From Cyanobium sp. Morenito 9A2 (lineage in GTDB: Bacteria; Cyanobacteriota; Cyanobacteriia; PCC-6307; Cyanobiaceae), in NCBI RefSeq assembly GCF_024345575.1, contig NZ_JAGQBJ010000006.1, positions 1 through 64,000 on the forward strand: a stretch of 64,000 bases of DNA, given 5' to 3'. Positions 1 through 64,000 of this stretch are shown in pieces (within the stretch, counting starts at the first letter, position 1; every line of letters starts with the position of its first letter). Made by a program: the position numbers and the translations under genes. The notes beneath the pieces were generated by a model. It did not search any database and was not told the origin of the DNA. It saw only the letters and a program-made list of their open reading frames with translations.

Positions 1-123
1 GGCCGTGGGAAACAGCAGCAGACCCGACCACCCCACGAAAACGAAGCGATCGCGCTTGAGCCAGTCATCGAGGACGTCGAACCATCCCCGGGCCGAAGGC
101 GCGCGCCCTACAGCAATCGTCAT
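1..123 (-). CDS. psbD: Photosystem II D2 protein, N-terminal fragment cut by the window edge
   Basis: D2 is one of the two core subunits that bind the reaction-centre pigments and quinones of photosystem II in the thylakoid membrane. The 41 visible codons read from an ATG whose reverse complement is at 121-123. They show the conserved N-terminus with the segment [20 protein letters not shown], which is typical of D2 and leads into the first membrane helix. The rest of the gene lies beyond position 1. The fragment is too short to be listed by a length-filtered gene finder but the match is unmistakable. Many cyanobacteria carry psbD more than once and overlap it with psbC; that cannot be checked here. 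Confidence 0.93.
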
Positions 124-132
124 GAGGGTGTC

Positions 133-150
133 TTCATGTTCTGTTACACG
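133..150. promoter_or_regulatory. Possible degenerate HLR1 (RpaB-binding) site upstream of psbD
   Basis: The plus strand holds TTCATGTT, two bases, then GTTACACG. The second half fits the HLR1 half-site (G/T)TTACA(T/A)(T/A) at six or seven positions and the first half at only five. HLR1 is known to mediate RpaB control of photosystem genes under high light. The location 10-27 bases from the psbD start codon would suit a leader element, but the match is weak and could be chance. Confidence 0.2.
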
Positions 151-270
151 CCAATGGTACGGGCTTCGTGCCCCCAGCGCGGCACGGCCGCTCGCTCGCC
201 TTCCAAATTGAGTCGATTCACCTAGGGGCGCGCGATTCGCCAGAGTGGCATCACCTTCCCCCGGTCTGCC

Positions 271-534
271 GTGTACGTCGTCGAGCTCTCGCTCAAACTC
301 AGCCCCATGCCCGTGGCGGTGCAACGCAAGGAGCAGGAAGCGGCCCAGGCCCTCTATGAGCAGATCCGCCAGACCCTTGAGCATGGCCACCCGCGTGTGC
401 TTGAGCTCACCTGTGAGAAAAGCGAGGAGAAGCGGGTGGCCCTGCTCAGCAGCGAGCTGGTGGCCGTGCAGCTCTATGAGAAATCCGCCACCAGCGGCGG
501 CAGCAAGCGCCCTGGCTTCTCCCTCGACGACTGA
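271..534 (+). CDS. UPF0367 family conserved cyanobacterial protein
   Basis: The product is an 87-residue soluble protein of a family found across cyanobacteria, without an established function. It starts at a GTG ([20 protein letters not shown]), with the family's pattern of a beta strand, a conserved PVAVQRK stretch, then an acidic helix ([10 protein letters not shown]) and a strand rich in conserved residues (LELTCEK). There is no signal peptide or membrane segment. The stop lies five bases before the ABC ATPase start, so the two are probably co-transcribed, although I know of no functional link. The C-terminus ends in a Gly/Ser-rich stretch and FSLDD. Confidence 0.8.
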
Positions 535-539
535 TCCCC

Positions 540-1265
540 TTGTCAGGCTCTGCCCAGACTCCAGCTGAGCCGCCACCGATCCAGCCGCCCCTGGTGGTGC
601 ATCAGCTTGGCTTCGCCTGGCCCTCCGGGGCCACGGCCCTGGATCACTGCAGCTTCACGGTCCCCGGCCCGGGGCTCTGGATGATTGTGGGTGGCAACGG
701 CAGCGGCAAAAGCACGCTGTTGCGCCTGATCGCTGGCCTGCTGACCCCGAGCCGCGGCCGCCTCCGGCTGGAACTCAAACCCGCCCTGGTGTTCCAGAAC
801 CCCGACCATCAGCTGCTCCTGCCCAGCTGCGGCACCGACCTGCTGCTGGCCCTTCCACCGCGGACCATGACGCGCCATGGGCGCGATCAACAACTGCGGG
901 CCGCCCTTGAGCAGGTGGGTCTGGCGGGTCTTGAGCAACGGCCGATCCACGCCCTCAGCGGCGGCCAGAAACAGCGGCTGGCCATCGCCGGTGCCCTGGC
1001 CAGCGAGGCCGGCCTGCTGTTGCTGGATGAGCCCACCGCCCTGCTGGATCCAGACAGTCAAGACGATGTGCTTGAGCTGATCGCTGGACTCTGCCACCGC
1101 CCCGATGCGCCACTGACCGCCCTCTGGATCACCCATCGGCTCGATGAGCTGGAGCGCTGCGATGCCGCCGCCCTGATGGAGCGTGGTCACCTGGGTCCAT
1201 GGCAAGACGGTCCAACCCTGCGGCGCCGGCTCAACCCCTTGCCGGTCGGTCATGCCGAGGGGTAG
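540..1265 (+). CDS. ABC transporter ATP-binding protein, ECF/CbiO type
   Basis: This 241-residue protein is a complete nucleotide-binding subunit. It has the Walker [10 protein letters not shown] (about residues 57-65), a Q-loop LVFQNPDHQ, the signature [15 protein letters not shown], a Walker [14 protein letters not shown] and the switch histidine in WITHRLDE. The NPDHQ after the Q-loop is typical of energy-coupling-factor and cobalt-type ATPases (EcfA/CbiO). The best start is a TTG at 540; no ATG lies upstream of the P-loop, so the extreme N-terminus is uncertain. No membrane or substrate-binding partner is encoded beside it, so it must pair with subunits elsewhere. The transported substrate cannot be told from sequence. 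Confidence 0.85.
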
Positions 1266-1281
1266 GTTCGTCCGGTTGCCA

Positions 1282-1353
1282 TCCTCGGTAGCTCAGCGGT
1301 AGAGCGGTCGACTGTTAATCGACTGGTCGCAGGTTCGAATCCCGCCCGGGGAG
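1282..1353 (+). tRNA. tRNA-Asn (anticodon GTT)
   Basis: The 72-base sequence folds as a standard cloverleaf. The acceptor stem TCCTCGG pairs with CCGGGGA and is followed by discriminator G. It has a D arm with GCTCAGCGGTAGAGC, an anticodon loop CTGTTAA with GTT, and a T arm with GGTTCGAATCC. The CCA end is not encoded. It is followed directly by a rho-independent terminator. Confidence 0.96.
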
Positions 1354-1365
1354 TTTGATTCCAGG

Positions 1366-1392
1366 CTCCAGCCCATGGCTGGGGTCTTTTTT
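1366..1392 (+). terminator. Rho-independent terminator after tRNA-Asn
   Basis: CCAGCC (1368-1373), a CAT loop and GGCTGG (1377-1382) form a tight stem, followed by GGTC and a run of six T residues (1387-1392). It lies 15 bases past the tRNA and would end its transcript and any read-through from the ABC ATPase gene. Confidence 0.88.
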
Positions 1393-1772
1393 CTGTCCCC
1401 GATGGCAGCGAGGCCATCCGGGCATCGCTGGAGCCCGCCGCGCCGCCACCGAGGGGGCAGCCCTGGAGCCCCGGTCAATAGCGAAAAAATCCTGAAGCCC
1501 CCCCCCTGGACCGCCAAGGGGAGCCCCAGGCAAGAAGCCCTCTGCAGCAAGGCTTCTTGCCCCACGCCCCCTCCATTTTCGACGGGGCAGGCCGCCCGGG
1601 GGCTGGGCCTGGAGCGATCGGGAGGACCCGGCAGGGTCCCGGAGGGGCTGAAATCCGTGGACAATGCGAATCGAAAGAAAATCCGTTGGCCCAGGCCCAG
1701 GCGGTCAGCCGCCCACCACTCCCCCTGACGCTCATCCCTGAGCCCTTGCAACGCCTCCCTTCGCCCGCCCCC
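1393..1772. other. Gene-free stretch between tRNA-Asn and rpaA
   Basis: I see no supportable coding sequence in these 380 bases on either strand; the open frames here are compositional. The stretch holds a C-rich run near 1500 and one strong inverted repeat (1529-1561). It presumably contains the promoter and leader of rpaA. Confidence 0.6.
1529..1561. repeat. Perfect 11-base inverted repeat upstream of rpaA
   Basis: GGCAAGAAGCC (1529-1539) and GGCTTCTTGCC (1551-1561) are exact reverse complements around an 11-base spacer. No T-run follows on the plus strand, so it is not a classical terminator for that strand. Its place in the long rpaA leader allows an RNA hairpin or an operator. Confidence 0.7.
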
Positions 1773-2561
1773 ATGAAGCCCTGCATCCTGCTGATCGAAG
1801 ACGACCGGGACATGCGCGAGTTGGTGGCGGCCCATCTCCAGCACGGCGGCTTCGAAGTGCAATGCGCCGAAGACGGCCTCAAAGGTCAGGCCCTGGCGCT
1901 GCAGTTTGCCCCCGACCTGATCCTCCTGGATCTGATGCTTCCCAAGGTGGATGGTCTGACCCTCTGCCAGCGGCTGCGCCGCGATGAACGCACAGCCCGC
2001 ATCCCGATCCTCATGCTCACGGCCCTGGGGGGCACCAAGGACAAGGTGAGCGGCTTCAATTCCGGAGCGGATGACTACCTCACCAAACCCTTCGACCTGG
2101 AGGAATTGCAGGTGCGCGTCAAGGCCCTCCTGCGGCGCACCGAGCGGGCGCCGGTTTCAGCCAAACCGAGTGAAATCCTGAGCTACGGGCCGCTCACCCT
2201 GGTGCCTGAGCGCTTCGAGGCCAACTGGTTCGACGCACCGGTGCGGCTCACCCACCTGGAGTTCGAGCTGCTCCACTGCCTGCTGCAACGCCACGGCCAG
2301 ACGGTGGCGCCATCCCTGATCCTCAAAGAGGTCTGGGGCTACGAACCCGATGACGACATCGAAACGATCCGGGTTCACATCCGTCACTTGCGCACCAAGC
2401 TCGAGCCCGATCCCCGCAAGCCCCGCTTCATCAAAACCGTCTATGGGGCGGGCTACTGCCTGGAGCTGCCGAGCGGCAACAAGCTTGAGGAACTGGTTCC
2501 GTTGATCCAGGCCCAGCGGGCCGCAGCCGACCCGACGCTGGATACCAGCAGCGCCGCCTGA
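1773..2561 (+). CDS. rpaA: OmpR-type response regulator RpaA
   Basis: RpaA is the DNA-binding output regulator of the cyanobacterial circadian clock (phosphorylated by SasA) and affects phycobilisome association. The 262-residue protein has a receiver domain with acidic pocket EDD (9-11), phospho-acceptor Asp53 in LLDLMLP and Lys in YLTKPF. A PhoB-type winged helix follows with the sequence [20 protein letters not shown] and the end [11 protein letters not shown], all characteristic of RpaA. The ATG at 1773 starts at the receiver boundary ([10 protein letters not shown]). A long open leader precedes it. It is convergent with the holB-tmk-ATPase operon, as in related genomes. Confidence 0.93.
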
Positions 2562-2581
2562 AGCGCTCTCCCTTCGACCCC

Positions 2582-3514
2582 TCAGCCCAGCAATGCCACC
2601 TCCCAGGCCAGCCGCGGTTGCACGTAGGCCTTGAGATGGGAGCGAAGGCGCTCCAGCCGCCGCTGGCGATCGATCGAGGGTGAGCGGCGCCAGAGTTGCA
2701 GCTGCCACCAGTTGAGCAACCAGAGCTGCTGCTCTCCATCGAGGGCCTCGCTCAGGTCGCGCGCCAGGGCCAGGGCTTCCATGGGATCTCTGGAGAGTGC
2801 CAGCAGTCGGTCCGCGAGTCCCTCGGGCAACTGGCTCCACTGCTCCCGGTGCCGCAACAGCGCGCCCGGGGAACCGGCCGCCAGCTCCAGCAGCCCGGGG
2901 GGCTCCGGGGCCGCCACCCCTGGGTCCTGGGCCTGCAGCACCTGCGCCATCGCCTCAGCATCCAGTCGAGCGAAGGGGACCAGCTGGCAACGGGAGCGGA
3001 TCGTGCTCAACAGCCGTTCAGGGGCAGCCGTCAGCAGCACAAGAAGGCCACCACCAGGTTCCTCGAGAGTCTTGAGAAGGGCGTTGGCAGCCCCCTCGGC
3101 CATGGCCTCGACGGCCTCGATCACCACCAGGCCGCGCTCCGCCTCCAGGGGCCTCCGGGCCAGGAATCGCCCCAGGGCGCGCACCTGCTCCAAACGCAGC
3201 TGGGGGGCGGCCCGCCGGTTCACCCCGCGCTCGAGTGCCTCGGAGGCCGGCACCAACTCCCCCTGATGTTGATATGTGGGCTCCACCCAGAGCAGATCGG
3301 GATGGTTGCCGGCCAGCAGCCGCCGGCGGATCGCCCCATCGCCGGCGGGGCCCGCCAGCACCCCTTCAAGGAAGCGCAGGGCCGCGAGCCGCCGGCCGAT
3401 GCCCTCCGGGCCGCTGAACAGATAGGCGGGGGCCAGCCGCCGACGCTCCAGAGCCGCCCGCAACAGGGTCAGGGCCCGCTCCTGCCCCACAAGCCCCTCA
3501 AACAAATCAGCCAT
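2582..3514 (-). CDS. holB: DNA polymerase III delta prime subunit
   Basis: HolB is a clamp-loader subunit that helps place the sliding clamp on DNA. The 310-residue protein starts MADLFEGLVGQERALTLL and has the AAA+ fold with a degenerate Walker A (GPEGIGRR, no lysine), as expected for the non-hydrolysing delta prime subunit. The SRC motif is present (STIRSRCQ). The four-cysteine zinc module of many homologues is not visible. Its start overlaps the tmk stop by eight bases, giving translational coupling in the order P-ATPase, tmk, holB. Confidence 0.9.
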   Translation of the reverse strand: MADLFEGLVGQERALTLLRAALERRRLAPAYLFSGPEGIGRRLAALRFLEGVLAGPAGDGAIRRRLLAGNHPDLLWVEPTYQHQGELVPASEALERGVNRRAAPQLRLEQVRALGRFLARRPLEAERGLVVIEAVEAMAEGAANALLKTLEEPGGGLLVLLTAAPERLLSTIRSRCQLVPFARLDAEAMAQVLQAQDPGVAAPEPPGLLELAAGSPGALLRHREQWSQLPEGLADRLLALSRDPMEALALARDLSEALDGEQQLWLLNWWQLQLWRRSPSIDRQRRLERLRSHLKAYVQPRLAWEVALLG

Positions 3515-4220
3515 GGCCGTCCCCAGACGTCAACCCAAGGGAACGAGGAGCTGGCGAGAAGTGTTGTTCAACCACCTGGCCAATCGCCTGGCTCACCAGC
3601 TCAGGATTCTGGTCGGCATCGATGCGGCTCCAGCCCCGCTCGGTAGCCAACCGGGCGAACCCAGTGGCCACCCGCTCCAAAAAAGCCCCACCGGCCGACT
3701 CGATCCGATCCGCCGCCCGATGGCCCCGCCGCTGCAACGAGCACTCCAGGGGTAGATCCAGCCAAAGGGTGAGGTCGGCCTCCAGGCCAGCGGTGGCCAG
3801 GGCCTCCAGGCTGGCAATCCACTCCAGAGGCAACCCACGCCCATCGCCCTGGTAAGCGGCGGTGGAGCCCACGAAACGATCACTCAGCACCCAATCGCCA
3901 GCCGCCAGGGCTGGCTCGATGCGCTGGCGCACGTGCTGGGCCCGATCGGCCGCGTAAAGCAGCAACTCGGCCAGGGGATCGGGCGCCGCCTCCCCCGGAG
4001 GGTGCAGCAGCAACTCCCGCAGGGCCAGCCCGAGGGCGGTGCCGCCCGGTTCGCGGGTCACCAGCAGGGAGGTTCCCGGAGCAAGCAGTCCGCTGTCCGG
4101 CAGCCAACGGCTCAGGGCCTCGAGCTGGGTGGTCTTGCCACAGCCATCGATGCCCTCAAGCACAAGGAACCTGCCCCGGCCAGGGTCAGCAACGGTGCGC
4201 TCCCCAGGGCCGCCGCTCAT
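3507..4220 (-). CDS. tmk: Thymidylate kinase
   Basis: Tmk phosphorylates dTMP to dTDP in the dTTP pathway. The 237-residue protein carries the P-loop LEGIDGCGKTT near residue 20, the DR(F/Y) motif in SDRFVGSTAAYQGDGR and a lid region with RRGHRAADRIE. The ATG at 4220 is chosen because it overlaps the stop of the upstream ATPase as ATGA and gives the normal family length. Much longer upstream extensions in this frame are antisense to the ATPase reading and are not real. It overlaps holB downstream. Confidence 0.95.
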   Translation of the reverse strand: MSGGPGERTVADPGRGRFLVLEGIDGCGKTTQLEALSRWLPDSGLLAPGTSLLVTREPGGTALGLALRELLLHPPGEAAPDPLAELLLYAADRAQHVRQRIEPALAAGDWVLSDRFVGSTAAYQGDGRGLPLEWIASLEALATAGLEADLTLWLDLPLECSLQRRGHRAADRIESAGGAFLERVATGFARLATERGWSRIDADQNPELVSQAIGQVVEQHFSPAPRSLGLTSGDGHG

Positions 4221-6646
4221 GCCAGACGGGGGCGCAGCAGCAAGGCGTTGACCACCACCGTGATCGAACTGGTGGCCATCAAAAGCGCGGCCAGCGGCGG
4301 AGAGAGCAGGAGGCCGTAGGCCGGCAGGAGCACGCCGGCGGCGATCGGCAACACGATCAGGTTGTAACCAAAGGCCCAGACCAGGTTCTGGCGCACCTTG
4401 ACCATGGTGGAGCGGGCCAGTCGGAGGGCCAGGGCCACCCCCTCCAGGCGCTCTCCGAGGATCACCAGATCGGCCGTGTCCTGGGCGATCTGGGTGCCGG
4501 TGCCCACAGCAATGCCCAGATCCGCCGCCGCCAGGGCCGGGGTGTCGTTGATGCCATCGCCCACCATCGCCACGGGCCCGTGCCCCTTGGCGGCAATGAT
4601 CCGCTCCACCTTCTGCTCCGGCAGCAGCTCCCAGGCCAAGGTCCCGGCCATGAGCCCGAGGCGATCGGCCAAAAGACGCACCGGCTGCTCGCGATCGCCA
4701 CTGAGCACCCCGAGCTCCAGCCCCAGGCCCTGCAACTCCGCCAAGGCGGCAGCGGCATCGGGTCGGAGTTGGTCTTCGACGGCCACCAGCCCCAGAAGTC
4801 GGGGGCCCTCGGCCACGGCCAGCACCGTGGATCCAAGGCATTCCAGCTGTTCGCGCCGCTGCTCGAGGACTGGATCAAGCCTGAGCCCAGCCTCCAGCAA
4901 CCAGCCCAGCCGGCCCACCCTTGCCTTGCCAGCCAAGCCTTCAAGCGTGCCCAGCACCCCCTGGCCGGCCAGGGTCTCGCTGGCGGTCACCTTCAGCAGG
5001 CTCAACCGGCGTGCCTGGGCCTCCTGCAGGAGCGCATGGGCGAGGGGATGGCGGGTCTGAGCCTCCAGGCTGGCGGCGATCTGCAGGAGGCGATCGGCTT
5101 GCACGCCAGGGACAGGCTCCACCGCCGTCACCAGCGGGCGACCCAGGGTGAGGGTGCCGGTCTTGTCGAAGAGCACCACCTGCACCCGGGCCGCCATCTC
5201 GATCACATCGCCACCACGGAACAAGACTCCGGCGCGGGCCGCCAGGCCCGCGCCCACGGTGATCGCCGTGGGAGTGGCCAGGCCCAGGGCGCAGGGGCAG
5301 GCCACCACCAGCACCGCGATCGCCAGCTGCAGCGCCAGGGCCGACGGCGTGGTAGCCATCGCCCCCAGCACCGCATGCCCCCCCTGCAGACCGCTGGCAC
5401 CATGGAAGCCATGGGCCTGGAACGCCGGTGCCGCCAGCAGGACCTGTGGCCAGAGGGCGGTGCCCCAGAGCCACCAGAACACGAAGGTAGCCGCCGCCAG
5501 GAGCAGTACGAACACGCTGAAACGGCCGGCCACCCGATCCGCCAGACCCTGGATCGGCGCCTTGCGCGCCTGGGCCTGCTCCACCAGACGAATGATCCGG
5601 GCCAGGGCGGTGTCAGCACCGGAGTGCTGCACCTCGATCTCCAACGGCGCCTCCAGATTCAGGCTGCCAGCCGCCAGGGACGTTCCCGGGGCGGCCATCA
5701 GCGGCAAGGGTTCACCGGTGAGGCTCGAGACATCCACCGCCGAATGGCCGACCCGCACCAGACCATCCACGGGAAGCCGATCACCGGGCAGGATCCGCAG
5801 CTGGTCACCAGGCCGCAGGCCCCCCACGCGCACGACACGGGGTTCGCCACCATCCAGCAGCAGCAGAGCGGTGTCGGGCTGCAGTGCCGCCAGCTGCTCA
5901 AGGGCAAGGCCTGTGCGGAAGCGGGCCCGTTCCTCCAGGAAACGGCCCAACAACACGAAGCCCAGCAGCATCACGGGCTCATTGAAGAAGCACTGCCAGC
6001 CCAGGGACGGCCAGAGGAAGGCCCCCAGGCTGGCCAGGTAGGCGCTGCCCATGCCCAGCCCCACCAGGGTGTCCATGCTCGGCACACCGGCCAGGGCGCC
6101 GCGGGCCCCGGCCACCAGAATCGACCGACCGGGGCCCGCCAGGGCCCCGGTGGCCACCAGCGCATGGAACGGGATCTCCGCCAGCAACGGCACCGCCAGC
6201 TGCCCCGATTCCGCCAGGTGGCCCGCCACGGAGACCAGGAGCAGGGCCAGGGCCACCACCAATTGTCGCCACTGCTGCCACCAGTGCTGGTTCTGCCTTC
6301 GCTCCCGCAGGCTGGGAGGACCATGACCTGGACCACGCAGCTGAGCGCTGTAGCCAAGGGCCCCGAGGCTGGTGATCAACGGCGCCGCCAGATCAGCTTC
6401 GCCGCCGCCCTCCTCGCCTGCAGCGGGGGTCGAGGGATCGAGTCCCACCCAGGCCGTGCGGGTGAGCAGATTGACACTCACCTGGGCCACCCCGGGCTGA
6501 TCCAGCAGGCGTTGCTCCACCGCCCGGACGCAGCCGCCGCACTTCATGCCCTCCACCTCCAGGAGCAGGGGCTCGATCGCCCCTGGCCGCCGCCCCACGG
6601 AGGGGGAGCTGGGGGCTGGGCCGGTGGTGGCGCGAAGGGGAATCAC
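4217..6646 (-). CDS. Copper-type heavy-metal P-type ATPase (CtaA/PacS family)
   Basis: This is a P1B ATPase that moves copper or a similar ion across a membrane to supply plastocyanin or cytochrome oxidase, or for efflux. The 809 residues show an N-terminal heavy-metal domain with GMKCGGC (Cys36, Cys39), membrane helices from about residue 125, the actuator TGE (310-312) and the CPC transport motif at 450-452 in VACPCALGLATP. The phosphorylated Asp494 sits in DKTGTLT, a conserved HP lies in TRHPLAHAL, and the hinge is GDGINDTPAL. The start is a GTG. The CPC motif indicates Cu(I)/Ag(I) class. Which of CtaA (uptake to cytosol) or PacS (thylakoid) it represents cannot be decided from sequence alone. 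Confidence 0.9.
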   Translation of the reverse strand: MIPLRATTGPAPSSPSVGRRPGAIEPLLLEVEGMKCGGCVRAVEQRLLDQPGVAQVSVNLLTRTAWVGLDPSTPAAGEEGGGEADLAAPLITSLGALGYSAQLRGPGHGPPSLRERRQNQHWWQQWRQLVVALALLLVSVAGHLAESGQLAVPLLAEIPFHALVATGALAGPGRSILVAGARGALAGVPSMDTLVGLGMGSAYLASLGAFLWPSLGWQCFFNEPVMLLGFVLLGRFLEERARFRTGLALEQLAALQPDTALLLLDGGEPRVVRVGGLRPGDQLRILPGDRLPVDGLVRVGHSAVDVSSLTGEPLPLMAAPGTSLAAGSLNLEAPLEIEVQHSGADTALARIIRLVEQAQARKAPIQGLADRVAGRFSVFVLLLAAATFVFWWLWGTALWPQVLLAAPAFQAHGFHGASGLQGGHAVLGAMATTPSALALQLAIAVLVVACPCALGLATPTAITVGAGLAARAGVLFRGGDVIEMAARVQVVLFDKTGTLTLGRPLVTAVEPVPGVQADRLLQIAASLEAQTRHPLAHALLQEAQARRLSLLKVTASETLAGQGVLGTLEGLAGKARVGRLGWLLEAGLRLDPVLEQRREQLECLGSTVLAVAEGPRLLGLVAVEDQLRPDAAAALAELQGLGLELGVLSGDREQPVRLLADRLGLMAGTLAWELLPEQKVERIIAAKGHGPVAMVGDGINDTPALAAADLGIAVGTGTQIAQDTADLVILGERLEGVALALRLARSTMVKVRQNLVWAFGYNLIVLPIAAGVLLPAYGLLLSPPLAALLMATSSITVVVNALLLRPRLA

Positions 6647-6758
6647 GGCAGAGCAGGGCCTTCAAGGCTAGGGAGAGGAACTCGAAACTTCCGCTTCGCC
6701 CCGGAACCGGCGGCGCAGGGCGGGGGCGAGGATGGACGCCAATTCATGACCCGTCGCC

Positions 6759-7280
6759 GTGCCGCGCAGCCAACGCAACGACAACTTCATCGACAAGAGC
6801 TTCACGGTGATGGCCGATCTGATCGTGAAGCTGATGCCGATCAGCTCCCGGGCCAAGGAGGCCTACATCTATTACAAGGATGGCCTCTCTGCCCAGGGCG
6901 ACGGCGACTACGCCGAAGCCCTCGACAACTACGAAGAGGCCCTCAAGCTCGAAGACAACTCCATCGACCGGGGCGAGATCCTCAAGAACATGGCGATCAT
7001 CTTCATGAGCAACGGTGAAGAGGAGAAATCGCTCGAGTTCTACGCCAAGTCCCTGGAGGAGAACCCGAACTCCCCCTCCTGCCTCAAGAACATGGGCCTG
7101 ATCTTCGAGAAGTGGGGGCGATTGGCTCAGGAGCAGGGGGATCAAGATGCCGCCGACCGCTGGCTCGACCAGGCCGCTGACTACTGGAGCCGGGCCGTGC
7201 GCCTCTACCCGGGCGGCTACCTGGACATCGAGAACTGGCTGAAATCCTCCGGGCGCAGCAACGTGGACGTCTACTTCTGA
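6759..7280 (+). CDS. ycf3: Photosystem I assembly protein Ycf3
   Basis: Ycf3 is a thylakoid-associated chaperone needed to assemble the PsaA/PsaB heterodimer. The 173-residue protein begins [20 protein letters not shown] from a GTG and carries three tetratricopeptide repeats: about 36-69 ([20 protein letters not shown]), 72-107 and 120-153. The C-terminal [11 protein letters not shown] is typical. Length and domain layout match the family. It is divergent from the ATPase operon and convergent with radA ten bases downstream. Confidence 0.97.
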
Positions 7281-7289
7281 AGGCGAGAC

Positions 7290-8750
7290 TCAGGCGTCGC
7301 CGGCAGGATTCACGCCCAGCGCCGCCACCAGCGCCTCGGCCACGGTGCCGGCCTCCAGCAGCTGCAGGTCCAGTTGGGCCGCCAGGCCCCCCAGGCCGCT
7401 GCCCCGGGGCACCACCGCCCGCCGGAAGCCCAGCCTGGCGGCCTCCTGCAGTCGAAGTTCAAGCTGCCCCACCGGCCGCAGCTGGCCCCCCAGCCCCAGT
7501 TCCCCCACCAGGACGGTGCCCGGGGGCAAGGTGAGGTCACGGCTGCTGGCCACCACCGCCGCAGCCACCCCCAGATCCGCCGCCGGCTCCTCCACCTCCA
7601 GCCCCCCGGCCACCGCCAGATAGCAGTCGAAGCGGGAGAGGGGGAGCCCCAGATGCTTTTCCAGCACCGCGAGGATCTGGTGCAGGCGGTTGGTGCCGAT
7701 GCCTGTGGCGGTGCGCCGGGGACTGGCGTAGCTGGTGGTGCTCACCAGGGCCTGAAGCTCCACCACCAGGGGCCGGGTGCCCTCGCAGGCCACGATCGTG
7801 GCCGTGCCCGGGCTGAGTTCCTCACCCCCCAGGAACAGCTCGCTGGGATTGCTGACCTCCACCAGGCCCCGGTCCCGCATCTCGAACACCCCCAGCTCAT
7901 GGGTGGCACCGAAGCGGTTCTTCACAGCCCGCAGCAACCGGTGGCTGGCGAAGCGGTCTCCCTCAAAGGTCAGCACCGCATCCACCAGGTGCTCCAGCAC
8001 CTTCGGGCCCGCCAGCATCCCCTCCTTGGTGACGTGGCCCACCAGCAGCAGAGCCGTATCCTGGCGCTTGGCGATCCGGGCCAGGGCGGCGGCGCAGTCG
8101 CGCACCTGGGCCACCGAGCCGGGCGCACTGCTGAGTTCGGCGTCGTGGAGGGCCTGGATGCTGTCGATCACAGCCACGGCAGGCCGCAGGGCTTCGATCT
8201 CCTGCAGCACCTGGTCCAGATCAGTTTCCGCCAGCAAGTGCAGAGCGGCTCCCGCCCCCGGCGAATCAACTGCGGGGCCTGGCTCTGCCCGGGGCGCCTC
8301 CCCGGCCAACAGCTGCTCCCCCAGCCGCCGCCAGCGCAGCTTCACTTGCTGGGCCGACTCCTCAGCGCTCACATAAAGGACGGAATGGCGGCGGGCCATC
8401 GCCTCAGCGCTCTGCAGAAGCAGGGTGCTTTTGCCAATGCCTGGGTCCCCACCCACCAGCACCAACGATCCCGGCACCAGCCCACCCCCCAGTACCCGAT
8501 CAAGCTCGGCGTAGCCGCTGCTGAGGCGCTGGCGGGCCCCCTCGCCGACGCTGTGCATGGGGAGGGAGCGGCGGGGCCGACCAGGGGCCTGCGGGTCGGC
8601 GGCCGGAGCGGGGCGCCGCCGGCCGTCCGAGGCTGGGGCGCTCTGCTCCACCAGGCTGTTCCAGCTGCCGCAGGCGGAGCAGCGGCCGAAAAACTGGCGC
8701 GTCTGGGCCCCGCAGCTCTGGCAGACGTAAGTGGTGGTGGGGCGGGCCAA
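7290..8750 (-). CDS. radA: DNA repair protein RadA
   Basis: RadA is a RecA-like branch-migration helicase acting in recombinational repair. The 486-residue product has an N-terminal C4 zinc finger (YVCQSCGAQTR...CSACGSW), a RecA core with Walker A GGDPGIGKSTLL, the RadA-specific KNRFG motif (KNRFGATHELG) and a C-terminal Lon-protease-like domain with LVGELGLGGQLRPV. I choose the TTG at 8750 because it gives MARPTTTYVCQSCG, the usual distance to the zinc finger. A further 1.4 kb of open frame upstream is the antisense of rpaB and plsX and is not coding. The start lies 93 bases from the divergent rpaB start. Confidence 0.93.
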   Translation of the reverse strand: MARPTTTYVCQSCGAQTRQFFGRCSACGSWNSLVEQSAPASDGRRRPAPAADPQAPGRPRRSLPMHSVGEGARQRLSSGYAELDRVLGGGLVPGSLVLVGGDPGIGKSTLLLQSAEAMARRHSVLYVSAEESAQQVKLRWRRLGEQLLAGEAPRAEPGPAVDSPGAGAALHLLAETDLDQVLQEIEALRPAVAVIDSIQALHDAELSSAPGSVAQVRDCAAALARIAKRQDTALLLVGHVTKEGMLAGPKVLEHLVDAVLTFEGDRFASHRLLRAVKNRFGATHELGVFEMRDRGLVEVSNPSELFLGGEELSPGTATIVACEGTRPLVVELQALVSTTSYASPRRTATGIGTNRLHQILAVLEKHLGLPLSRFDCYLAVAGGLEVEEPAADLGVAAAVVASSRDLTLPPGTVLVGELGLGGQLRPVGQLELRLQEAARLGFRRAVVPRGSGLGGLAAQLDLQLLEAGTVAEALVAALGVNPAGDA

Positions 8751-8843
8751 GCTGGGTGTGTGAAGAATGGTGGTATTAGGTGAACCTGCGACCCTTCGGA
8801 GCTTTTCAGTGGTGCCACCGGTTGTAACGCTGAACCCGCCGCG

Positions 8844-9590
8844 ATGACGGCCTCCCCCCCCGCCAAGGAAACCATCCTCGTTGTCGATGACGAGGCCAGC
8901 ATCCGCCGCATCCTCGAAACCCGGTTGTCGATGATCGGCTATCAGGTCATCACCGCCTGTGATGGCGTTGAAGCGCTCGAGGCCTTCCGGCGGGTCACCC
9001 CCGATCTGGTGGTGCTCGACGTGATGATGCCCAAGCTCGACGGCTACGGCGTCTGCCAGGAGCTGCGCAAGGAATCGGACGTGCCGATCGTGATGCTCAC
9101 CGCCCTCGGCGATGTGGCTGACCGGATCACCGGCCTGGAGCTGGGCGCCGACGATTACGTGGTCAAACCGTTCAGCCCCAAGGAACTGGAGGCGCGCATC
9201 CGCTGCGTCCTGCGCCGGGTCGACAAGGAGCAGGTGGCTGGCATCCCCAACTCCGGGGTGATCCAGGTCAGTGACCTCCGCATCGACACCAACAAGCGCC
9301 AGGTGTACCGGGGCGACGAGCGCATCCGGCTCACCGGTATGGAGTTCAGTCTGCTGGAGCTGCTGGTGAGCAAGTCGGGCGAACCGTTCAGCCGCGGTGA
9401 AATCCTCAAGGAGGTATGGGGTTACACCCCCGAGCGTCATGTGGACACCCGGGTGGTGGATGTCCACATCTCGCGCCTGCGCTCGAAATTGGAGGATGAT
9501 CCAGCCAACCCCGAGCTGATCCTCACGGCCCGGGGAACGGGATACCTGTTCCAGCGCATTGTCGATGCCGTTGCCTCCGAAGGAGCCTGA
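8844..9590 (+). CDS. rpaB: OmpR-type response regulator RpaB
   Basis: RpaB is the essential high-light and redox-linked regulator of photosystem genes that binds HLR1 elements. The 248-residue protein has a receiver domain with acidic residues Asp15-Asp16, phospho-acceptor Asp59 (VVLDVMMPK), Lys in YVVKPFSPKELEARI, and a PhoB-type winged helix ending LTARGTGYLFQRIV. The linker and the sequence PERHVDTRVVDVHISRLRSKLED are characteristic of RpaB. The upstream intergenic region contains one GTTACAA half-site on the minus strand (about 8821-8827), which might allow autoregulation. Its 3' end overlaps plsX. Confidence 0.95.
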   Translation: MTASPPAKETILVVDDEASIRRILETRLSMIGYQVITACDGVEALEAFRRVTPDLVVLDVMMPKLDGYGVCQELRKESDVPIVMLTALGDVADRITGLELGADDYVVKPFSPKELEARIRCVLRRVDKEQVAGIPNSGVIQVSDLRIDTNKRQVYRGDERIRLTGMEFSLLELLVSKSGEPFSRGEILKEVWGYTPERHVDTRVVDVHISRLRSKLEDDPANPELILTARGTGYLFQRIVDAVASEGA

Positions 9591-10965
9591 GTTCAACCCC
9601 CTTCCCGCCACCCGCCGCGTGAAGCCCAGCCGGGCGATCCGCCGGCTGGTGATCTGGTATCGCCGCAACGCGGCCGTCACCTCCTTGGTGGGCACGGCCA
9701 CCTCGGCCGCCAACACCGCCGGCTCGATGGCGAACACCGCTGGATCGGTGGCGGGTTCAGTGGCGAACACCGCTGGCTCAGTGGCCGGCTCGGTGCTCCA
9801 GCCCCTGGTGTTCGATCCCCTGCGGCGCCTCCAACACGGCCCCGGTGCTGGCGAGACGCCCATCCGTGAAGGAGAGCGCCTCTGGGTAGCGGTCGATGGC
9901 ATGGGCGGCGACCACGCCCCGGGACCGATTTTGGAGGGTTGCCTTGAGGCCGTGCGCCGGCTGCCCCTGCGCATCCGCTTCGTGGCCGAAACCGAACCCA
10001 CCCAAGCAGCGGTGGCGTCCCTGGGCCTGGAGCGGGAGCTGCAGGAGGCCCTGCAGGCCGGGCTGATCGTGCTCGTGCCCAGCGGGCCCTCGGTGGGGAT
10101 GCACGAGGAGGCCACCGTGGTGCGGCGCAAGCGCGAAGCCAGCATCAACCTGGCCATGGACCTGGTGAAGGCAGGGGAGGCCACGGCCGTCTACTCCGCC
10201 GGCAACTCCGGGGCCGTGATGGCCTCGGCGATCTTCCGGCTGGGGCGGCTGGCCGGGATTGACCGGCCGGCGATCGGCGCCCTGTTCCCCACCAAAGACC
10301 CAGCCCGCTCAGTGCTGGTGCTGGATGTGGGCGCCAACATGGACAGCAAGCCCGCCTGGTTGCACCAATTCGCCCTGCTGGGCTCGATCTACAGCCGCGA
10401 CGTGCTCCAGGTGAGCCAGCCCCGGGTGGGTCTGCTCAACATCGGCGAGGAGGAATGCAAGGGCAACGAGCTCGCCCAGCGCACCTATCCGCTGCTGGCC
10501 GAGGAGCCGCGCCTGCACTTCGCCGGCAACTGCGAGGGCCGCGAGGTGCTCTCCGGCGACTTCGACGTGGTGGTCTGCGACGGCTTCACGGGCAACGTGC
10601 TGCTGAAATTCCTCGAATCGGTGGGCAGCGTGCTGCTCGATGTGCTGCGGGCCGAACTGCCCCGGGGGCGGAGGGGCAAGGTGGGTTCCGCCTTCCTGCG
10701 CTCCAACCTGGTGCGCATCAAGAAGCGCCTCGACCACGCCGAGCACGGCGGTGCCCTGCTGCTCGGGGTCAACGGCATCTGCGTGATCGGCCATGGCAGC
10801 AGCAAGGCCCTGTCCGTGGTGAGTGCCCTGCGCCTCGCCCACTCGGCCGCCAGCCATGGCGTGATGGACGACCTCCACCAACTGAGCACCGAATCAGCCA
10901 GCACTGCCGCTTCGGGCGCCGGCAGCTCCGCCAGCTCCAGTCCAGCCCCCACCGCCTCTGCCTGA
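9565..10965 (+). CDS. plsX: Phosphate acyltransferase PlsX with a long N-terminal extension
   Basis: PlsX makes acyl-phosphate from acyl-ACP for the first step of phospholipid synthesis. The enzyme core starts near residue 104 (LWVAVDGMGGDHAP) and contains PSGPSVGMHEE, SAGNSGAVMA and CDGFTGNVLLK, all family motifs. The first 100 or so residues are extra: a basic segment (SRAIRRLVIWYRRN), then a Ser/Gly/Ala stretch with NTAGS at about residues 50, 57 and 68, then LQPLVFDPLRRLQ. The C-terminus ends in a Ser/Ala-rich tail. The ATG at 9565 overlaps the end of rpaB by 26 bases, and a TTG at 9559 is an alternative. It leads the cluster plsX-fabH-fabD-plsC. Confidence 0.93.
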   Translation: MPLPPKEPEFNPLPATRRVKPSRAIRRLVIWYRRNAAVTSLVGTATSAANTAGSMANTAGSVAGSVANTAGSVAGSVLQPLVFDPLRRLQHGPGAGETPIREGERLWVAVDGMGGDHAPGPILEGCLEAVRRLPLRIRFVAETEPTQAAVASLGLERELQEALQAGLIVLVPSGPSVGMHEEATVVRRKREASINLAMDLVKAGEATAVYSAGNSGAVMASAIFRLGRLAGIDRPAIGALFPTKDPARSVLVLDVGANMDSKPAWLHQFALLGSIYSRDVLQVSQPRVGLLNIGEEECKGNELAQRTYPLLAEEPRLHFAGNCEGREVLSGDFDVVVCDGFTGNVLLKFLESVGSVLLDVLRAELPRGRRGKVGSAFLRSNLVRIKKRLDHAEHGGALLLGVNGICVIGHGSSKALSVVSALRLAHSAASHGVMDDLHQLSTESASTAASGAGSSASSSPAPTASA

Positions 10966-11034
10966 ACGGGGGAGTGCAAGGGCGGCCGTGGGGCCATGGC
11001 CTGTGATTGACTGACCCGATCTGGGTCGGATCAG

Positions 11035-12054
11035 GTGTCGCTCGGCCAACGGGGCTCAGGGATGGCACTGGTGGGCTGCGGCAGCGGGCTGCCCCTCCAC
11101 AGCCTCAGCAACGACGACCTCAGCGCACGGGTCGACACCAACGACGACTGGATCCGCAGCCGCACAGGGATCGGCGCGCGGCGGGTGGCAGGCCCAGGCG
11201 AATCGCTCACAACCCTCGCCCTGGCGGCCTCCCGTGGGGCCCTGGAGCAGGCCGGCTGGGCGGCCGAGGAACTGGATCTGATTCTGCTGGCCACCTCCAG
11301 CCCCGATGATCTGTTCGGCAGCGCCCCGCGGATCCAAGGGCTGCTCGGGGCGCACCGGGCCGTGGCCTTTGATCTCACCGCCGCCTGCAGCGGCTTTCTG
11401 TTCGCACTGGTCACCGCCAGCCAGTACCTCCGCGCCGGGACCTTCAAGAAGGCCCTCGTGATCGGCGCCGATCAGCTCAGCCGCTGGGTTGACTGGAATG
11501 ACCGGCGCACGTGCGTGCTCTTTGGCGACGGGGCCGGCGCCGTGGCGGTGGAGGCCTGCGCTCCCGATGCCGACGGTCTGCTGGGGTTCCGCCTGCGCTC
11601 AGACGGCCGCCGTGCCGACTGCCTCACCCTGGCCCAGAGCAGGGAGCGCCAGCCCCTGGTCGGGGAGTTCAGCGCCCAGGTGGGCGGGTTCGCTCCGATT
11701 GCTATGAACGGCCAGGAGGTCTACAAGTTCGCCGTGCGCGAGGTGCCTGCCGTGCTCCAAGAGCTGCTGGCCGAAACAGGCACCGAAGCAGACCAACTCG
11801 ACTGGCTGCTGCTGCACCAGGCCAACCAGCGCATCCTGGATGCCGTGGCCGAGCGCTTTGCCATCCCTAACGAGCGCGTGCTCAGCAACCTGGCCGCCTA
11901 CGGCAACACCTCAGCCGCCACGATTCCGTTGATGTTGCAGGAGGCGGTGGCCGATGGCCGGGTGCAGCCCGGCCATCTGCTGGCCAGCAGCGGTTTCGGA
12001 GCCGGCCTGAGCTGGGGGGCGGCCCTGCTGCGCTGGCAGGGCCCCAAGGGCTGA
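11035..12054 (+). CDS. fabH: 3-oxoacyl-ACP synthase III (KAS III)
   Basis: FabH condenses acetyl-CoA with malonyl-ACP to start fatty acid synthesis. The protein shows the catalytic triad: Cys in FDLTAACSGF, His in LLHQANQRI and Asn in AAYGNTSAA. The substrate-gate region DWIRSRTGIGARR and the C-terminal SSGFGAGLSWGA are also present. GTG at 11035 gives 339 residues. An ATG at 11062 (MALVGCGSGLP) gives 330 and fits the beginning of the conserved fold equally well, so the start is open. It sits between plsX and fabD on the same strand. Confidence 0.95.
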   Translation: MSLGQRGSGMALVGCGSGLPLHSLSNDDLSARVDTNDDWIRSRTGIGARRVAGPGESLTTLALAASRGALEQAGWAAEELDLILLATSSPDDLFGSAPRIQGLLGAHRAVAFDLTAACSGFLFALVTASQYLRAGTFKKALVIGADQLSRWVDWNDRRTCVLFGDGAGAVAVEACAPDADGLLGFRLRSDGRRADCLTLAQSRERQPLVGEFSAQVGGFAPIAMNGQEVYKFAVREVPAVLQELLAETGTEADQLDWLLLHQANQRILDAVAERFAIPNERVLSNLAAYGNTSAATIPLMLQEAVADGRVQPGHLLASSGFGAGLSWGAALLRWQGPKG

Positions 12055-12099
12055 GGCGGCCACCTCCTACGCTCCAGCCCAGCCGTTTCCTGAGTCTCT

Positions 12100-12999
12100 A
12101 TGGGTATCGCCTGGGTCTTCCCCGGTCAGGGGTCGCAGAAGCTGGGCATGGCGGCCCCGCTGCTCGATCTCCCCGGCGCCCGGGAGCGCTTCCACCAAGC
12201 CTCCGAACTGCTGGGTCGCGATCTGCTCGCCATCGTCAGCGGTGAGGGGTTAGAGCAGGCGGGTGAGCCCAGCGATCTCAACGACACCAGCAACACCCAA
12301 CCGGCCCTGTTCGTGGTCGAGAGCCTGCTGGTGGATGCCCTCAAGGCCCAAGGTCGCAGCCCCCAGCTGGTGGCGGGCCACAGCCTGGGGGAACTGGTGG
12401 CCCTCTATGCCTCTGGGGTTTTTGATGCCCCCACCGGCCTGGCCTTGATGCAGCGCCGCAGTGAACTGATGGCCGCCGCCGAAGGCGGTGCCATGACCGC
12501 CCTGATCGGCTTCGATCGCTCCGAACTCGAGGCGCTGGTGGCGGCCAGTGATGGGGTGGTGATTGCCAATGACAACAGCAACGCCCAGGTGGTGCTGTCC
12601 GGTACACCCGAGGCGGTGGCGGCTGTCAGCGGGAAGGTCCGCAGCCGACGGGCCGTCCCCCTGGCGGTGTCCGGGGCCTTCCACTCGCCCTTCATGAACG
12701 AGGCAGCTGCCGCCTTCGCCGAGCTGCTCGAGCAAGTTCCCTTTGCCGACGCCACCATCCCCGTGCTCAGCAACATCGATCCCATCCCCGCCACGGACGG
12801 CGCCGTGCTCAAGCAGCGCCTATGCCAGCAGATGGTGAGCGGGGTGCGCTGGCGCGAAACCATGGAGCAACTTGGGGCCGAGGGCGTCAACACCGTGGTG
12901 GAGATCGGTCCGGGCCACGTGCTCAGCGGCCTGATCAAGCGGAGCCTCGCCGGGGTCACCGTGACCCAGATCGCCGGCAGCGCCGACCTGGGGGTGTGA
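12100..12999 (+). CDS. fabD: Malonyl-CoA:ACP transacylase
   Basis: FabD loads malonyl groups onto acyl carrier protein for chain elongation. The 299-residue protein starts MGIAWVFPGQGSQKLGM. It has the nucleophile elbow GHSLGE with catalytic Ser, the conserved Arg in LMQRRSELM, and the catalytic His in VSGAFHSPFM, followed by NIDPIPATDG and a terminal GPGHVLSGLIKR. Length and motif order are standard. Its stop overlaps the plsC start by four bases (GTGA), so the two are translationally coupled. Confidence 0.96.
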   Translation: MGIAWVFPGQGSQKLGMAAPLLDLPGARERFHQASELLGRDLLAIVSGEGLEQAGEPSDLNDTSNTQPALFVVESLLVDALKAQGRSPQLVAGHSLGELVALYASGVFDAPTGLALMQRRSELMAAAEGGAMTALIGFDRSELEALVAASDGVVIANDNSNAQVVLSGTPEAVAAVSGKVRSRRAVPLAVSGAFHSPFMNEAAAAFAELLEQVPFADATIPVLSNIDPIPATDGAVLKQRLCQQMVSGVRWRETMEQLGAEGVNTVVEIGPGHVLSGLIKRSLAGVTVTQIAGSADLGV

Positions 13000-13757
13000 G
13001 GGAGCACCTGCGCCGCCTCGGCCGACGACCTCGCGCCAGTGGCCGCCCCGGGCTGCTGACACCGCGTCCCAGCCTCACCTACCGGCTGATCAGCTATCTG
13101 CTGGTGTTTCCTGTGTTCCGACTGCTGTTTCGGGGCCGCATCCTCGGCAAGGAGAACGTGCCCATGGAGGGGGCACTGGTGGTGGTGGCGAACCACGGCT
13201 CCCATCTCGATCCACCCCTGCTGGGCCATGCCCTGGGGCGGCCAGTGGCGTTCATGGCCAAGGCCGAGTTGTTCAAGGTGCCACTGCTGGGCCGGATCAT
13301 CCGCGCCTGCGGCGCCTACCCGGTGAGCCGCGGCGCCAGCGATCGCGAGGCGATCCGCACCGCCACCGACCGTCTGGCGGAGGGCTGGGCCACCGGGGTG
13401 TTCATCGACGGCAGCCGCCAGGTCGATGGGCGGGTCAACGCCCCCCTGCCGGGGGCGGCGCTGCTGGCGGCCCGGGCAGGGGTGCCGCTGCTGCCCGTGG
13501 CCATCCTCAACACCTACCGGGCCCTCGGCACAGGCCAGGGCTGGCCGCGGCTGGTGCCGGTCCAGATCCGCATCGGCACGCCCATCCCGCCGCCGGCCTC
13601 CAGGCGCCGCGCCGATCTCGATGGGACCACGGCCACCGTCCAGGCCCAGATCAATGCCCTGCTCGACCAGGGCCTGCTGAGGGGAGCAGAACACCGGGCG
13701 GCCTTGCCCCCCACGAGCGCAGGTCCCGACCCGTCAGCACCCACACCAGAGCCCTGA
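12996..13757 (+). CDS. plsC: 1-acyl-sn-glycerol-3-phosphate acyltransferase
   Basis: PlsC acylates lysophosphatidic acid to phosphatidic acid at the membrane. The 253-residue product has a hydrophobic N-terminal segment (YRLISYLLVFPVFRLLF), the HX4D catalytic motif in NHGSHLDP and the glycerol-phosphate site in FIDGSRQVDG. I take the GTG at 12996, which overlaps the fabD stop as GTGA. The C-terminal 25 residues (Pro/Ser-rich) lie over the 3' end of the opposite-strand ydcF-like gene, a 107-base convergent overlap. The phospholipid cluster plsX-fabH-fabD-plsC ends here. Confidence 0.92.
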   Translation: MREHLRRLGRRPRASGRPGLLTPRPSLTYRLISYLLVFPVFRLLFRGRILGKENVPMEGALVVVANHGSHLDPPLLGHALGRPVAFMAKAELFKVPLLGRIIRACGAYPVSRGASDREAIRTATDRLAEGWATGVFIDGSRQVDGRVNAPLPGAALLAARAGVPLLPVAILNTYRALGTGQGWPRLVPVQIRIGTPIPPPASRRRADLDGTTATVQAQINALLDQGLLRGAEHRAALPPTSAGPDPSAPTPEP

Positions 13758-14343
13758 ACCCATCTCCCCACACCTTGCGCCGCCCTTCCGGATGACAGCG
13801 GCTTCCGCAGGGCACCGCCACGGGGGTGAGGTGGATGCCGCGGCTGCCGGCCACGATGCGCCCGATCAGCAGAGCCCGGTTCATGTGGTCACTGCTGGTG
13901 ACCAGCAGCGCATGGCGCACACGGGAGCGCTTGAGCTCATCCACCAGGGAGGTGAAATTGGTGAGCGTGTCGCGGGCGCGGTAATCCAGTTGGAACTGGC
14001 TCCGGCGCAGCCCCTCGTTGGCGAACAGCCACTGGGCGTATTCGGGATTGCTGCCACCGCTGACCACCACCGGCAGGCCGTAACGGCGGGCCAGCCGTCC
14101 GGCCTCCTCCTCCCGCGCCACATCGCCCCCCAGCACCAGGATCATCTGGGGAGAAGGGGGCTGGGGCAGCCAGAGCCCCCGGGACATCCAGAGCAAAGCA
14201 CCGGCCCCCAGGGCCAGCAACCAGCGCCGTCCGCGGCGACGGCGGCGGGGCCGCTGCTGGGCGCGCTCCCGTTCCGGTTGGGGACGCCGCCGGCGGCGGG
14301 GCGGCCTGGAACGCGGTGGCAACGGGGAAGGCGAGGCCGTCAT
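13651..14343 (-). CDS. YdcF/DUF218 family membrane-anchored protein
   Basis: The 230-residue protein has a strikingly Arg/Pro-rich N-terminus (about 40 residues, basic and cytoplasmic), one membrane segment (WLLALGAGALLWM, about 41-57) and a DUF218/YdcF domain. That domain is seen in ILVLGGDVAREEEAGRLA, PVVVSGGSNPEYA, ARDTLTNF and ALLVTSSDHMNRA. Relatives (SanA, YdcF, ElyC) act in envelope biogenesis or bind adenosyl groups; the substrate here is unknown. Its ATG overlaps the tsaB stop (ATGA), making the operon ycf34-tsaB-ydcF. The last 36 codons overlap plsC antisense, and the Pro/Gly-rich C-terminus beyond about residue 205 may be an incidental extension. Confidence 0.85.
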   Translation of the reverse strand: MTASPSPLPPRSRPPRRRRRPQPERERAQQRPRRRRRGRRWLLALGAGALLWMSRGLWLPQPPSPQMILVLGGDVAREEEAGRLARRYGLPVVVSGGSNPEYAQWLFANEGLRRSQFQLDYRARDTLTNFTSLVDELKRSRVRHALLVTSSDHMNRALLIGRIVAGSRGIHLTPVAVPCGSRCHPEGRRKVWGDGFRALVWVLTGRDLRSWGARPPGVLLPSAGPGRAGH

Positions 14344-14993
14344 CCGCGGGGCTCCACCGGACTGGTGGGGTAGAGGGGCAGCACCACCTGCCAGGGGGCG
14401 GGCCGCTGGGCCTGGGCCGCCTCAGCGGCGATCGCCAGCAGTTGCGCCGCATCCGCCGCCGCCGCCACCTGCGCCTCCAGCCGGGGGCCACGGCCAAGCC
14501 CCTGCTCGGAATCAAAAAAGCGCGGCGCCAGGTGTTCGCGCACCCCACCTGGCGAGGTCGGATCGGCACCGTAGAGACCGGCCACCAACCCATGGCGGGG
14601 GAGGGTCTGCACCACCGCAAAGCGCTCGGCAGCGGCCTCACTCACCCCCTGGGCCCGCAGGCGGCGGGCGATCAGCAGAAAACTGCCCACCCCGTGGAGG
14701 GGGATCGCCAGTTGCTGGGCCAGGGTGCGGGCCATCACCACGGTCAGCCGGGTTCCCGTGAAGCCGCCTGGCCCGGTGGCCACCGCCAGCCGGCTGATCT
14801 CCCGCCACCTTGCCGCCGGCAGCACCTGCTCCACACACGAGAACAGCTCGGTCGAGAGCGCTCGCCCGAGGGGGAACTCCAGCACGCGCAGCGATGACCC
14901 GGCCGGCGAGGTCGGAGCCAACTCCTGGAGGCCCACGGCGAGGGTGTCGCTGGAACTGTGCAGGGCCAACAGCACGGTTGCCTTCGCGCTCAT
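14340..14993 (-). CDS. tsaB: tRNA threonylcarbamoyladenosine biosynthesis protein TsaB
   Basis: TsaB is the scaffold partner of TsaD and TsaE in making t6A at position 37 of ANN-decoding tRNAs. The 217-residue protein begins MSAKATVLLALHSSSDTLAVGL and has the ASKHA-type glycine signature ATGPGGFTGTRL. The ATG at 14993 is chosen because it overlaps the ycf34 stop as ATGA; an in-frame TTG four codons upstream is less likely. The C-terminus runs into the coupled ydcF-like gene. Confidence 0.9.
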   Translation of the reverse strand: MSAKATVLLALHSSSDTLAVGLQELAPTSPAGSSLRVLEFPLGRALSTELFSCVEQVLPAARWREISRLAVATGPGGFTGTRLTVVMARTLAQQLAIPLHGVGSFLLIARRLRAQGVSEAAAERFAVVQTLPRHGLVAGLYGADPTSPGGVREHLAPRFFDSEQGLGRGPRLEAQVAAAADAAQLLAIAAEAAQAQRPAPWQVVLPLYPTSPVEPRG

Positions 14994-15241
14994 GAGGGCA
15001 GGCAAGCACCCGGGCGCAGCCTTCGCCAGCGGCCGGGCTCAGCGCGAAAGCTGGCGCAGCCACGCACATCCCACTCAACCCCAACGCCATCAGCGGCCAG
15101 ATCGATCACCTGAATGTGGATGCGAGGGTCGATGGGCGCCACATCGGGAGAGGAGCTCAGGTGAGGGACGCCATGCTGGCGCTCAACCGCGTGGTAAGCC
15201 TGGCAACGGTCGACCCAGTGGCAATCGACGCAGATGCACAT
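14990..15241 (-). CDS. ycf34: Iron-sulfur protein Ycf34
   Basis: Ycf34 is a small cyanobacterial and plastid protein reported to bind an Fe-S cluster and to influence photosynthetic electron transport. The 83-residue product begins MCICVDCHWVDRCQAYHAVE, with the conserved cysteines Cys2, Cys4, Cys7 and Cys13, then HGVPHL and GVEWDVRGCASF. Starting at ATG 15241 places these cysteines exactly as in the family. The start codon shares the CATG palindrome with the start of the opposite-strand tRNA nucleotidyltransferase gene. It is first in the ycf34-tsaB-ydcF operon. Confidence 0.93.
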   Translation of the reverse strand: MCICVDCHWVDRCQAYHAVERQHGVPHLSSSPDVAPIDPRIHIQVIDLAADGVGVEWDVRGCASFRAEPGRWRRLRPGACLPS

Positions 15242-16514
15242 GCCACCCTGCCCTGCAGATCGACCCATTCTGGGGTCAGAGGCGGCCGCGGAGCTGTGGC
15301 TGTCGCTGGCGCCCGGGGGCTGGCCCCTGCCCTGGCAGGCCTTGCCGGCCGGTACGGCCCTGGTGGGGGGCGCCGTCCGCGATGGCCTTCTGGGGCGCCT
15401 AGGCGCGCGGCCCGATCTGGATCTGGTGGTGGGCGTCGAGGCGATCGCCCTCTGCCGCCAGCTGGCCGAACGCTTCGGCGGTCACGCGGTGGTGCTGGAT
15501 CAGGAACGCTCCATCGCCCGCTTGGTGATCCGTGGCTGGACCGTGGACCTGGCCCGGCAGGTGGGAGACAGCCTGGAGGACGACCTGCGCCGCCGGGACT
15601 TCAGGCTGAATGCCCTCGCCCTGCCCCTGGCGGCTGAAACCGCCTTGGTGGACCCCACCGGTGGCCTGGGGGATCTGCGGCGGCGCCAGGTGGTGGCCGT
15701 GAGCGAGGCCAACCTGCTCGATGATCCGCTGCGCCTGCTGCGCGGGGTGCGGCTGGCCAGCCAACTCGACTTCTCTTTGGAGGAGAGCACCCTCGCCTGG
15801 ATCCACCAACACCATGGCCGCCTGCGGGAGGTGGCACCGGAGCGGGTGCTGGGGGAACTGGAGAAACTGGCGGCCAGCCCCCTGGGTCACAGGGGCCTCG
15901 CCCTGGCGGGCACCACTGGCCTGCTGCAGCCCTGGACCAGCGCCGCCCCAGCCGCCCATCTGGAGTCCCTCAGCCGCGAACGGGCCTTCGCCTGCGGCCT
16001 TACCCAAGAGGAGGCCAACGACGCCCTGCCCCTGGCCCGCCTGGCCGCCCTGTGCGATGGCGCCGCCTTGGATCACCTGCGCAGCAGCCGGAAGCTGCAG
16101 GGCCGCTGCGGGCGGCTTCGCCGCTGGCGGCAGCGGCTGGGGGCCTCGGCCCGGCAGGCGGCAGCGGCCCTGGGGGCCATGGGCGAAGCGGAACGGCTGG
16201 CGCTGCATCGTCAACTGGAGGGGGAGCTGCCTGCCCTGGCCTTGCAATTGCCACCAGACCTGGGGCAGGTCTGGATGGCGCGCTGGCGCGATCCGAGCGA
16301 CCCCCTGTTCCACCCCCGGTCACCTCTCGATGGGCGCCGCCTGCAGCACGGGCTGGGCCTGGCCGCCTCCCCCCAGCTCGGCGCACTGATCGACCACCTC
16401 ACCTTGGAGCGGGCCTTCGGACGCCTCGGGGGCGAGGCCGGGGCCTTGGCGGCGGCACAACGGTGGTTAGTGCGACAGACAAGTGCTGGATTGAAGGTCC
16501 CGCGCCGTGATTAA
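15240..16514 (+). CDS. tRNA nucleotidyltransferase / poly(A) polymerase family protein
   Basis: Members add or repair the 3' CCA of tRNAs, or polyadenylate RNA. The 424-residue protein has the class II head motif LVGGAVRDGLLGR, the DxD metal site in RPDLDLVV, the B-motif RRRDFRLNALAL with DPTGGLGDL, and the RRxxR-like DDPLRLLRGVRLASQLDF. The C-terminal half (from about 215) is helical and Ala/Arg-rich, without an HD domain. The ATG at 15240 overlaps the ycf34 start codon head-to-head; an ATG at 15234 adds two residues. Some cyanobacteria split CCA addition between two enzymes, so A-adding or CC-adding specificity cannot be told from sequence. Confidence 0.88.
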   Translation: MPPCPADRPILGSEAAAELWLSLAPGGWPLPWQALPAGTALVGGAVRDGLLGRLGARPDLDLVVGVEAIALCRQLAERFGGHAVVLDQERSIARLVIRGWTVDLARQVGDSLEDDLRRRDFRLNALALPLAAETALVDPTGGLGDLRRRQVVAVSEANLLDDPLRLLRGVRLASQLDFSLEESTLAWIHQHHGRLREVAPERVLGELEKLAASPLGHRGLALAGTTGLLQPWTSAAPAAHLESLSRERAFACGLTQEEANDALPLARLAALCDGAALDHLRSSRKLQGRCGRLRRWRQRLGASARQAAAALGAMGEAERLALHRQLEGELPALALQLPPDLGQVWMARWRDPSDPLFHPRSPLDGRRLQHGLGLAASPQLGALIDHLTLERAFGRLGGEAGALAAAQRWLVRQTSAGLKVPRRD

Positions 16515-16670
16515 CTGCTGTGGCAAAGGCGAATCAAACTGCCTGATTCAGGCTGAAGGATTCAGTTGGGACCTGCTTCGCGGGTCCACTCCGGTCGCAG
16601 CGGCCCCTGTTTCTGCCCTGACGCCCACCTCCTTTGGTCACCCCCCAACCCTTCCCCTCCCATCCTCTCC

Positions 16671-17096
16671 ATGAGCGTTCGTCTGTACGTCGGCAACTTG
16701 CCGCAGAGCTTTGATTCCAAGGAGCTCGACGCTCTCTTCACCGCGGTGGGCGAGGGGGTCCGCTTCAAGGCCGTGCAAGACCGGGAAACCGGCGCCAGCC
16801 GTGGCTTCGGCTTCGCCAACGTGGACAACGAGGCCATCGCCGATGCCGTGATCGAACAACTCAACGGCCGCGACTTCGGCGGCAACGCCCTGCGCATCGA
16901 GCGCTCCGAGCGCAAGGACACCCGCCCCGGCACGGTCGACCGCCGGCCCGGCGCCGCCCCCTCGACCGTGGCCCGCAAGGCGATCAACAAGGTGGTGCAC
17001 AGCGACAGCATCGAGGAAGGGGCCCCCGACCCCCGCTGGGCCGGGGAACTGGCCAAGCTCAAGTCGCTGCTTGACAATCAGAAGGCGGCGGTCTGA
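16671..17096 (+). CDS. RNA-binding protein with one RRM domain (Rbp type)
   Basis: Cyanobacterial Rbp proteins bind RNA in cold adaptation and in mRNA localisation near thylakoids. The 141-residue product starts MSVRLYVGNLPQSF. It has RNP2 (LYVGNL) and RNP1 (RGFGFANV) and a complete RRM over about residues 2-80. The tail (about 80-141) is Arg-rich then helical (WAGELAKLKSLLDNQ), unlike the glycine-rich tail of type I Rbps. The ATG at 16671 is chosen at the RRM boundary. The 156-base leader holds nothing I recognise. A strong terminator follows at 17140. Confidence 0.92.
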   Translation: MSVRLYVGNLPQSFDSKELDALFTAVGEGVRFKAVQDRETGASRGFGFANVDNEAIADAVIEQLNGRDFGGNALRIERSERKDTRPGTVDRRPGAAPSTVARKAINKVVHSDSIEEGAPDPRWAGELAKLKSLLDNQKAAV

Positions 17097-17139
17097 ACCT
17101 GGCCAAGGCCCTCTGGCCGTCCACTGTTTCATCAACGAA

Positions 17140-17175
17140 CCCCCGAACCGGCGATCCACCGGTTCGGGGGTTTTT
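17140..17175 (+). terminator. Strong rho-independent terminator after the RNA-binding protein gene
   Basis: A perfect 12-base-pair stem, CCCCCGAACCGG (17140-17151) with CCGGTTCGGGGG (17159-17170), closes a seven-base loop and is followed by TTTTT (17171-17175). It also stands at the convergent boundary with the small membrane protein gene on the other strand. Confidence 0.95.
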
Positions 17176-17234
17176 CCGTCCAGCCGCACTGTTGGCGTCC
17201 AATCCTGCGGTCGTTCGAGGAGGAAGGCTCGCTC

Positions 17235-17411
17235 CTAGGGCAGCAGAGCAGCCAAGGCGATCACACCGACGAAGATGGCCAGGAACATGAACCCCATCTT
17301 GGTCATCTTCGACTCATGGTCTTCCATGCCCTGGTCGACGGCCTTGTCGAGGTCTTGGCGGAAGGCCTCAAAGGCAGCCCCTTTCTCTTCCTGGGTTGGA
17401 TCTTGGCGCAT
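17235..17411 (-). CDS. Small single-pass membrane protein, unrecognised (58 residues)
   Basis: The frame reads from an ATG at 17411 to a TAG. The soluble first part is charged (MRQDPTQEEKGAAFEAFRQD, then LDKAVDQGMEDHESKMTKMG). A hydrophobic C-terminal helix follows (FMFLAIFVGVIALAALLP, about 41-58), i.e. a tail-anchored topology. It lies 42 bases downstream of the cyclic-nucleotide-binding protein gene on the same strand, which also ends in a membrane helix, so the two are likely co-expressed. I do not recognise the family. The contrast between a polar helix and a clean C-terminal transmembrane segment argues for a real gene. Confidence 0.7.
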   Translation of the reverse strand: MRQDPTQEEKGAAFEAFRQDLDKAVDQGMEDHESKMTKMGFMFLAIFVGVIALAALLP

Positions 17412-17453
17412 GGCGGGAACACCGGGTAAGTGGAATGGAGCTGACGACTGCGC

Positions 17454-17972
17454 TCAGCCTCGGTGGAAAAACCAGTAGGCGCCAACAGCCAAGAGCACCA
17501 TCAGCACGATCGGTATGGCGATGGCGGCCATGCCGTTGTGGCTCTTCACCACCCGCGATTCATGGGCCACCACCGCCTGGCGGATGCTCAGCTGCATTTC
17601 TTCGCGCAGCCGCGCGAGATCGGAGTCGAGGGACTCTTCGCTGAATAGCTGCTTGAGACGTTCGTAGGTGGTCTTGCCGAGGATCAGGCTCTTCTCGGGA
17701 TGCTCGTAGAGAATGTCGAGAAGCTCGTCCCGCTCGATCTTCATCAGCTCTGCCTTGGCGGCCACCCGGGCATTGGAGGTGCGGCTGCGGCCGTCGATCA
17801 CCTCAATTTCACCAAAAACGTGACCAGGTCCATGGGTCTCGTCGATGCCCTCGCCCGTCTCCGGGTAGGGGGTGGTGAGCTCCACCTTGCCCGAGCGCAC
17901 GAGGAAGATGCTCTCGCTGGGCTCGTCAACTTTGTAGACGTACTCGCCTGGCTGCAGAGTGACGCGCCGCAT
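17454..17972 (-). CDS. Cyclic-nucleotide-binding-domain protein with C-terminal membrane anchor
   Basis: The 172-residue protein starts MRRVTLQPGEYVYKVDEPSE and has a CNMP-type beta-barrel over about 5-100, with VRSGKVEL, PGHVFGEIEVIDGRSRTSNARV (the phosphate-binding cassette region) and ELLDILYEHP. A helical stretch (about 105-145) leads to one hydrophobic segment (IAIPIVLMVLLAVGAYWFF, about 150-169) and HRG. No DNA-binding domain is present, so unlike CRP it probably senses a ligand at a membrane. The cassette has GE and R..SN rather than the strict GE...RxA of cAMP binders, so ligand identity is open. It is divergent from devB and upstream of the 58-residue gene. Confidence 0.87.
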   Translation of the reverse strand: MRRVTLQPGEYVYKVDEPSESIFLVRSGKVELTTPYPETGEGIDETHGPGHVFGEIEVIDGRSRTSNARVAAKAELMKIERDELLDILYEHPEKSLILGKTTYERLKQLFSEESLDSDLARLREEMQLSIRQAVVAHESRVVKSHNGMAAIAIPIVLMVLLAVGAYWFFHRG

Positions 17973-18046
17973 GCCTTAAGGCCACCTGATTGCGCGGGGA
18001 TGCTAAGCCTGCAGGACGACTAAAGTCCGGCCACTTGCCAACCTCC

Positions 18047-18964
18047 ATGGCCGCCTCGAGCCCACAGCGGGGGTTTCTCCATGCGCAGCGCTTTAAACCA
18101 TGGTTGATCGCAGCCCTGCTGGGGGGCGTGGCGGTGGTGGGCTGGCACCTGACCCGCCCCAAGCCGACCCCGCCCGCCAAGGCGCCCCTGGTGCAAGCCG
18201 TCACCGCCCTGGGCCGTCTCACCCCCAAGGGAGACCTGGTGAACCTCTCGGTGCCTGCCGGCACCGTCGGTGGCAATGAGGTGGTGGAGCGCTGGTTCGT
18301 GCGCGAAGGGACGACGATCCGCAAAGGTGAGGTCCTGGCGCGGCTGAGCAGCTACGGGCAGCTCAAGGCCAACCTCGATCAATCCCAGGCGATCCTCGTT
18401 TCCACCAGGGCCCTTCTGCCCTTCCTGGAGATCAGCAAGAGCCGCGGCCAGGAGCTCTACGGCGACGGTGCCATATCCGAAGAGGAACTGGCCAAGACCA
18501 GCGCCAGCATCCTCACCAAGCGCGCCGACATCGTCGGTGCCCAGGCAGCTGTGATCAGGGCCCGCAAGCAGCTGAGCGCCGCCGAGATCCGTTCGCCCCT
18601 CGATGGCCACCTGATCCGCATCTTCAGCTGGCCCGGGATGAAGGAAACCGATCAGGGCCTTGCCCTGGTTGGGCGCACCGGTGAAATGCAGGTCTGGGCC
18701 CAGGTGTTCCAGAGCGATGTGGCCAAGCTCCGCATCGGCCAGGGGGCCACGGTGAGCCCCGAAAGTGGTGGCTTCTCCGGCACGCTGCGGGCCGAATTGG
18801 AGTCGATCATCGGCCAGGTTTCGGCCCGCGACCTCTTCTCCACCAACGGCAACAACGATGTCAACGCACGGGTGGTGCTGGTGAAGCTGAACCTTGATCC
18901 AGGCGATCGAGAGCGCCTGGCCCGGCTCAGCGGCCTGAACGTGACCGTGCGCTTCGATCCATGA
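18047..18964 (+). CDS. devB: DevB-like periplasmic adaptor (HlyD family) of a DevBCA exporter
   Basis: DevB-type adaptors bridge a DevCA inner-membrane ABC pump and a TolC-like outer-membrane channel; in heterocystous species the system exports glycolipids. The 305-residue protein has an N-terminal anchor (PWLIAALLGGVAVVGWHL), a lipoyl-like half (VQAVTALGRLTPKGDLVNL), a helical hairpin (NLDQSQAILVSTRALL) and the second half ending RLSGLNVTVRFDP. The ATG at 18047 is taken because the hydrophobic anchor then begins near residue 20. Its stop overlaps the devC start. Unicellular cyanobacteria do not make heterocysts, so the substrate here is unknown. Confidence 0.9.
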   Translation: MAASSPQRGFLHAQRFKPWLIAALLGGVAVVGWHLTRPKPTPPAKAPLVQAVTALGRLTPKGDLVNLSVPAGTVGGNEVVERWFVREGTTIRKGEVLARLSSYGQLKANLDQSQAILVSTRALLPFLEISKSRGQELYGDGAISEEELAKTSASILTKRADIVGAQAAVIRARKQLSAAEIRSPLDGHLIRIFSWPGMKETDQGLALVGRTGEMQVWAQVFQSDVAKLRIGQGATVSPESGGFSGTLRAELESIIGQVSARDLFSTNGNNDVNARVVLVKLNLDPGDRERLARLSGLNVTVRFDP

Positions 18965-20157
18965 GCTGGATCCGGCGCCTGATCGGCCGCCTCAACCTGG
19001 CCGACCTGCCCCTGGCCTGGCTGCAGCTCAAGCGCCAGCCGATCCGCTACCTCGTGGCCGTCACCGGCATCGGTTTCGCCGCCCTGCTGATGTACATGCA
19101 GCTGGGCTTCCAATCGGGGCTGCTGAATAGCGCCACCACCTTTTATGAAGCGCTGGATGCTGATCTGGTGCTGATCAGCCCGGGCACCCTCAACAGCGGC
19201 AACTTCCAGCAGTTCCCCCAGTCATTGCTGTTCAATGCCCTCGGGGTGGAGGGGGTCCAACGCACGATTCCCCTGTATGTGGCCAACGTCAATGTGCAGA
19301 AGCTCGGCGGCGTGAAGCCCACCAGTCTGCGGCTGATCGGCTACGACCCGGAAGCCCGCGTGCTCAACCTGCCAGCGGTCCTGGCCCAGAGCGACCGGCT
19401 CAAGACCCCCAACTACGTTCTGTTCGACACCCTGGGCAACCGCAACACCGGGCCGATCGCCGCCGCTGTGAAGCGCAACGGCGCCCAGGAGCTGATCCTT
19501 TCCGACTTCTCCAAGACCTTCCGGGTGGTGGGCCTGTTCAACCTCGGCTCCACCTTCGCCGCGGACAGCAACCTGATCAGCAGTGATTCCACAGCGATCC
19601 AGCTGGCCTTCCGCCAGATCAACGAAGGGGAGATTTCCCTCGGTCTGATCCGTCTGTCCCCAGGTACCGACAGCGTGCGGGTGCAGGATTTCTTGCGCAG
19701 GCTCTATGGGCGCGAACTTCAGGTGCTCAACAAGGTCGAGCTCATCGCCCAGGAGCGTGACTACTGGAACACCGCCTCTTCCTTCGGGGTGATCTTCGGT
19801 TTCGGCACGATCATGGGGCTGCTGGTGGGCGGCGTGGTGGTCTATCAGGTGCTCTACACCGACGTCAGCGATCACCTCAAGGAGTACGCCACCCTCAAGG
19901 CGATGGGCTTCGCCGATGGTTTCATCCTCACGATCGTGATCCAGGAGGCCTTTCTTCTCGGCGTTTCCGCCTTCATTCCCGCCACCTTGATCGCTACTGG
20001 CATGTACGCCTTCCTCACTTCCGCCTCCGGCATCCGCATCGAGATGAGCGCCGACAAGACCGGCCTGGTGGGAGCCCTCACCCTCGGGGTATGCGCCGCT
20101 TCCGCCGCCATCGCGATCCGCAAGATCAAGGAGGCCGATCCGGCCTCCGTCTTCTGA
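18961..20157 (+). CDS. devC: DevC-like ABC exporter permease
   Basis: The 398-residue permease has the MacB/FtsX layout: a first membrane segment (IRYLVAVTGIGFAALLMYMQL, from about residue 28), a large periplasmic loop (about 55-265) and three C-terminal segments (FGVIFGFGTIMGLLVGGVVVY; GFILTIVIQEAFLLGVSAF; TGLVGALTLGVCAASAAIAI). The phrase HLKEYATLKAMGF is the typical coupling helix that contacts the ATPase. It starts at an ATG overlapping devB by four bases and stops one base before the devA start, so the three subunits are translated as a unit. Confidence 0.93.
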   Translation: MSWIRRLIGRLNLADLPLAWLQLKRQPIRYLVAVTGIGFAALLMYMQLGFQSGLLNSATTFYEALDADLVLISPGTLNSGNFQQFPQSLLFNALGVEGVQRTIPLYVANVNVQKLGGVKPTSLRLIGYDPEARVLNLPAVLAQSDRLKTPNYVLFDTLGNRNTGPIAAAVKRNGAQELILSDFSKTFRVVGLFNLGSTFAADSNLISSDSTAIQLAFRQINEGEISLGLIRLSPGTDSVRVQDFLRRLYGRELQVLNKVELIAQERDYWNTASSFGVIFGFGTIMGLLVGGVVVYQVLYTDVSDHLKEYATLKAMGFADGFILTIVIQEAFLLGVSAFIPATLIATGMYAFLTSASGIRIEMSADKTGLVGALTLGVCAASAAIAIRKIKEADPASVF

Positions 20158-20158
20158 G

Positions 20159-20872
20159 ATGACGAACGTGGACGGCGCCGTGATCGTGAGCAAAAATCTG
20201 CGCCACAGCTACGGCGTGGGCGAGCTGCGCACCCAAATCCTGCATGGCCTCGACTTCGCCGTGAATGCCGGCGAGGTGACCTTGCTTGTGGGCCCCTCTG
20301 GCAGTGGCAAAAGCACCCTGCTCACATTGATCGGTGCCCTGCGCTCGGTGGAGGAAGGTTCGCTCAAAGTGCTGGGCCAGGAACTCAGTGGCTCGAGCGA
20401 GAGCGATCGAGTGCAGATCCGACGCCGCATCGGTTTCATCTTCCAGAGCCACAACCTGGTGGCCTCCCTGACGGTGCTGCAGAATGTGCAACTGCTGCTC
20501 CAACTGAATGAGCCAGATCCAAAAGCTCGCGTGGAGAAAGCCTGCAATCTGCTTGAAGCGGTTGGTCTCAGCCACCGGCTGTACCACTACCCGGACGAAC
20601 TGTCGGGTGGCCAACGCCAACGTGTCGCTATTGCCAGGGCACTGGCCCCCGAACCTGAACTGATCCTTGCCGACGAGCCGACGGCATCCCTGGACAGCCA
20701 GTCAGGCCAGGACGTCGTTGAACTGCTTGGAGACCTGTGCCGCCGAAGGCGCAGTGCTGTTCTGCTGGTCACCCATGACCTACGCCTGCTCAAGGATGCT
20801 GACCGCATCTGGCGCATTGAGGATGGCCGCGTCAACCCTTGGCAACCTGACATCGCTGCAACCGCCCCATGA
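20159..20872 (+). CDS. devA: DevA-like ABC exporter ATP-binding protein
   Basis: The 237-residue ATPase carries Walker A GPSGSGKST, a Q-loop FIFQSHNL, signature LSGGQRQRVAIARAL, Walker B LILADEPTASLDS and the switch His in LLVTHDLR. The sequence fits the LolD/MacB/DevA group. It completes the DevBCA exporter and overlaps the start of the alpha/beta hydrolase by four bases (ATGA), so the hydrolase belongs to the same operon. A candidate outer-membrane partner (31559-33190) is encoded about 11 kb away. Confidence 0.93.
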   Translation: MTNVDGAVIVSKNLRHSYGVGELRTQILHGLDFAVNAGEVTLLVGPSGSGKSTLLTLIGALRSVEEGSLKVLGQELSGSSESDRVQIRRRIGFIFQSHNLVASLTVLQNVQLLLQLNEPDPKARVEKACNLLEAVGLSHRLYHYPDELSGGQRQRVAIARALAPEPELILADEPTASLDSQSGQDVVELLGDLCRRRRSAVLLVTHDLRLLKDADRIWRIEDGRVNPWQPDIAATAP

Positions 20873-21816
20873 GCGACTCCATCTATCCCTCGAACTGGCA
20901 ATGGACCTGGTCATGGCAGGGCCACTCGATCGCTTACATCTCAGGACCCCACGACGGCAGTGTGGAGCCCCCCGCACCCAGTAATGTCGTCCTGATTCAC
21001 GGGTTTGGGGCCTGCAAGGAACACTGGCGCCACAACGTTCCATCACTCCGACGTGAGCGCAGTGTCTTCGCCATCGATTTGCTCGGTTTCGGTACAAGTG
21101 ACAAACCACGCTCAAGGTTGGAGGGAGAGCCTGAAGAACCGGGCAGCTGTCGTTATTGCATCGACCTCTGGGCCGATCAAGTGGTGGCCTTTGTAGAGGA
21201 GGTCGTACAGGCCCCCGTCCAGCTGGTGGGTAACTCCATCGGTGGTGTCGTGGCCCTTACAGCAGCCCACAAGCTGGAACAACAGGGGCAACCCGTCAGT
21301 GGCATCGTCTTGATCGACTGCGCGCAGCGCGCCCTGGATGACAAGCGCCTGGCGGAACAGCCACCTCTACGCCGCTGGGGCAGACCCCTACTCAAGTCAC
21401 TCGTCCGCCAACGCTGGCTCACCGGCGGATTGTTTAGACAACTGAGCAAGGCCAACATCATTCGCAAGGTGCTTCAGCAGGCGTATCCCACAAGCCAGAA
21501 TATTGACGACCAACTGGTGCAACTTCTGCTCCAACCAGCGCAACAGCCGGGAGCCAGCGAAGCGTTCCGCGGCTTCATCAACCTCTTCAACGACCGCATC
21601 GCCCCTGAGCTCCTTGCGGAGCTCAGGACACCGGTCCGGATGATCTGGGGTCAAAGCGACCCCTGGGAACCGATATCCGAAGCGCGGCGCTGGAGCACAT
21701 TTGCCTGTGTGCAAGACCTGGTGGAGCTGCCTGATCTAGGCCACTGCCCCCACGATGAAGCCCCAGAGCAGGTGAATCCCCACCTACTGGATGCGTTCCG
21801 CCATGGCGACCGCTGA
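20869..21816 (+). CDS. Alpha/beta hydrolase
   Basis: The 315-residue protein has the canonical fold: oxyanion region LIHGFGACKEHW (about 43-54), nucleophile elbow VGNSIGG with Ser, acid residue near GQSDPWEP and catalytic His in LGHCPHDEAPEQV. Cyanobacterial relatives include lipases and haloalkane-dehalogenase-like enzymes; the substrate cannot be inferred. Its ATG overlaps the devA stop, which suggests a role linked to the exported lipid or conjugate (inference). A terminator follows at 21834, ending the dev operon. Codon and base usage are like the core genome here and change only beyond this gene. Confidence 0.9.
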   Translation: MSDSIYPSNWQWTWSWQGHSIAYISGPHDGSVEPPAPSNVVLIHGFGACKEHWRHNVPSLRRERSVFAIDLLGFGTSDKPRSRLEGEPEEPGSCRYCIDLWADQVVAFVEEVVQAPVQLVGNSIGGVVALTAAHKLEQQGQPVSGIVLIDCAQRALDDKRLAEQPPLRRWGRPLLKSLVRQRWLTGGLFRQLSKANIIRKVLQQAYPTSQNIDDQLVQLLLQPAQQPGASEAFRGFINLFNDRIAPELLAELRTPVRMIWGQSDPWEPISEARRWSTFACVQDLVELPDLGHCPHDEAPEQVNPHLLDAFRHGDR

Positions 21817-21833
21817 CATCCCGACCAGTACCC

Positions 21834-21857
21834 GATCACGCGTGATCAGTTTTTTTT
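21834..21857 (+). terminator. Terminator of the dev operon
   Basis: GATCACG (21834-21840) is followed directly by its complement CGTGATC (21841-21847), then AG and eight T residues (21850-21857). The palindrome has no spacer, so the hairpin loop must take its innermost bases. It sits 17 bases after the hydrolase stop. Confidence 0.85.
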
Positions 21858-22515
21858 ACCTGAGACCAGGCGCAGATCGCTGGGCTGACACTGCCATGCA
21901 GCCTGATGATCCGCGCAGCGAGCTGGGCACAGCTCGCAACGCGCATCTCTGCTTGATAGGTACTCATGCCAGCGAGCCAAGGCTGCCCCGCATGTGCGCG
22001 CCGCAAACGGATCACACCAAACCCGTCGAGACATACCTGCCAACCTGCCCCCTCTGCCAGGAAAGATGACGCCTCTCCATCCCGACCATTCCAAACACCA
22101 GGGGGCCTGATGGAATCGATCGATGCGTCCCTACAGCGAGACCGTCAAGGCTGATGTCCGCCGGCGGATGAGCCCGCCTAACCGCCAGAGCGTGGCGGAG
22201 ATTGCCGAGGAGCTGGGCATCCATGTGATCACCCTCTAAAACTGGCGCAAGACCTGGCGGCTGCAGGGGGAAGTGGTGCCCGCCACTCAGAAGGACCCTG
22301 AGGGTTGGGGACCGGCCGACAAGTTCACGGTGGTGCTGGAGACCGCCGGCATGAACGCCACAGAGCTCGGCGCCTACTGCCGCGAGCGGGGCCTGTTCCC
22401 GGAGCAGGTGGACCGCTGGCGCCAGGCCGCCCAGGATGCCAATGCGCAGCCGCTGCTGACGATGACCGAGCAGAAGGACCTCCAGAAGCGGCACCAGGCC
22501 GATCAGCGGGAGATC

Positions 22516-22542
22516 TAGCCGTAGGCTGCTCTGAAGGAGTAG
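22516..22542 (+). repeat. Miniature insertion, copy 1 (27 bases)
   Basis: The stretch begins TAGCCGTAGGCT and contains three in-frame stop codons. Removing its 27 bases joins DQREI directly to RLQQELRRKDKAL, as expected for the transposase coiled coil. It matches copy 2 at 21 of 27 positions. Confidence 0.65.
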
Positions 22543-22602
22543 CGGCTGCAGCAGGAGTTGCGCCGCAAGGACAAGGCCCTGGCGAAGGCGGCGGTGCTGC
22601 TG

Positions 22603-22629
22603 TAGCCGCAGGCTTCTGCGAAGCAGTAC
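22603..22629 (+). repeat. Miniature insertion, copy 2 (27 bases)
   Basis: It begins TAGCCGCAGGCTTCT and continues GCGAAGCAGTAC. It holds the small palindromes CGCAG-GCTT-CTGCG and GCTTC-TGC-GAAGC. Removing it restores ALAKAAVLL joined to ASKKIQAYW in frame. The first 15 bases are identical to copy 3. Confidence 0.75.
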
Positions 22630-22634
22630 GCCTC

Positions 22635-22641
22635 AAAAAAG
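22635..22641 (+). other. AAAAAAG slippery site for -1 frameshifting (IS3 orfA/orfB)
   Basis: AAAAAAG lies where the orfA frame (TCA AAA AAG) can slip by -1 into the orfB frame (CAA AAA AGA), as in the programmed frameshift that makes OrfAB in IS3 elements. The element is now inactive, so this is a relic. Confidence 0.55.
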
Positions 22642-23189
22642 ATCCAGGCCTACTGGGGCGAGGACGAGGGAGACTGACCTCTCCGGCCGATCGCCGCAAG
22701 GCCTTGGAGATCCTCGATGCCGCCGTGGCCGCCAGGGCACGGGCCCGTGCGGTGTCTGCATTGCTGGGCGTCGGGCTCACCACGCTGCAGCGCTGGCGGC
22801 GTCAGTTCGCGGGTGATGGGGACGGACTAGATCGCCGCCGCAGAGGCAGCCCCCGCCATGTGGCCCACCGCCTCAGTGAGGAGGAGCGCCAGCGAATCCT
22901 GCTCACCTGCAACCAGCCCGAGTTCGCGGCGCTGCCGCCGGTGCAGATCGTGCCGATCCTGGAGGATCGGGGCCTCTACATCGGCTCGGAGCGCAGCTTC
23001 TACCGGGTGCTCCATGCCCACGGCCAGGCCCACCGCCGCGGGCGGGCCCGTCCACCCCAGGAGCCAAGACCGGTGCCACGGCTGCAGGCCAGGGGGCCGA
23101 ATCAGCTCTGGAGCTGGGGCATCATCTACCTGCCCACCAGCGTCTGTGGCGTCTGGCTATACCTCTACCTGGTGATCGACGTCTGGAGC

Positions 23190-23228
23190 CCCCTACCTGG
23201 CCCTAGGCCAGCGTGCCGGAGGCACTAA
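23190..23228 (+). repeat. Double-hairpin miniature insertion (39 bases) in orfB
   Basis: Two tandem three-base-loop hairpins are seen: CTGGCC-CTA-GGCCAG (23197-23211) and GTGCC-GGA-GGCAC (23213-23225), followed by TAA. The transposase protein resumes immediately after. Unlike the three TAGCCG copies, this is a different sequence class. Confidence 0.7.
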
Positions 23229-23363
23229 GTCGTGGCCTGGGACGTGGCCGAGAGGGAAGACGCACAAATCGCCGCTGATCTGGTCAGCCGCGCGTGCCTG
23301 CGGGAGCGGATCAACAAAAGCCGGCCCCAGCCTTTGATCCTCCATGCCGATAACGGCAACGCC

Positions 23364-23385
23364 TAGCCGCAGGCTTCTCGCAGAG
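23364..23385 (+). repeat. Miniature insertion, copy 3 (22 bases)
   Basis: It begins TAGCCGCAGGCTTCT, identical over 15 bases to copy 2, then CGCAGAG. It follows HADNGNA and precedes a codon run for RAATLESRLEELG. Its length (not a multiple of three) explains the frame change in orfB. Confidence 0.75.
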
Positions 23386-23893
23386 TTGCGTGCCGCCACA
23401 CTCGAGAGCCGTCTGGAGGAGCTGGGAGACCTCAGATCCTTCTCCAGGCCGAGGGTGAGCAACGACAACCCCTACTCGGAGTCGCTGTTCCGCACGATCA
23501 AGTACCGGCCGGATTACCCCCGGCGGCCTTTCCGCAGCCAGGAAGAGGCCTGCCGCTGGGCCTGTGCATTCGTGGACTGGAACAGCCACAGGCACCGCCA
23601 CAGTTCCATACGGTTCGTGACGCCTGATCAGCACCACAGCGGTCAGGCTGTTGAACTCTGTCGTCACCGCGCTCTTGTCTACGAGCAGGCCAGCCAGAGA
23701 CATCTCTGCCGTTGGAGCCGCAGCACTCGCTGTTGGATTCAACCGGAGGTGGTCTGGATCAACCCGCCACCCTCAGAAAACGACATCACTCCAGCTCGGT
23801 TGATGATGGTCGCCTGATCGGCGACAGGGGCGTCATCTTTCCTGACAGCCACCGCATGCAGACAGCGTCCTGGCAGCAATCGCCCTGAGCCGA

Positions 23894-25192
23894 TTGAGCG
23901 TTGCGCACGGAGATAGTGAAGGCGAATCCATCAGCAAGACGCTCCAGGAAGCAGGCCAACCCATACAATGGGGCAAACAGGCCTCAACAGTGCTCAAAAA
24001 GATCACAAACCCACTAAGCGTCGTCTTCTTTACTATATTACTCGATAAAATAGGAGAGAATATTATATTTCCAATACTGCCATTCGTGCTTGCTTCTTAC
24101 AATCCGAATGCACTGACTATCGGATTGACTGCATCTGTTTCAACCTTTTTCGGCACGCTTGCATCTCCTGTCACCGGAGCGCTTGCAGACATTTCCGGCA
24201 GGAGGCCCATCATCCTCACTTGCATTGCCTTAAACTTTGGAGCACTTCTAATATTCGGCTGGGCAAACTCTCTGGCCCTGATTCTTGTCTCAAGAGCCAT
24301 TACTGGCGTTGCCATGTCAAGCAATGGAGCGCTTCAGGCCTACATCGCTGACATTTCAACAATTAGCAACCGCGCCAGGAATCTTGGATTAATAGGAGCG
24401 GCATTCGGATTGGGTTCAATTTTTGGCCCCGTCTTGGGAGGAGTATTAGTTGGGTTCGGGCCCAAAGTACCAATTTTTGCCACTGCCGGGCTAACTGCCT
24501 ATAATTTAATTACAGCTGTTCTGTTTCTTAAAGAGACAAAGCCACAGGCCCAAGGTCAAACGGCTGAGCTTCGGCAAATCAAACTCGTTAAACCTGTCAT
24601 TGACCTACTAAAAACGCCTGTAATAAACAAGGTAGCAATCGGCTTTAGCGCCTATAGCTTTGCATTTTCGGCTTTTACAAGTCTATTGGTTTTAGCCCTT
24701 AAAGATCTCTTTGACTGGAACTCCAGTCAGACGAGTGGCTTATTCGTTCTACTTGGCCTTACACTTACCGTAGCTCAGGTCTGGTTCACCGGCAAGACCG
24801 TCAACAAACTGGGCGAATACTCAGTTAACCGCTATGGAATGATAGCGACAGCCATTGCACTGACATTGATTCCAATAGCTTCCCTCATCAAGCCTCTAAG
24901 TGCAACCATAATTGTAGCCTCCGCAATGCTGCTTGCGATCGGAGCATCGTTTGTACAGCCGACATCAAGAAGCATGGTCTCAGGCCTAACCCCAAGCGAA
25001 AAACAAGGCGTTGTACTCGGAAGCCTTGCATCTCTTACCAACCTCGCCAACTGTGCAGGCCCAATCGTAGCCGGACTTGTCTACGACAAAACACCAAGCG
25101 GAAGCTTCTTGATTCAGGCAGCAGTTATTCTGCTTGGTGCTTTCTTACTTGGCTCCAATCCGAAACATGAGTCAGAGTGCGGACAGACTTAA
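23894..25192 (+). CDS. MFS transporter, TetA-like drug/solute:H+ antiporter
   Basis: The 432-residue product has about twelve membrane segments, beginning at PLSVVFFTILLDKIGENIIFP. The motif GALADISGRRPII between helices 2 and 3 is the MFS A-motif, and GPVLGGVLVG resembles the antiporter motif C. Start is uncertain: a TTG at 23894 gives 432 residues, and a GTG at 23990 (MLKKITNPLSVV) gives 400 and fits family N-termini better. Base composition is clearly lower in GC than the flanking core genes, with frequent A/T third positions, suggesting recent acquisition. It begins 47 bases past the IS end and converges with a Rieske oxygenase gene. Substrate unknown. Confidence 0.88.
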   Translation: MSVAHGDSEGESISKTLQEAGQPIQWGKQASTVLKKITNPLSVVFFTILLDKIGENIIFPILPFVLASYNPNALTIGLTASVSTFFGTLASPVTGALADISGRRPIILTCIALNFGALLIFGWANSLALILVSRAITGVAMSSNGALQAYIADISTISNRARNLGLIGAAFGLGSIFGPVLGGVLVGFGPKVPIFATAGLTAYNLITAVLFLKETKPQAQGQTAELRQIKLVKPVIDLLKTPVINKVAIGFSAYSFAFSAFTSLLVLALKDLFDWNSSQTSGLFVLLGLTLTVAQVWFTGKTVNKLGEYSVNRYGMIATAIALTLIPIASLIKPLSATIIVASAMLLAIGASFVQPTSRSMVSGLTPSEKQGVVLGSLASLTNLANCAGPIVAGLVYDKTPSGSFLIQAAVILLGAFLLGSNPKHESECGQT

Positions 25193-25271
25193 ATTCGATT
25201 CAGTAATAGCATACTTCACGGAGCAAGCAGGCCGAGCACAAGAGAAAAACAAAAGTCATGCAATGCTTGCA

Positions 25272-26264
25272 CTAACTCTTGCCGGAAAGCAGAGCCGCCA
25301 TCTTCTTTCGATATGCAAGGATTAGCCTATCAGAGGCTAGGAGTAGCTCACGCTGCTCTAGATCCCACGTCAGCCCCTTGTCCTGGGTCTCCACCACAGA
25401 GCGGTCTTCGTGATAGGTGTGCGTGGTATCCTTCAGGAACTGGTGATCAGCAAAAGGCTGCCTGACAAAGTTTCTAACCTCAATCCACTTGGTGAGCGTT
25501 CGGGTTGAGCTCAATGGTATGTTACTTGCCACGTATATAAAGCGATATCCTTTCATATTGAAATGCACGTCCAGCCTGTTCAGGCTAGGCAGATAGCAAG
25601 TCATCCAAGATGTGGAGTGCTCAATCTCTCTCCTAATTGCCAACCTGAAAAGGCCAGTCCGCTTGGGAGGCTTTGTGTTAACAAAACAAGAGACCGAGCG
25701 ATCAGTTTCAACAACCTCCAAAGGATGAATTGCCGCCTCATCACGGTTGGCAAAAAACGTTTTGTGGACAAAAGGGGCATGGGACGTATCAAGAGTTGCC
25801 TCGACAACACGGCTAAAGTTGGCATCCCACTCATACTCACCTTGAACAGCTCGCCAGCCTGGATCTCCAAACTCTGGAAAGTCTGGAATTAGATTCGGAT
25901 CAGCGTTTTCTATTGCCCCAGGAAAAAGCCAAATGAAGCCGGCCTTTTCAAAGGCCGACAATATCTTTAGCTTGGCGAGGCTTGGTATCGGAGTTCCAGG
26001 CTGGTCAACAGGTACATGTACACACTGCCCCTCGGCGTTAAAGCTGAATCCATGATAGGGACAATGCAAGCACCCTGATTCAACCCATCCATTCTTGAAG
26101 CTTGCACTGCGATGAGGGCAGCGGTCGTAAGCAGCTCTCGGCAAGCCTTTTTCATCGCGGAACAGTATATACTTCTGAGCCAGTAGAGTGACTTGCCGGG
26201 GAGATGGGCCTAGCGATGAAGCATGTTCAACAGCGTACCAAAAGTCATGAAGCCCTTCTAGCAT
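25272..26264 (-). CDS. Rieske non-heme iron oxygenase A (PaO-like)
   Basis: The 330-residue protein has an N-terminal Rieske [2Fe-2S] site: Cys49, His51, Cys68, His71 in CPHRSAS...CLHCPYHGF. The mononuclear iron motif is seen as LDTSHAPFVH (Asp159, His162, His167). The layout resembles pheophorbide a oxygenase and choline monooxygenase-like single-component oxygenases of cyanobacteria. No C-terminal membrane helices of plant PaO are seen. It shares lower GC content with the adjacent, convergent MFS gene, and its residues GDPGWRAVQGEYEWDANF closely parallel the second Rieske gene at 27948. Substrate and reductase partner are unknown. Confidence 0.9.
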   Translation of the reverse strand: MLEGLHDFWYAVEHASSLGPSPRQVTLLAQKYILFRDEKGLPRAAYDRCPHRSASFKNGWVESGCLHCPYHGFSFNAEGQCVHVPVDQPGTPIPSLAKLKILSAFEKAGFIWLFPGAIENADPNLIPDFPEFGDPGWRAVQGEYEWDANFSRVVEATLDTSHAPFVHKTFFANRDEAAIHPLEVVETDRSVSCFVNTKPPKRTGLFRLAIRREIEHSTSWMTCYLPSLNRLDVHFNMKGYRFIYVASNIPLSSTRTLTKWIEVRNFVRQPFADHQFLKDTTHTYHEDRSVVETQDKGLTWDLEQRELLLASDRLILAYRKKMAALLSGKS

Positions 26265-26676
26265 GGTAATCAGTCAGTTGAGTGAATCCTAAGCTAACTG
26301 CAGCGACACAACAGCATCTCAGCCCATCAACCCCCCAGAGGTCAGATCCAGCGCTGCCCTCCAGTGAGGCCCTAGGGCGTCTCCTGCTCCAGGCCCTAGT
26401 CCGCCGGCGCTGATTCCCTGCGTTCTGGGTGGTCCGCTAAGCAAGTCTGGCTTGATCCTGAAGGTGCGCCGGCGGCAGGCCAATCCCAGCGGGACCACCA
26501 TCGAGGAAGGGCGACCGCAGATCCAACTGCCACCGGAGCTGTTCACACTAATGGTGATGATCTGGGAACATGCGGATCCCCGGCCACTACTCACCCAAAA
26601 CCCGATGGTGGCCTTGGTCGATACCGATTGCCAGCTGTTGGATGCGTCCCTGATCGTCCTCTAGTCGGATCGGCTG

Positions 26677-26696
26677 GCCTGCATCCTGATGCAGGC
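26677..26696. repeat. Perfect 9-base palindromic hairpin
   Basis: GCCTGCATC (26677-26685) and GATGCAGGC (26688-26696) are exact complements separated by CT. No T-run follows, so it does not look like a terminator. It lies 15 bases after the stop of a short open frame. Confidence 0.6.
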
Positions 26697-26728
26697 GGTC
26701 TCGTTGGACATAAACGACTGGCCCTGTC

Positions 26729-26759
26729 GGGCTCCGCCCTTACCCCGAGCCTTGCTCGG
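26729..26759. repeat. Tandem three-base-loop hairpins
   Basis: GGGC-TCC-GCCC (26729-26739) and CCGAGC-CTT-GCTCGG (26745-26759) stand five bases apart. The two-hairpin architecture with three-base loops is the same as in the 39-base insertion of the IS (23190-23228), although the stems differ in sequence. Confidence 0.55.
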
Positions 26760-27471
26760 CTGGTGCTGTTCCAGGGCACCCAGGGAGCCAGCGCCAACGA
26801 GGTCAACGTGGCCGAAGGCATAGTGGGTTGCCAGCTGGGGGCAGTGCCTCCCCCGGCGCCGTTCTTCACCGCCGTGGCCCTTCTCCCTGGTGATCCTGAT
26901 GGAGCTGCCGCTGCTGCTGCCGGAAAGCCGCAACTCCGGGCAGCACTCCAGATCGGAGGCCGATCCCCTGCGTTTCTGGTGCGGGGAGCGAACCCACCCG
27001 AGGGCGTCAGGTCAACTGATCAGTGATCTTCTCTCTAGCCTCGTTCTGGGCTTTCCACACTTCAGCGACATGTTCGTGATGGATGCCCGCGACCGCTTCG
27101 GGTTGGATCCCCAGGCAGTCAGATGGGTGGTCTCTGTCATGGAGGTGGAGCTGCTGATCATGGTGGATTGCGATTCCCCGCGTGACCGCCATGCATACCG
27201 GCAACGAGCTCCATCTCACTCCTTGAATATCGCCATGGGCACCAGCGCAATCATGGCGGGCCTCCTCTCCCTGTCTCTCTCACCGTGTCGGCGAAAGAGC
27301 GGAGAATCCCGGATACTCAAGCCGTCATGCATCTGCCTCACCGACCTGCTCGCCCCCCTGATGGCCGAAGCCCCAATACCTGCAGCAGAAGCGCCGCCGC
27401 CACGGAGCGTTGGTCGCCCTGGTGCGGCTGGCAGTCGGCCTGGCGCTCAGTAGCCAGATCCGGCCCCAGGC

Positions 27472-27909
27472 TCAGGCAGTGAACACCCCGTCGCCATAGC
27501 CGATCAGTTCCACTTGATGGCCATCGGGGTCGCTCACGAACAGGGAGCGGCATCGGGGGCCGTAATCGAAGGCCATCACCGCTTGGCCCCTACGCTGCAG
27601 CTCCTCCTCCACCTCCGCCATGCGGGAATAGGTGACCCGGAATGCCACATGCCGCATCGCGATGGTGTTGTGGTCAGGCACCGCTGCTGGATTGGCGGAA
27701 TCAGCGGGGAACAGGTTCAGGTAGCAGCCTGGGCAAACCCGCAGGATGAACGGTGGGCCGCTCGGCAGCCCCTCCATCGCCGCCGTCAGAAAGCCCAGAA
27801 CCTGCTGGTACCAGGCCAAAGAGGCCTGGGGATCGCGAACCGTAAGAGCCACGTGATCCAGGGCCTCGATCGGCAGGGCGCTGGCGAAGCTGTCGGGAGC
27901 GGAGCTCAT
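27472..27909 (-). CDS. VOC (glyoxalase/bleomycin-resistance) family protein
   Basis: The 145-residue product has a single vicinal-oxygen-chelate fold of two beta-alpha-beta-beta-beta modules. The first is LDHVALTVRDPQASLAWYQQVLGF and the second MRHVAFRVTYSRMAEVEEEL...SLFVSDPDGHQVELIGYG. Likely metal ligands are the His in LDHV, the His in MRHV and the Glu in VELI. The ATG at 27909 is chosen at the domain border. It lies 38 bases downstream of the second Rieske oxygenase on the same strand, so the two may act on one pathway. Substrate unknown; homologues include fosfomycin-resistance-like and dioxygenase-like proteins. Confidence 0.87.
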   Translation of the reverse strand: MSSAPDSFASALPIEALDHVALTVRDPQASLAWYQQVLGFLTAAMEGLPSGPPFILRVCPGCYLNLFPADSANPAAVPDHNTIAMRHVAFRVTYSRMAEVEEELQRRGQAVMAFDYGPRCRSLFVSDPDGHQVELIGYGDGVFTA

Positions 27910-27947
27910 TGGAGATCGCGGAGGAGTGAATAGAGAAGGAGCGGCAC

Positions 27948-29000
27948 TTACACAAGCAAACCGGCGCTGCGCTTCTCGCGCAGCAGGCTGCGCAGGCACA
28001 AGGTCATGGCATCACTGACCAGAAGCAAGTCGCCGCGGCCGTCGAGATCTGGCAGCCGCGGAGTGAGCGTCTCCACCATGCGCTGGTCTTCCGCCATGAA
28101 GCGATCCACCCGCCCGCGGGCATTGGCATCGGCCAGGGGGGTACGCAGGAAGGAGCGGAAGTGGCGCCAGAGGTTCAGGGTGCGGCCGTCATCCAGCGGC
28201 ACATGGGCGGTGCACAGGGAAATCCGAAAGTCCCCGAACACCACCCGCACCAGCGACACATTGGCCAGCCAGAGCTGGATGTGCTGCACGCCGCCATCGC
28301 TGCTTTCGGCCACGGCCTTGTCGTCAGTGTTGAACAAGCCACGCAGGCCGCGGCCCTGGTCGGCGCGGTAGTGCCGGTCGCGGGGGGCCAACACCCGTTC
28401 ATAGAGGCTGTCGTCCTTCACCCACTGCTCCTCAGGCATCAGCTGATCGGGGGCGCTCGCCCCGAAGGTGCCGGAGTGCACAAAGGGGGCATGGGTGAGG
28501 TCCATGAAGGCCTCCAACACGCGCAGCCAGTTGGCCTGCCACTCCACCTGGCCCTCAAGGTTGCGCCAACCGCCATCACCGGCCTCGGGAATCGGCCCCA
28601 CCGCTGGCACAGGCGGCAGCACCTCGGGACTGGCCACGGGCGCCTCGGGATCGCGGGCCCACCACAGCCAGAGGAAGCCGTAGGCCTCCCGGCAGGGCAC
28701 ACAGCGGGTGTGGGCCCGGTGGGGCATCGGCTCGCCGGTGTGCTGGGCGGGAATACTGGCACAGTGCCCATCGGCGCCGAAGCACCAGCCGTGGTATCCG
28801 CAGGTCAGGAGGCCGTCCTGCACCCGGCCCACACTGAGGGAAGCGCCCTTGTGGGGGCAGCGATCCAGCACAGCGGCGGCCGCGCCAGAGCTGTCGCGCC
28901 ACACGGCAAAGCGCTCGCCGTGCAACTGAACCGCCAGGGGATGCTCGGGCTTCAACGCCGATGCAAGGGCAACGGCGTACCAGGAATCGAGCAGTTTCAT
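27948..29000 (-). CDS. Rieske non-heme iron oxygenase B (PaO-like)
   Basis: The 350-residue protein carries the Rieske ligands Cys48, His50, Cys67, His70 (CPHKGAS...CGYHGW) and the iron motif DLTHAPFVH (Asp167, His170, His175). It is paralogous to the gene at 25272: both have GW(R)x(L/V)(E/Q)G, a W-x-A-N segment and a THAPFVH/SHAPFVH site at equal spacing. Base composition here is high-GC, like the core genome, unlike its relative. It precedes the VOC gene and follows the ParA/87-residue pair on the same strand by 58 bases, so it could be part of that transcript. The substrate is unknown. Confidence 0.9.
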   Translation of the reverse strand: MKLLDSWYAVALASALKPEHPLAVQLHGERFAVWRDSSGAAAAVLDRCPHKGASLSVGRVQDGLLTCGYHGWCFGADGHCASIPAQHTGEPMPHRAHTRCVPCREAYGFLWLWWARDPEAPVASPEVLPPVPAVGPIPEAGDGGWRNLEGQVEWQANWLRVLEAFMDLTHAPFVHSGTFGASAPDQLMPEEQWVKDDSLYERVLAPRDRHYRADQGRGLRGLFNTDDKAVAESSDGGVQHIQLWLANVSLVRVVFGDFRISLCTAHVPLDDGRTLNLWRHFRSFLRTPLADANARGRVDRFMAEDQRMVETLTPRLPDLDGRGDLLLVSDAMTLCLRSLLREKRSAGLLV

Positions 29001-29058
29001 CGCAGGTCAGCCCCGTAGGCAGGGCGCTTTCGCCTCGCAAGCTGTAGCACGGGCTCGC

Positions 29059-29322
29059 CTAGCCCAGATGGGTCTTCCAGTGATCACCATCGCAGCGAAA
29101 CCAACCCCTCTGCTCCAGGGCCGCGAGCAGGTCCAAGGCCTCGCTCGAATCGACCTTCCAGTGCCACTCCAGCTCCAGCAGGCTGGCCAGATCCTGACGT
29201 TCCAGGCCTTGACGCAGTCCACGCTTGAGCAGCTTGCGCAGACTCGCTGGTTCCAGCGCCAGCAGGGTCGCCATCGAAAGCGGGCCCGGCGGCCAGGTGG
29301 CAGGGTCGACACCGGAAGCCAT
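29059..29322 (-). CDS. 87-residue protein coupled to the MinD/ParA-like ATPase, unrecognised
   Basis: The product runs MASGVDPATWPPGPLSMATL, then a strongly helical basic/leucine-rich part (EPASLRKLLKRGLRQGLERQ, DLASLLELEW) and a C-terminal ALEQRGWFRCDGDHWKTHLG. The last part looks like a helix plus beta-wing, so a small winged-helix domain is plausible (inference). The ATG at 29322 is one base from the stop of the ATPase gene, which implies tight co-translation and probably a complex. I do not recognise the family; it may be the specificity or adaptor partner of the ATPase. Confidence 0.75.
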   Translation of the reverse strand: MASGVDPATWPPGPLSMATLLALEPASLRKLLKRGLRQGLERQDLASLLELEWHWKVDSSEALDLLAALEQRGWFRCDGDHWKTHLG

Positions 29323-29323
29323 C

Positions 29324-30091
29324 TCAGGCGAGCTCAGATGCGTTGAGATCGGCGGCGAGAGCACGCACGCGCTCGCTCCAGGGGTGGTTGGGGTAGACGA
29401 GTATCGCCAGACCACTACTGGCCAGGGTGAGCAGATCGTCACTGAGGGGCAAGAGCGCCCCGATCGGCACGTTGTAGCTGCTGGCCACCCGCTCCCGCAC
29501 CTGCTCGGGATCGAAATGAGCCGGCAGCTTGTTCACCACCAAGCGAATCGCCGGCACATCAAGGCGCTCGGCCACCTCAATCGCCACGGCCGTGCCGAGG
29601 TAGTCCTGGGTATCTGGACGCATCACCATCAACAGACAGTCAGCGATCGCGGTGGAAAGCAACGTTTCCTCATTGATCCCCGGATGGGTGTCAATGATCA
29701 CCAGATCGAGATGGAGCTTTTCGCTCAGGCTGAACAGGGCATCGTTGAGCTTCTCCACCTGGTAACCCTCCCGCAGCAGACGGGCGATGCGGTCGCTGTC
29801 CATGGCGGCGGGCACCAGCCAGAGCCGTCCATGGGCCTGCTTCACCGGAGTTGGTGTGACGTCATGGGCGCAATGCTCGATCGCCGTATCACCCTGGAGG
29901 TGATCATTGAGGGTGGCCTGGCCTGGTTCAGGGGAGAAACCGAACAGGACGTGAACGCCCGGGGAGGCCAGATCGGTGTCGAACACCGCCACCCGTTTGC
30001 CCTGCAGCGCCAGCGCGACCGCCAGGTTGGCGGAAAGATTGGACTTCCCGGTGCCGCCGCGGAAGGAATGAATCGCCAGGATCTGGGCCAT
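29324..30091 (-). CDS. MinD/ParA-like P-loop ATPase
   Basis: The 255-residue protein starts MAQILAIHSFRGGTGKSNLS, with a deviant Walker A (RGGTGKS, signature Lys replaced by Arg at the first position but the catalytic Lys kept), switch I DTDLASPGVH and switch II VIIDTHPGINEE. This is the SIMIBI class that positions cell components by dimerising on a surface. No C-terminal amphipathic helix like that of MinD is obvious (NHPWSERVRALAADLNASEL is possible). It is not beside a parB. It is divergent, by 68 bases, from the HAMP sensor and coupled to the 87-residue gene, so positioning or clustering of that sensor is a fair hypothesis. Confidence 0.88.
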   Translation of the reverse strand: MAQILAIHSFRGGTGKSNLSANLAVALALQGKRVAVFDTDLASPGVHVLFGFSPEPGQATLNDHLQGDTAIEHCAHDVTPTPVKQAHGRLWLVPAAMDSDRIARLLREGYQVEKLNDALFSLSEKLHLDLVIIDTHPGINEETLLSTAIADCLLMVMRPDTQDYLGTAVAIEVAERLDVPAIRLVVNKLPAHFDPEQVRERVASSYNVPIGALLPLSDDLLTLASSGLAILVYPNHPWSERVRALAADLNASELA

Positions 30092-30159
30092 GCCTGCCGC
30101 TGTTGGTGATCGGGTTGGGCGATGGTAGAACTGGCGAACGCCTGAGACGCTCAGCGCCC

Positions 30160-31551
30160 ATGCGACTTTCCGTGCGCCTGATCGCGCTTGGGGTCACCGG
30201 TCCAATCGTTGGTCTGGGGATCTTCTTGGTGCTCTCCGCCAGCACGGTGGTGGAGCTCGCCCAGAAAGCGAAGTTCGAACTCACCACCCTTTTCGATCAG
30301 GACAACCGCACCAATCTTCTGTTCACAACAAGCATCATCCAGCGCAACACGCGCATGCTCGCCGCGCAGCTTGACCTTGATTCCCAGCGTCTGGCCAAAC
30401 GCATCGGCGCCGATCTCAACCTCTCGCCCACCGGCCAGATGTCCTGGCAGCGGCAACCGCTGGAACCAGCGCAAGCGCCGCAGCGGTTGAATCCGATTCT
30501 GGCGATGCCCCTGACGCTGCCCACTGAATCGGCCTCGATTTTTCTCAAAGACGGTCAGAACATCTGGCGGCGCCTGGCGGGGGTGGATGGCAAGGGCCAC
30601 CCCCTGCCCGCCGGCTGGGTGCCACCGGCCGCCACTGTGCGCGAGTTGGAAGAAGTGATCGAGGGCTCAGGGGCCCGCCTCGAGGCACGCAACACGATGC
30701 TGCTGCGCGATGGCCTCTGGCGCATGAGTCGACTCACACCCTTGCCGGCCCCCGGAGGCGCCCAGCGGTTGCTGCTCTCAGTGAGCCTGCGCACCGACGC
30801 GGACAACGAAGTTCTCCAGACCAGCGCCCGCCTGTTTCCCTACAAGAACCACCACGTAGCCTTCTTCGGATTCAGCACCGGCGGCAGGTTGTATTGCAAC
30901 TTCGCCCAGCCCTCCCAGGGCAGCTGCCCGCTGCTGCACCGGGCCATGCTCGCCTCGGGCGGGATTCCCCTTCCGAGCGCCCACACCCAGGCGCTGATCG
31001 GTGAGCGGTCCATCCTGATCGCGGACCGCCCGGGGGAGACACCCGAGCGCCAAAGGCTGTTCATGGCCACCTTCCCAGAATGGAACTGGCTGGCAGTGAT
31101 CCTGGTCGAGGAGGCGATGCTGAATCGCAAACTGGTGCCCCTGCGCCAGGCCACGGAAACGATGCTGATCCTGCTGGTGCTGGGCACGCTTTTGCTGGTG
31201 GCCGGATGCGCCTTGGCGGCCTGGCGCATCGCCGCTGGCATCCAGCGGGAATTGGGAGCCCTGGCAGCGGCCGCCGACAGGATGGCCGCCGGCGACTCCC
31301 GCACCCAACTCAGCTACGGCGGTGACGATGCCCTCGGGCGGCTCGTGCAGGCCTTCAACCGGATGTCTGGGGCGGTGGCCGATCGGGAGGATTCCTTCAA
31401 GGAACGCATTCGCACCCTGGAGATCGACATCAACCAACAGGTCCTTCAAGGTCAGGTGTGCTCCATCACCCGCGATCCCCATTTCCTGAGCCTGAGCGAA
31501 CGCGCCGAGGCCATGCGCACCCGGCGCCAGCAACGGCGGAAAAGCCGATGA
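30160..31551 (+). CDS. Membrane sensor with periplasmic domain and HAMP, no kinase domain
   Basis: The 463-residue protein has a membrane segment at about 5-28, a periplasmic sensory part of some 300 residues (cache-like, with VILVEEAMLNRKL near its end), a second segment (about 334-357) and a HAMP domain (about 358-410) ending LVQAFNRMSGAV. A coiled coil and a conserved tail (420-463) follow: LEIDINQQVL, QVCSITRDPHF, LSERAEAMRTRR. There is no histidine kinase, methyl-accepting or cyclase domain. The HAMP end plus tail is clearly homologous to the C-terminus of the receiver protein at 34131-35222. The ATG at 30160 sits directly before the first helix. Confidence 0.87.
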   Translation: MRLSVRLIALGVTGPIVGLGIFLVLSASTVVELAQKAKFELTTLFDQDNRTNLLFTTSIIQRNTRMLAAQLDLDSQRLAKRIGADLNLSPTGQMSWQRQPLEPAQAPQRLNPILAMPLTLPTESASIFLKDGQNIWRRLAGVDGKGHPLPAGWVPPAATVRELEEVIEGSGARLEARNTMLLRDGLWRMSRLTPLPAPGGAQRLLLSVSLRTDADNEVLQTSARLFPYKNHHVAFFGFSTGGRLYCNFAQPSQGSCPLLHRAMLASGGIPLPSAHTQALIGERSILIADRPGETPERQRLFMATFPEWNWLAVILVEEAMLNRKLVPLRQATETMLILLVLGTLLLVAGCALAAWRIAAGIQRELGALAAAADRMAAGDSRTQLSYGGDDALGRLVQAFNRMSGAVADREDSFKERIRTLEIDINQQVLQGQVCSITRDPHFLSLSERAEAMRTRRQQRRKSR

Positions 31552-31558
31552 GCCTCAG

Positions 31559-33190
31559 TTAGTTCATGCGACCCACGCGCTTGGGCAGGTTCAAACGCGC
31601 GAAAGGATCGCCCACCTGTTGCTGGAGGGAGGGATCAGGTTCATAGCTGAGGCCGCTGGCCCGGGCCAGGCTCACCAGGGCGATGTTGTAATCTGCGAGT
31701 TGGTCAATGTACACACCCACGGCCTGGGTTAGATCCTGCTGGGCCTGCACGACATCAGTGACATTGCCATAACCAGCATTGAAGCGCAGGGATTGGAGGC
31801 GCAGGGCTTCACTGGACGCCTTCACCCGTGCCGCCGCCAACAGCACCGCCTGGCGGCCTTGCTGGGCCTGGGCATGGAAGCTCTGCACTTCGCGTCGCAC
31901 CTGATTCAGGGCCACTTGCACCTGAGCCTCCGCAGCCCTGGCGCGGCGCATCGCAGCGGCCGCACTCATGCGGGCCTGGCCTCCATCGAAGCCGGTGAAG
32001 GTGATCTGCACCAGGCTTGAGGCATTCCAGAAATCGGTGCGGGCGTTGCCCACCCAGGGTGGACCCAGGGCCGCGTAACCCACGCCTTTCGTCCAGTAAA
32101 GGGAATTCACCAGGGCGATCGTGGGCCGATACACCGCCAGATCGATCTGAGCCTGGGCTTCGTTCACCTTCACGGCGGTGAGCTGCTGCTCGATCACCTT
32201 GCGGTAGCCCAGGGCCGATTCAATGGTGGTCTCGAGCGATTGGCTCCAACTGCCCTGGGGGGACAGGATGGCCGCGGGGCGAATCGCCCCGGCGTTGGTC
32301 TCATGGAGCAACTCGGCCAACTCGGCCTGGGCCAACTGGGCGTTTTGCTCGGCATTCACCAGGTTGACCTGGTCGGTCTTGAGCACCGTCTGCTGCTTGG
32401 CGAGTTCGAGGCGGGAGGCGACCCCAAGCCGCACCCGCGACTGGGCCAGGCGATAGAGCAATTGATCATTGGCCACCAGCTGCTGCCCGGTGACCGTTTT
32501 GGCGATCGCCCGCTGGAGGTTGATGTACGCCTGTTCCGTGCGCAGGCGGTTGTCCCGCCGGGCGATGACGAAGGCATCAACGGCCTGACGCACCAGGTAC
32601 TTGTTTTGCCAGATCGTGGGACTGCGGGCTGGATCAAACAGGTTCCAGTTGATGTCGAACTGGTTGAGGCTCTGGAAATAACTGCTGCTGAAGGCCGTGA
32701 CCGTGGCGTAGACCCCTGAGGCCGGTGCCCCCACACCTGAGAGGGCTCCTTGATAGTTGTAATAGGAACGCTGCCCGTAAAGGCCTGCGCCCAGGCTGCC
32801 GTTGATCACGGGCCACCAGCTGGCGTAGGCCGCCCCGAGGCTGTTCTGGGTCGCCAGCAGCAGTTCATAGTTCTGACGAATCACCGGATTGCGGCGATCG
32901 GCGAGCTCCACCGCCGTCGCCAGTTCAAGGCTTGCGAGCTGGGCGGTCGGAATGGGCGCGAGGTTGTCGCTGGGCCTGGGAACCCCGGCCGGCCAGCCGG
33001 CGCCAAGATCTTCCAACTGCTTGGTGCTGGGCCATTCCGCCGGCCCTGGGGCCGCCACTGCCCGGGCAGGCGCCGGGCCGACCGTCGGGGTGCGATCAGC
33101 AGCCGGGGTCGCCAGACCCCAGGCCATGGCCATCAGAACGCCTAAGGCAAAAATGGCCGCCCTCGGGCGCTGGCCGTGGGGCAGATTCAT
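31559..33190 (-). CDS. TolC-like outer-membrane efflux protein
   Basis: The 543-residue product starts with a signal peptide (AAIFALGVLMAMAWGLATPA), a Pro/Ala-rich linker, and two OMF (TolC) repeats. The first, from about 90 (LELATAVELADRRNPVIRQ) to 330, has long helices (LYRLAQSRVRLGVASRLELA); the second, about 340-525, has LQSLRFNAGYGNVTDVVQAQ and ends QLADYNIALVSLARASGL. Its ATG overlaps the crtB stop by four bases, so it is the last gene of the pds-kinase-receiver-crtB operon. It is a reasonable outer-membrane partner for the DevBCA pump at 18047-20872 (inference). It converges with the HAMP sensor gene seven bases away. Confidence 0.9.
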   Translation of the reverse strand: MNLPHGQRPRAAIFALGVLMAMAWGLATPAADRTPTVGPAPARAVAAPGPAEWPSTKQLEDLGAGWPAGVPRPSDNLAPIPTAQLASLELATAVELADRRNPVIRQNYELLLATQNSLGAAYASWWPVINGSLGAGLYGQRSYYNYQGALSGVGAPASGVYATVTAFSSSYFQSLNQFDINWNLFDPARSPTIWQNKYLVRQAVDAFVIARRDNRLRTEQAYINLQRAIAKTVTGQQLVANDQLLYRLAQSRVRLGVASRLELAKQQTVLKTDQVNLVNAEQNAQLAQAELAELLHETNAGAIRPAAILSPQGSWSQSLETTIESALGYRKVIEQQLTAVKVNEAQAQIDLAVYRPTIALVNSLYWTKGVGYAALGPPWVGNARTDFWNASSLVQITFTGFDGGQARMSAAAAMRRARAAEAQVQVALNQVRREVQSFHAQAQQGRQAVLLAAARVKASSEALRLQSLRFNAGYGNVTDVVQAQQDLTQAVGVYIDQLADYNIALVSLARASGLSYEPDPSLQQQVGDPFARLNLPKRVGRMN

Positions 33191-34134
33191 CGAGCCTGGG
33201 CGATCACAAAAGAAAGCGGCAGGTCCAGCAACTTGCCAGCCCGGGAGACGTAGGCCCGGTTGTTGAACACGTCATAGCCGTGCTGTTCGATCACATCGAG
33301 GATGGCCCGGTAGAGACGCAAGGACGCCCAGACGGGCCAACGGGCATCGGGGGCCAGCCAACGCACGCCCGCCTCGGAGCGGGAGAACCATTCTCGCGCA
33401 CGGGCCACCTGGAAGGCCATGAGCGCCCGCCAGTTGTCGTTGAGCACGCCCGCCATCAGTTGGTCCTCCCCATAGCCGAAGCACTCCAGTTCATCGAGGG
33501 GAAGGTAGATCCGTCCGCGGGCCCGGTCCTCACCCACATCGCGCAGGATGTTGGTGAGCTGGTTGGCGATGCCGAGGGCCACGGCCGCATCGGTGGTGTC
33601 GGGGCAATGGCTCCAAGGGGCCGAGGTGTAGGCGGGATCAAGGCCCATCACCTCCTGGGTCATCAGCCCCACGGTGCCCGCCACCCGGTAGCAATAGAGC
33701 CCCAGCTGCTCAAACGTGGCGTAACGGTGCTGGCGCAGGTCCATGCGCTGGCCCTCGATCATGTCGAGGTAGGGCTGCAGAGGCTGGGGGTAACGCTCGA
33801 GGGTGTCGTGCATGACCAGATCCAATCCATCACGCACCACCCCCTTGAACAGCTCCCGGGTGCGCTGCTCCCAGCCATCCAGCCGCGCTGCCAGCTCGGC
33901 CACAGGCCGCCCCTGGGCCTCGGCGCTGTCCATCAGCTCATCGGTGCGCCGGCACCACACATAGATGGCCCAGATGGCCCGACGCTTGGCCGGCGGCATC
34001 AACAGGGTGCCGAGGTAGAAGGTCTTGGCCCATTCGGCCGTTTCGCGCCGGCATTCCTCGTAGGCCTGCTCGAGGCTGGGGAGCACAGCCGCACCACCGG
34101 ATCGCTGGCCATGCTGCCAGAGCTGGGGTGTCAT
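33187..34134 (-). CDS. crtB: Phytoene synthase
   Basis: CrtB condenses two geranylgeranyl diphosphates to phytoene, the first step of carotenoid synthesis. The 315-residue protein has the first Asp-rich motif WCRRTDELMDS, the second (NILRDVGEDRARGRIYLP), and signatures AKTFYLGTLLMPPAKR and ALGIANQLTNILRD. Length is normal. The start ATG overlaps the stop of the receiver protein by four bases. Usually crtB follows pds directly; here three signalling genes lie between them, all coupled. The last step of the coupling leads into the TolC-like gene. Confidence 0.96.
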   Translation of the reverse strand: MTPQLWQHGQRSGGAAVLPSLEQAYEECRRETAEWAKTFYLGTLLMPPAKRRAIWAIYVWCRRTDELMDSAEAQGRPVAELAARLDGWEQRTRELFKGVVRDGLDLVMHDTLERYPQPLQPYLDMIEGQRMDLRQHRYATFEQLGLYCYRVAGTVGLMTQEVMGLDPAYTSAPWSHCPDTTDAAVALGIANQLTNILRDVGEDRARGRIYLPLDELECFGYGEDQLMAGVLNDNWRALMAFQVARAREWFSRSEAGVRWLAPDARWPVWASLRLYRAILDVIEQHGYDVFNNRAYVSRAGKLLDLPLSFVIAQAR

Positions 34135-35222
34135 GGGTCGTTCCTGCCATGTCTGCGGCGTTCGCGCATGGCCCGGGCCCGTTCGTTGAGGGCCGAAAAG
34201 GAGGGGTCAGCCAGGATCGAGCCCACCTGGCGGCTGAGCACCTGGCGGTTGATCTGAATCTCCAGCTCCTCGATCGTGGCGCGCAGGGCGCTTTCCTGGC
34301 GAGACACCGCCACGGACATGCGCTGGAACGCCGCCAGCAGGGGCGCCAGCTGGGGGGCCTCCCGTTCCTCCACAGCCAACGCTTCAACGAAGTGATCGGC
34401 CGCGCTGAGCTCCCGGGCCAGGCGCTGCTGACTGGCCACCAGGTTGCGGTACAACTCCGCCTCCTGATCCCGGAAGGCCTTCTTCTCCAGACAGGCGCCG
34501 ATCCGAGCCCGCAGCAAGGTGGGATTGAAGGGTTTGGGCAGATAATCCTCTGCCCCCGCCTCAATGCAGCGCACCACGCTGGAGAGTTCGTCGAGGGCGC
34601 TGATCATGATCACCGGGAGGTGGCGCAGGTTCTCGTCGGCCTTGAGCTCACCGAGGGTGCCATAGCCATCCAGGTTGGGCATCAGCACATCGAGCAGCAC
34701 CAGATCGAAGGGCTGCTGGTGGGCCAGAGCCAGAGCGGCCTCCCCATCGACGGCGGTGGTGACCAGATGGCCGGAACGGCTGAGGCGCTGGGCCAGCAGA
34801 TCAAGGTTGAGGGGGTCATCATCGACGACCAGAATGCGTCCAGGTCGCAGCGACCGGGGTTCCAGCGCCGGGTCTGGCCCATCAACACATCCCAGGATCG
34901 CTGTGGTGGGAAGGGCTGCGCCCATGGCGGCCCCACGGCTGCCCAAGGGCATGGCGGAGACTCCGGCAGGTGACGTGGCGGAGCTCTGCCAAAGTGCCGT
35001 CGTCAATCGACCACGCACCAGGGCGAGCATGGTGCCGGCAGCACGCTGAATCTTACGGAGGTCATCGATGTACTGCGGCTGCTGGGCTTCGAGCAGCTCC
35101 TCCTCCAGCAGTTCGCTGAAGCCCAGGATCTGATTGATCGGTGTGCAGAGATCGTGGCGCAGGTCCGCCAGGGGATCGGCCGATCGGTCGGACGGTGCGC
35201 TGGAAGTGGCGTCCCCCCTCAC
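34131..35222 (-). CDS. Receiver protein with H-box dimerisation helix and HAMP-like/tail C-terminus
   Basis: The 363-residue protein starts at a GTG overlapping the preceding stop. Residues about 15-75 form a HisKA-like helical pair with an H-box (LRHDLCTPINQILGF, His23) but no ATPase domain follows. A receiver domain is at about 140-260, with phospho-acceptor Asp in LVLLDVLMPNLDGYG and Lys in YLPKPFNP. Then come a coiled coil and the C-terminal region AAFQRMSVAV ... LEIQINRQVL ... SILADPSF ... NERARAMRERR, homologous to the HAMP end and tail of the sensor at 30160. No DNA-binding domain is seen, so output is probably by protein contact. It could take phosphate on both His23 and the receiver Asp. 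Confidence 0.85.
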   Translation of the reverse strand: MRGDATSSAPSDRSADPLADLRHDLCTPINQILGFSELLEEELLEAQQPQYIDDLRKIQRAAGTMLALVRGRLTTALWQSSATSPAGVSAMPLGSRGAAMGAALPTTAILGCVDGPDPALEPRSLRPGRILVVDDDPLNLDLLAQRLSRSGHLVTTAVDGEAALALAHQQPFDLVLLDVLMPNLDGYGTLGELKADENLRHLPVIMISALDELSSVVRCIEAGAEDYLPKPFNPTLLRARIGACLEKKAFRDQEAELYRNLVASQQRLARELSAADHFVEALAVEEREAPQLAPLLAAFQRMSVAVSRQESALRATIEELEIQINRQVLSRQVGSILADPSFSALNERARAMRERRRHGRNDP

Positions 35223-35605
35223 GGCTCGAACACCCTGCCGACGCGGGTCAGCTGGGCCTCGATCTTCCCCAGCAGCCGCGCCAGATCCACCGGCTTGGTG
35301 TCGTAGTCGTCGCAACCGGCCTGCAGGCACGCCTCCCGATCCCCCGCCATGGCATGGGCCGTCAGACCGATCACCGGGATCGAGGCGGTGGCCGCTTCTG
35401 CCTTCAGCCGGCGGGTGGCCTCCCAGCCATCAATCACCGGCAGGCTCATGTCCATCAGGATCAGGGCGGGTTCGGCGCTCACCGCCAGCGCAAGGGCCTG
35501 GGCGCCGTCGAGGGCCATCACCACTTCGAAACCCCTGCGCAGCAGGCGACGCGAGAGCATGTCCCGGTTCAATTCATTGTCTTCGACGAGCAGAACGCGC
35601 ACCAT
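35219..35605 (-). CDS. Single-domain response regulator (lone receiver)
   Basis: The 128-residue product is a bare receiver: MVRVLLVEDNELNRDMLSRR with the acidic pair Glu-Asp, phospho-acceptor Asp in LILMDMSLPVIDGWEATR, Thr in GLTAHAM and Lys in DYDTKPVDL. It lacks any output domain, like CheY or DivK types. The ATG at 35605 follows the kinase stop by 16 bases, the only gap in the operon; a longer version starting MRSWEPGSE overlaps the kinase end. Its stop overlaps the GTG of the next gene. It probably shuttles phosphate between the hybrid kinase and the H-box of the downstream protein (inference). Confidence 0.9.
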   Translation of the reverse strand: MVRVLLVEDNELNRDMLSRRLLRRGFEVVMALDGAQALALAVSAEPALILMDMSLPVIDGWEATRRLKAEAATASIPVIGLTAHAMAGDREACLQAGCDDYDTKPVDLARLLGKIEAQLTRVGRVFEP

Positions 35606-35621
35606 CGCCGATCGCTTCGCC

Positions 35622-40250
<4,629 letters not shown>

Positions 40251-40254
<4 letters not shown>

Positions 40255-40931
40255 CGCGCTCCCGCTCCAGCCGCGCCACCGAACCAAGCCGCGGCCGCGA
40301 GACCTACGGCTACGGCTACGAGGACGACCGGTACGACACTCCCCGACGCGGGGATCCCCCCCGGTCGCCACGGCGTCCTCCCGGCGGGGGCGGCCCTGGG
40401 CAAGGCCAGGGCCCTCCGGGCGGCGGCACCGGACCCTTTCAGTTCAATGTGGCCACCATGGCCGTCTTGGCAGGTGTGCTGGTGGTGGGAATCGGCATCG
40501 GCACCGCCCTCTCCAGCAACACCGCGGGGGACCAGGGCAACATCGCCAGCAGCCAGCAGCTCGATCTGGCCGTGCCTGACCCTGAGTTCTGCAAGCAGTG
40601 GGGCGCCAGCGCCTTCGTGGTCGATGTGGAGATGTACACGACCATGAACCCCAGCAGCAGCTTCGTGACCCAGCCCAAGCTGCAGCCCGGCTGCGTCATC
40701 CGCCGCGAGAACTGGTCCGTGCTCCAGAAGGAGGGGGCGGTCACCAACGAGCAGATGCGCCAATGCAAGCAGCGCATGAACACCTTCGCCTACATCGGCT
40801 CGATCAAGGACAAACCCGTGGTGCGCTGCGTCTACCAGACCGACATCGTCGACAACAGGTTCCAGAGCAAAGGCGTGGCCGGCGCCGCCGACGACAGCGT
40901 CGGCATCACCCCCGAAGCCAGCCAGTTCTAG
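40251..40931 (+). CDS. DUF3172 family membrane protein
   Basis: The 226-residue protein has a basic, Pro/Gly-rich, low-complexity N-terminus of about 60 residues (with [13 protein letters not shown]), one membrane segment ([23 protein letters not shown], about 64-86) and a conserved extracytoplasmic domain. That domain shows [32 protein letters not shown] and VRCVYQTDI, with paired cysteines. The family is cyanobacterial and of unknown function. It starts from a GTG coupled to ndhM. It converges with rbcR, with only five bases between the stops. Confidence 0.88.
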
Positions 40932-40936
40932 GTGTC

Positions 40937-42001
40937 CTAGGGCTGGCCCAGCTCACCGTTGGCCAGCGGTGAGCTTCCCGATGGGGCCGACATCGCCGGA
41001 GTGAACGCCGCCCCCCCTGCCGTCACAGCCACCGGCCCTGGCGCCGAGACGACCCGGCCCGGCTGGCGCAGGGGGCTGTCGGGGCTGGCGAACACCGGCA
41101 GGACCTCGCGCCGGAAGGCCTCCGAGGCCCTGGAGCAATAGCGGGCCGGGTGGGTGATCAACTTGAGCTGACGCCGCACGGAGAGATCGGCCAGGTTGGG
41201 GCGGTGCAGGCTGCCCGTCGCCAGCTCCCGCTCGATCGAGACCACTGGCAGGAAGGCCGCCCCCAGACCACTCTGGACAGCGTTCTTGATCGCCTCGAAG
41301 GAATTGAGCTCCATCTCGATCTTGAGCCGGCCCACATCCAGGCCGGAGCGCGCCAGCAGCTGGTCCACCATCTTGCGGGTGGTGGACTGGGCATCGAGGC
41401 AGACGAAGCCGAGCCGGTAGAGGTCGTCCTTGCTGATCTCCGGCAGCCGGGACAGCGGGTGCTTCACGGGCAGCACCAGGGCGAGCTCGTCACTGGCGTA
41501 GGGCACCACCTGAAGCAGGTCGTTGAGTTCGCTCGGCAGCTCGCCGCCGATGATCGCCAGGTCGACCTGACCATTGGCCACACTCCAGCCCGTGCGCCGG
41601 GTGCTGTGCACCTGGAGCTGCACGGCCACATCCGGGTACTTCTGGCGAAACAGACCGATCATGCGCGGCATCAGGTAGGTGCCGGTGGTCTGGCTGGCGC
41701 CCACCACCAGGGAGCCCCCCTTGAGGTTGTGGAGGTCGTCGAGGGCCCGGCAGGCCTCCTGGCACTGGCTCAGGATCCGATCGCAATAGCTGAGGAGCAG
41801 GTGGCCAGCCTCAGTGAGCTGAGCTTTGCGCCCGCCTCGATCGAACAGGGAGACGTCGAGCTGCTTCTCCAGGTTCTGGATCTGAAGACTGACGGCCGGC
41901 TGGGTGACGTAGAGGCTGTCGGCTGCCTTTTTGAAGCTGCCCTCGCTGGCGATTGCCCGCAGGATGCGCAGCTGATCGAGGGTGAAGGGCAGATCAGCCA
42001 T
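40937..42001 (-). CDS. rbcR: LysR-type transcriptional regulator RbcR/CcmR type
   Basis: The protein has a LysR winged helix at residues 1-65 ([20 protein letters not shown], then [20 protein letters not shown]) and an effector domain with [15 protein letters not shown] and [20 protein letters not shown]. The N-terminus and [16 protein letters not shown] are typical of the cyanobacterial RbcR group that controls Rubisco or NDH/inorganic-carbon genes, sensing metabolites such as 2-phosphoglycolate. The 354 residues include a Pro/Ala-rich C-terminal tail of about 45 residues. It is divergent from the NnrU-like gene and close to ndhF/ndhD, which it may regulate. Confidence 0.9.
40950..40975. repeat. 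Inverted repeat in the rbcR 3' end, possible bidirectional transcription end
   Basis: AGCTCACCG (40950-40958) pairs with CGGTGAGCT (40967-40975), and further bases inside can pair. It lies within the last codons of rbcR, just past the convergent DUF3172 stop. No T-run follows on either side, so a terminator role is only possible. Confidence 0.45.
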
Positions 42002-42092
42002 CGGAGCGCCCCGGAGGGCTGGCAGCTGCGTGAGGCCTGAACTTTAAGAGGAACTGTCCCAGGGCTGGGTCACGCTCCGTCAGACTTCATCA

Positions 42093-42842
42093 GTGACGCC
42101 CCCAGCCGTGATCCCGCCTCTCCATCACAGCAGCCTGGTGATGGTCGCCCTGCTGCTGGCCTTTGCCGTGCTCCACAGCGGGGGGGCCGCCCTGCGCGTC
42201 TGGGGGGAGGCGCGGATCGGTCCCCGGGCCTGGCGGCTGCTGTTCGCCGCCCTGAGCATCCCCGCCGCCGTGGTGGTGATCGGGTTCTTCATTGCCCACC
42301 GCTACGACGGCCTGCGCCTCTGGAACCTGCAGGAGCAGCCCTGGATCGTGCCGCTCGTGTGGGTGGGGACGGCGATCAGTTTCTTCTTTCTTTATCCCGC
42401 CACCTACAACCTGCTGGAGATCCCTGCACTGCTGAAGCCCGAGGTGCGCCTCTACGCCAGCGGGATCATCCGCATCAGCCGCCATCCCCAGGCGGTCGGG
42501 CAGGTGCTCTGGTGCGCCACCCACCTGCTCTGGATCGGCACCAGCTTCACGGCCTGGGCTTGCCTGGGCCTGATCGCCCACCATCTGTTTGCGGTCTGGC
42601 ATGGCGATCGGCGCCTGGCCGCCCGTTTTGGTGACTCCTTCGAGGAGCTGCGCTCAAGCACCTCGGTGCTGCCGTTCCGGGCTGTGCTGGATGGACGCCA
42701 GCGGCTGGTGCTGGCCGAATTCCTCAGACCCTCCCAGCTGGGGATCGCGATCGCGATCGGGGCGCTGTGGTGGAGCCACCGCTGGATCGGCGTGGCCTCC
42801 ACGGCCTTCAACCGCAGTCCTCTCGGGGCTCTGCTGGGCTGA
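42093..42842 (+). CDS. NnrU-family membrane protein, likely 15-cis-zeta-carotene isomerase (Z-ISO)-like
   Basis: The 249-residue protein has about six membrane segments (for example VMVALLLAFAVLHSGGAAL and LLFAALSIPAAVVVIGFFIAH) and the NnrU signature IRISRHPQAVGQVLWCATHLL. In plants the NnrU-domain protein Z-ISO isomerises the 15-cis bond of zeta-carotene using heme b, and cyanobacterial homologues are candidates for the same step. His residues in LHSGG, ISRHPQ and LIAHH may be ligands. The start is a GTG at 42093. The function is inferred from family only, but the nearby pds/crtB genes fit. Confidence 0.78.
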   Translation: MTPPAVIPPLHHSSLVMVALLLAFAVLHSGGAALRVWGEARIGPRAWRLLFAALSIPAAVVVIGFFIAHRYDGLRLWNLQEQPWIVPLVWVGTAISFFFLYPATYNLLEIPALLKPEVRLYASGIIRISRHPQAVGQVLWCATHLLWIGTSFTAWACLGLIAHHLFAVWHGDRRLAARFGDSFEELRSSTSVLPFRAVLDGRQRLVLAEFLRPSQLGIAIAIGALWWSHRWIGVASTAFNRSPLGALLG

Positions 42843-42915
42843 TGGCACTCCAACACATCCGGCCTGAACCGCCCAGGCAGGCTGCCTACACTCCCTGCAC
42901 CCAAACCCTTCCAGG

Positions 42916-44931
42916 ATGAGCTCGGCCGCTGAACTTGCCTGGTTGATCCCGGTGCTGCCGCTGGCGGGAGCCGCGCTGGTGGGCCTGGGATTGATCAGCT
43001 TCAACCGCACCATCAACCGGCTGCGCAAACCCGTCGCCCTGCTGCTGATCAGCCTGGTGGGGGCCTCAGCCGTGATCAGCTTCGTGATCCTCGGCCAGCA
43101 GCTCGCGGGCGCCCCCGCTACTGAAGTGCTCTTCAACTGGGCCAGCACCGGCGACTTCAACCTGCAGATGGGCTACCGGGTGGATGCCCTGGGGGCCGTG
43201 ATGCTGGCCCTGGTCACCACCATCGCCCTGCTGGTGATGGTGTATTCCGATGGCTACATGGCGCACGACAAAAGTTATGTGCGCTTTTTCACCTACCTGG
43301 CCCTGTTCAGCAGTTCGATGCTTGGGCTGGTGCTCAGCCCCAACCTGCTGGAGATCTACGTCTTCTGGGAGCTGGTGGGGATGTGCTCCTACCTGCTGGT
43401 GGGCTTCTGGTACGACCGAGAGGGGGCCGCCAATGCCGCTCAGAAGGCCTTCATCGTCAACCGCGTGGGGGATTTCGGCCTGCTGCTCGGCATCCTCGGC
43501 CTGTTCTGGGCCACGGGCAGCTTCGGCTTCGAGGAGATCGGCGCGCGGCTCGGCGAGGGCCTCGCCAGCGGCACGATCACCCACGCCGCAGCGGTGATTC
43601 TCTGCCTGCTCGTGTTCATGGGACCGATGGCGAAATCCGCCCAGTTCCCGCTCCATGTGTGGCTCCCCGATGCCATGGAGGGCCCGACACCGATCTCGGC
43701 GCTGATTCACGCGGCCACCATGGTCGCCGCCGGGGTGTTCCTGGTGGCCCGCCTCCAGCCGATCTATCTGCAATTCCCTGACGTGCAGACCGTGATCGCC
43801 GTGGTGGGCACGATCACCTGTTTCCTTGGGGCCACAATTGCTCTCACCCAGCAGGATCTCAAAAAAGGTCTGGCCTACAGCACCGTCTCCCAGCTGGGCT
43901 ACATGGTGCTGGCCATGGGCTGCGGCGCCCCGATCGCCGGGATGTTCCATCTGGTCACCCATGCCTTCTTCAAGGCGATGCTCTTTCTGGGCTCGGGCTC
44001 GGTGATCCACGCCATGGAAGAGGTGGTGGGCCACGAACCCGTGCTCGCCCAGGACATGCGCCTGATGGGCGGCCTGCGCAAACACATGCCGATCACGGCG
44101 ATCACCTTCCTGATCGGCTGCGTCGCCATCAGTGGTATCCCTCCTTTGGCTGGCTTCTGGAGCAAGGACGAGATCCTCGGTGTGGCCTTTGCCAGCTTCC
44201 CGTTGCTCTGGGTGGTGGGCTTCCTGACCGCTGGCATGACGGCGTTCTATATGTTCCGGCTTTACTTCCTCACCTTCGAGGGCACCTTCCGCGGCAACGA
44301 CTACGCCATGCGCCAGCAGCTGCTGGCGGCAGCCGGCAAGGGGGGAGTCTCCATGGAAGGAGACGAAGACCACGGCCACCACGCCAGCCACCCCCACGAA
44401 TCGGGCTGGCAGATGGCCAGTCCCCTCGTGGTGCTGGCGGTCCCTTCGGTGCTCATTGGTCTGCTGGGCACCCCCTGGAACAGCCGATTTGCGGCCCTGC
44501 TCGATCCCCGCGAGGCCGCCGAAGCGGCCGAGCACTTCAGTTGGGGTGAGTTCCTGCCCCTGGCAGGCGCCTCTGTGGCGATCTCCCTCACGGGGATCAC
44601 GGTGGCGGTGCTGGCCTACGCCCTGCACCGTCTCGATCTGGCCACGCTCGTGGCCGCTCGCTTTCCCGCCGTCAACGCCTTCCTCGCCCACAAGTGGTAT
44701 CTCGATGACCTCAACGAGCGCCTCTTCGTGCGCGGCACCCGCAAACTCGCCCGCCAGGTGCTTGAGGTGGACGCCAAAGTCGTCGATGGGGTCGTGAATC
44801 TCACCGGCCTGCTGACCCTGGGAAGCGGCGAAGGCCTCAAGTACTTCGAAACCGGTCGGGCCCAGTTCTACGCCCTGATCGTCTTCGGTGGAGTGATCGC
44901 TCTGGTGGTGCTGTTCAGCGCCTTCGGCTGA
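42916..44931 (+). CDS. ndhF: NAD(P)H dehydrogenase-like subunit NdhF (NDH-1 antiporter-like subunit 5)
   Basis: NdhF is a proton-pumping membrane subunit of NDH-1 in cyclic electron flow and respiration. The 671-residue protein has about 16 helices and the conserved [38 protein letters not shown], lysine-bearing [31 protein letters not shown] and [21 protein letters not shown] histidine-rich loop ([13 protein letters not shown]) lies near residue 480. Its length fits NdhF1 (respiratory/cyclic), and the adjacent ndhD fits NDH-1L. The ATG at 42916 precedes the first helix. Confidence 0.95.
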
Positions 44932-45100
44932 GCTCAAGGGTCTGCAGGCCTGGGCTCCAGGCTCCCCCAGGTGGCTCCTGCGACCCCCTCAAGGAGCTGA
45001 CGGCCACGGCCCACTCCATGCTCTGTGTGTAATCCCGTATCCGCGCGGACCGGCTGGGGTCGGCATTTCTACACTCCGCCCAGCTCCTCCTGCCTCGCCT

Positions 45101-46744
45101 GTGCTCCTGGACTTCGCCGTAACGACAGCCTCCGGAACGGCCTTGCCCTGGCTGAGCATTTCGATCCTGTTCCCGATCGCCGCCGCCCTGGCGATCCCCT
45201 TCATCCCCGATGCCGGCGACGGCAAGACCATCCGCTGGTACGCCCTTGGCGTTGCCCTGATCACCTTCCTGGTGACCGTGGCCGCCTACCTCGATGGCTA
45301 CGACCCCTCGGTGGAAGGCCTGCAACTGATTGAACGGGTGGAGTGGCTGCCCGATCTGGGCCTGGCCTGGTCTGTGGGGGCAGACGGCCTCTCGATGCCC
45401 CTGATCCTGCTCACCAGCTTCATCACCGCCCTGGCGGTGCTGGCGGCCTGGCCGGTCACCTTCAAACCGCGGCTGTTCTTCTTCCTGATCCTGGCCATGG
45501 ATGGCGGACAGATCGCCGTATTCGCCGTGCAGGACATGCTGCTGTTCTTCCTGGCCTGGGAGCTGGAGCTGCTGCCCGTCTACCTGCTGCTGGCGATCTG
45601 GGGCGCGAAGAAGCGCCAGTACGCCGCCACCAAGTTCATCCTCTACACCGCCGGCGGCTCTGTGTTCATCCTGCTGGCGGCGCTGGCCATGGGCTTCCAG
45701 GGCGGCGGCGCCCCCAGCTTCGAGTACACCGTCCTGGCGGCCAAAAACTTCGGCAGCGGCTTCCAGCTGCTGGCCTACGCGGGCCTGCTGATCGCCTTCG
45801 GGGTGAAATTGCCGATCGTGCCTCTGCACACCTGGCTCCCCGACGCCCACGGCGAGGCCACGGCACCTGTTCACATGTTGCTGGCGGGCATCTTGCTCAA
45901 GATGGGCGGCTACGCGTTGCTGCGCTTCAACGTGCAGCTGCTCCCCGAGGCCCACGCCCAGTTGGCGCCCCTGCTGGTGGTGCTGGGGGTGGTGAATATC
46001 ATCTATGCGGCCCTCACGTCCTTTGCCCAACGCAACCTCAAACGCAAGATCGCCTACAGCTCGATCAGCCACATGGGCTTCGTGCTGATCGGCATCGGCA
46101 GCTTCAGTGCCCTGGGCACCAGCGGCGCCATGCTTCAGATGGTGAGCCATGGGCTGATCGGCGCCAGCCTCTTCTTCCTGGTGGGCGCCACCTACGACCG
46201 CACCCACACGCTGCAGCTCGATGAGATGGGGGGAGTGGGCCAGAAGATGCGCAAGATGTTCGCCCTCTGGACCATCTGCTCGCTGGCCTCCCTGGCCCTG
46301 CCGGGGATGAGCGGTTTCGTCTCTGAGCTCATGGTCTTCGTGGGCTTCGCCACCTCCGAGGCCTACACGCTCAGCTTCCGGATCGTGATGTCCGTATTGG
46401 CGGCGATTGGGGTGATCCTCACGCCGATCTACCTGCTCTCGATGCTGCGGGAGATCTTCTTTGGCAAGGAGAACCCCGATCTGGCCGGCCACACCCATCT
46501 GGTGGACGCTGAACCGCGGGAGATCTACATCATTTCCTGCCTGCTGGTGCCGATCGTGGGGATCGGTCTCTATCCCCGCCTGGTCACCGACAGCTATCGG
46601 GCTTCCATCGAGGCACTGGTGGCTCGGGAAGATCTGGCCTTCAACAAGGTGATCGGTCCCACTCCCACCGGCTTGATCCGCAAGGGCCTGGGAGCAACAG
46701 CGCTGCTGCCACCGGCGATGCTGCGGGCCCCCGCCCTGGCCTGA
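45101..46744 (+). CDS. ndhD: NAD(P)H dehydrogenase-like subunit NdhD (NDH-1 subunit 4)
   Basis: NdhD is a proton-translocating antiporter-like subunit. The 547-residue protein has about 14 membrane helices and typical stretches [53 protein letters not shown] and [14 protein letters not shown] at 45101 starts [12 protein letters not shown]. It lies 169 bases after ndhF on the same strand, and the pair corresponds to the NdhD1/NdhF1 set. The spacer contains the small hairpin GCCTGG-GCT-CCAGGC (44948-44962) without a T-run. Confidence 0.95.
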
Positions 46745-46874
46745 GGGTTGAGGACGGGCCTCCAAGGGGTAACGAAACTCTGCAGTTGCGGCCCTCGACG
46801 GGCAGATCCCAAGACCCGTCCTTACGCTCCCAGACGCGAATTTCGATGCGCGGCGGCGTCCGGCGAACCCAGCG

Positions 46875-47243
46875 ATGCGACAGCTGAACTTCCTGCTGAT
46901 CTTCAGCTTCGGCCTGGCGATGGTGATGTTCACCCTCGAGAACACCGAAGCCACCACAGTGCGCTTCCTGCCGGGGATCTACCTCACCCTCCCCTTGGCC
47001 GCACTCCTTCTGGTGGTGAGTGGTGTGGGGGCCACGGCCGCCTGGGTGTTCGCCGTCTGGAGTGGGGTGGTCAAGAAGGTGGAGGCCATCACCGACACCG
47101 GCGCCTACGAGGCCCAGCAGGTCCGCATCCGTGAGCTCGAAGAGGATGTGCAGCGCTACCGGGCCACGGTGGATGCCCAACTGGGGTTGCTGCCGGCGGC
47201 GGGTGAAACCTCTGCGGTGGCTGAGCTCGGGGAAAGCGGGTAG
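46875..47243 (+). CDS. LapA (DUF1049) domain membrane protein
   Basis: The 122-residue protein has two membrane segments (LNFLLIFSFGLAMVMFTLEN and LTLPLAALLLVVSGVGATAA) joined by the short loop TTVRFLPGIY. A C-terminal coiled coil follows (VRIRELEEDVQRYRATVDAQ). This is the LapA/DUF1049 layout, a family linked with envelope lipopolysaccharide assembly in proteobacteria; its role in cyanobacteria is unknown. It lies between ndhD and scpA on the same strand. Confidence 0.82.
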   Translation: MRQLNFLLIFSFGLAMVMFTLENTEATTVRFLPGIYLTLPLAALLLVVSGVGATAAWVFAVWSGVVKKVEAITDTGAYEAQQVRIRELEEDVQRYRATVDAQLGLLPAAGETSAVAELGESG

Positions 47244-47269
47244 GTTGCGGCCGACGCAAGGGACATCGT

Positions 47270-48136
47270 TTGGCTGAGGGGGGCGCCAGGCTGGCCATTC
47301 GGCTGTTGCAGGACGCCGCTGAACGCGGCGACCTGGACCCCTGGGATGTGGATGTGATTGCCGTCGTCGACGGCTTCCTGGATCAACTGCGCTCGCGCAT
47401 CGTCGTGCCCCGGTTGGTGGGGGCGCACCCGGGCCGGCGGGGGGGCAGCTATGAGCAGGATCTCGCCGAGACGAGCGAGGCGTTTCTGGCTGCTTCGGTG
47501 CTGGTTTCGCTGAAGGCGGAGGTGCTCGAAGCCCAGACCTTCCCCCCCGATCTCCCCCTCGAGGACGCCTTCGCCTTCGACGCGTCGGACGAACATGCCG
47601 ATGACGTCGTGATCGAGCTGCCTCGGCGCCCTGAGCGGCACCTCTGGCGGCGGCCCGTGGCCCCACCGCCGCTGCAGCGGCCGGTGACCCTGGGGGAATT
47701 GATTCGCCAGCTCGAAGACATCGCCGAGCGCCTGGAGCAGGATCAGGGCCGCAGCCGACCCACCTACCGCAGCAAGCGCCTGAGCGATCGGGCCGTGATC
47801 GAGCAGGTGGCCGCCCTGGCCCACCGGGAAAAGCTGCCCGAGACCACCGCCGCCCTGAGTCAGTTCCTGCTGCGCTGGCCGGCGGCCCTCGACTGGGTCG
47901 GCTTCGACACGCTCGTGGAGGTGTGGATCGCCGAAGCCCCACCGGATCTCGACAGCGATCGGGTAGGGGTGTTCTGGGCCCTGTTGTTCCTCTGCGCCCA
48001 GGGCAAGGTGGACCTGTCCCAGGAGGGGGGCCTGTTCGCCCCCTTGACGTTGAAACGCAACTTGGTGGGCAGCGAAAGCGTCCAGCTGCCCTTGGTGCCA
48101 GCTCCTTTGCCGGCTCGGCAAGCCCTGGCGGCCTGA
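47270..48136 (+). CDS. scpA: Segregation and condensation protein A
   Basis: ScpA is the kleisin that bridges the SMC heads with ScpB and organises the chromosome. The 288-residue protein starts from a TTG (MAEGGARLAIRLLQDAAERG) and has the family's DLDPWDVDVIAVVDGFLDQL and FLAASVLVSLKAEVLE. It ends with a C-terminal winged helix over about 225-270. Many homologues begin with about 15 more residues; no in-frame ATG/GTG start is available upstream, so TTG is accepted. No scpB or smc lies in the window. Confidence 0.9.
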   Translation: MAEGGARLAIRLLQDAAERGDLDPWDVDVIAVVDGFLDQLRSRIVVPRLVGAHPGRRGGSYEQDLAETSEAFLAASVLVSLKAEVLEAQTFPPDLPLEDAFAFDASDEHADDVVIELPRRPERHLWRRPVAPPPLQRPVTLGELIRQLEDIAERLEQDQGRSRPTYRSKRLSDRAVIEQVAALAHREKLPETTAALSQFLLRWPAALDWVGFDTLVEVWIAEAPPDLDSDRVGVFWALLFLCAQGKVDLSQEGGLFAPLTLKRNLVGSESVQLPLVPAPLPARQALAA

Positions 48137-48183
48137 ACCCTGCACCTAAACTGAATCAACTTCAGCAAGGCAGACGGACGTCG

Positions 48184-49365
48184 ATGAAGGCGATGATCCT
48201 GGCCGCCGGCAAAGGAACACGGGTGCGTCCGATCACGCACACCATCCCCAAGCCAATGATCCCCATCCTGCAGAAACCTGTGATGGAGTTTCTGCTGGAG
48301 TTGCTCAAGGAGCATGGCTTCACTGAAGTCATGGTGAATGTTTCCCACCTCGCCGAGGAAATCGAAAACTATTTCCGCGACGGCCAACGCTTCGGCGTCG
48401 AGATTGCCTACAGCTTCGAGGGCCGCATTGAAGATGGTCAACTTCTCGGCGAAGCCATGGGTTCCGCCGGCGGGATCAAGAAGATCCAGACCTTCCAACC
48501 CTTCTTCGACGACACCTTTGTGGTGCTCTGCGGTGATGCCCTGATCGACCTGGACCTCACCGAAGCCGTACGGCGCCATAAGGAGAAGGGAGCCCTCGCG
48601 AGCCTGGTCACCAAGCGCGTGCCCCGCGACCAGGTCAGCAGCTATGGCGTGGTGGTCACCGACAACGACGGCCGCGTGCTCACGTTCCAGGAGAAACCCG
48701 ACATCTCGGATGCCCTGAGCGACACGATCAACACTGGCATCTACATCTTCGAACCTGAGGTTCTCGATCACATCCCCGTCGGCGTGCCCTTCGACATCGG
48801 CGCCGATCTTTTCCCCAAGCTGGTCGAGGCCGGGGCACCTTTCTACGCCCTTCCGATGGAATTCGAGTGGGTGGACATCGGCAAAGTTCCTGATTACTGG
48901 CAGGCGATTCGCAGCGTGCTCGAAGGACACGTGCGCCAGGTGGAAATTCCAGGCAAGGAGGTGCATCCCGGTGTCTTCACCGGCCTGAATGTGGCCGCCA
49001 ACTGGGACCGGATTAACGTCAAAGGCCCCGTCTACGTGGGTGGAATGACCAAGATCGAAGATGGAGCCACCATCATCGGGCCCACGATGATTGGTCCCAG
49101 TTGTCACATCTGCGAGGGCAGCACGATCGACAACTCGATCATCTTTGAGTACTCCCGTATTGGAGCAGGAGTGCGGCTGGTGGAGAAACTCGTGTTCGGC
49201 CGCTATTGCGTTGATCGCAATGGAGATCACTTCGATCTCCAGGAAGCCGCTCTCGATTGGTTGATCACGGATTCCCGCCGCCAGGACCATGGCGCCCCCT
49301 CCCCCCAACAGAAGGCCCTCGCCGACTTGCTCGGCACCGACCTCGCCGTGGGCAAGGCGAACTGA
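48184..49365 (+). CDS. Sugar-phosphate nucleotidyltransferase (mannose-1-phosphate guanylyltransferase-like)
   Basis: The 393-residue enzyme begins MKAMILAAGKGTRVRPITHT, the NTP-binding signature, with PKPMIPILQKP and the metal-binding VLCGDALIDLDL. The C-terminal third (about 270-350) shows a left-handed beta-helix with hexapeptide repeats (VYVGGMTKIEDGATIIGPTM; IGAGVRLVEKL). It transfers a nucleotide to a hexose-1-phosphate for polysaccharide precursors. Cyanobacterial annotations vary between GDP-mannose and dTDP/UDP-glucose types, and I cannot decide here. It is monocistronic by position and converges with metF. Confidence 0.85.
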   Translation: MKAMILAAGKGTRVRPITHTIPKPMIPILQKPVMEFLLELLKEHGFTEVMVNVSHLAEEIENYFRDGQRFGVEIAYSFEGRIEDGQLLGEAMGSAGGIKKIQTFQPFFDDTFVVLCGDALIDLDLTEAVRRHKEKGALASLVTKRVPRDQVSSYGVVVTDNDGRVLTFQEKPDISDALSDTINTGIYIFEPEVLDHIPVGVPFDIGADLFPKLVEAGAPFYALPMEFEWVDIGKVPDYWQAIRSVLEGHVRQVEIPGKEVHPGVFTGLNVAANWDRINVKGPVYVGGMTKIEDGATIIGPTMIGPSCHICEGSTIDNSIIFEYSRIGAGVRLVEKLVFGRYCVDRNGDHFDLQEAALDWLITDSRRQDHGAPSPQQKALADLLGTDLAVGKAN

Positions 49366-49401
49366 GCGATCGTCTCATCCCCGCCCCAGGGCCCACCTGT
49401 T

Positions 49402-50337
49402 TCAGCGCACGACGGCGGGCTCGATGAGCGGCGGGAGGCCCGCCGCCTGGAGAATCGCCGGAATCCGTTCTTCCGCTTTAATCGCCATCAGATGAACCCC
49501 TTGGGCGATCGTTCGGTAGGCACGCACCTGCTCGGCGGCGATGGCGATGCCCTCAGCGGCCGGATCGCTGGCGCCCTGCAGCCGATCGATCACATCCTGG
49601 GGAATCGAGGCCCCTGGCACCACCCGGTTGATGAATGCGGCGTTGCGGGCCGACTTAAGCAGAAACACCCCCGCCAGCACCGGCAGCCCAAAGGGTCGAG
49701 CAATCTGATCGCAAAAACGTTCAAGGGCGCCGGTATCCATCACCATCTGGGTCTGGATGAAGCGGGCGCCGGCAGCCTGCTTGCGCTCCAGTCGGCGCTT
49801 GAGGCCACTCCAGCTCCGAGACTGGGGATCGGCAGCTGTGCCAGCAAACAGGGCTGTGGGACCATCGGGCAAGGTGTCCTTCACGGGGTCTTCGCCGCGG
49901 TTGAAGGCCGACACCAACTCCAGCAGCCGCACGGCCTCCAGTTCGTTCACGGGGCGGGCGCTGGGCTGGTCTCCGGCGCGAACGGGATCGCCCGTGAGGC
50001 AGAGCAGATTGCGGATGCCCAGGGCATGGGCCCCCAGCAGATCGGCCTGAAGCGCAATGCGGTTGCGATCCCGGCAGGTGAGCTGCCAGACAGGCTCGAT
50101 ACCCGCCTCCAGCAGCAACTTGCAGACCGCCAGGCTGCTCATACGCATCACCGCCCGGCTGCCATCGGTGACGTTGATGGCATGCACCAGACCCTTGAGG
50201 GAAGCGGCAACCCCCAAGGCGCGGGCCGCATCGCCACCCCTTGGAGGGGTCACCTCCGCCGTGATCGCGAACTGACCGGAGCGGAGGGCCTCTTGTAGCA
50301 GCAAGGTTCGAGGCGTCAGCCGGGTGGGTCCCATCAT
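49402..50337 (-). CDS. metF: Methylenetetrahydrofolate reductase
   Basis: MetF reduces 5,10-methylene-THF to 5-methyl-THF for methionine synthesis. The 311-residue protein has the TIM-barrel signatures FAITAEVTPPRGGD, INVTDGSRAVMRMS, LTCRDRNRIALQADLLGAHA, LLCLTGDPVRAGD and FIQTQMVMD, which contact FAD. Length is typical. It is divergent from the small LuxR-type gene pedR (60 bases apart). Confidence 0.93.
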   Translation of the reverse strand: MMGPTRLTPRTLLLQEALRSGQFAITAEVTPPRGGDAARALGVAASLKGLVHAINVTDGSRAVMRMSSLAVCKLLLEAGIEPVWQLTCRDRNRIALQADLLGAHALGIRNLLCLTGDPVRAGDQPSARPVNELEAVRLLELVSAFNRGEDPVKDTLPDGPTALFAGTAADPQSRSWSGLKRRLERKQAAGARFIQTQMVMDTGALERFCDQIARPFGLPVLAGVFLLKSARNAAFINRVVPGASIPQDVIDRLQGASDPAAEGIAIAAEQVRAYRTIAQGVHLMAIKAEERIPAILQAAGLPPLIEPAVVR

Positions 50338-50397
50338 GGGTTAACACAGCCTTTCGGCCTGGGTACAGTGACGTTGTCCAAGGGCTCCTGACCCGTG

Positions 50398-50673
50398 ATG
50401 CCTGATCTCGGCGGCCTGCCTGCGGTACGCACCAGCCTGTCGGAACGGGAGCTTGAAATCATTGAGCTGGTGGCCACGGGGCTCACGAATCAGGAAGTGG
50501 CCGAAAAGCTCGTGATCAGCAAGCGCACGGTCGACAACCACGTCAGCAACATCTTCACCAAGACCGGCGCCAAGAACCGGGTGGCCCTGCTCAATTGGGC
50601 CATGGACAATGGCAAGATCTGCCGTGACGGCTTCAACTGCTGCACCCTGCCCGCCCCCGGCCAGCACCCCTGA
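50398..50673 (+). CDS. pedR: Small LuxR-type regulator, PedR-like
   Basis: PedR is a LuxR-family regulator of about 90 residues reported to sense photosynthetic electron transport via thioredoxin and adjust chlorophyll and stress genes. The 91-residue product consists of a GerE helix-turn-helix (LSERELEIIELVATGLTNQE; LVISKRTVDNHVSNIFTKTG) without a receiver. The C-terminal tail NCCTLP carries a vicinal Cys pair and follows another Cys in GKICRDG, consistent with redox control. The ATG at 50398 is preferred over an in-frame GTG one codon upstream. Confidence 0.85.
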   Translation: MPDLGGLPAVRTSLSERELEIIELVATGLTNQEVAEKLVISKRTVDNHVSNIFTKTGAKNRVALLNWAMDNGKICRDGFNCCTLPAPGQHP

Positions 50674-50705
50674 TCCAGCGCGACAGGAGCGCTAGCCCGC
50701 AGAGC

Positions 50706-50861
50706 TCAGTCCGCCCAGACCCAGTCCCCCCCGTCGTCGCCCAGGGGTTCGAACGTGACAGCGTCGGCTTCGAGCTCGAACAGTTCGACATAGTCCTGGC
50801 AGGCATCTCGGTCGCGCCCCACGAAGCGCAGCAGACCCTGGTGGTCGTAGAGGCCGATCAC
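50706..50861 (-). CDS. Small conserved-looking acidic protein (51 residues), unrecognised
   Basis: The frame starts from a GTG at 50861 and reads MIGLYDHQGLLRFVGRDRDA, then CQDYVELFELEADAVTFEPL and an Asp/Gly/Trp-rich end (GDDGGDWVWAD). The pattern IGLYD..G.LRF.G.DR.AC..Y.ELF resembles short cyanobacterial proteins of unknown function that I recall but cannot verify. An in-frame TGA lies just upstream, so the GTG is the only usual start. It is downstream of the CYTH gene on the same strand and converges with pedR. Confidence 0.65.
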   Translation of the reverse strand: MIGLYDHQGLLRFVGRDRDACQDYVELFELEADAVTFEPLGDDGGDWVWAD

Positions 50862-50939
50862 GGCAATCCATCAATGACGTTGGTCCAGGTACAGGGGCGC
50901 GTCAAACCCCAAGCCCGTTCCTTTCCCAAAGCCTATGGC

Positions 50940-51497
50940 CTAGGGAGCAGCCTCCGAGCCCCCCAGATGCTGCAGGATCCATCTGCGCGGCTCCGCCTCC
51001 CAGCGCTCGAACGGATGGTGCGCAAGGGCCGCATTGCTGAGCTCCCCAAGGCCGGTGATCTCCCAGGAGCACCAGGGGGGAAGGGGCACCGGCTGATCCG
51101 CCCGCTCCAGCTCCACCTCAGCGATCACCAGGGGAGCATTCACCCCCTCGAAGACATCAAGCACCCAGTCGCCACCGCTCAGATCGAGGCTGTAGCGACG
51201 CTTGCTCAAGGTCACCGGCGCCAGGTCCAGGAGGGTGGCGGCCTCCTCAGAAGGGATCGGATACTCGAACTCATGGCGGGCCAGGCCTCCGGTGGGCGCC
51301 TTCAAGGTGAGCCAGGCCCTGCCGTTGCCGCCATCAGCGCCCTTCCCGGCCTCAGCGGCGGCGCAACGCACCCGCACCGTGAAACCGTCCCGCTCAGCCG
51401 CCAGGTAGCCCTGGCGCAGGGCCTGCTCCCCAATCACATGGGGACGCCAGGCCTCCCCCCCAGCGACAAGAAACCGCCGCTCGATCTCCAGCGCCAT
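50940..51497 (-). CDS. CYTH domain protein
   Basis: CYTH proteins are tunnel-fold phosphohydrolases or adenylyl cyclases; bacterial members often act on inorganic triphosphate. The 185-residue product begins [17 protein letters not shown], giving the ExExK-like signature as EIERR, followed by RQGYLA, TVRVR, AWLTLKAP and HEFEYPIP, and ending with WEITG. The ATG at 51497 shares its A with the nadK stop (TGATG), so it is coupled to nadK. An alternative GTG start lies four codons upstream. Confidence 0.88.
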   Translation of the reverse strand: MALEIERRFLVAGGEAWRPHVIGEQALRQGYLAAERDGFTVRVRCAAAEAGKGADGGNGRAWLTLKAPTGGLARHEFEYPIPSEEAATLLDLAPVTLSKRRYSLDLSGGDWVLDVFEGVNAPLVIAEVELERADQPVPLPPWCSWEITGLGELSNAALAHHPFERWEAEPRRWILQHLGGSEAAP

Positions 51498-52528
51498 CAG
51501 CCTCCCCACGCTCCATGGGGGCGAGGGGAATCGGGCACCGAAAGGCTGCCAGCCCAGTGCAACTTCTGGGTGAGGGTGCGGTAGTAAGAGGGGCTCTGCT
51601 CCAGAACCACCATCAGGGCCTGGTGGCGTGAGCGCCGCACCAGAACGCGCTCACCCGGCACCAGCTCCCCTGCCTGGGCCCCGTCCTTCCAGAGCCGCAC
51701 CCGCCGGCCCGGCTCCCCCAGGGGGCGAATCACCAGCTGCGCCCGGGGCGGCACCACCACCGTGCGGCTGGAGAGGCTCATCGGACAGATCGGAGTGACC
51801 ACAATCGCGTCCAGTCCCGGGTGCAGGATCGGTCCCCCGGCGGCCATGACATAGCCGGTGGAGCCAGTGGGGGTGGCGATGATCAGGCCGTCACCGCGGA
51901 AGTGGTCGATGACCTCGCCATCGATGGCCAGCTCCAGATCGCAGGTGGGGGAGAGGGTTTCCAGGCTGGGGCGCACGTAGACATCATTCAGGGCGGTGTG
52001 GATCCCGGCGCTGGTGATCAGCGGCTCGCCAGAGTCGCTCTCCAGGGAGGCTTCCAACATCATCCTGCGCTCAAGGGCGAAGCGGTCCTCGCGCAGGCGC
52101 TGCCAAAGATTGAACTCGCGGTGCTGGGATCGGTCGGCTTCCTGGGGAGGCGAGCCCGGCGCAGCGCTCTTCTGGTCAACCTCGGCGGTTCGATCTGAGC
52201 CATCGGGATCCCAGAGGCGGAGCAGCTTGCGGTCGTGGGTGAGGAAGCCAAGGTGACCCCCGACATTGAAACTGAGGATCGGCACCCCCAAGGGCCCCAG
52301 GTGACGGGAAGCCCCCAAGACAGTGCCATCGCCCCCCAGCACCACGGCCAGATCGGGCAGACCAGTGCCGGACGCGATCAAGGAAGGATAGGGGTCCAGG
52401 TCCTGGCCACTGGCGGCGAGCGCCACAGCAATTCCCTGGCTGCGCAGATCTGCTGCGCAGCGGCGGGACTGGCGTTGCGCCGGAGCGTTGCCGGCACGAT
52501 GGATGAGCCAGACCGTCTCCAGACGCAT
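51497..52528 (-). CDS. nadK: NAD kinase with a central insertion
   Basis: NadK phosphorylates NAD to NADP. The 343-residue protein has the GGDG motif ([16 protein letters not shown]), [14 protein letters not shown], the NE/D-like [10 protein letters not shown] and the conserved [17 protein letters not shown]. Between about residues 107 and 143 (after RLWDP, before [18 protein letters not shown]) there is an extra acidic, Ser/Pro-rich stretch of about 35 residues not expected in the fold. It lies downstream of ndhE and is coupled to the CYTH gene. Confidence 0.92.
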
Positions 52529-52576
52529 ACTCAGCCCCTCAAAAGAGACGGTGGGCGGATGAACAAACCGCCAGCC

Positions 52577-52906
52577 CTACCAGCGCAGCAGGTTGAAGCG
52601 TTCCATGTCGACGGTTTCACGGTTGCGGTAGAGGGAGAGCAAAATCGCCAGCCCAACGGCCGCCTCGGCCGCCGCCACGCAGATCACGAAAATCGCGAAC
52701 ACCTGGCCGCGGATCAGCTGACCGTCGAGGTAGCTGGAGAAGGCCATGAGATTGATATTGACGCCGTTGAGCATCAACTCGATGCTCATCAGCACCCGCA
52801 CGGCATTGCGGCTGTTGATCAGTCCCCAGACGCCGGTGCAGAAGAGCAGCGCCGCCAGCACCAGGTAGGCCTGCAGGGGGATGGTGGTGGGGAGTTCAAG
52901 GCTCAT
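52577..52906 (-). CDS. ndhE: NAD(P)H dehydrogenase-like subunit NdhE
   Basis: NdhE (NuoK-like) is a three-helix membrane subunit of NDH-1. The 109-residue protein has [37 protein letters not shown] with its conserved Glu, and [20 protein letters not shown] with the second conserved Glu. Its start overlaps the ndhG stop by four bases. It is the last of ndhA-I-G-E. Confidence 0.96.
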
Positions 52907-53532
52907 GGGGTTTTCTCCAAGAGAGACGATTCCAGGGCGGAGCGATCCAGCAGCAGGGGGATGCGCTCCTTCTCGATCAGACCTTGATCCACCGGCTCAC
53001 CGGTGATCACATCGCTGACGAGGACATCGCGGCGGGCGAGCACGATCGCGCCGATCATCGACATCAACAGCAGCACCGAGGCCAGCTCAAAGGGCAGCAG
53101 GTAGTCGCTGAACAGATGTTCGCCGATGCGCAGGGTGGCCTCATCCCCCAGGGGCTCCGGCCCGGGAAGGGCCCAGGAGGTGGTGAGATCGACGCGCAAC
53201 AGCAAGGCGAAGAGACCGGCGCAGACCGCGCCGGAGAGCACCCGGCGCAGAGCCAGCCCGGGGATGGCGGCCAGATTTTCCTTCTTGTTCACAAGCATGA
53301 TCGCGAACAGGATCAGCACGTTCACGGCGCCGACATAGACCAGCACCTGGGCGGCGGCGACGAAGCTGGCGTTGAGCAGCAGGTAGAGGCCGGCCACGGA
53401 GAGAAACACCCCTCCAAGCAGGAAGGCTGAATAAACGATGTTGGGCAGCAGAACAACCCCAAGGGCACCCACCACCAGAGTGATCGAGAGGGCGGCAAAG
53501 CAGATGAACTGAGCCGTGGAAGCAATGGACAT
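52903..53532 (-). CDS. ndhG: NAD(P)H dehydrogenase-like subunit NdhG
   Basis: NdhG (NuoJ-like) is a five-helix membrane subunit. The 209-residue protein begins [20 protein letters not shown] and has the NuoJ-type [20 protein letters not shown] and [20 protein letters not shown]. Its ATG overlaps the ndhI stop by one base (TGATG). Confidence 0.95.
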
Positions 53533-54164
53533 CAGGAGGGCACTCCGGTGTCGGTGGCAGGGGCAGGGGTGGAAGGGGCCGCAGCGGCTTCGTCCGCGAG
53601 GATCTGGTCGGGGCGAGCCCCAGCTCGGGGACGGGCGGGATCGACGCCGTGGGGATCGATGACCCCCTTGGGCAAGTAACCAAATTCCCTGAGGGGGATC
53701 ACCGCCGGATCTTGGGTGACGCTGGTGGGCAGACGACCAAGGGCGACGTTGTCATAGTTGAGGCTATGGCGATCGAAGGCCGCCAGCTCATACTCCTCGG
53801 TCATCGAGAGGCAGTTGGTGGGGCAGTATTCGACGCAGTTACCACAGAAGATACACACACCGAAATCGATCGAATAATTTCGGAGTTCCTTCTTCTTGGT
53901 CTCTTTGTTTGCGACCCAATCCACCACCGGCAGGTTGATCGGGCAAACCCTCACACACACCTCACAGGCGATGCACTTATCGAATTCAAAGTGGATGCGG
54001 CCCCGGTAGCGCTCTGAGGGAATCAGTTTTTCGTAGGGGTACTGAACCGTGATCGGCCGGCGCTTGAGGTGATCAAACGTGACCGAAAGACCATCGGTGA
54101 TGTACTTCGCGGCACTGACCGCATCCTTGGTGTAGTCACCGACCTGTTTCAGAAAGCCAAACAT
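53532..54164 (-). CDS. ndhI: NAD(P)H dehydrogenase-like iron-sulfur subunit NdhI
   Basis: NdhI (NuoI-like) carries two [4Fe-4S] clusters that pass electrons from ferredoxin. The 210-residue protein has the binding motifs [12 protein letters not shown] and [12 protein letters not shown], and begins [20 protein letters not shown]. The C-terminal 30 or so residues (Pro/Ala-rich, [20 protein letters not shown]) extend past the conserved domain. ATG at 54164 gives the family start; upstream open frame is antisense to ndhA. It follows ndhA after 62 bases. Confidence 0.96.
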
Positions 54165-54226
54165 GAGCCTGGAAGGGGAGGGTGAAGTGCGGAAGGCCTG
54201 GACAGCATGATGGCGGGGAGCGGGCC

Positions 54227-55405
54227 TCAGCCGCCGAAAAAGGCCGGGAAAGCCAACTTCAGGCCGGCGGTGACCAGCAGATTGACCAGGGCGATCGGCA
54301 GCAGGAACTTCCAGCCCAGATCGAGGAGCTGGTCGATCCGCACCCGAGGGGTGGTCCAGCGCAGCAGGATGGCGATGAACACCAGCGCGTAGGCCTTGAG
54401 CACAGTCATCACGATGCCCACCGAGCCCGTGATCACCTGCACCAGTGGCGCATCCGGGGAGAGGCCCAGGGCCGAGGCGAGCCACTCCACGGGCACCGGG
54501 AAACCCCAGCCGCCCAGGTAAAGCACCGACACCAGCAGGGCCGAGAGCACGAGGTTGATGTAACTGCCCAGGTAGAAGAGGGCAAACTTCATGCCGGCGT
54601 ACTCGGTCTGGTAGCCCGCCACGAGTTCCTCCTCGGCCTCTGGAAGATCGAAGGGCAGGCGCTCGCATTCGGCGAGGGCACAGATCCAGAAGATCAGAAA
54701 TCCAACCGGCTGACGCCAGATGTTCCAGCTCAAAATCCCCGCACCGTTCTGTTGATCGACGATGTCGACGGTGGAGAGCGAGTTGCTCATCATCACAATC
54801 GCAAGCACCGCCAGGGCCAGGGGAATCTCGTAGCTGATCGACTGGGCCGCCGCCCGCAGCCCCCCGAGCAACGAATACTTGTTGTTACTTGAGTAACCGC
54901 TCATCAGCAAGCCAATGGGCTGGATGCTGCTCAGGGAGATCCACAGAAAGATCCCGACGCCCACGTTGCTGATCAGGAGGTGCTGGCCGAAGGGCACCAC
55001 CAGCCAGGAGAGGATCACCGGCACCACCACCAGGATCGGTCCGAGGGTGAAGAGCAGGCCATCGGCCTTGGCAGGAATCACGTCTTCCTTGACCAGGAGC
55101 TTGAGTCCATCGGCGATCGGCTGAAGCACGCCCAGGGCCCCGGCGTACTCGGGGCCGATGCGCTGCTGCACCGCCGCCGAAATTTTTCGCTCCAGCCACA
55201 CGGTGACCAGCACGCCAACGACGGCCGCCACCAGCACCAGCAGCATCGGCAGGGGCAGCCAGAGCAGATGGGCGGCGGCAGGGGTGAAGCCGAAGCCTTC
55301 AAGAGCGGCGCTGAAACTGGACTCCAGGTCCAGGCCAGGGCTCACCACACCGGGAGTCACGGCGGCGGAGATCAAAGGGGTGAGGTCTGCGAGGGCAGGA
55401 ACCAT
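54227..55405 (-). CDS. ndhA: NAD(P)H dehydrogenase-like subunit NdhA
   Basis: NdhA (NuoH-like) anchors the hydrophilic arm and lies at the plastoquinone site. The 392-residue protein has about eight helices and the conserved [53 protein letters not shown] with the acidic loop, and [17 protein letters not shown]. It begins [20 protein letters not shown]. It is first in ndhA-I-G-E and follows gltA by 38 bases on the same strand. Confidence 0.96.
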
Positions 55406-55443
55406 GGGGGCAGCTGCTGTGGAGGCAACTTAGGCGCAAGTGG

Positions 55444-56625
55444 TCAGGAGTGGGCGGGGCGGGCGCTGATGGGCTCCCAGGCCCGACGGCTGGCACCGGT
55501 GTAGATCTGCGTGGGCCGGAAGATGCGGTTGGCCCCCAGCTGCTCCTTCCAGTGGGCCAGCCAACCGGCGGTGCGGGCGATGGCGAAGAGCGGTGTGAAC
55601 AGGTCTTCCGGGATGCCGAGCTTGCGGTAGACGAGGCCGGAATAGAAATCCACATTGGGATAGATGCCCTTGGGGCCCAGCCGCTCGGCGGCCACCTGCT
55701 CCAACTTGCGGGCCAGGTCGTAGAGCGGATCGTGGCCGAACTGATCGAAGAGCTGCTCCGCCAGCTTCTGGAGAATCACGGCGCGGGGATCCTTGACCTT
55801 GTACTCGCGGTGGCCGAAACCCATGATCTTCTGCTTCCCGGCGATGGCCCGATCCAGCCAGGCCTCCACCTGGTCTTCGCTGCCGATCTCCTCAAGCATT
55901 GTCAGCACATCTTCGTTGGCGCCGCCGTGGAGGGGCCCCGCCAGGGTGCCGACGGCCGAGGCCACCACGGCGTAGGGATCGGTGAGGGTGCTGGCGGTGA
56001 CGCGGGCGCTGAAGGTGCTGGCGTTAAGGCTGTGCTCGGCGTGGAGAATCAGACAGGCATCAAAAATGCGGGCCGCCAGGGGATCGGGCTCCTGCTCGGT
56101 GAGCATGTAAAGGAAGTTGGAGGCATAGGCCAGATCGTCCCGGGGCTGGATCGGATCCTGCCCCTTGCGGATCAGCTGGAAGGCCGCGACCATCGTTGGA
56201 ATCTTGGCGATCAGCCGGACCACGGCCCCGTAGATGTATTCGGGGTTGTCGAGGGCGCGGCGGGAATAGAACAGACCCAGGGAAGCGGCACTGGCCTGCA
56301 AGGCATCCATCGGGTGCCCCCCCGAGGGGAAGCTCTTCATCATGTCCCGGATGCGGAAGCTCACCCGGCGGTGCATCTGCACCTCCCGCTCGAAGGCCCG
56401 CAGTTCCTCGGCATTGGGCAACTCGCCCCAGATGAGCAGATGGGTGGTTTCCAGGAAACTGCTGTGGACCGCCAGCTCCTCGAGCGGATAGCCCCGGTAG
56501 GTGAGCAGGCCCTGGGTGCCGTCGATGTCACAGATCGCCGATTGGGTGGCGGGCACCCCCTCCAGGCCGGGGCGGAAGACCACTCCATTGCCCGTGGCGG
56601 CCTGGGGGGAAGCCTCGACAACCAT
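55444..56625 (-). CDS. gltA: Citrate synthase
   Basis: GltA condenses oxaloacetate and acetyl-CoA to citrate. The 393-residue protein shows the catalytic His regions LILHAEHSLNAS and GPLHGGANEDVL, and MGFGHREYKVKDPRA, then the C-terminal Asp/Arg-bearing YPNVDFYSGLVYRKLGIP. It is of the bacterial type II-like short form. It sits just upstream of the ndhA operon on the same strand; co-transcription of TCA entry with NDH-1 genes is possible. Confidence 0.95.
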   Translation of the reverse strand: MVVEASPQAATGNGVVFRPGLEGVPATQSAICDIDGTQGLLTYRGYPLEELAVHSSFLETTHLLIWGELPNAEELRAFEREVQMHRRVSFRIRDMMKSFPSGGHPMDALQASAASLGLFYSRRALDNPEYIYGAVVRLIAKIPTMVAAFQLIRKGQDPIQPRDDLAYASNFLYMLTEQEPDPLAARIFDACLILHAEHSLNASTFSARVTASTLTDPYAVVASAVGTLAGPLHGGANEDVLTMLEEIGSEDQVEAWLDRAIAGKQKIMGFGHREYKVKDPRAVILQKLAEQLFDQFGHDPLYDLARKLEQVAAERLGPKGIYPNVDFYSGLVYRKLGIPEDLFTPLFAIARTAGWLAHWKEQLGANRIFRPTQIYTGASRRAWEPISARPAHS

Positions 56626-56728
56626 GGCGGCGCGGTGTGCGGGGGGCCCTGAAACCTAGGACCGAGGGCCCGAGGCTCGCAGTAGCGCTACCGACCGGCG
56701 GAGGTGCCTTTCCAACGACCTTGAACGC

Positions 56729-57241
56729 TCAGAGCCCCAGGCTGCGGGGACTGAGCAGCAACTGAAGGGTGGCCCCCCCGGGGGGCCATGGCGCATCACC
56801 CGCTTGGGCCGCTGAGGCCGGGGCATCGACCAGCCCCAGGAGCACCACCCCCGCCTTGCGCAGCCGCAGGCTGCCGGCGGGTGCGTCCAGGAGCCTGGCC
56901 GCCAGCTCGCTGAGATCGGGTTCATGGCCCACCAGGGCCAGGCGCCTCCAAGGTCCACGCAACAGCGGTTCTGGGCTACCGCCAGGGGCCAAGGAGGAGC
57001 TGATCTCCAGGCGGTCCACCAGGCCCGCCGCCAGCGCCAGTTCGGCGGTCTGACGGGCCCGCACCAGGGGGCTGCTGACCATGTGGTCGCAGCGCAGACC
57101 GATCGCCAGCAGCCGCTCCAGCACCAGCCCGCTGCGGCGGCGGCCCTCGGGCGTGAGGGCGCGCGTGGTGTCGTCCAGATCCGAGGTGCGCTCCTGGGCA
57201 CGGCCATGGCGCAGCAACAGCAGTTCGCGATGGGCCCCCAT
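56729..57241 (-). CDS. sixA: SixA-type phosphohistidine phosphatase
   Basis: SixA is a histidine-phosphatase-superfamily enzyme that removes phosphate from phosphohistidine of phosphotransfer domains in E. coli. The 170-residue product has LLLLRHGRAQ with the catalytic His, VSSPLVRARQTAEL and the second His in LVGHEPDLSELA, with a Pro/Gly-rich C-terminus. ATG at 57241 lies four bases from the stop of the DUF3352 gene, so the two share an operon. Its target in this organism is unknown. Confidence 0.88.
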   Translation of the reverse strand: MGAHRELLLLRHGRAQERTSDLDDTTRALTPEGRRRSGLVLERLLAIGLRCDHMVSSPLVRARQTAELALAAGLVDRLEISSSLAPGGSPEPLLRGPWRRLALVGHEPDLSELAARLLDAPAGSLRLRKAGVVLLGLVDAPASAAQAGDAPWPPGGATLQLLLSPRSLGL

Positions 57242-57245
57242 GGAT

Positions 57246-58889
57246 TCAAGCCAGCTCCAGGCGAGCCTTGAGCCGCAGGCCCCCCGTTTCGGACCTCTCG
57301 GGAGTCCCTGCTGAGGCCCCGGCGGCGGCTCCCGGACTCCCCTCCAGGCCCAGGGCCAGACCCTGAACCCGCTCTGTCAATGGGGCGCTGGCGAGGCCGC
57401 CCAGCAGCTGCCAGGGTTGCCAGCGGCCCAGCAGAGCCCGGGCGGGCACGGGCGCCAGGGCCCATTGGATCGGCGCCTGGGGTGCCCCAAGAGCCTCCAA
57501 TTGAGCCAGGCGCGCGCGGGCAGGGGAGTGGCCTTGCCACTGCTCCTGGAGCACCGCAAGGCCCTCACCCCACCAGGCCAACCCCGCCTCGACGCCCCGG
57601 GCACCGGCCAGGCTGGCGCGCAACTGATCCGGGTCGCCCTTGATCGGCTTGGCCTGGAGCTGGGTCCAGACGGTCAGGTCGTGGCCATCCACCTCCAGGG
57701 GCGCCTCCAGAAAACCGGCGCTGGCCAGAGCGGGCTGGAGGTCGGAGGGGAGGGGCTGATCGGGGGCGGTGCCAATCAACCAGCCCCCGGGCTGGGTGGC
57801 CAACAGCAGGGGCCCAGCGGTCTGCTGGGCCAGCAGGGCTGGCAGGGGGCCACCGGCCAGGCTCGCCAGCGCCTGCCTGAGCCCAGAGGCCACCAGGGCG
57901 TTGCCACCTGGCGCCTCGCCATCCCCGTTTTCGAGAAGATCAGCCCCATCGGCCAGGAGAAGCAGGCTGGCGGGGTTACCGCGCAGGGCCGTCAGCAGCG
58001 GCAGGCCCAAGGTGCCGGCGGCTGGCGCCAGGGAACCCTCGCCCCCCAGGCTGGCCTCGAGCACCACGCCCGAGCCAGAGGGGGCCAGGGAGGCCACCAG
58101 ACCCTGCGGCGGAGAGACGGACGCCCCGGCGGCGGCCAGGCCCAGATCGAACGGCAGGGCGCCAGGCCGGGCGGTGATCAGGGCGACACCTTGACCCAGA
58201 TGCTCGATCGCGGCGCGGAACGCGCCGCTGCCCGCCTGGTTGAGGGCCTCGATCTGGGACACGTCCAGGGCCTGCTCCAGCACCATCCGTCCCGAGGCGA
58301 TCAGCACCAGGTCGTCGTCAATTAGGGCCGTGGCCAGGGGCTGGGGCCGCTGGCCCAGCAGGGCGCCACGGCCGCTGATCAAGCCCATGCCGCGGTAACT
58401 GCTGATCTGCAGGTCCGTGCCCGCGAGGCTTCGGGTCTGCCAGAAGCGCTGCAGGAAGCTGCGCGCCCCCTGCGGGTCGCGGCTGGCCAGGGCCAGCACC
58501 CAGCCGGGCGGGCTCCCCTCGGACGGGGGCTCCAGCAAGGCCAAGCTGAGGTCGTTCCCCAGCCAACCCGCCAATTCTCCGGGGTAATCGAGGCCGACGG
58601 CGGCAAAGGCCCCATCCCGCAGCCGCTCCAGGACGGCCGCCGCCTGGCGGCGCAGGCGGGGGGGCGCCACCGCCCGGGCATAGGCCACCGCCTGGTCGGG
58701 GTTGACCTGAAGATGGACGCTCAGGGGAGCGTTGCTGGAAATGAAGCGGGAGGCCAGGGGTACCCGCAGACTGTGGCTCTGGAGCGCCAGGGGGCTCTGC
58801 CGCAGCAGCAGCCACCAGCCTCCGGCCGCCAGCGAAAGCAGAAGCAGCGCCACCGCCAGCACAACCGCAAGGAAGGGGCGAAGCTTCAC
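57246..58889 (-). CDS. DUF3352 family secreted or membrane-anchored protein
   Basis: The 547-residue protein begins with a membrane anchor or signal (RPFLAVVLAVALLLLSLAAG, residues 4-23), then a large extracytoplasmic region rich in Ala/Leu/Gly. Features of DUF3352 are visible: FISSNAPLSVHLQVNPDQAV, GNDLSLALLEP and SRDPQGARSFLQRFW. The family is restricted to cyanobacteria and has no assigned function. It is divergent from the rhodanese gene (81 bases). Confidence 0.85.
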   Translation of the reverse strand: MKLRPFLAVVLAVALLLLSLAAGGWWLLLRQSPLALQSHSLRVPLASRFISSNAPLSVHLQVNPDQAVAYARAVAPPRLRRQAAAVLERLRDGAFAAVGLDYPGELAGWLGNDLSLALLEPPSEGSPPGWVLALASRDPQGARSFLQRFWQTRSLAGTDLQISSYRGMGLISGRGALLGQRPQPLATALIDDDLVLIASGRMVLEQALDVSQIEALNQAGSGAFRAAIEHLGQGVALITARPGALPFDLGLAAAGASVSPPQGLVASLAPSGSGVVLEASLGGEGSLAPAAGTLGLPLLTALRGNPASLLLLADGADLLENGDGEAPGGNALVASGLRQALASLAGGPLPALLAQQTAGPLLLATQPGGWLIGTAPDQPLPSDLQPALASAGFLEAPLEVDGHDLTVWTQLQAKPIKGDPDQLRASLAGARGVEAGLAWWGEGLAVLQEQWQGHSPARARLAQLEALGAPQAPIQWALAPVPARALLGRWQPWQLLGGLASAPLTERVQGLALGLEGSPGAAAGASAGTPERSETGGLRLKARLELA

Positions 58890-58970
58890 GCAGCGATCAC
58901 GGCAGAGGCCTCATCTTTGTGCATGAAGGCTCTGTTTGACACCCAGCCAGCGAACAACCCAACCAACCCC

Positions 58971-59315
58971 ATGCCCCAGCCCGCCAACCTCAGCGCCACC
59001 GATCTCCACAGCCGCCTGCAGCGGGGGGAGGACCTTCAACTGGTGGATGTGCGCGAGGCCAGGGAACTGGAGCTTGCCGCCCTGCCCCATCCGGTGATCC
59101 ACCTGGCCCTGGGCCGATCAGGTGAATGGGTGGAGCGGATCGACACCGTGCTCGATCGAAGCAGGCCCGTGGTGGTGCTCTGTCACGCGGGGGTGCGCAG
59201 CTGGCAGTTCGGCTCCTGGCTGATGGAGGCCCAGGGCTTCAGCGACGTGTGGAATCTCAACGGCGGCATCGAAGCCTGGAGCGTCGAAGTGGACCCCTCC
59301 GTGCCCCGCTACTGA
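58971..59315 (+). CDS. Single-domain rhodanese
   Basis: The 114-residue protein has a rhodanese fold with DLQLVDVREARELELA, the active-site loop CHAGVRS with its catalytic Cys, and a final GGIEAWSVEVDPSVPRY. This class transfers sulfane sulfur to thiols or serves in sulfur trafficking. ATG at 58971 starts at the domain; an ATG at 58923 would add 16 residues of low complexity. It lies upstream of hrcA on the same strand. Confidence 0.9.
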   Translation: MPQPANLSATDLHSRLQRGEDLQLVDVREARELELAALPHPVIHLALGRSGEWVERIDTVLDRSRPVVVLCHAGVRSWQFGSWLMEAQGFSDVWNLNGGIEAWSVEVDPSVPRY

Positions 59316-59424
59316 AGGCCCGCTCCGGACCCGCAACCGTTTCTGAACACCAACAGCCGGGGCCCACCAACGCCACCCGAGGTCAGCGCTCCTACGATCC
59401 AGGCCATCGCATGATCCGCCCCTG

Positions 59425-60447
59425 CTGAGCTCCGGCCTGCCGCCGCTGCCGCGCCGCCAACAGGAGGTGCTCCAGGCCACCGTGCGTCACTACGTGGACA
59501 CCATGGAGCCCGTGGGCAGCCACACCCTGGTGCGCCGCTTCGGCTTGCCCGCGAGCCCAGCCACGGTGCGCTCGGCCATGGGGGCCCTTGAGCAAAAGGG
59601 TCTGCTCACCCAGCCCCACACCTCGGCGGGCCGGGTGCCCAGCCAGCAGGGCTACCGCCTCTACGTCGATTGCCTGCTGCCCGCCCCAGGCGCCGCAGCC
59701 CTGCAATTGGAGCGGGAGATGGCCAGCCTCAGCCTGCAGTGGGCGGCCCTCGATGATCTGCTGCTGCACCTGGCCCGGCGGCTGGCGGACATGACCGGCC
59801 TGCTCAGCCTGATCACCCGCCCCCAGCGCAGCAAACCAAGCCTGCAGGCCCTGCGGCTGGTGCCCAGCGGCGACCGGCTCCTGGTGCTCCTGGTGGAAGG
59901 TTCCACCACCGCCACCAGCCTCAATCTGCGCCTGCCCGTGGGGGCCGCCCACGAGGTGTCGGCCCTGGAACGCTGGGCCGCCGGCCAACTCCAGACCCCC
60001 GAGGAGCACGAGGGCGACGGCCTCGACTGGAACAGCCTGCCCCCCCAGCTGGAACGCAGCGGCAGCCTGCTGCGCCAGGCCCTCGAGCGCCACCGGCGCG
60101 CCCGCGGCAACGATGGCGAGAGCGCCCTGGCCCTGGGCCTCGGGGGGCTGATGGAGCAACCGGAATTCAGCCGCACCGCCAGCCTGAGGCCACTGCTGCA
60201 GCTGGTTGAGGAACAGCCCCAGCAGTTGCTCCAGCCGGGGGGCCTCAGCGCCCTGGGGGGCATCTGGATTGGCGCCGAACACCCCCACAAGGCACTGGAG
60301 GAATGTGCGGTGGTGCAGGCGAGCTACAGCACCGGTGAAGGCAGCGGCGGCCAGGTGGCCGTGGTCGGTCCGATGCGCATGGCCTACGCCACCGCTCGGG
60401 CCGCCGTGCGCACGGTGGCCGCCAGCCTGAGCCGGCTGCTCACCTGA
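59425..60447 (+). CDS. hrcA: Heat-inducible transcription repressor HrcA
   Basis: HrcA binds CIRCE elements and represses groE. The protein shows the N-terminal winged helix LPRRQQEVLQATVRHYVDTM, then EPVGSHTLVRRFGLPASPAT and SAMGALEQKGLLTQPHTSAG, and a C-terminal GAF-like part with IWIGAEHP and VVGPMRMAYATARA. The conserved first helix (LPRRQQ) starts upstream of the first standard start codon: GTG at 59467 would remove it. Back to the stop at 59344 the frame has no ATG, GTG or TTG. I therefore place the start at a CTG at 59425 (59422 is equivalent). No CIRCE is seen in the window. Confidence 0.85.
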   Translation: MSSGLPPLPRRQQEVLQATVRHYVDTMEPVGSHTLVRRFGLPASPATVRSAMGALEQKGLLTQPHTSAGRVPSQQGYRLYVDCLLPAPGAAALQLEREMASLSLQWAALDDLLLHLARRLADMTGLLSLITRPQRSKPSLQALRLVPSGDRLLVLLVEGSTTATSLNLRLPVGAAHEVSALERWAAGQLQTPEEHEGDGLDWNSLPPQLERSGSLLRQALERHRRARGNDGESALALGLGGLMEQPEFSRTASLRPLLQLVEEQPQQLLQPGGLSALGGIWIGAEHPHKALEECAVVQASYSTGEGSGGQVAVVGPMRMAYATARAAVRTVAASLSRLLT

Positions 60448-60468
60448 AGGAACCCGGCAAGGTCGTGG

Positions 60469-61722
60469 TTAAACCGCTGGCCGCAGGTCATCGCCGAGGC
60501 GATCGGCCACCGTGTTCACATCCTTGTCGCCCCGGCCGGAGAGGTTGATCACCACCTCGGTGCCAGGAGCCAGAGTTGGGCAGAGGGTTTCCAGCCAGGC
60601 CAGGGCGTGAGACGTTTCCAGGGCGGGGATGATCCCCTCCAGGCGGCAGAGCCGTTGCAGGGCGTCGAGGGCCTGCTGATCGGTGACGGCGGCGTACTCC
60701 GCCCGGCCGATCTCGCGCAGGTAGCTGTGTTCCGGGCCCACCCCCGGATAATCGAGGCCGGCACTGATCGAGTGGGCCTCCTGTACCTGGCCGTCGGCGT
60801 CCTGCAGCAAGAGGCTCATCGCCCCGTGCAACACCCCCACACGGCCCTCGGTGATCGTGGCGGCGTGGCGACCACTGGCCACCCCCTCGCCGGCGGCTTC
60901 CACACCGATCAGGCGCACAGCCGTGTCGCCCACGAAGGGGTGGAACAGGCCCATGGCGTTGGAGCCACCACCCACGCAGGCCAGGAGCACATCGGGCAGG
61001 CGGCCGAAGGCCTCGCTGCACTGGCGTCTGGCCTCCTCGCCGATCACGGCGTGGAAATCGCGCACCAGCATCGGGTAGGGATGCGGGCCGGCCACCGAAC
61101 CAAGGATGTAGTGGGTGCTTTCCACGTTGGTGACCCAGTCGCGGATCGCCTCGCTGGTGGCATCCTTCAACGTGGCGGTGCCGGCGGTCACCGGCTGCAC
61201 CGTGGCCCCGAGCAGGCGCATGCGGAACACATTGAGGGCCTGGCGACGCATGTCCTCGGCGCCCATATAGACGACGCACTCCAGGCCGAAACGCGCGCAG
61301 ACCGTGGCCGTGGCCACCCCATGCTGGCCGGCGCCCGTTTCGGCAATGATCCGCTTCTTGCCCATGCGCAGGGCCAAGAGGGCCTGGCCCAGGGCGTTGT
61401 TGATCTTGTGGGCGCCGGTGTGGTTGAGATCCTCTCGCTTCAGCCAGATCCTCGGCCCACCCTCGGGGCGGCGGTAGTGCTCGCTGAGCCGCTCGGCCTC
61501 GTACAACGGTGTCGGCCGGCCCACATAGGTGCGCAACAGGTGATGAAGGCGCCCTGTGAAGGCCGGATCAGCCCAGGCCTCGGCGGCGGCCTCCTCCAGT
61601 TCCAGCAGCGCCGGGATCAGCGTTTCCGGCACGTACTGGCCCCCGAAGCGCCCGAAGCGCCCCAGGGCGTTGGGGCGGGCCTGCTGTGACAGTTCCGCCG
61701 GCGTGGGTTGAGTGGTGGTCAC
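60469..61722 (-). CDS. trpB: Tryptophan synthase beta chain
   Basis: TrpB makes tryptophan from indole and serine with PLP. The 417-residue protein has [14 protein letters not shown], the PLP lysine in [14 protein letters not shown], the catalytic Glu in [13 protein letters not shown], the phosphate-binding [10 protein letters not shown] and the terminal SGRGDKDV. Length is standard. No trpA is adjacent. It is convergent with hrcA and divergent from the Anbu gene. Confidence 0.97.
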
Positions 61723-61803
61723 GGGCCGGGCGCGGTCAAGGCGATCACCCTAGGAAGAGGGGCCCTCTGACTACGATCTTCCTCCCCAGGGCCGCTCGCC
61801 TCG

Positions 61804-62589
61804 ATGACCTATTGCGTGGGCCTCTGGCTGGAATCCGGGCTGGTGCTGGCCTCCGATTCCCGCACCAATGCCGGGGTGGACTACATCTCCACCTACCGCA
61901 AGCTGCACGTTTTTCAACCCCGCCCCGACCGGCTGTTCGTGCTCCTGGCCGCCGGCAACCTGGCCACCACCCAGGGGGTGCTGAACCGGATCAACCGCGA
62001 CCTCGGTCGGGCGGCGAAGCAGGGGCACCAACGCGGGAGCGAGGGGGATCAGGCCGATCTGCTCAGCGCCGATTACCTGTTCGAAGCCGCTGCCTACATT
62101 GGCCGGCTCAACGTGGCGGAGCAGCGTGAGAACGCCCAGGCCCTTCGCCAGGCCGGGGCCAGCGGCGAGGCCACCTTCATCCTCGGCGGCCAGATCGAAG
62201 GCCAGCCCCACGGGCTGTACCTGATCTACCCCCAGGGGAACACGATCATGGCCACCCCCGAAACCCCTTACCTGCAGATCGGCGAGAGCAAGTACGGCAA
62301 GCCACCGCTCGATTACGCCGCCCAGAGCACCCTGTCGCTGGAGGACGCGGCGCGGTTGCTGCTGCTCTCCCAGGTGATCACCCGCCGCTCGAACCTGACC
62401 GTCGGGCCTCCCTTCGAGCTGGTGCTCTATCCCGCGGGGAGCATGGCCCTCTCCCAGCAACTGAAGCTGGAGCGTGGCGCCCCCGAACTCTCCCAGATCA
62501 TCAAGGTCTGGACGGAGATCCAGCGGGACGGGCTGCATCGGCTGCCGCGCTTCGCCTGGGAAAGCCCGGCCACAACGGCCCAGGTCTGA
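61804..62589 (+). CDS. Anbu (BPH) proteasome-like N-terminal nucleophile hydrolase
   Basis: Anbu is a proteasome-beta homologue that forms an open ring or helix in bacteria. The 261-residue protein begins MTYCVGLWLESGLVLASDSR, putting Thr2 as the nucleophile after Met removal, and continues NAGVDYISTYRKLHVF, AAGNLATTQGVLNRI and ESKYGKPPLDYA. Its activity and substrates are not settled. In many genomes it stands with an alpha-E protein, a circularly permuted ATP-grasp and a transglutaminase-like protein. None of these is seen beside it here, where a gene-free stretch follows. Confidence 0.88.
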   Translation: MTYCVGLWLESGLVLASDSRTNAGVDYISTYRKLHVFQPRPDRLFVLLAAGNLATTQGVLNRINRDLGRAAKQGHQRGSEGDQADLLSADYLFEAAAYIGRLNVAEQRENAQALRQAGASGEATFILGGQIEGQPHGLYLIYPQGNTIMATPETPYLQIGESKYGKPPLDYAAQSTLSLEDAARLLLLSQVITRRSNLTVGPPFELVLYPAGSMALSQQLKLERGAPELSQIIKVWTEIQRDGLHRLPRFAWESPATTAQV

Positions 62590-63779
62590 GGCGGTGACGG
62601 TCGCCGGCCACCGCCTCTCCAAGGGTCGTTGGCCCAGTGCATCGGCAGTGAAGGTTCTGACAAAACCTCTCCAGTCCATTGATGTGCGCCCTGATCGGCC
62701 CGGCGATCAAGCCAGGAGAGGCGGCACTGAATGCTGGGGTCAACGGCTCGGGGACTGCCGCTCAGCGCGGTGATCGCCATGGGGCGCCCGGAGGATCGGC
62801 TCAACAGCCCGATGCTGAAAGCCTGCGCCACCCCCGCCCAGCCGCCGGGCGATGACCCCGGGCGTAGCTCCTTTCCTTCATCCTTGAGCACTTCTCCCGC
62901 AGCGCCAGCCGGCTGAGCAGCGCCGCGCGCCTCTCCTTCGACACCGAACCCGCCACCGATCTCCTGACCCGCCCGCGCTCCTGAAGCGTCTGCGCCGCTG
63001 ACCTGGCCCTGATGGCCGCCACCCAGGCCAACGGCGGCGTCCACTCCCGCGGCGAGGCCCTGATGGACCCGATCCACCGCCAGCCCCTGCTGGCGGTGAT
63101 GGTGAGCGCCCGGCTCTGGGAGGCCTGCGGTGGTCGGAACCACGAAACCCTTCTCTCCGCCAGGTGCGGCGTGGCAGGGGGGCGATCACCGTGGGCCCGG
63201 GCAAGGATGGCCGCCAGCGATTTGGCGCCCCCCCGATGACCGCGGCACCAGCCCTGCGGTACCGGGCCACGGCCCGCTGCCCCGCCAGGGAGCCGGGCTG
63301 GAACCTGCTCTCTGCCATCTCCGCCAGTCCTGGGTGCGGCAGAGAAGGGCGGGGGCGGCGGTCGGAGGAAGATCTCAGCGGCTGCTCGCGCTGGTTCTGG
63401 CGCTGGGCTTGGGCGCGGCAGATTGCGCTGACGGCGGCGGCGGCGGCGAGGTCACCGGCCAGCCCGGCGGCATCGGCACCTTGATGCGTCTGGCCTGGCA
63501 GAGCGGCACCCCGGCCATCGAACCGATCAGCACGTCCTGTTCGGGGGAGGGGGGCTGGCGACAGGCGGGGGGACCCATACGGCCTGGCAGCGCCACCCGC
63601 ACCATCTCGACATGCAACGGAGGCAGATCCAAGGACATCGCTCGCAGTGATGGCACAACTAGCGGGGACGCTCGTCCTGGGCAAGGGCGTTCCCCAGGAC
63701 ATCACCGGCCCATGGGTCGGTACGAAGTGAAACGACCCCTGCCGGCGCTGCCAGGATCGGCGGACACGCTCCCGAGCTC
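62590..63779. other. About 1.2 kb without a supportable gene, probably decayed
   Basis: Several open frames exist on both strands (for example plus 63012-63239, minus 62878-63834) but they are Arg/Pro/Gly-rich and look like composition artefacts. One plus-strand stretch near 63000-63130 (ALMAATQANGGVHSRGEALM, then DPIHRQPLLAVMVSARLWEA) reads like a real protein fragment, possibly with LSFDTEPATDLLTR just before it in another frame. I cannot assign a family. The stretch looks like the relic of one or more genes. Confidence 0.5.
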
Positions 63780-64000
63780 GTGCCGCCCGCCCCACCCGGA
63801 CCCGGAAGCCCCAGTGACGGGCCCCTCCTGTCACGGCTGGTGGTGGTCAGTTGGCTGGGAAGTCGGCTGCTGTTCTTCGGATCCCTCGCCGTCGCGGTGG
63901 CGGTCACAGCACCGGGCCAGCTGGCCGAACGACTCTCGTCATGGGACGGAGCCCACTACCTGCGGATCGCCCAGCAGGGTTATGCCGACAGCAACCTGGC
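63780..64000 (+). CDS. PIG-V-like mannosyltransferase, N-terminal fragment cut by the window edge
   Basis: A frame open to the end of the window starts at a GTG (MPPAPPGPGSPSDGPLLSRL) and enters a membrane segment (LLFFGSLAVAVAVTAPGQL). It is followed by SSWDGAHYLRIAQQGYADSN. The WDG.HYL.IA..GY phrase in the first extracytoplasmic loop is the hallmark of the Mannosyl_trans2/PIG-V superfamily of polyprenyl-phosphate-dependent glycosyltransferases, whose catalytic Asp sits in WDG. The 73 visible codons give no more detail. Confidence 0.7.
   Translation, partial: MPPAPPGPGSPSDGPLLSRLVVVSWLGSRLLFFGSLAVAVAVTAPGQLAERLSSWDGAHYLRIAQQGYADSNL

Follow-up and report, generated by a model that had tools for sequence, protein, structure and literature searches.

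Small dispersed repeats (SDR) of 21-27 nt have reportedly been found in Nostoc, with heterocystous cyanobacteria as their hosts. They are said to form several families that share one fold, backed by compensatory changes, and to occur as nested copies; RNA intermediates have reportedly been proposed for them. Selfish palindromic DNA also lies in frame within protein genes in the case of the Rickettsia palindromic elements, which measure about 100-150 bp. SDR5 inserts into HIP1 between its third and fourth bases (PMC4390886). The mitochondrial double-hairpin elements of Allomyces are described as two tandem hairpins that are optionally present, with evidence of mobility (Paquin et al. 2000, via PMC7218506). 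REP and REPIN sequences are small, dispersed, non-autonomous palindromes associated with RAYT (PMC3116915, PMC3733652), and group IIC (IIC-attC) introns insert after stem-loops (PMC7923331).

Here we analyze short modules inserted in a decayed transposase gene of Cyanobium sp. Morenito 9A2. The window, the whole stretch of DNA that was analyzed, spans 64,000 nt. In our view, each module is very likely one copy of a mobile, non-autonomous micro-element that measures about 25 nt and is built as a double mini-hairpin with GNA loops.

Module insertions in a transposase pseudogene

A preliminary description of the window had placed three copies of a module in one transposase gene. All three were present at exactly the coordinates it gave, with the letters TAGCCGTAGGCTGCTCTGAAGGAGTAG at 22516, TAGCCGCAGGCTTCTGCGAAGCAGTAC at 22603 and TAGCCGCAGGCTTCTCGCAGAG at 23364 (Table 1), and the observation of three extra modules is confirmed. 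The host insertion sequence matched the profiles HTH_32, HTH_29, rve (weakly) and rve_3, and a homolog of it (L161:9745-10149) matched HTH_Tnp_1. An additional TAA at 22238, unrelated to the modules, makes the host gene a pseudogene regardless of them.

Relatives of the host insertion sequence were collected by DNA search and aligned directly with the window. The alignments contained clean gaps of 24 nt at copies 1 and 2 and of 22 nt at copy 3, and relatives without these bases were found exactly at all three sites, as expected if the modules are extra DNA. The opposite outcome considered in the preliminary description, intact relatives carrying the same bases, was not the rule: most were empty at all three sites, copy 1 was confined to the window, and copies 2 and 3 were shared with few. 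Copy 1 disrupts orfA and lies in the frame that yields a stop (ATC|TAG); all aligned relatives are empty at its site (GAGATC|AAG/AAA). The copy 2 site is also filled in L069, L064 and, in degenerate form, L294, and is empty (CTG|ATC or CTG|ATG) in at least 15 relatives. Modules related to copy 3 occupy the same site in L058, L088, L285 and L294, and 14 aligned relatives are empty there (GCC|ATG). The three sites had thus been recognized correctly, but with net inserts of 24, 24 and 22 nt the 27-mers first proposed were too long; their final TAG/TAC is the host's next codon, usually with A changed to T.

Pattern searches agreed with these borders. Allowing up to three mismatches, a 24-nt module pattern recovered copies 1 and 2 and no other stretch of the window, where 0.00 matches were expected (100 shuffles), and a 15-nt core with up to two mismatches recovered the three window sites only. 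Across the whole genome (3.10 Mb), the search that had been recommended returned 13 matches to the core with at most one mismatch, compared with 0 for the reversed control; all genome-wide module counts are from such pattern searches.

A fourth insertion, overlooked in the preliminary description, has a net length of +33 nt and is without counterpart in any of the 23 aligned relatives. It belongs to a second family (family B), with the consensus TAC-CTGGCC-GNA-GGCCAG-C-GTGGC-GGA-GCCAC-TA, about 34 nt long and with GNA-type loops. For family B, 13 copies were counted at several sites, the window's included. Each copy has a homolog lacking the insertion, and the stems of the family vary by compensation, as do those of the first family (family A). 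As judged from the alignments, two families with one common double-hairpin plan together account for four insertions in the pseudogene.

Table 1. Positions of the host, the inserted modules and the module-adjacent introns (the first five rows are in window coordinates)
Feature	Position	Strand	Basis
Host insertion sequence, IS3-like two-ORF layout, decayed	22121..23817, borders approximate	+	HTH orfA, rve orfB
Module copy 1, family A: T-AGCC GTA GGCT-G-CTCT GAA GGAG-T	22516..22540	+	alignment with relatives
Module copy 2, family A: T-AGCC GCA GGCT-T-CTGC GAA GCAG-T	22603..22627	+	alignment with relatives
Module copy 3, family A, short second hairpin: T-AGCC GCA GGCT-T-CTC GCA GAG-T	23364..23386	+	alignment
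Fourth insertion, family B: TAC-[CTGGCC CTA GGCCAG]-C-[GTGCC GGA GGCAC]-TA	23194..23227, left border within 23190-23194	+	alignment
Intron-module loci	L159:2025-3939, L162, L072, L062, L161, L177, L178, L183, L187, L191, L193, L197		

A covarying double mini-hairpin

The 141 family A copies that we assembled occupy 62 distinct insertion sites, an upper count of independent events because same-site copies across genomes may have been inherited with the insertion sequence. Their consensus, T-[AGCC GNA GGCT]-T-[CTGC GNA GCAG]-T, describes two tandem mini-hairpins in 25 nt. Individual copies measure 23-27 nt, and the second stem has 3, 4 or 5 pairs, with 4 pairs (net +24) at 60 of the 62 sites.

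The fold was assessed in two collections. In a set of 138 sites, for which the left hairpin alone was fixed in the search pattern, the right arms were fully paired in 113, compared with a mean of 67 and a maximum of 81 in 1000 shuffles. Among 57 distinct sequences, 93.4% of the pairs in the double hairpin were standard, and 33 cells were altered on both sides. The covariation score was 0.225, whereas shuffles gave 0.086 and none of the 500 came as high; in every slid register it was far lower. Compensated variants occur in both helices: AGCC/GGCT, AGGC/GCCT and AGAC/GTCT in the first, and CTGC/GCAG, CTCC/GGAG and CCGC/GCGG in the second. Each loop has an invariant G and A, and the spacer Ts are likewise among the invariant letters; this is due in part to the collection pattern, which fixed these letters. 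The folding energy of the modules is by itself unremarkable and uninformative; the double-hairpin structure rests on covariation. Overall, recognition of the modules by their structure is strongly supported.

Copy 2 had been described as a single palindrome, CGCAG-GCTT-CTGCG. As a functional fold, this candidate was rejected in favor of the two adjacent hairpins, since its covariation equaled that of shuffles and its central pair was broken in 42 of the 57 sequences.

Insertion site and product

Target statistics were drawn from 54 independent comparisons of filled and empty sites. At the replaced base (+1), 50 of the 54 empty sites have A, and 50 of the 54 filled sites have T. Just before this base, 47 of the 54 empty sites carry C or G, and 51 carry C or T one position further upstream; A or G follows it in 41. 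These sites thus share a target sequence, something the preliminary description had proposed looking for, and the rule is (C/T)(C/G)|A|(A/G)G, i.e., YS|A|RG. In most cases the A disappears or becomes the module's terminal T. The plain reading of the alleles is that one A would be exchanged for a 25-nt T...T unit; the resulting net gain of 24 nt keeps the host gene in phase. Replacement of A by T is not absolute, as A is kept at a few filled sites (L003, L142 and nested copies) and copy 2 departs from the expected change (ATC to TAC).

Filled and empty homologs can be 97-98% alike (L105/L075 and L121/L142), and filled and empty copies also coexist inside one genome (L160/L158 in G242; also L042). 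From such alleles we infer that the modules are mobile. The earlier proposal of a mobile miniature palindrome family therefore stands as to mobility and palindromic structure, with 54 filled and empty comparisons and the direct alignment behind it, but the notion that this one pseudogene was specially targeted gives way to 62 sites.

The module's own loop (CG|A|AG) matches the target motif, and a nested module (TAGGCGAAGCCTTCTCGNAGAG) lies in the right-hairpin loop in the same arrangement in L095 (minus strand, 2001), L102 (minus strand, 189) and L112 (plus strand, 2001). We also considered a pre-formed hairpin as the target and discarded it, because pairing across the target was not consistent.

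Distribution

Exact matches to the consensus came from 70 contig stretches of GTDB genomes, assigned to Synechococcus, Cyanobium, Vulcanococcus or unnamed cyanobacteria; the sole exception in naming was one GTDB record labeled Microcystis elabens. With up to one mismatch, the family A pattern was present in 89 of 400 genomes of the bacterial family, and none of 131 genomes from cyanobacteria outside that family contained an exact match to the general module pattern. Spread by viruses was considered and set aside, a single IMG/VR contig having matched.

Reading frames and host genes

A stop codon, TAG, arises in one of the six frames of the module, and the other five are open, encoding an 8-residue peptide. 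Frames were taken from codon usage and are approximate: 24 sites were estimated as sense phase 0 (in-frame TAG), 15 as sense phase 1 and 12 as antisense phase 2, the rest being unclear. The clear calls include 13 sites in sense phase 0, 8 in sense phase 1 and 5 in antisense phase 2. In the non-stop copies examined, the frames read through the module as VAEGFCAAV or YCFAEACGY, so the stop in the window copies is a matter of phase. Carrying a stop had been taken as a defining trait of the modules, and this does not hold, since many copies sit in open frames. Similarly, a stop codon as the element's purpose was rejected, because several phases are occupied and the examined non-stop copies are open.

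Most copies lie within genes and fewer between them. Among the representatives scanned, the hosts were mostly transposases (Transposase_mut, rve, DDE_Tnp_1, DDE_3, DUF772 and IS66); others were HNH-HIT, Uma2, nucleotidyltransferase, HsdR-like helicase, DUF4236 and AbrB-like genes. Fourteen copies (L109, L063, L131, L153 and others) occupy the same codon in an HNH(-HIT) gene family, all open and forming an 8-residue insertion, and several family B modules lie in sequence resembling these HNH(-HIT) genes. In an HsdR-like helicase (L107:671-3526), a long frame runs through the module, which is preceded by 443 aa and itself begins the remaining 651 aa. In L100 (2001) and L025 (1501), probably intergenic DNA holds modules, or degenerate forms of them, beside terminator-like sequence with GACACGGGGCGCCC.

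A group II intron beside the modules

At about 12 distinct sites, one lineage of group II introns (GTGCCACGAGTCAAA...), identified by RF01999 and RF00029 and encoding a TIGR04416 reverse transcriptase, starts immediately next to a module (Table 1). Along the intron strand, the sequence on the 5' side is module-A-Y, followed by TTGTGCC, and each of the two complete units is 1,914 nt long. A stem-loop lies directly upstream of the insertion point at all distinct sites but L195. At L195, two intron copies stand in direct tandem, the second beginning immediately where the first ends with CCCGGC. By our reading of a short translation, the L162 intron site lies in a putative PIN-type gene. The helices of intron-adjacent modules differ between sites yet stay compensated, and a scenario in which the intron carries the module along was rejected because the same lineage adjoins modules with different helices. 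Insertion after a stem-loop is known from group IIC introns, and the modules thus appear to serve this intron as landing pads.

Proposed explanation and its alternatives

In the explanation that we favor, the fold of the micro-element would be recognized by a trans-acting enzyme or an RNA-based process, most likely as single-stranded DNA. The DNA form is our guess and draws on the loops, C(GNA)G being an unusually stable DNA mini-hairpin. Copies would then spread further by hitch-hiking inside insertion sequences, which probably carry them onwards.

Hitch-hiking might even be the whole story, with a few old insertions amplified solely through their carriers and no mobility of their own; transposases are the majority of hosts, and many sites recur among related insertion sequences. 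We regard this as improbable, given that the 62 sites lie in unrelated genes, HNH, Uma2, nucleotidyltransferase and HsdR-like genes among them, and that the sites share a target motif and include nested insertions. Retroposition, in which a reverse transcriptase, possibly the one encoded by the adjacent group II intron, would copy an RNA, is an unlikely source of the copies, if one to be taken seriously: a single intron lineage abuts modules at about 12 sites, and RNA intermediates are the proposal mentioned above for SDR. However, the RF01999 intron was not found in the window's own genome (G000) or in 9 other carriers, and the module, its helices varying beside one intron lineage, is not carried along.

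Palindromes of the REP/REPIN type are moved by RAYT, a Y1 HUH transposase, and resemble the modules in size, palindromic form and dispersal; the module also starts with TAG, giving GTAG after a G. A RAYT partner had been suggested, but our search found Y1_Tnp in 2 of 16 carrier genomes. It was missing in the other 14, which include G000 and the single-contig carriers G024, G054, G110, G136 and G302. C and G precede TAG about equally often, a single imperfect palindrome with GTAG on its 5' side is not what the modules show, and most copies are intragenic, all of which makes such an origin very unlikely. We give still less credence to translational bypass, as in phage T4 gene 60 or the mitochondrial byp elements, by which the ribosome would skip the module and the genes would be functional. 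In gene 60, a stop after an in-frame codon is followed by a hairpin, and in the window TAG likewise directly follows an in-frame codon and precedes hairpins. Yet the copies occur in both orientations and several phases and not in the sense orientation only, their flanks do not repeat matching take-off and landing codons, and the host gene in the window is decayed and contains another stop.

As candidate mobile elements, the double mini-hairpin modules rank with the smallest DNA units whose mobility is well supported. Their sharp insertion rule, covariation-backed structure, well over 100 copies matched by empty sites in sequenced picocyanobacteria, and lack of an obvious transposase make the question of how tiny repeats move directly testable. 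With a net length that is usually a multiple of three and five of six frames open, they suggest how selfish DNA survives in coding genes, and they also suggest how mobile hairpins may provide landing pads for a group II intron. A broader reading is possible, though we hold it short of probable: the modules may form a class of micro-transposons in bacteria, 25-35 nt long and with two GNA-loop mini-hairpins, whose movement, by an undescribed route not driven by RAYT, would swap one A for a frame-neutral cassette (+24/+33), and which would act as structure-recognized homing sites for a group II intron lineage.

Comparison with known systems

The REP/REPIN sequences share with the modules their small size, dispersal, palindromic form and non-autonomous nature, but most module carriers are without RAYT, and the modules are tandem double hairpins that lie within genes. 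The Rickettsia palindromic elements, too, are palindromes that have entered protein genes in frame, but they span about 100-150 bp, against the 25 nt of a module. The module-adjacent intron resembles group IIC introns in inserting directly after a hairpin, and differs in that the stem-loop is a mobile micro-element and not a terminator or attC.

Closer parallels are offered by two systems, compared here by description. Like the double-hairpin elements of Allomyces, both module families have tandem hairpins, are optional at homologous sites and carry evidence of mobility; unlike them, they reside in a bacterial chromosome, have GNA loops and replace a defined target base. With SDR, the likeness, again by description, extends to size (for family A), a cyanobacterial host, a compensated fold, families sharing that fold, nesting and precise insertion. 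The differences are that family B is longer, at about 34 nt; that, in GTDB genomes, exact matches to the modules are limited to Cyanobiaceae-type picocyanobacteria (Synechococcus/Cyanobium/Vulcanococcus-type); that their target is YS|A|RG and not HIP1; that they lie mostly in transposase and other coding genes, with a net length usually a multiple of 3; and that a group II intron uses them. By this analogy, the modules would work like SDR and the double-hairpin elements, which are their nearest known kinds.
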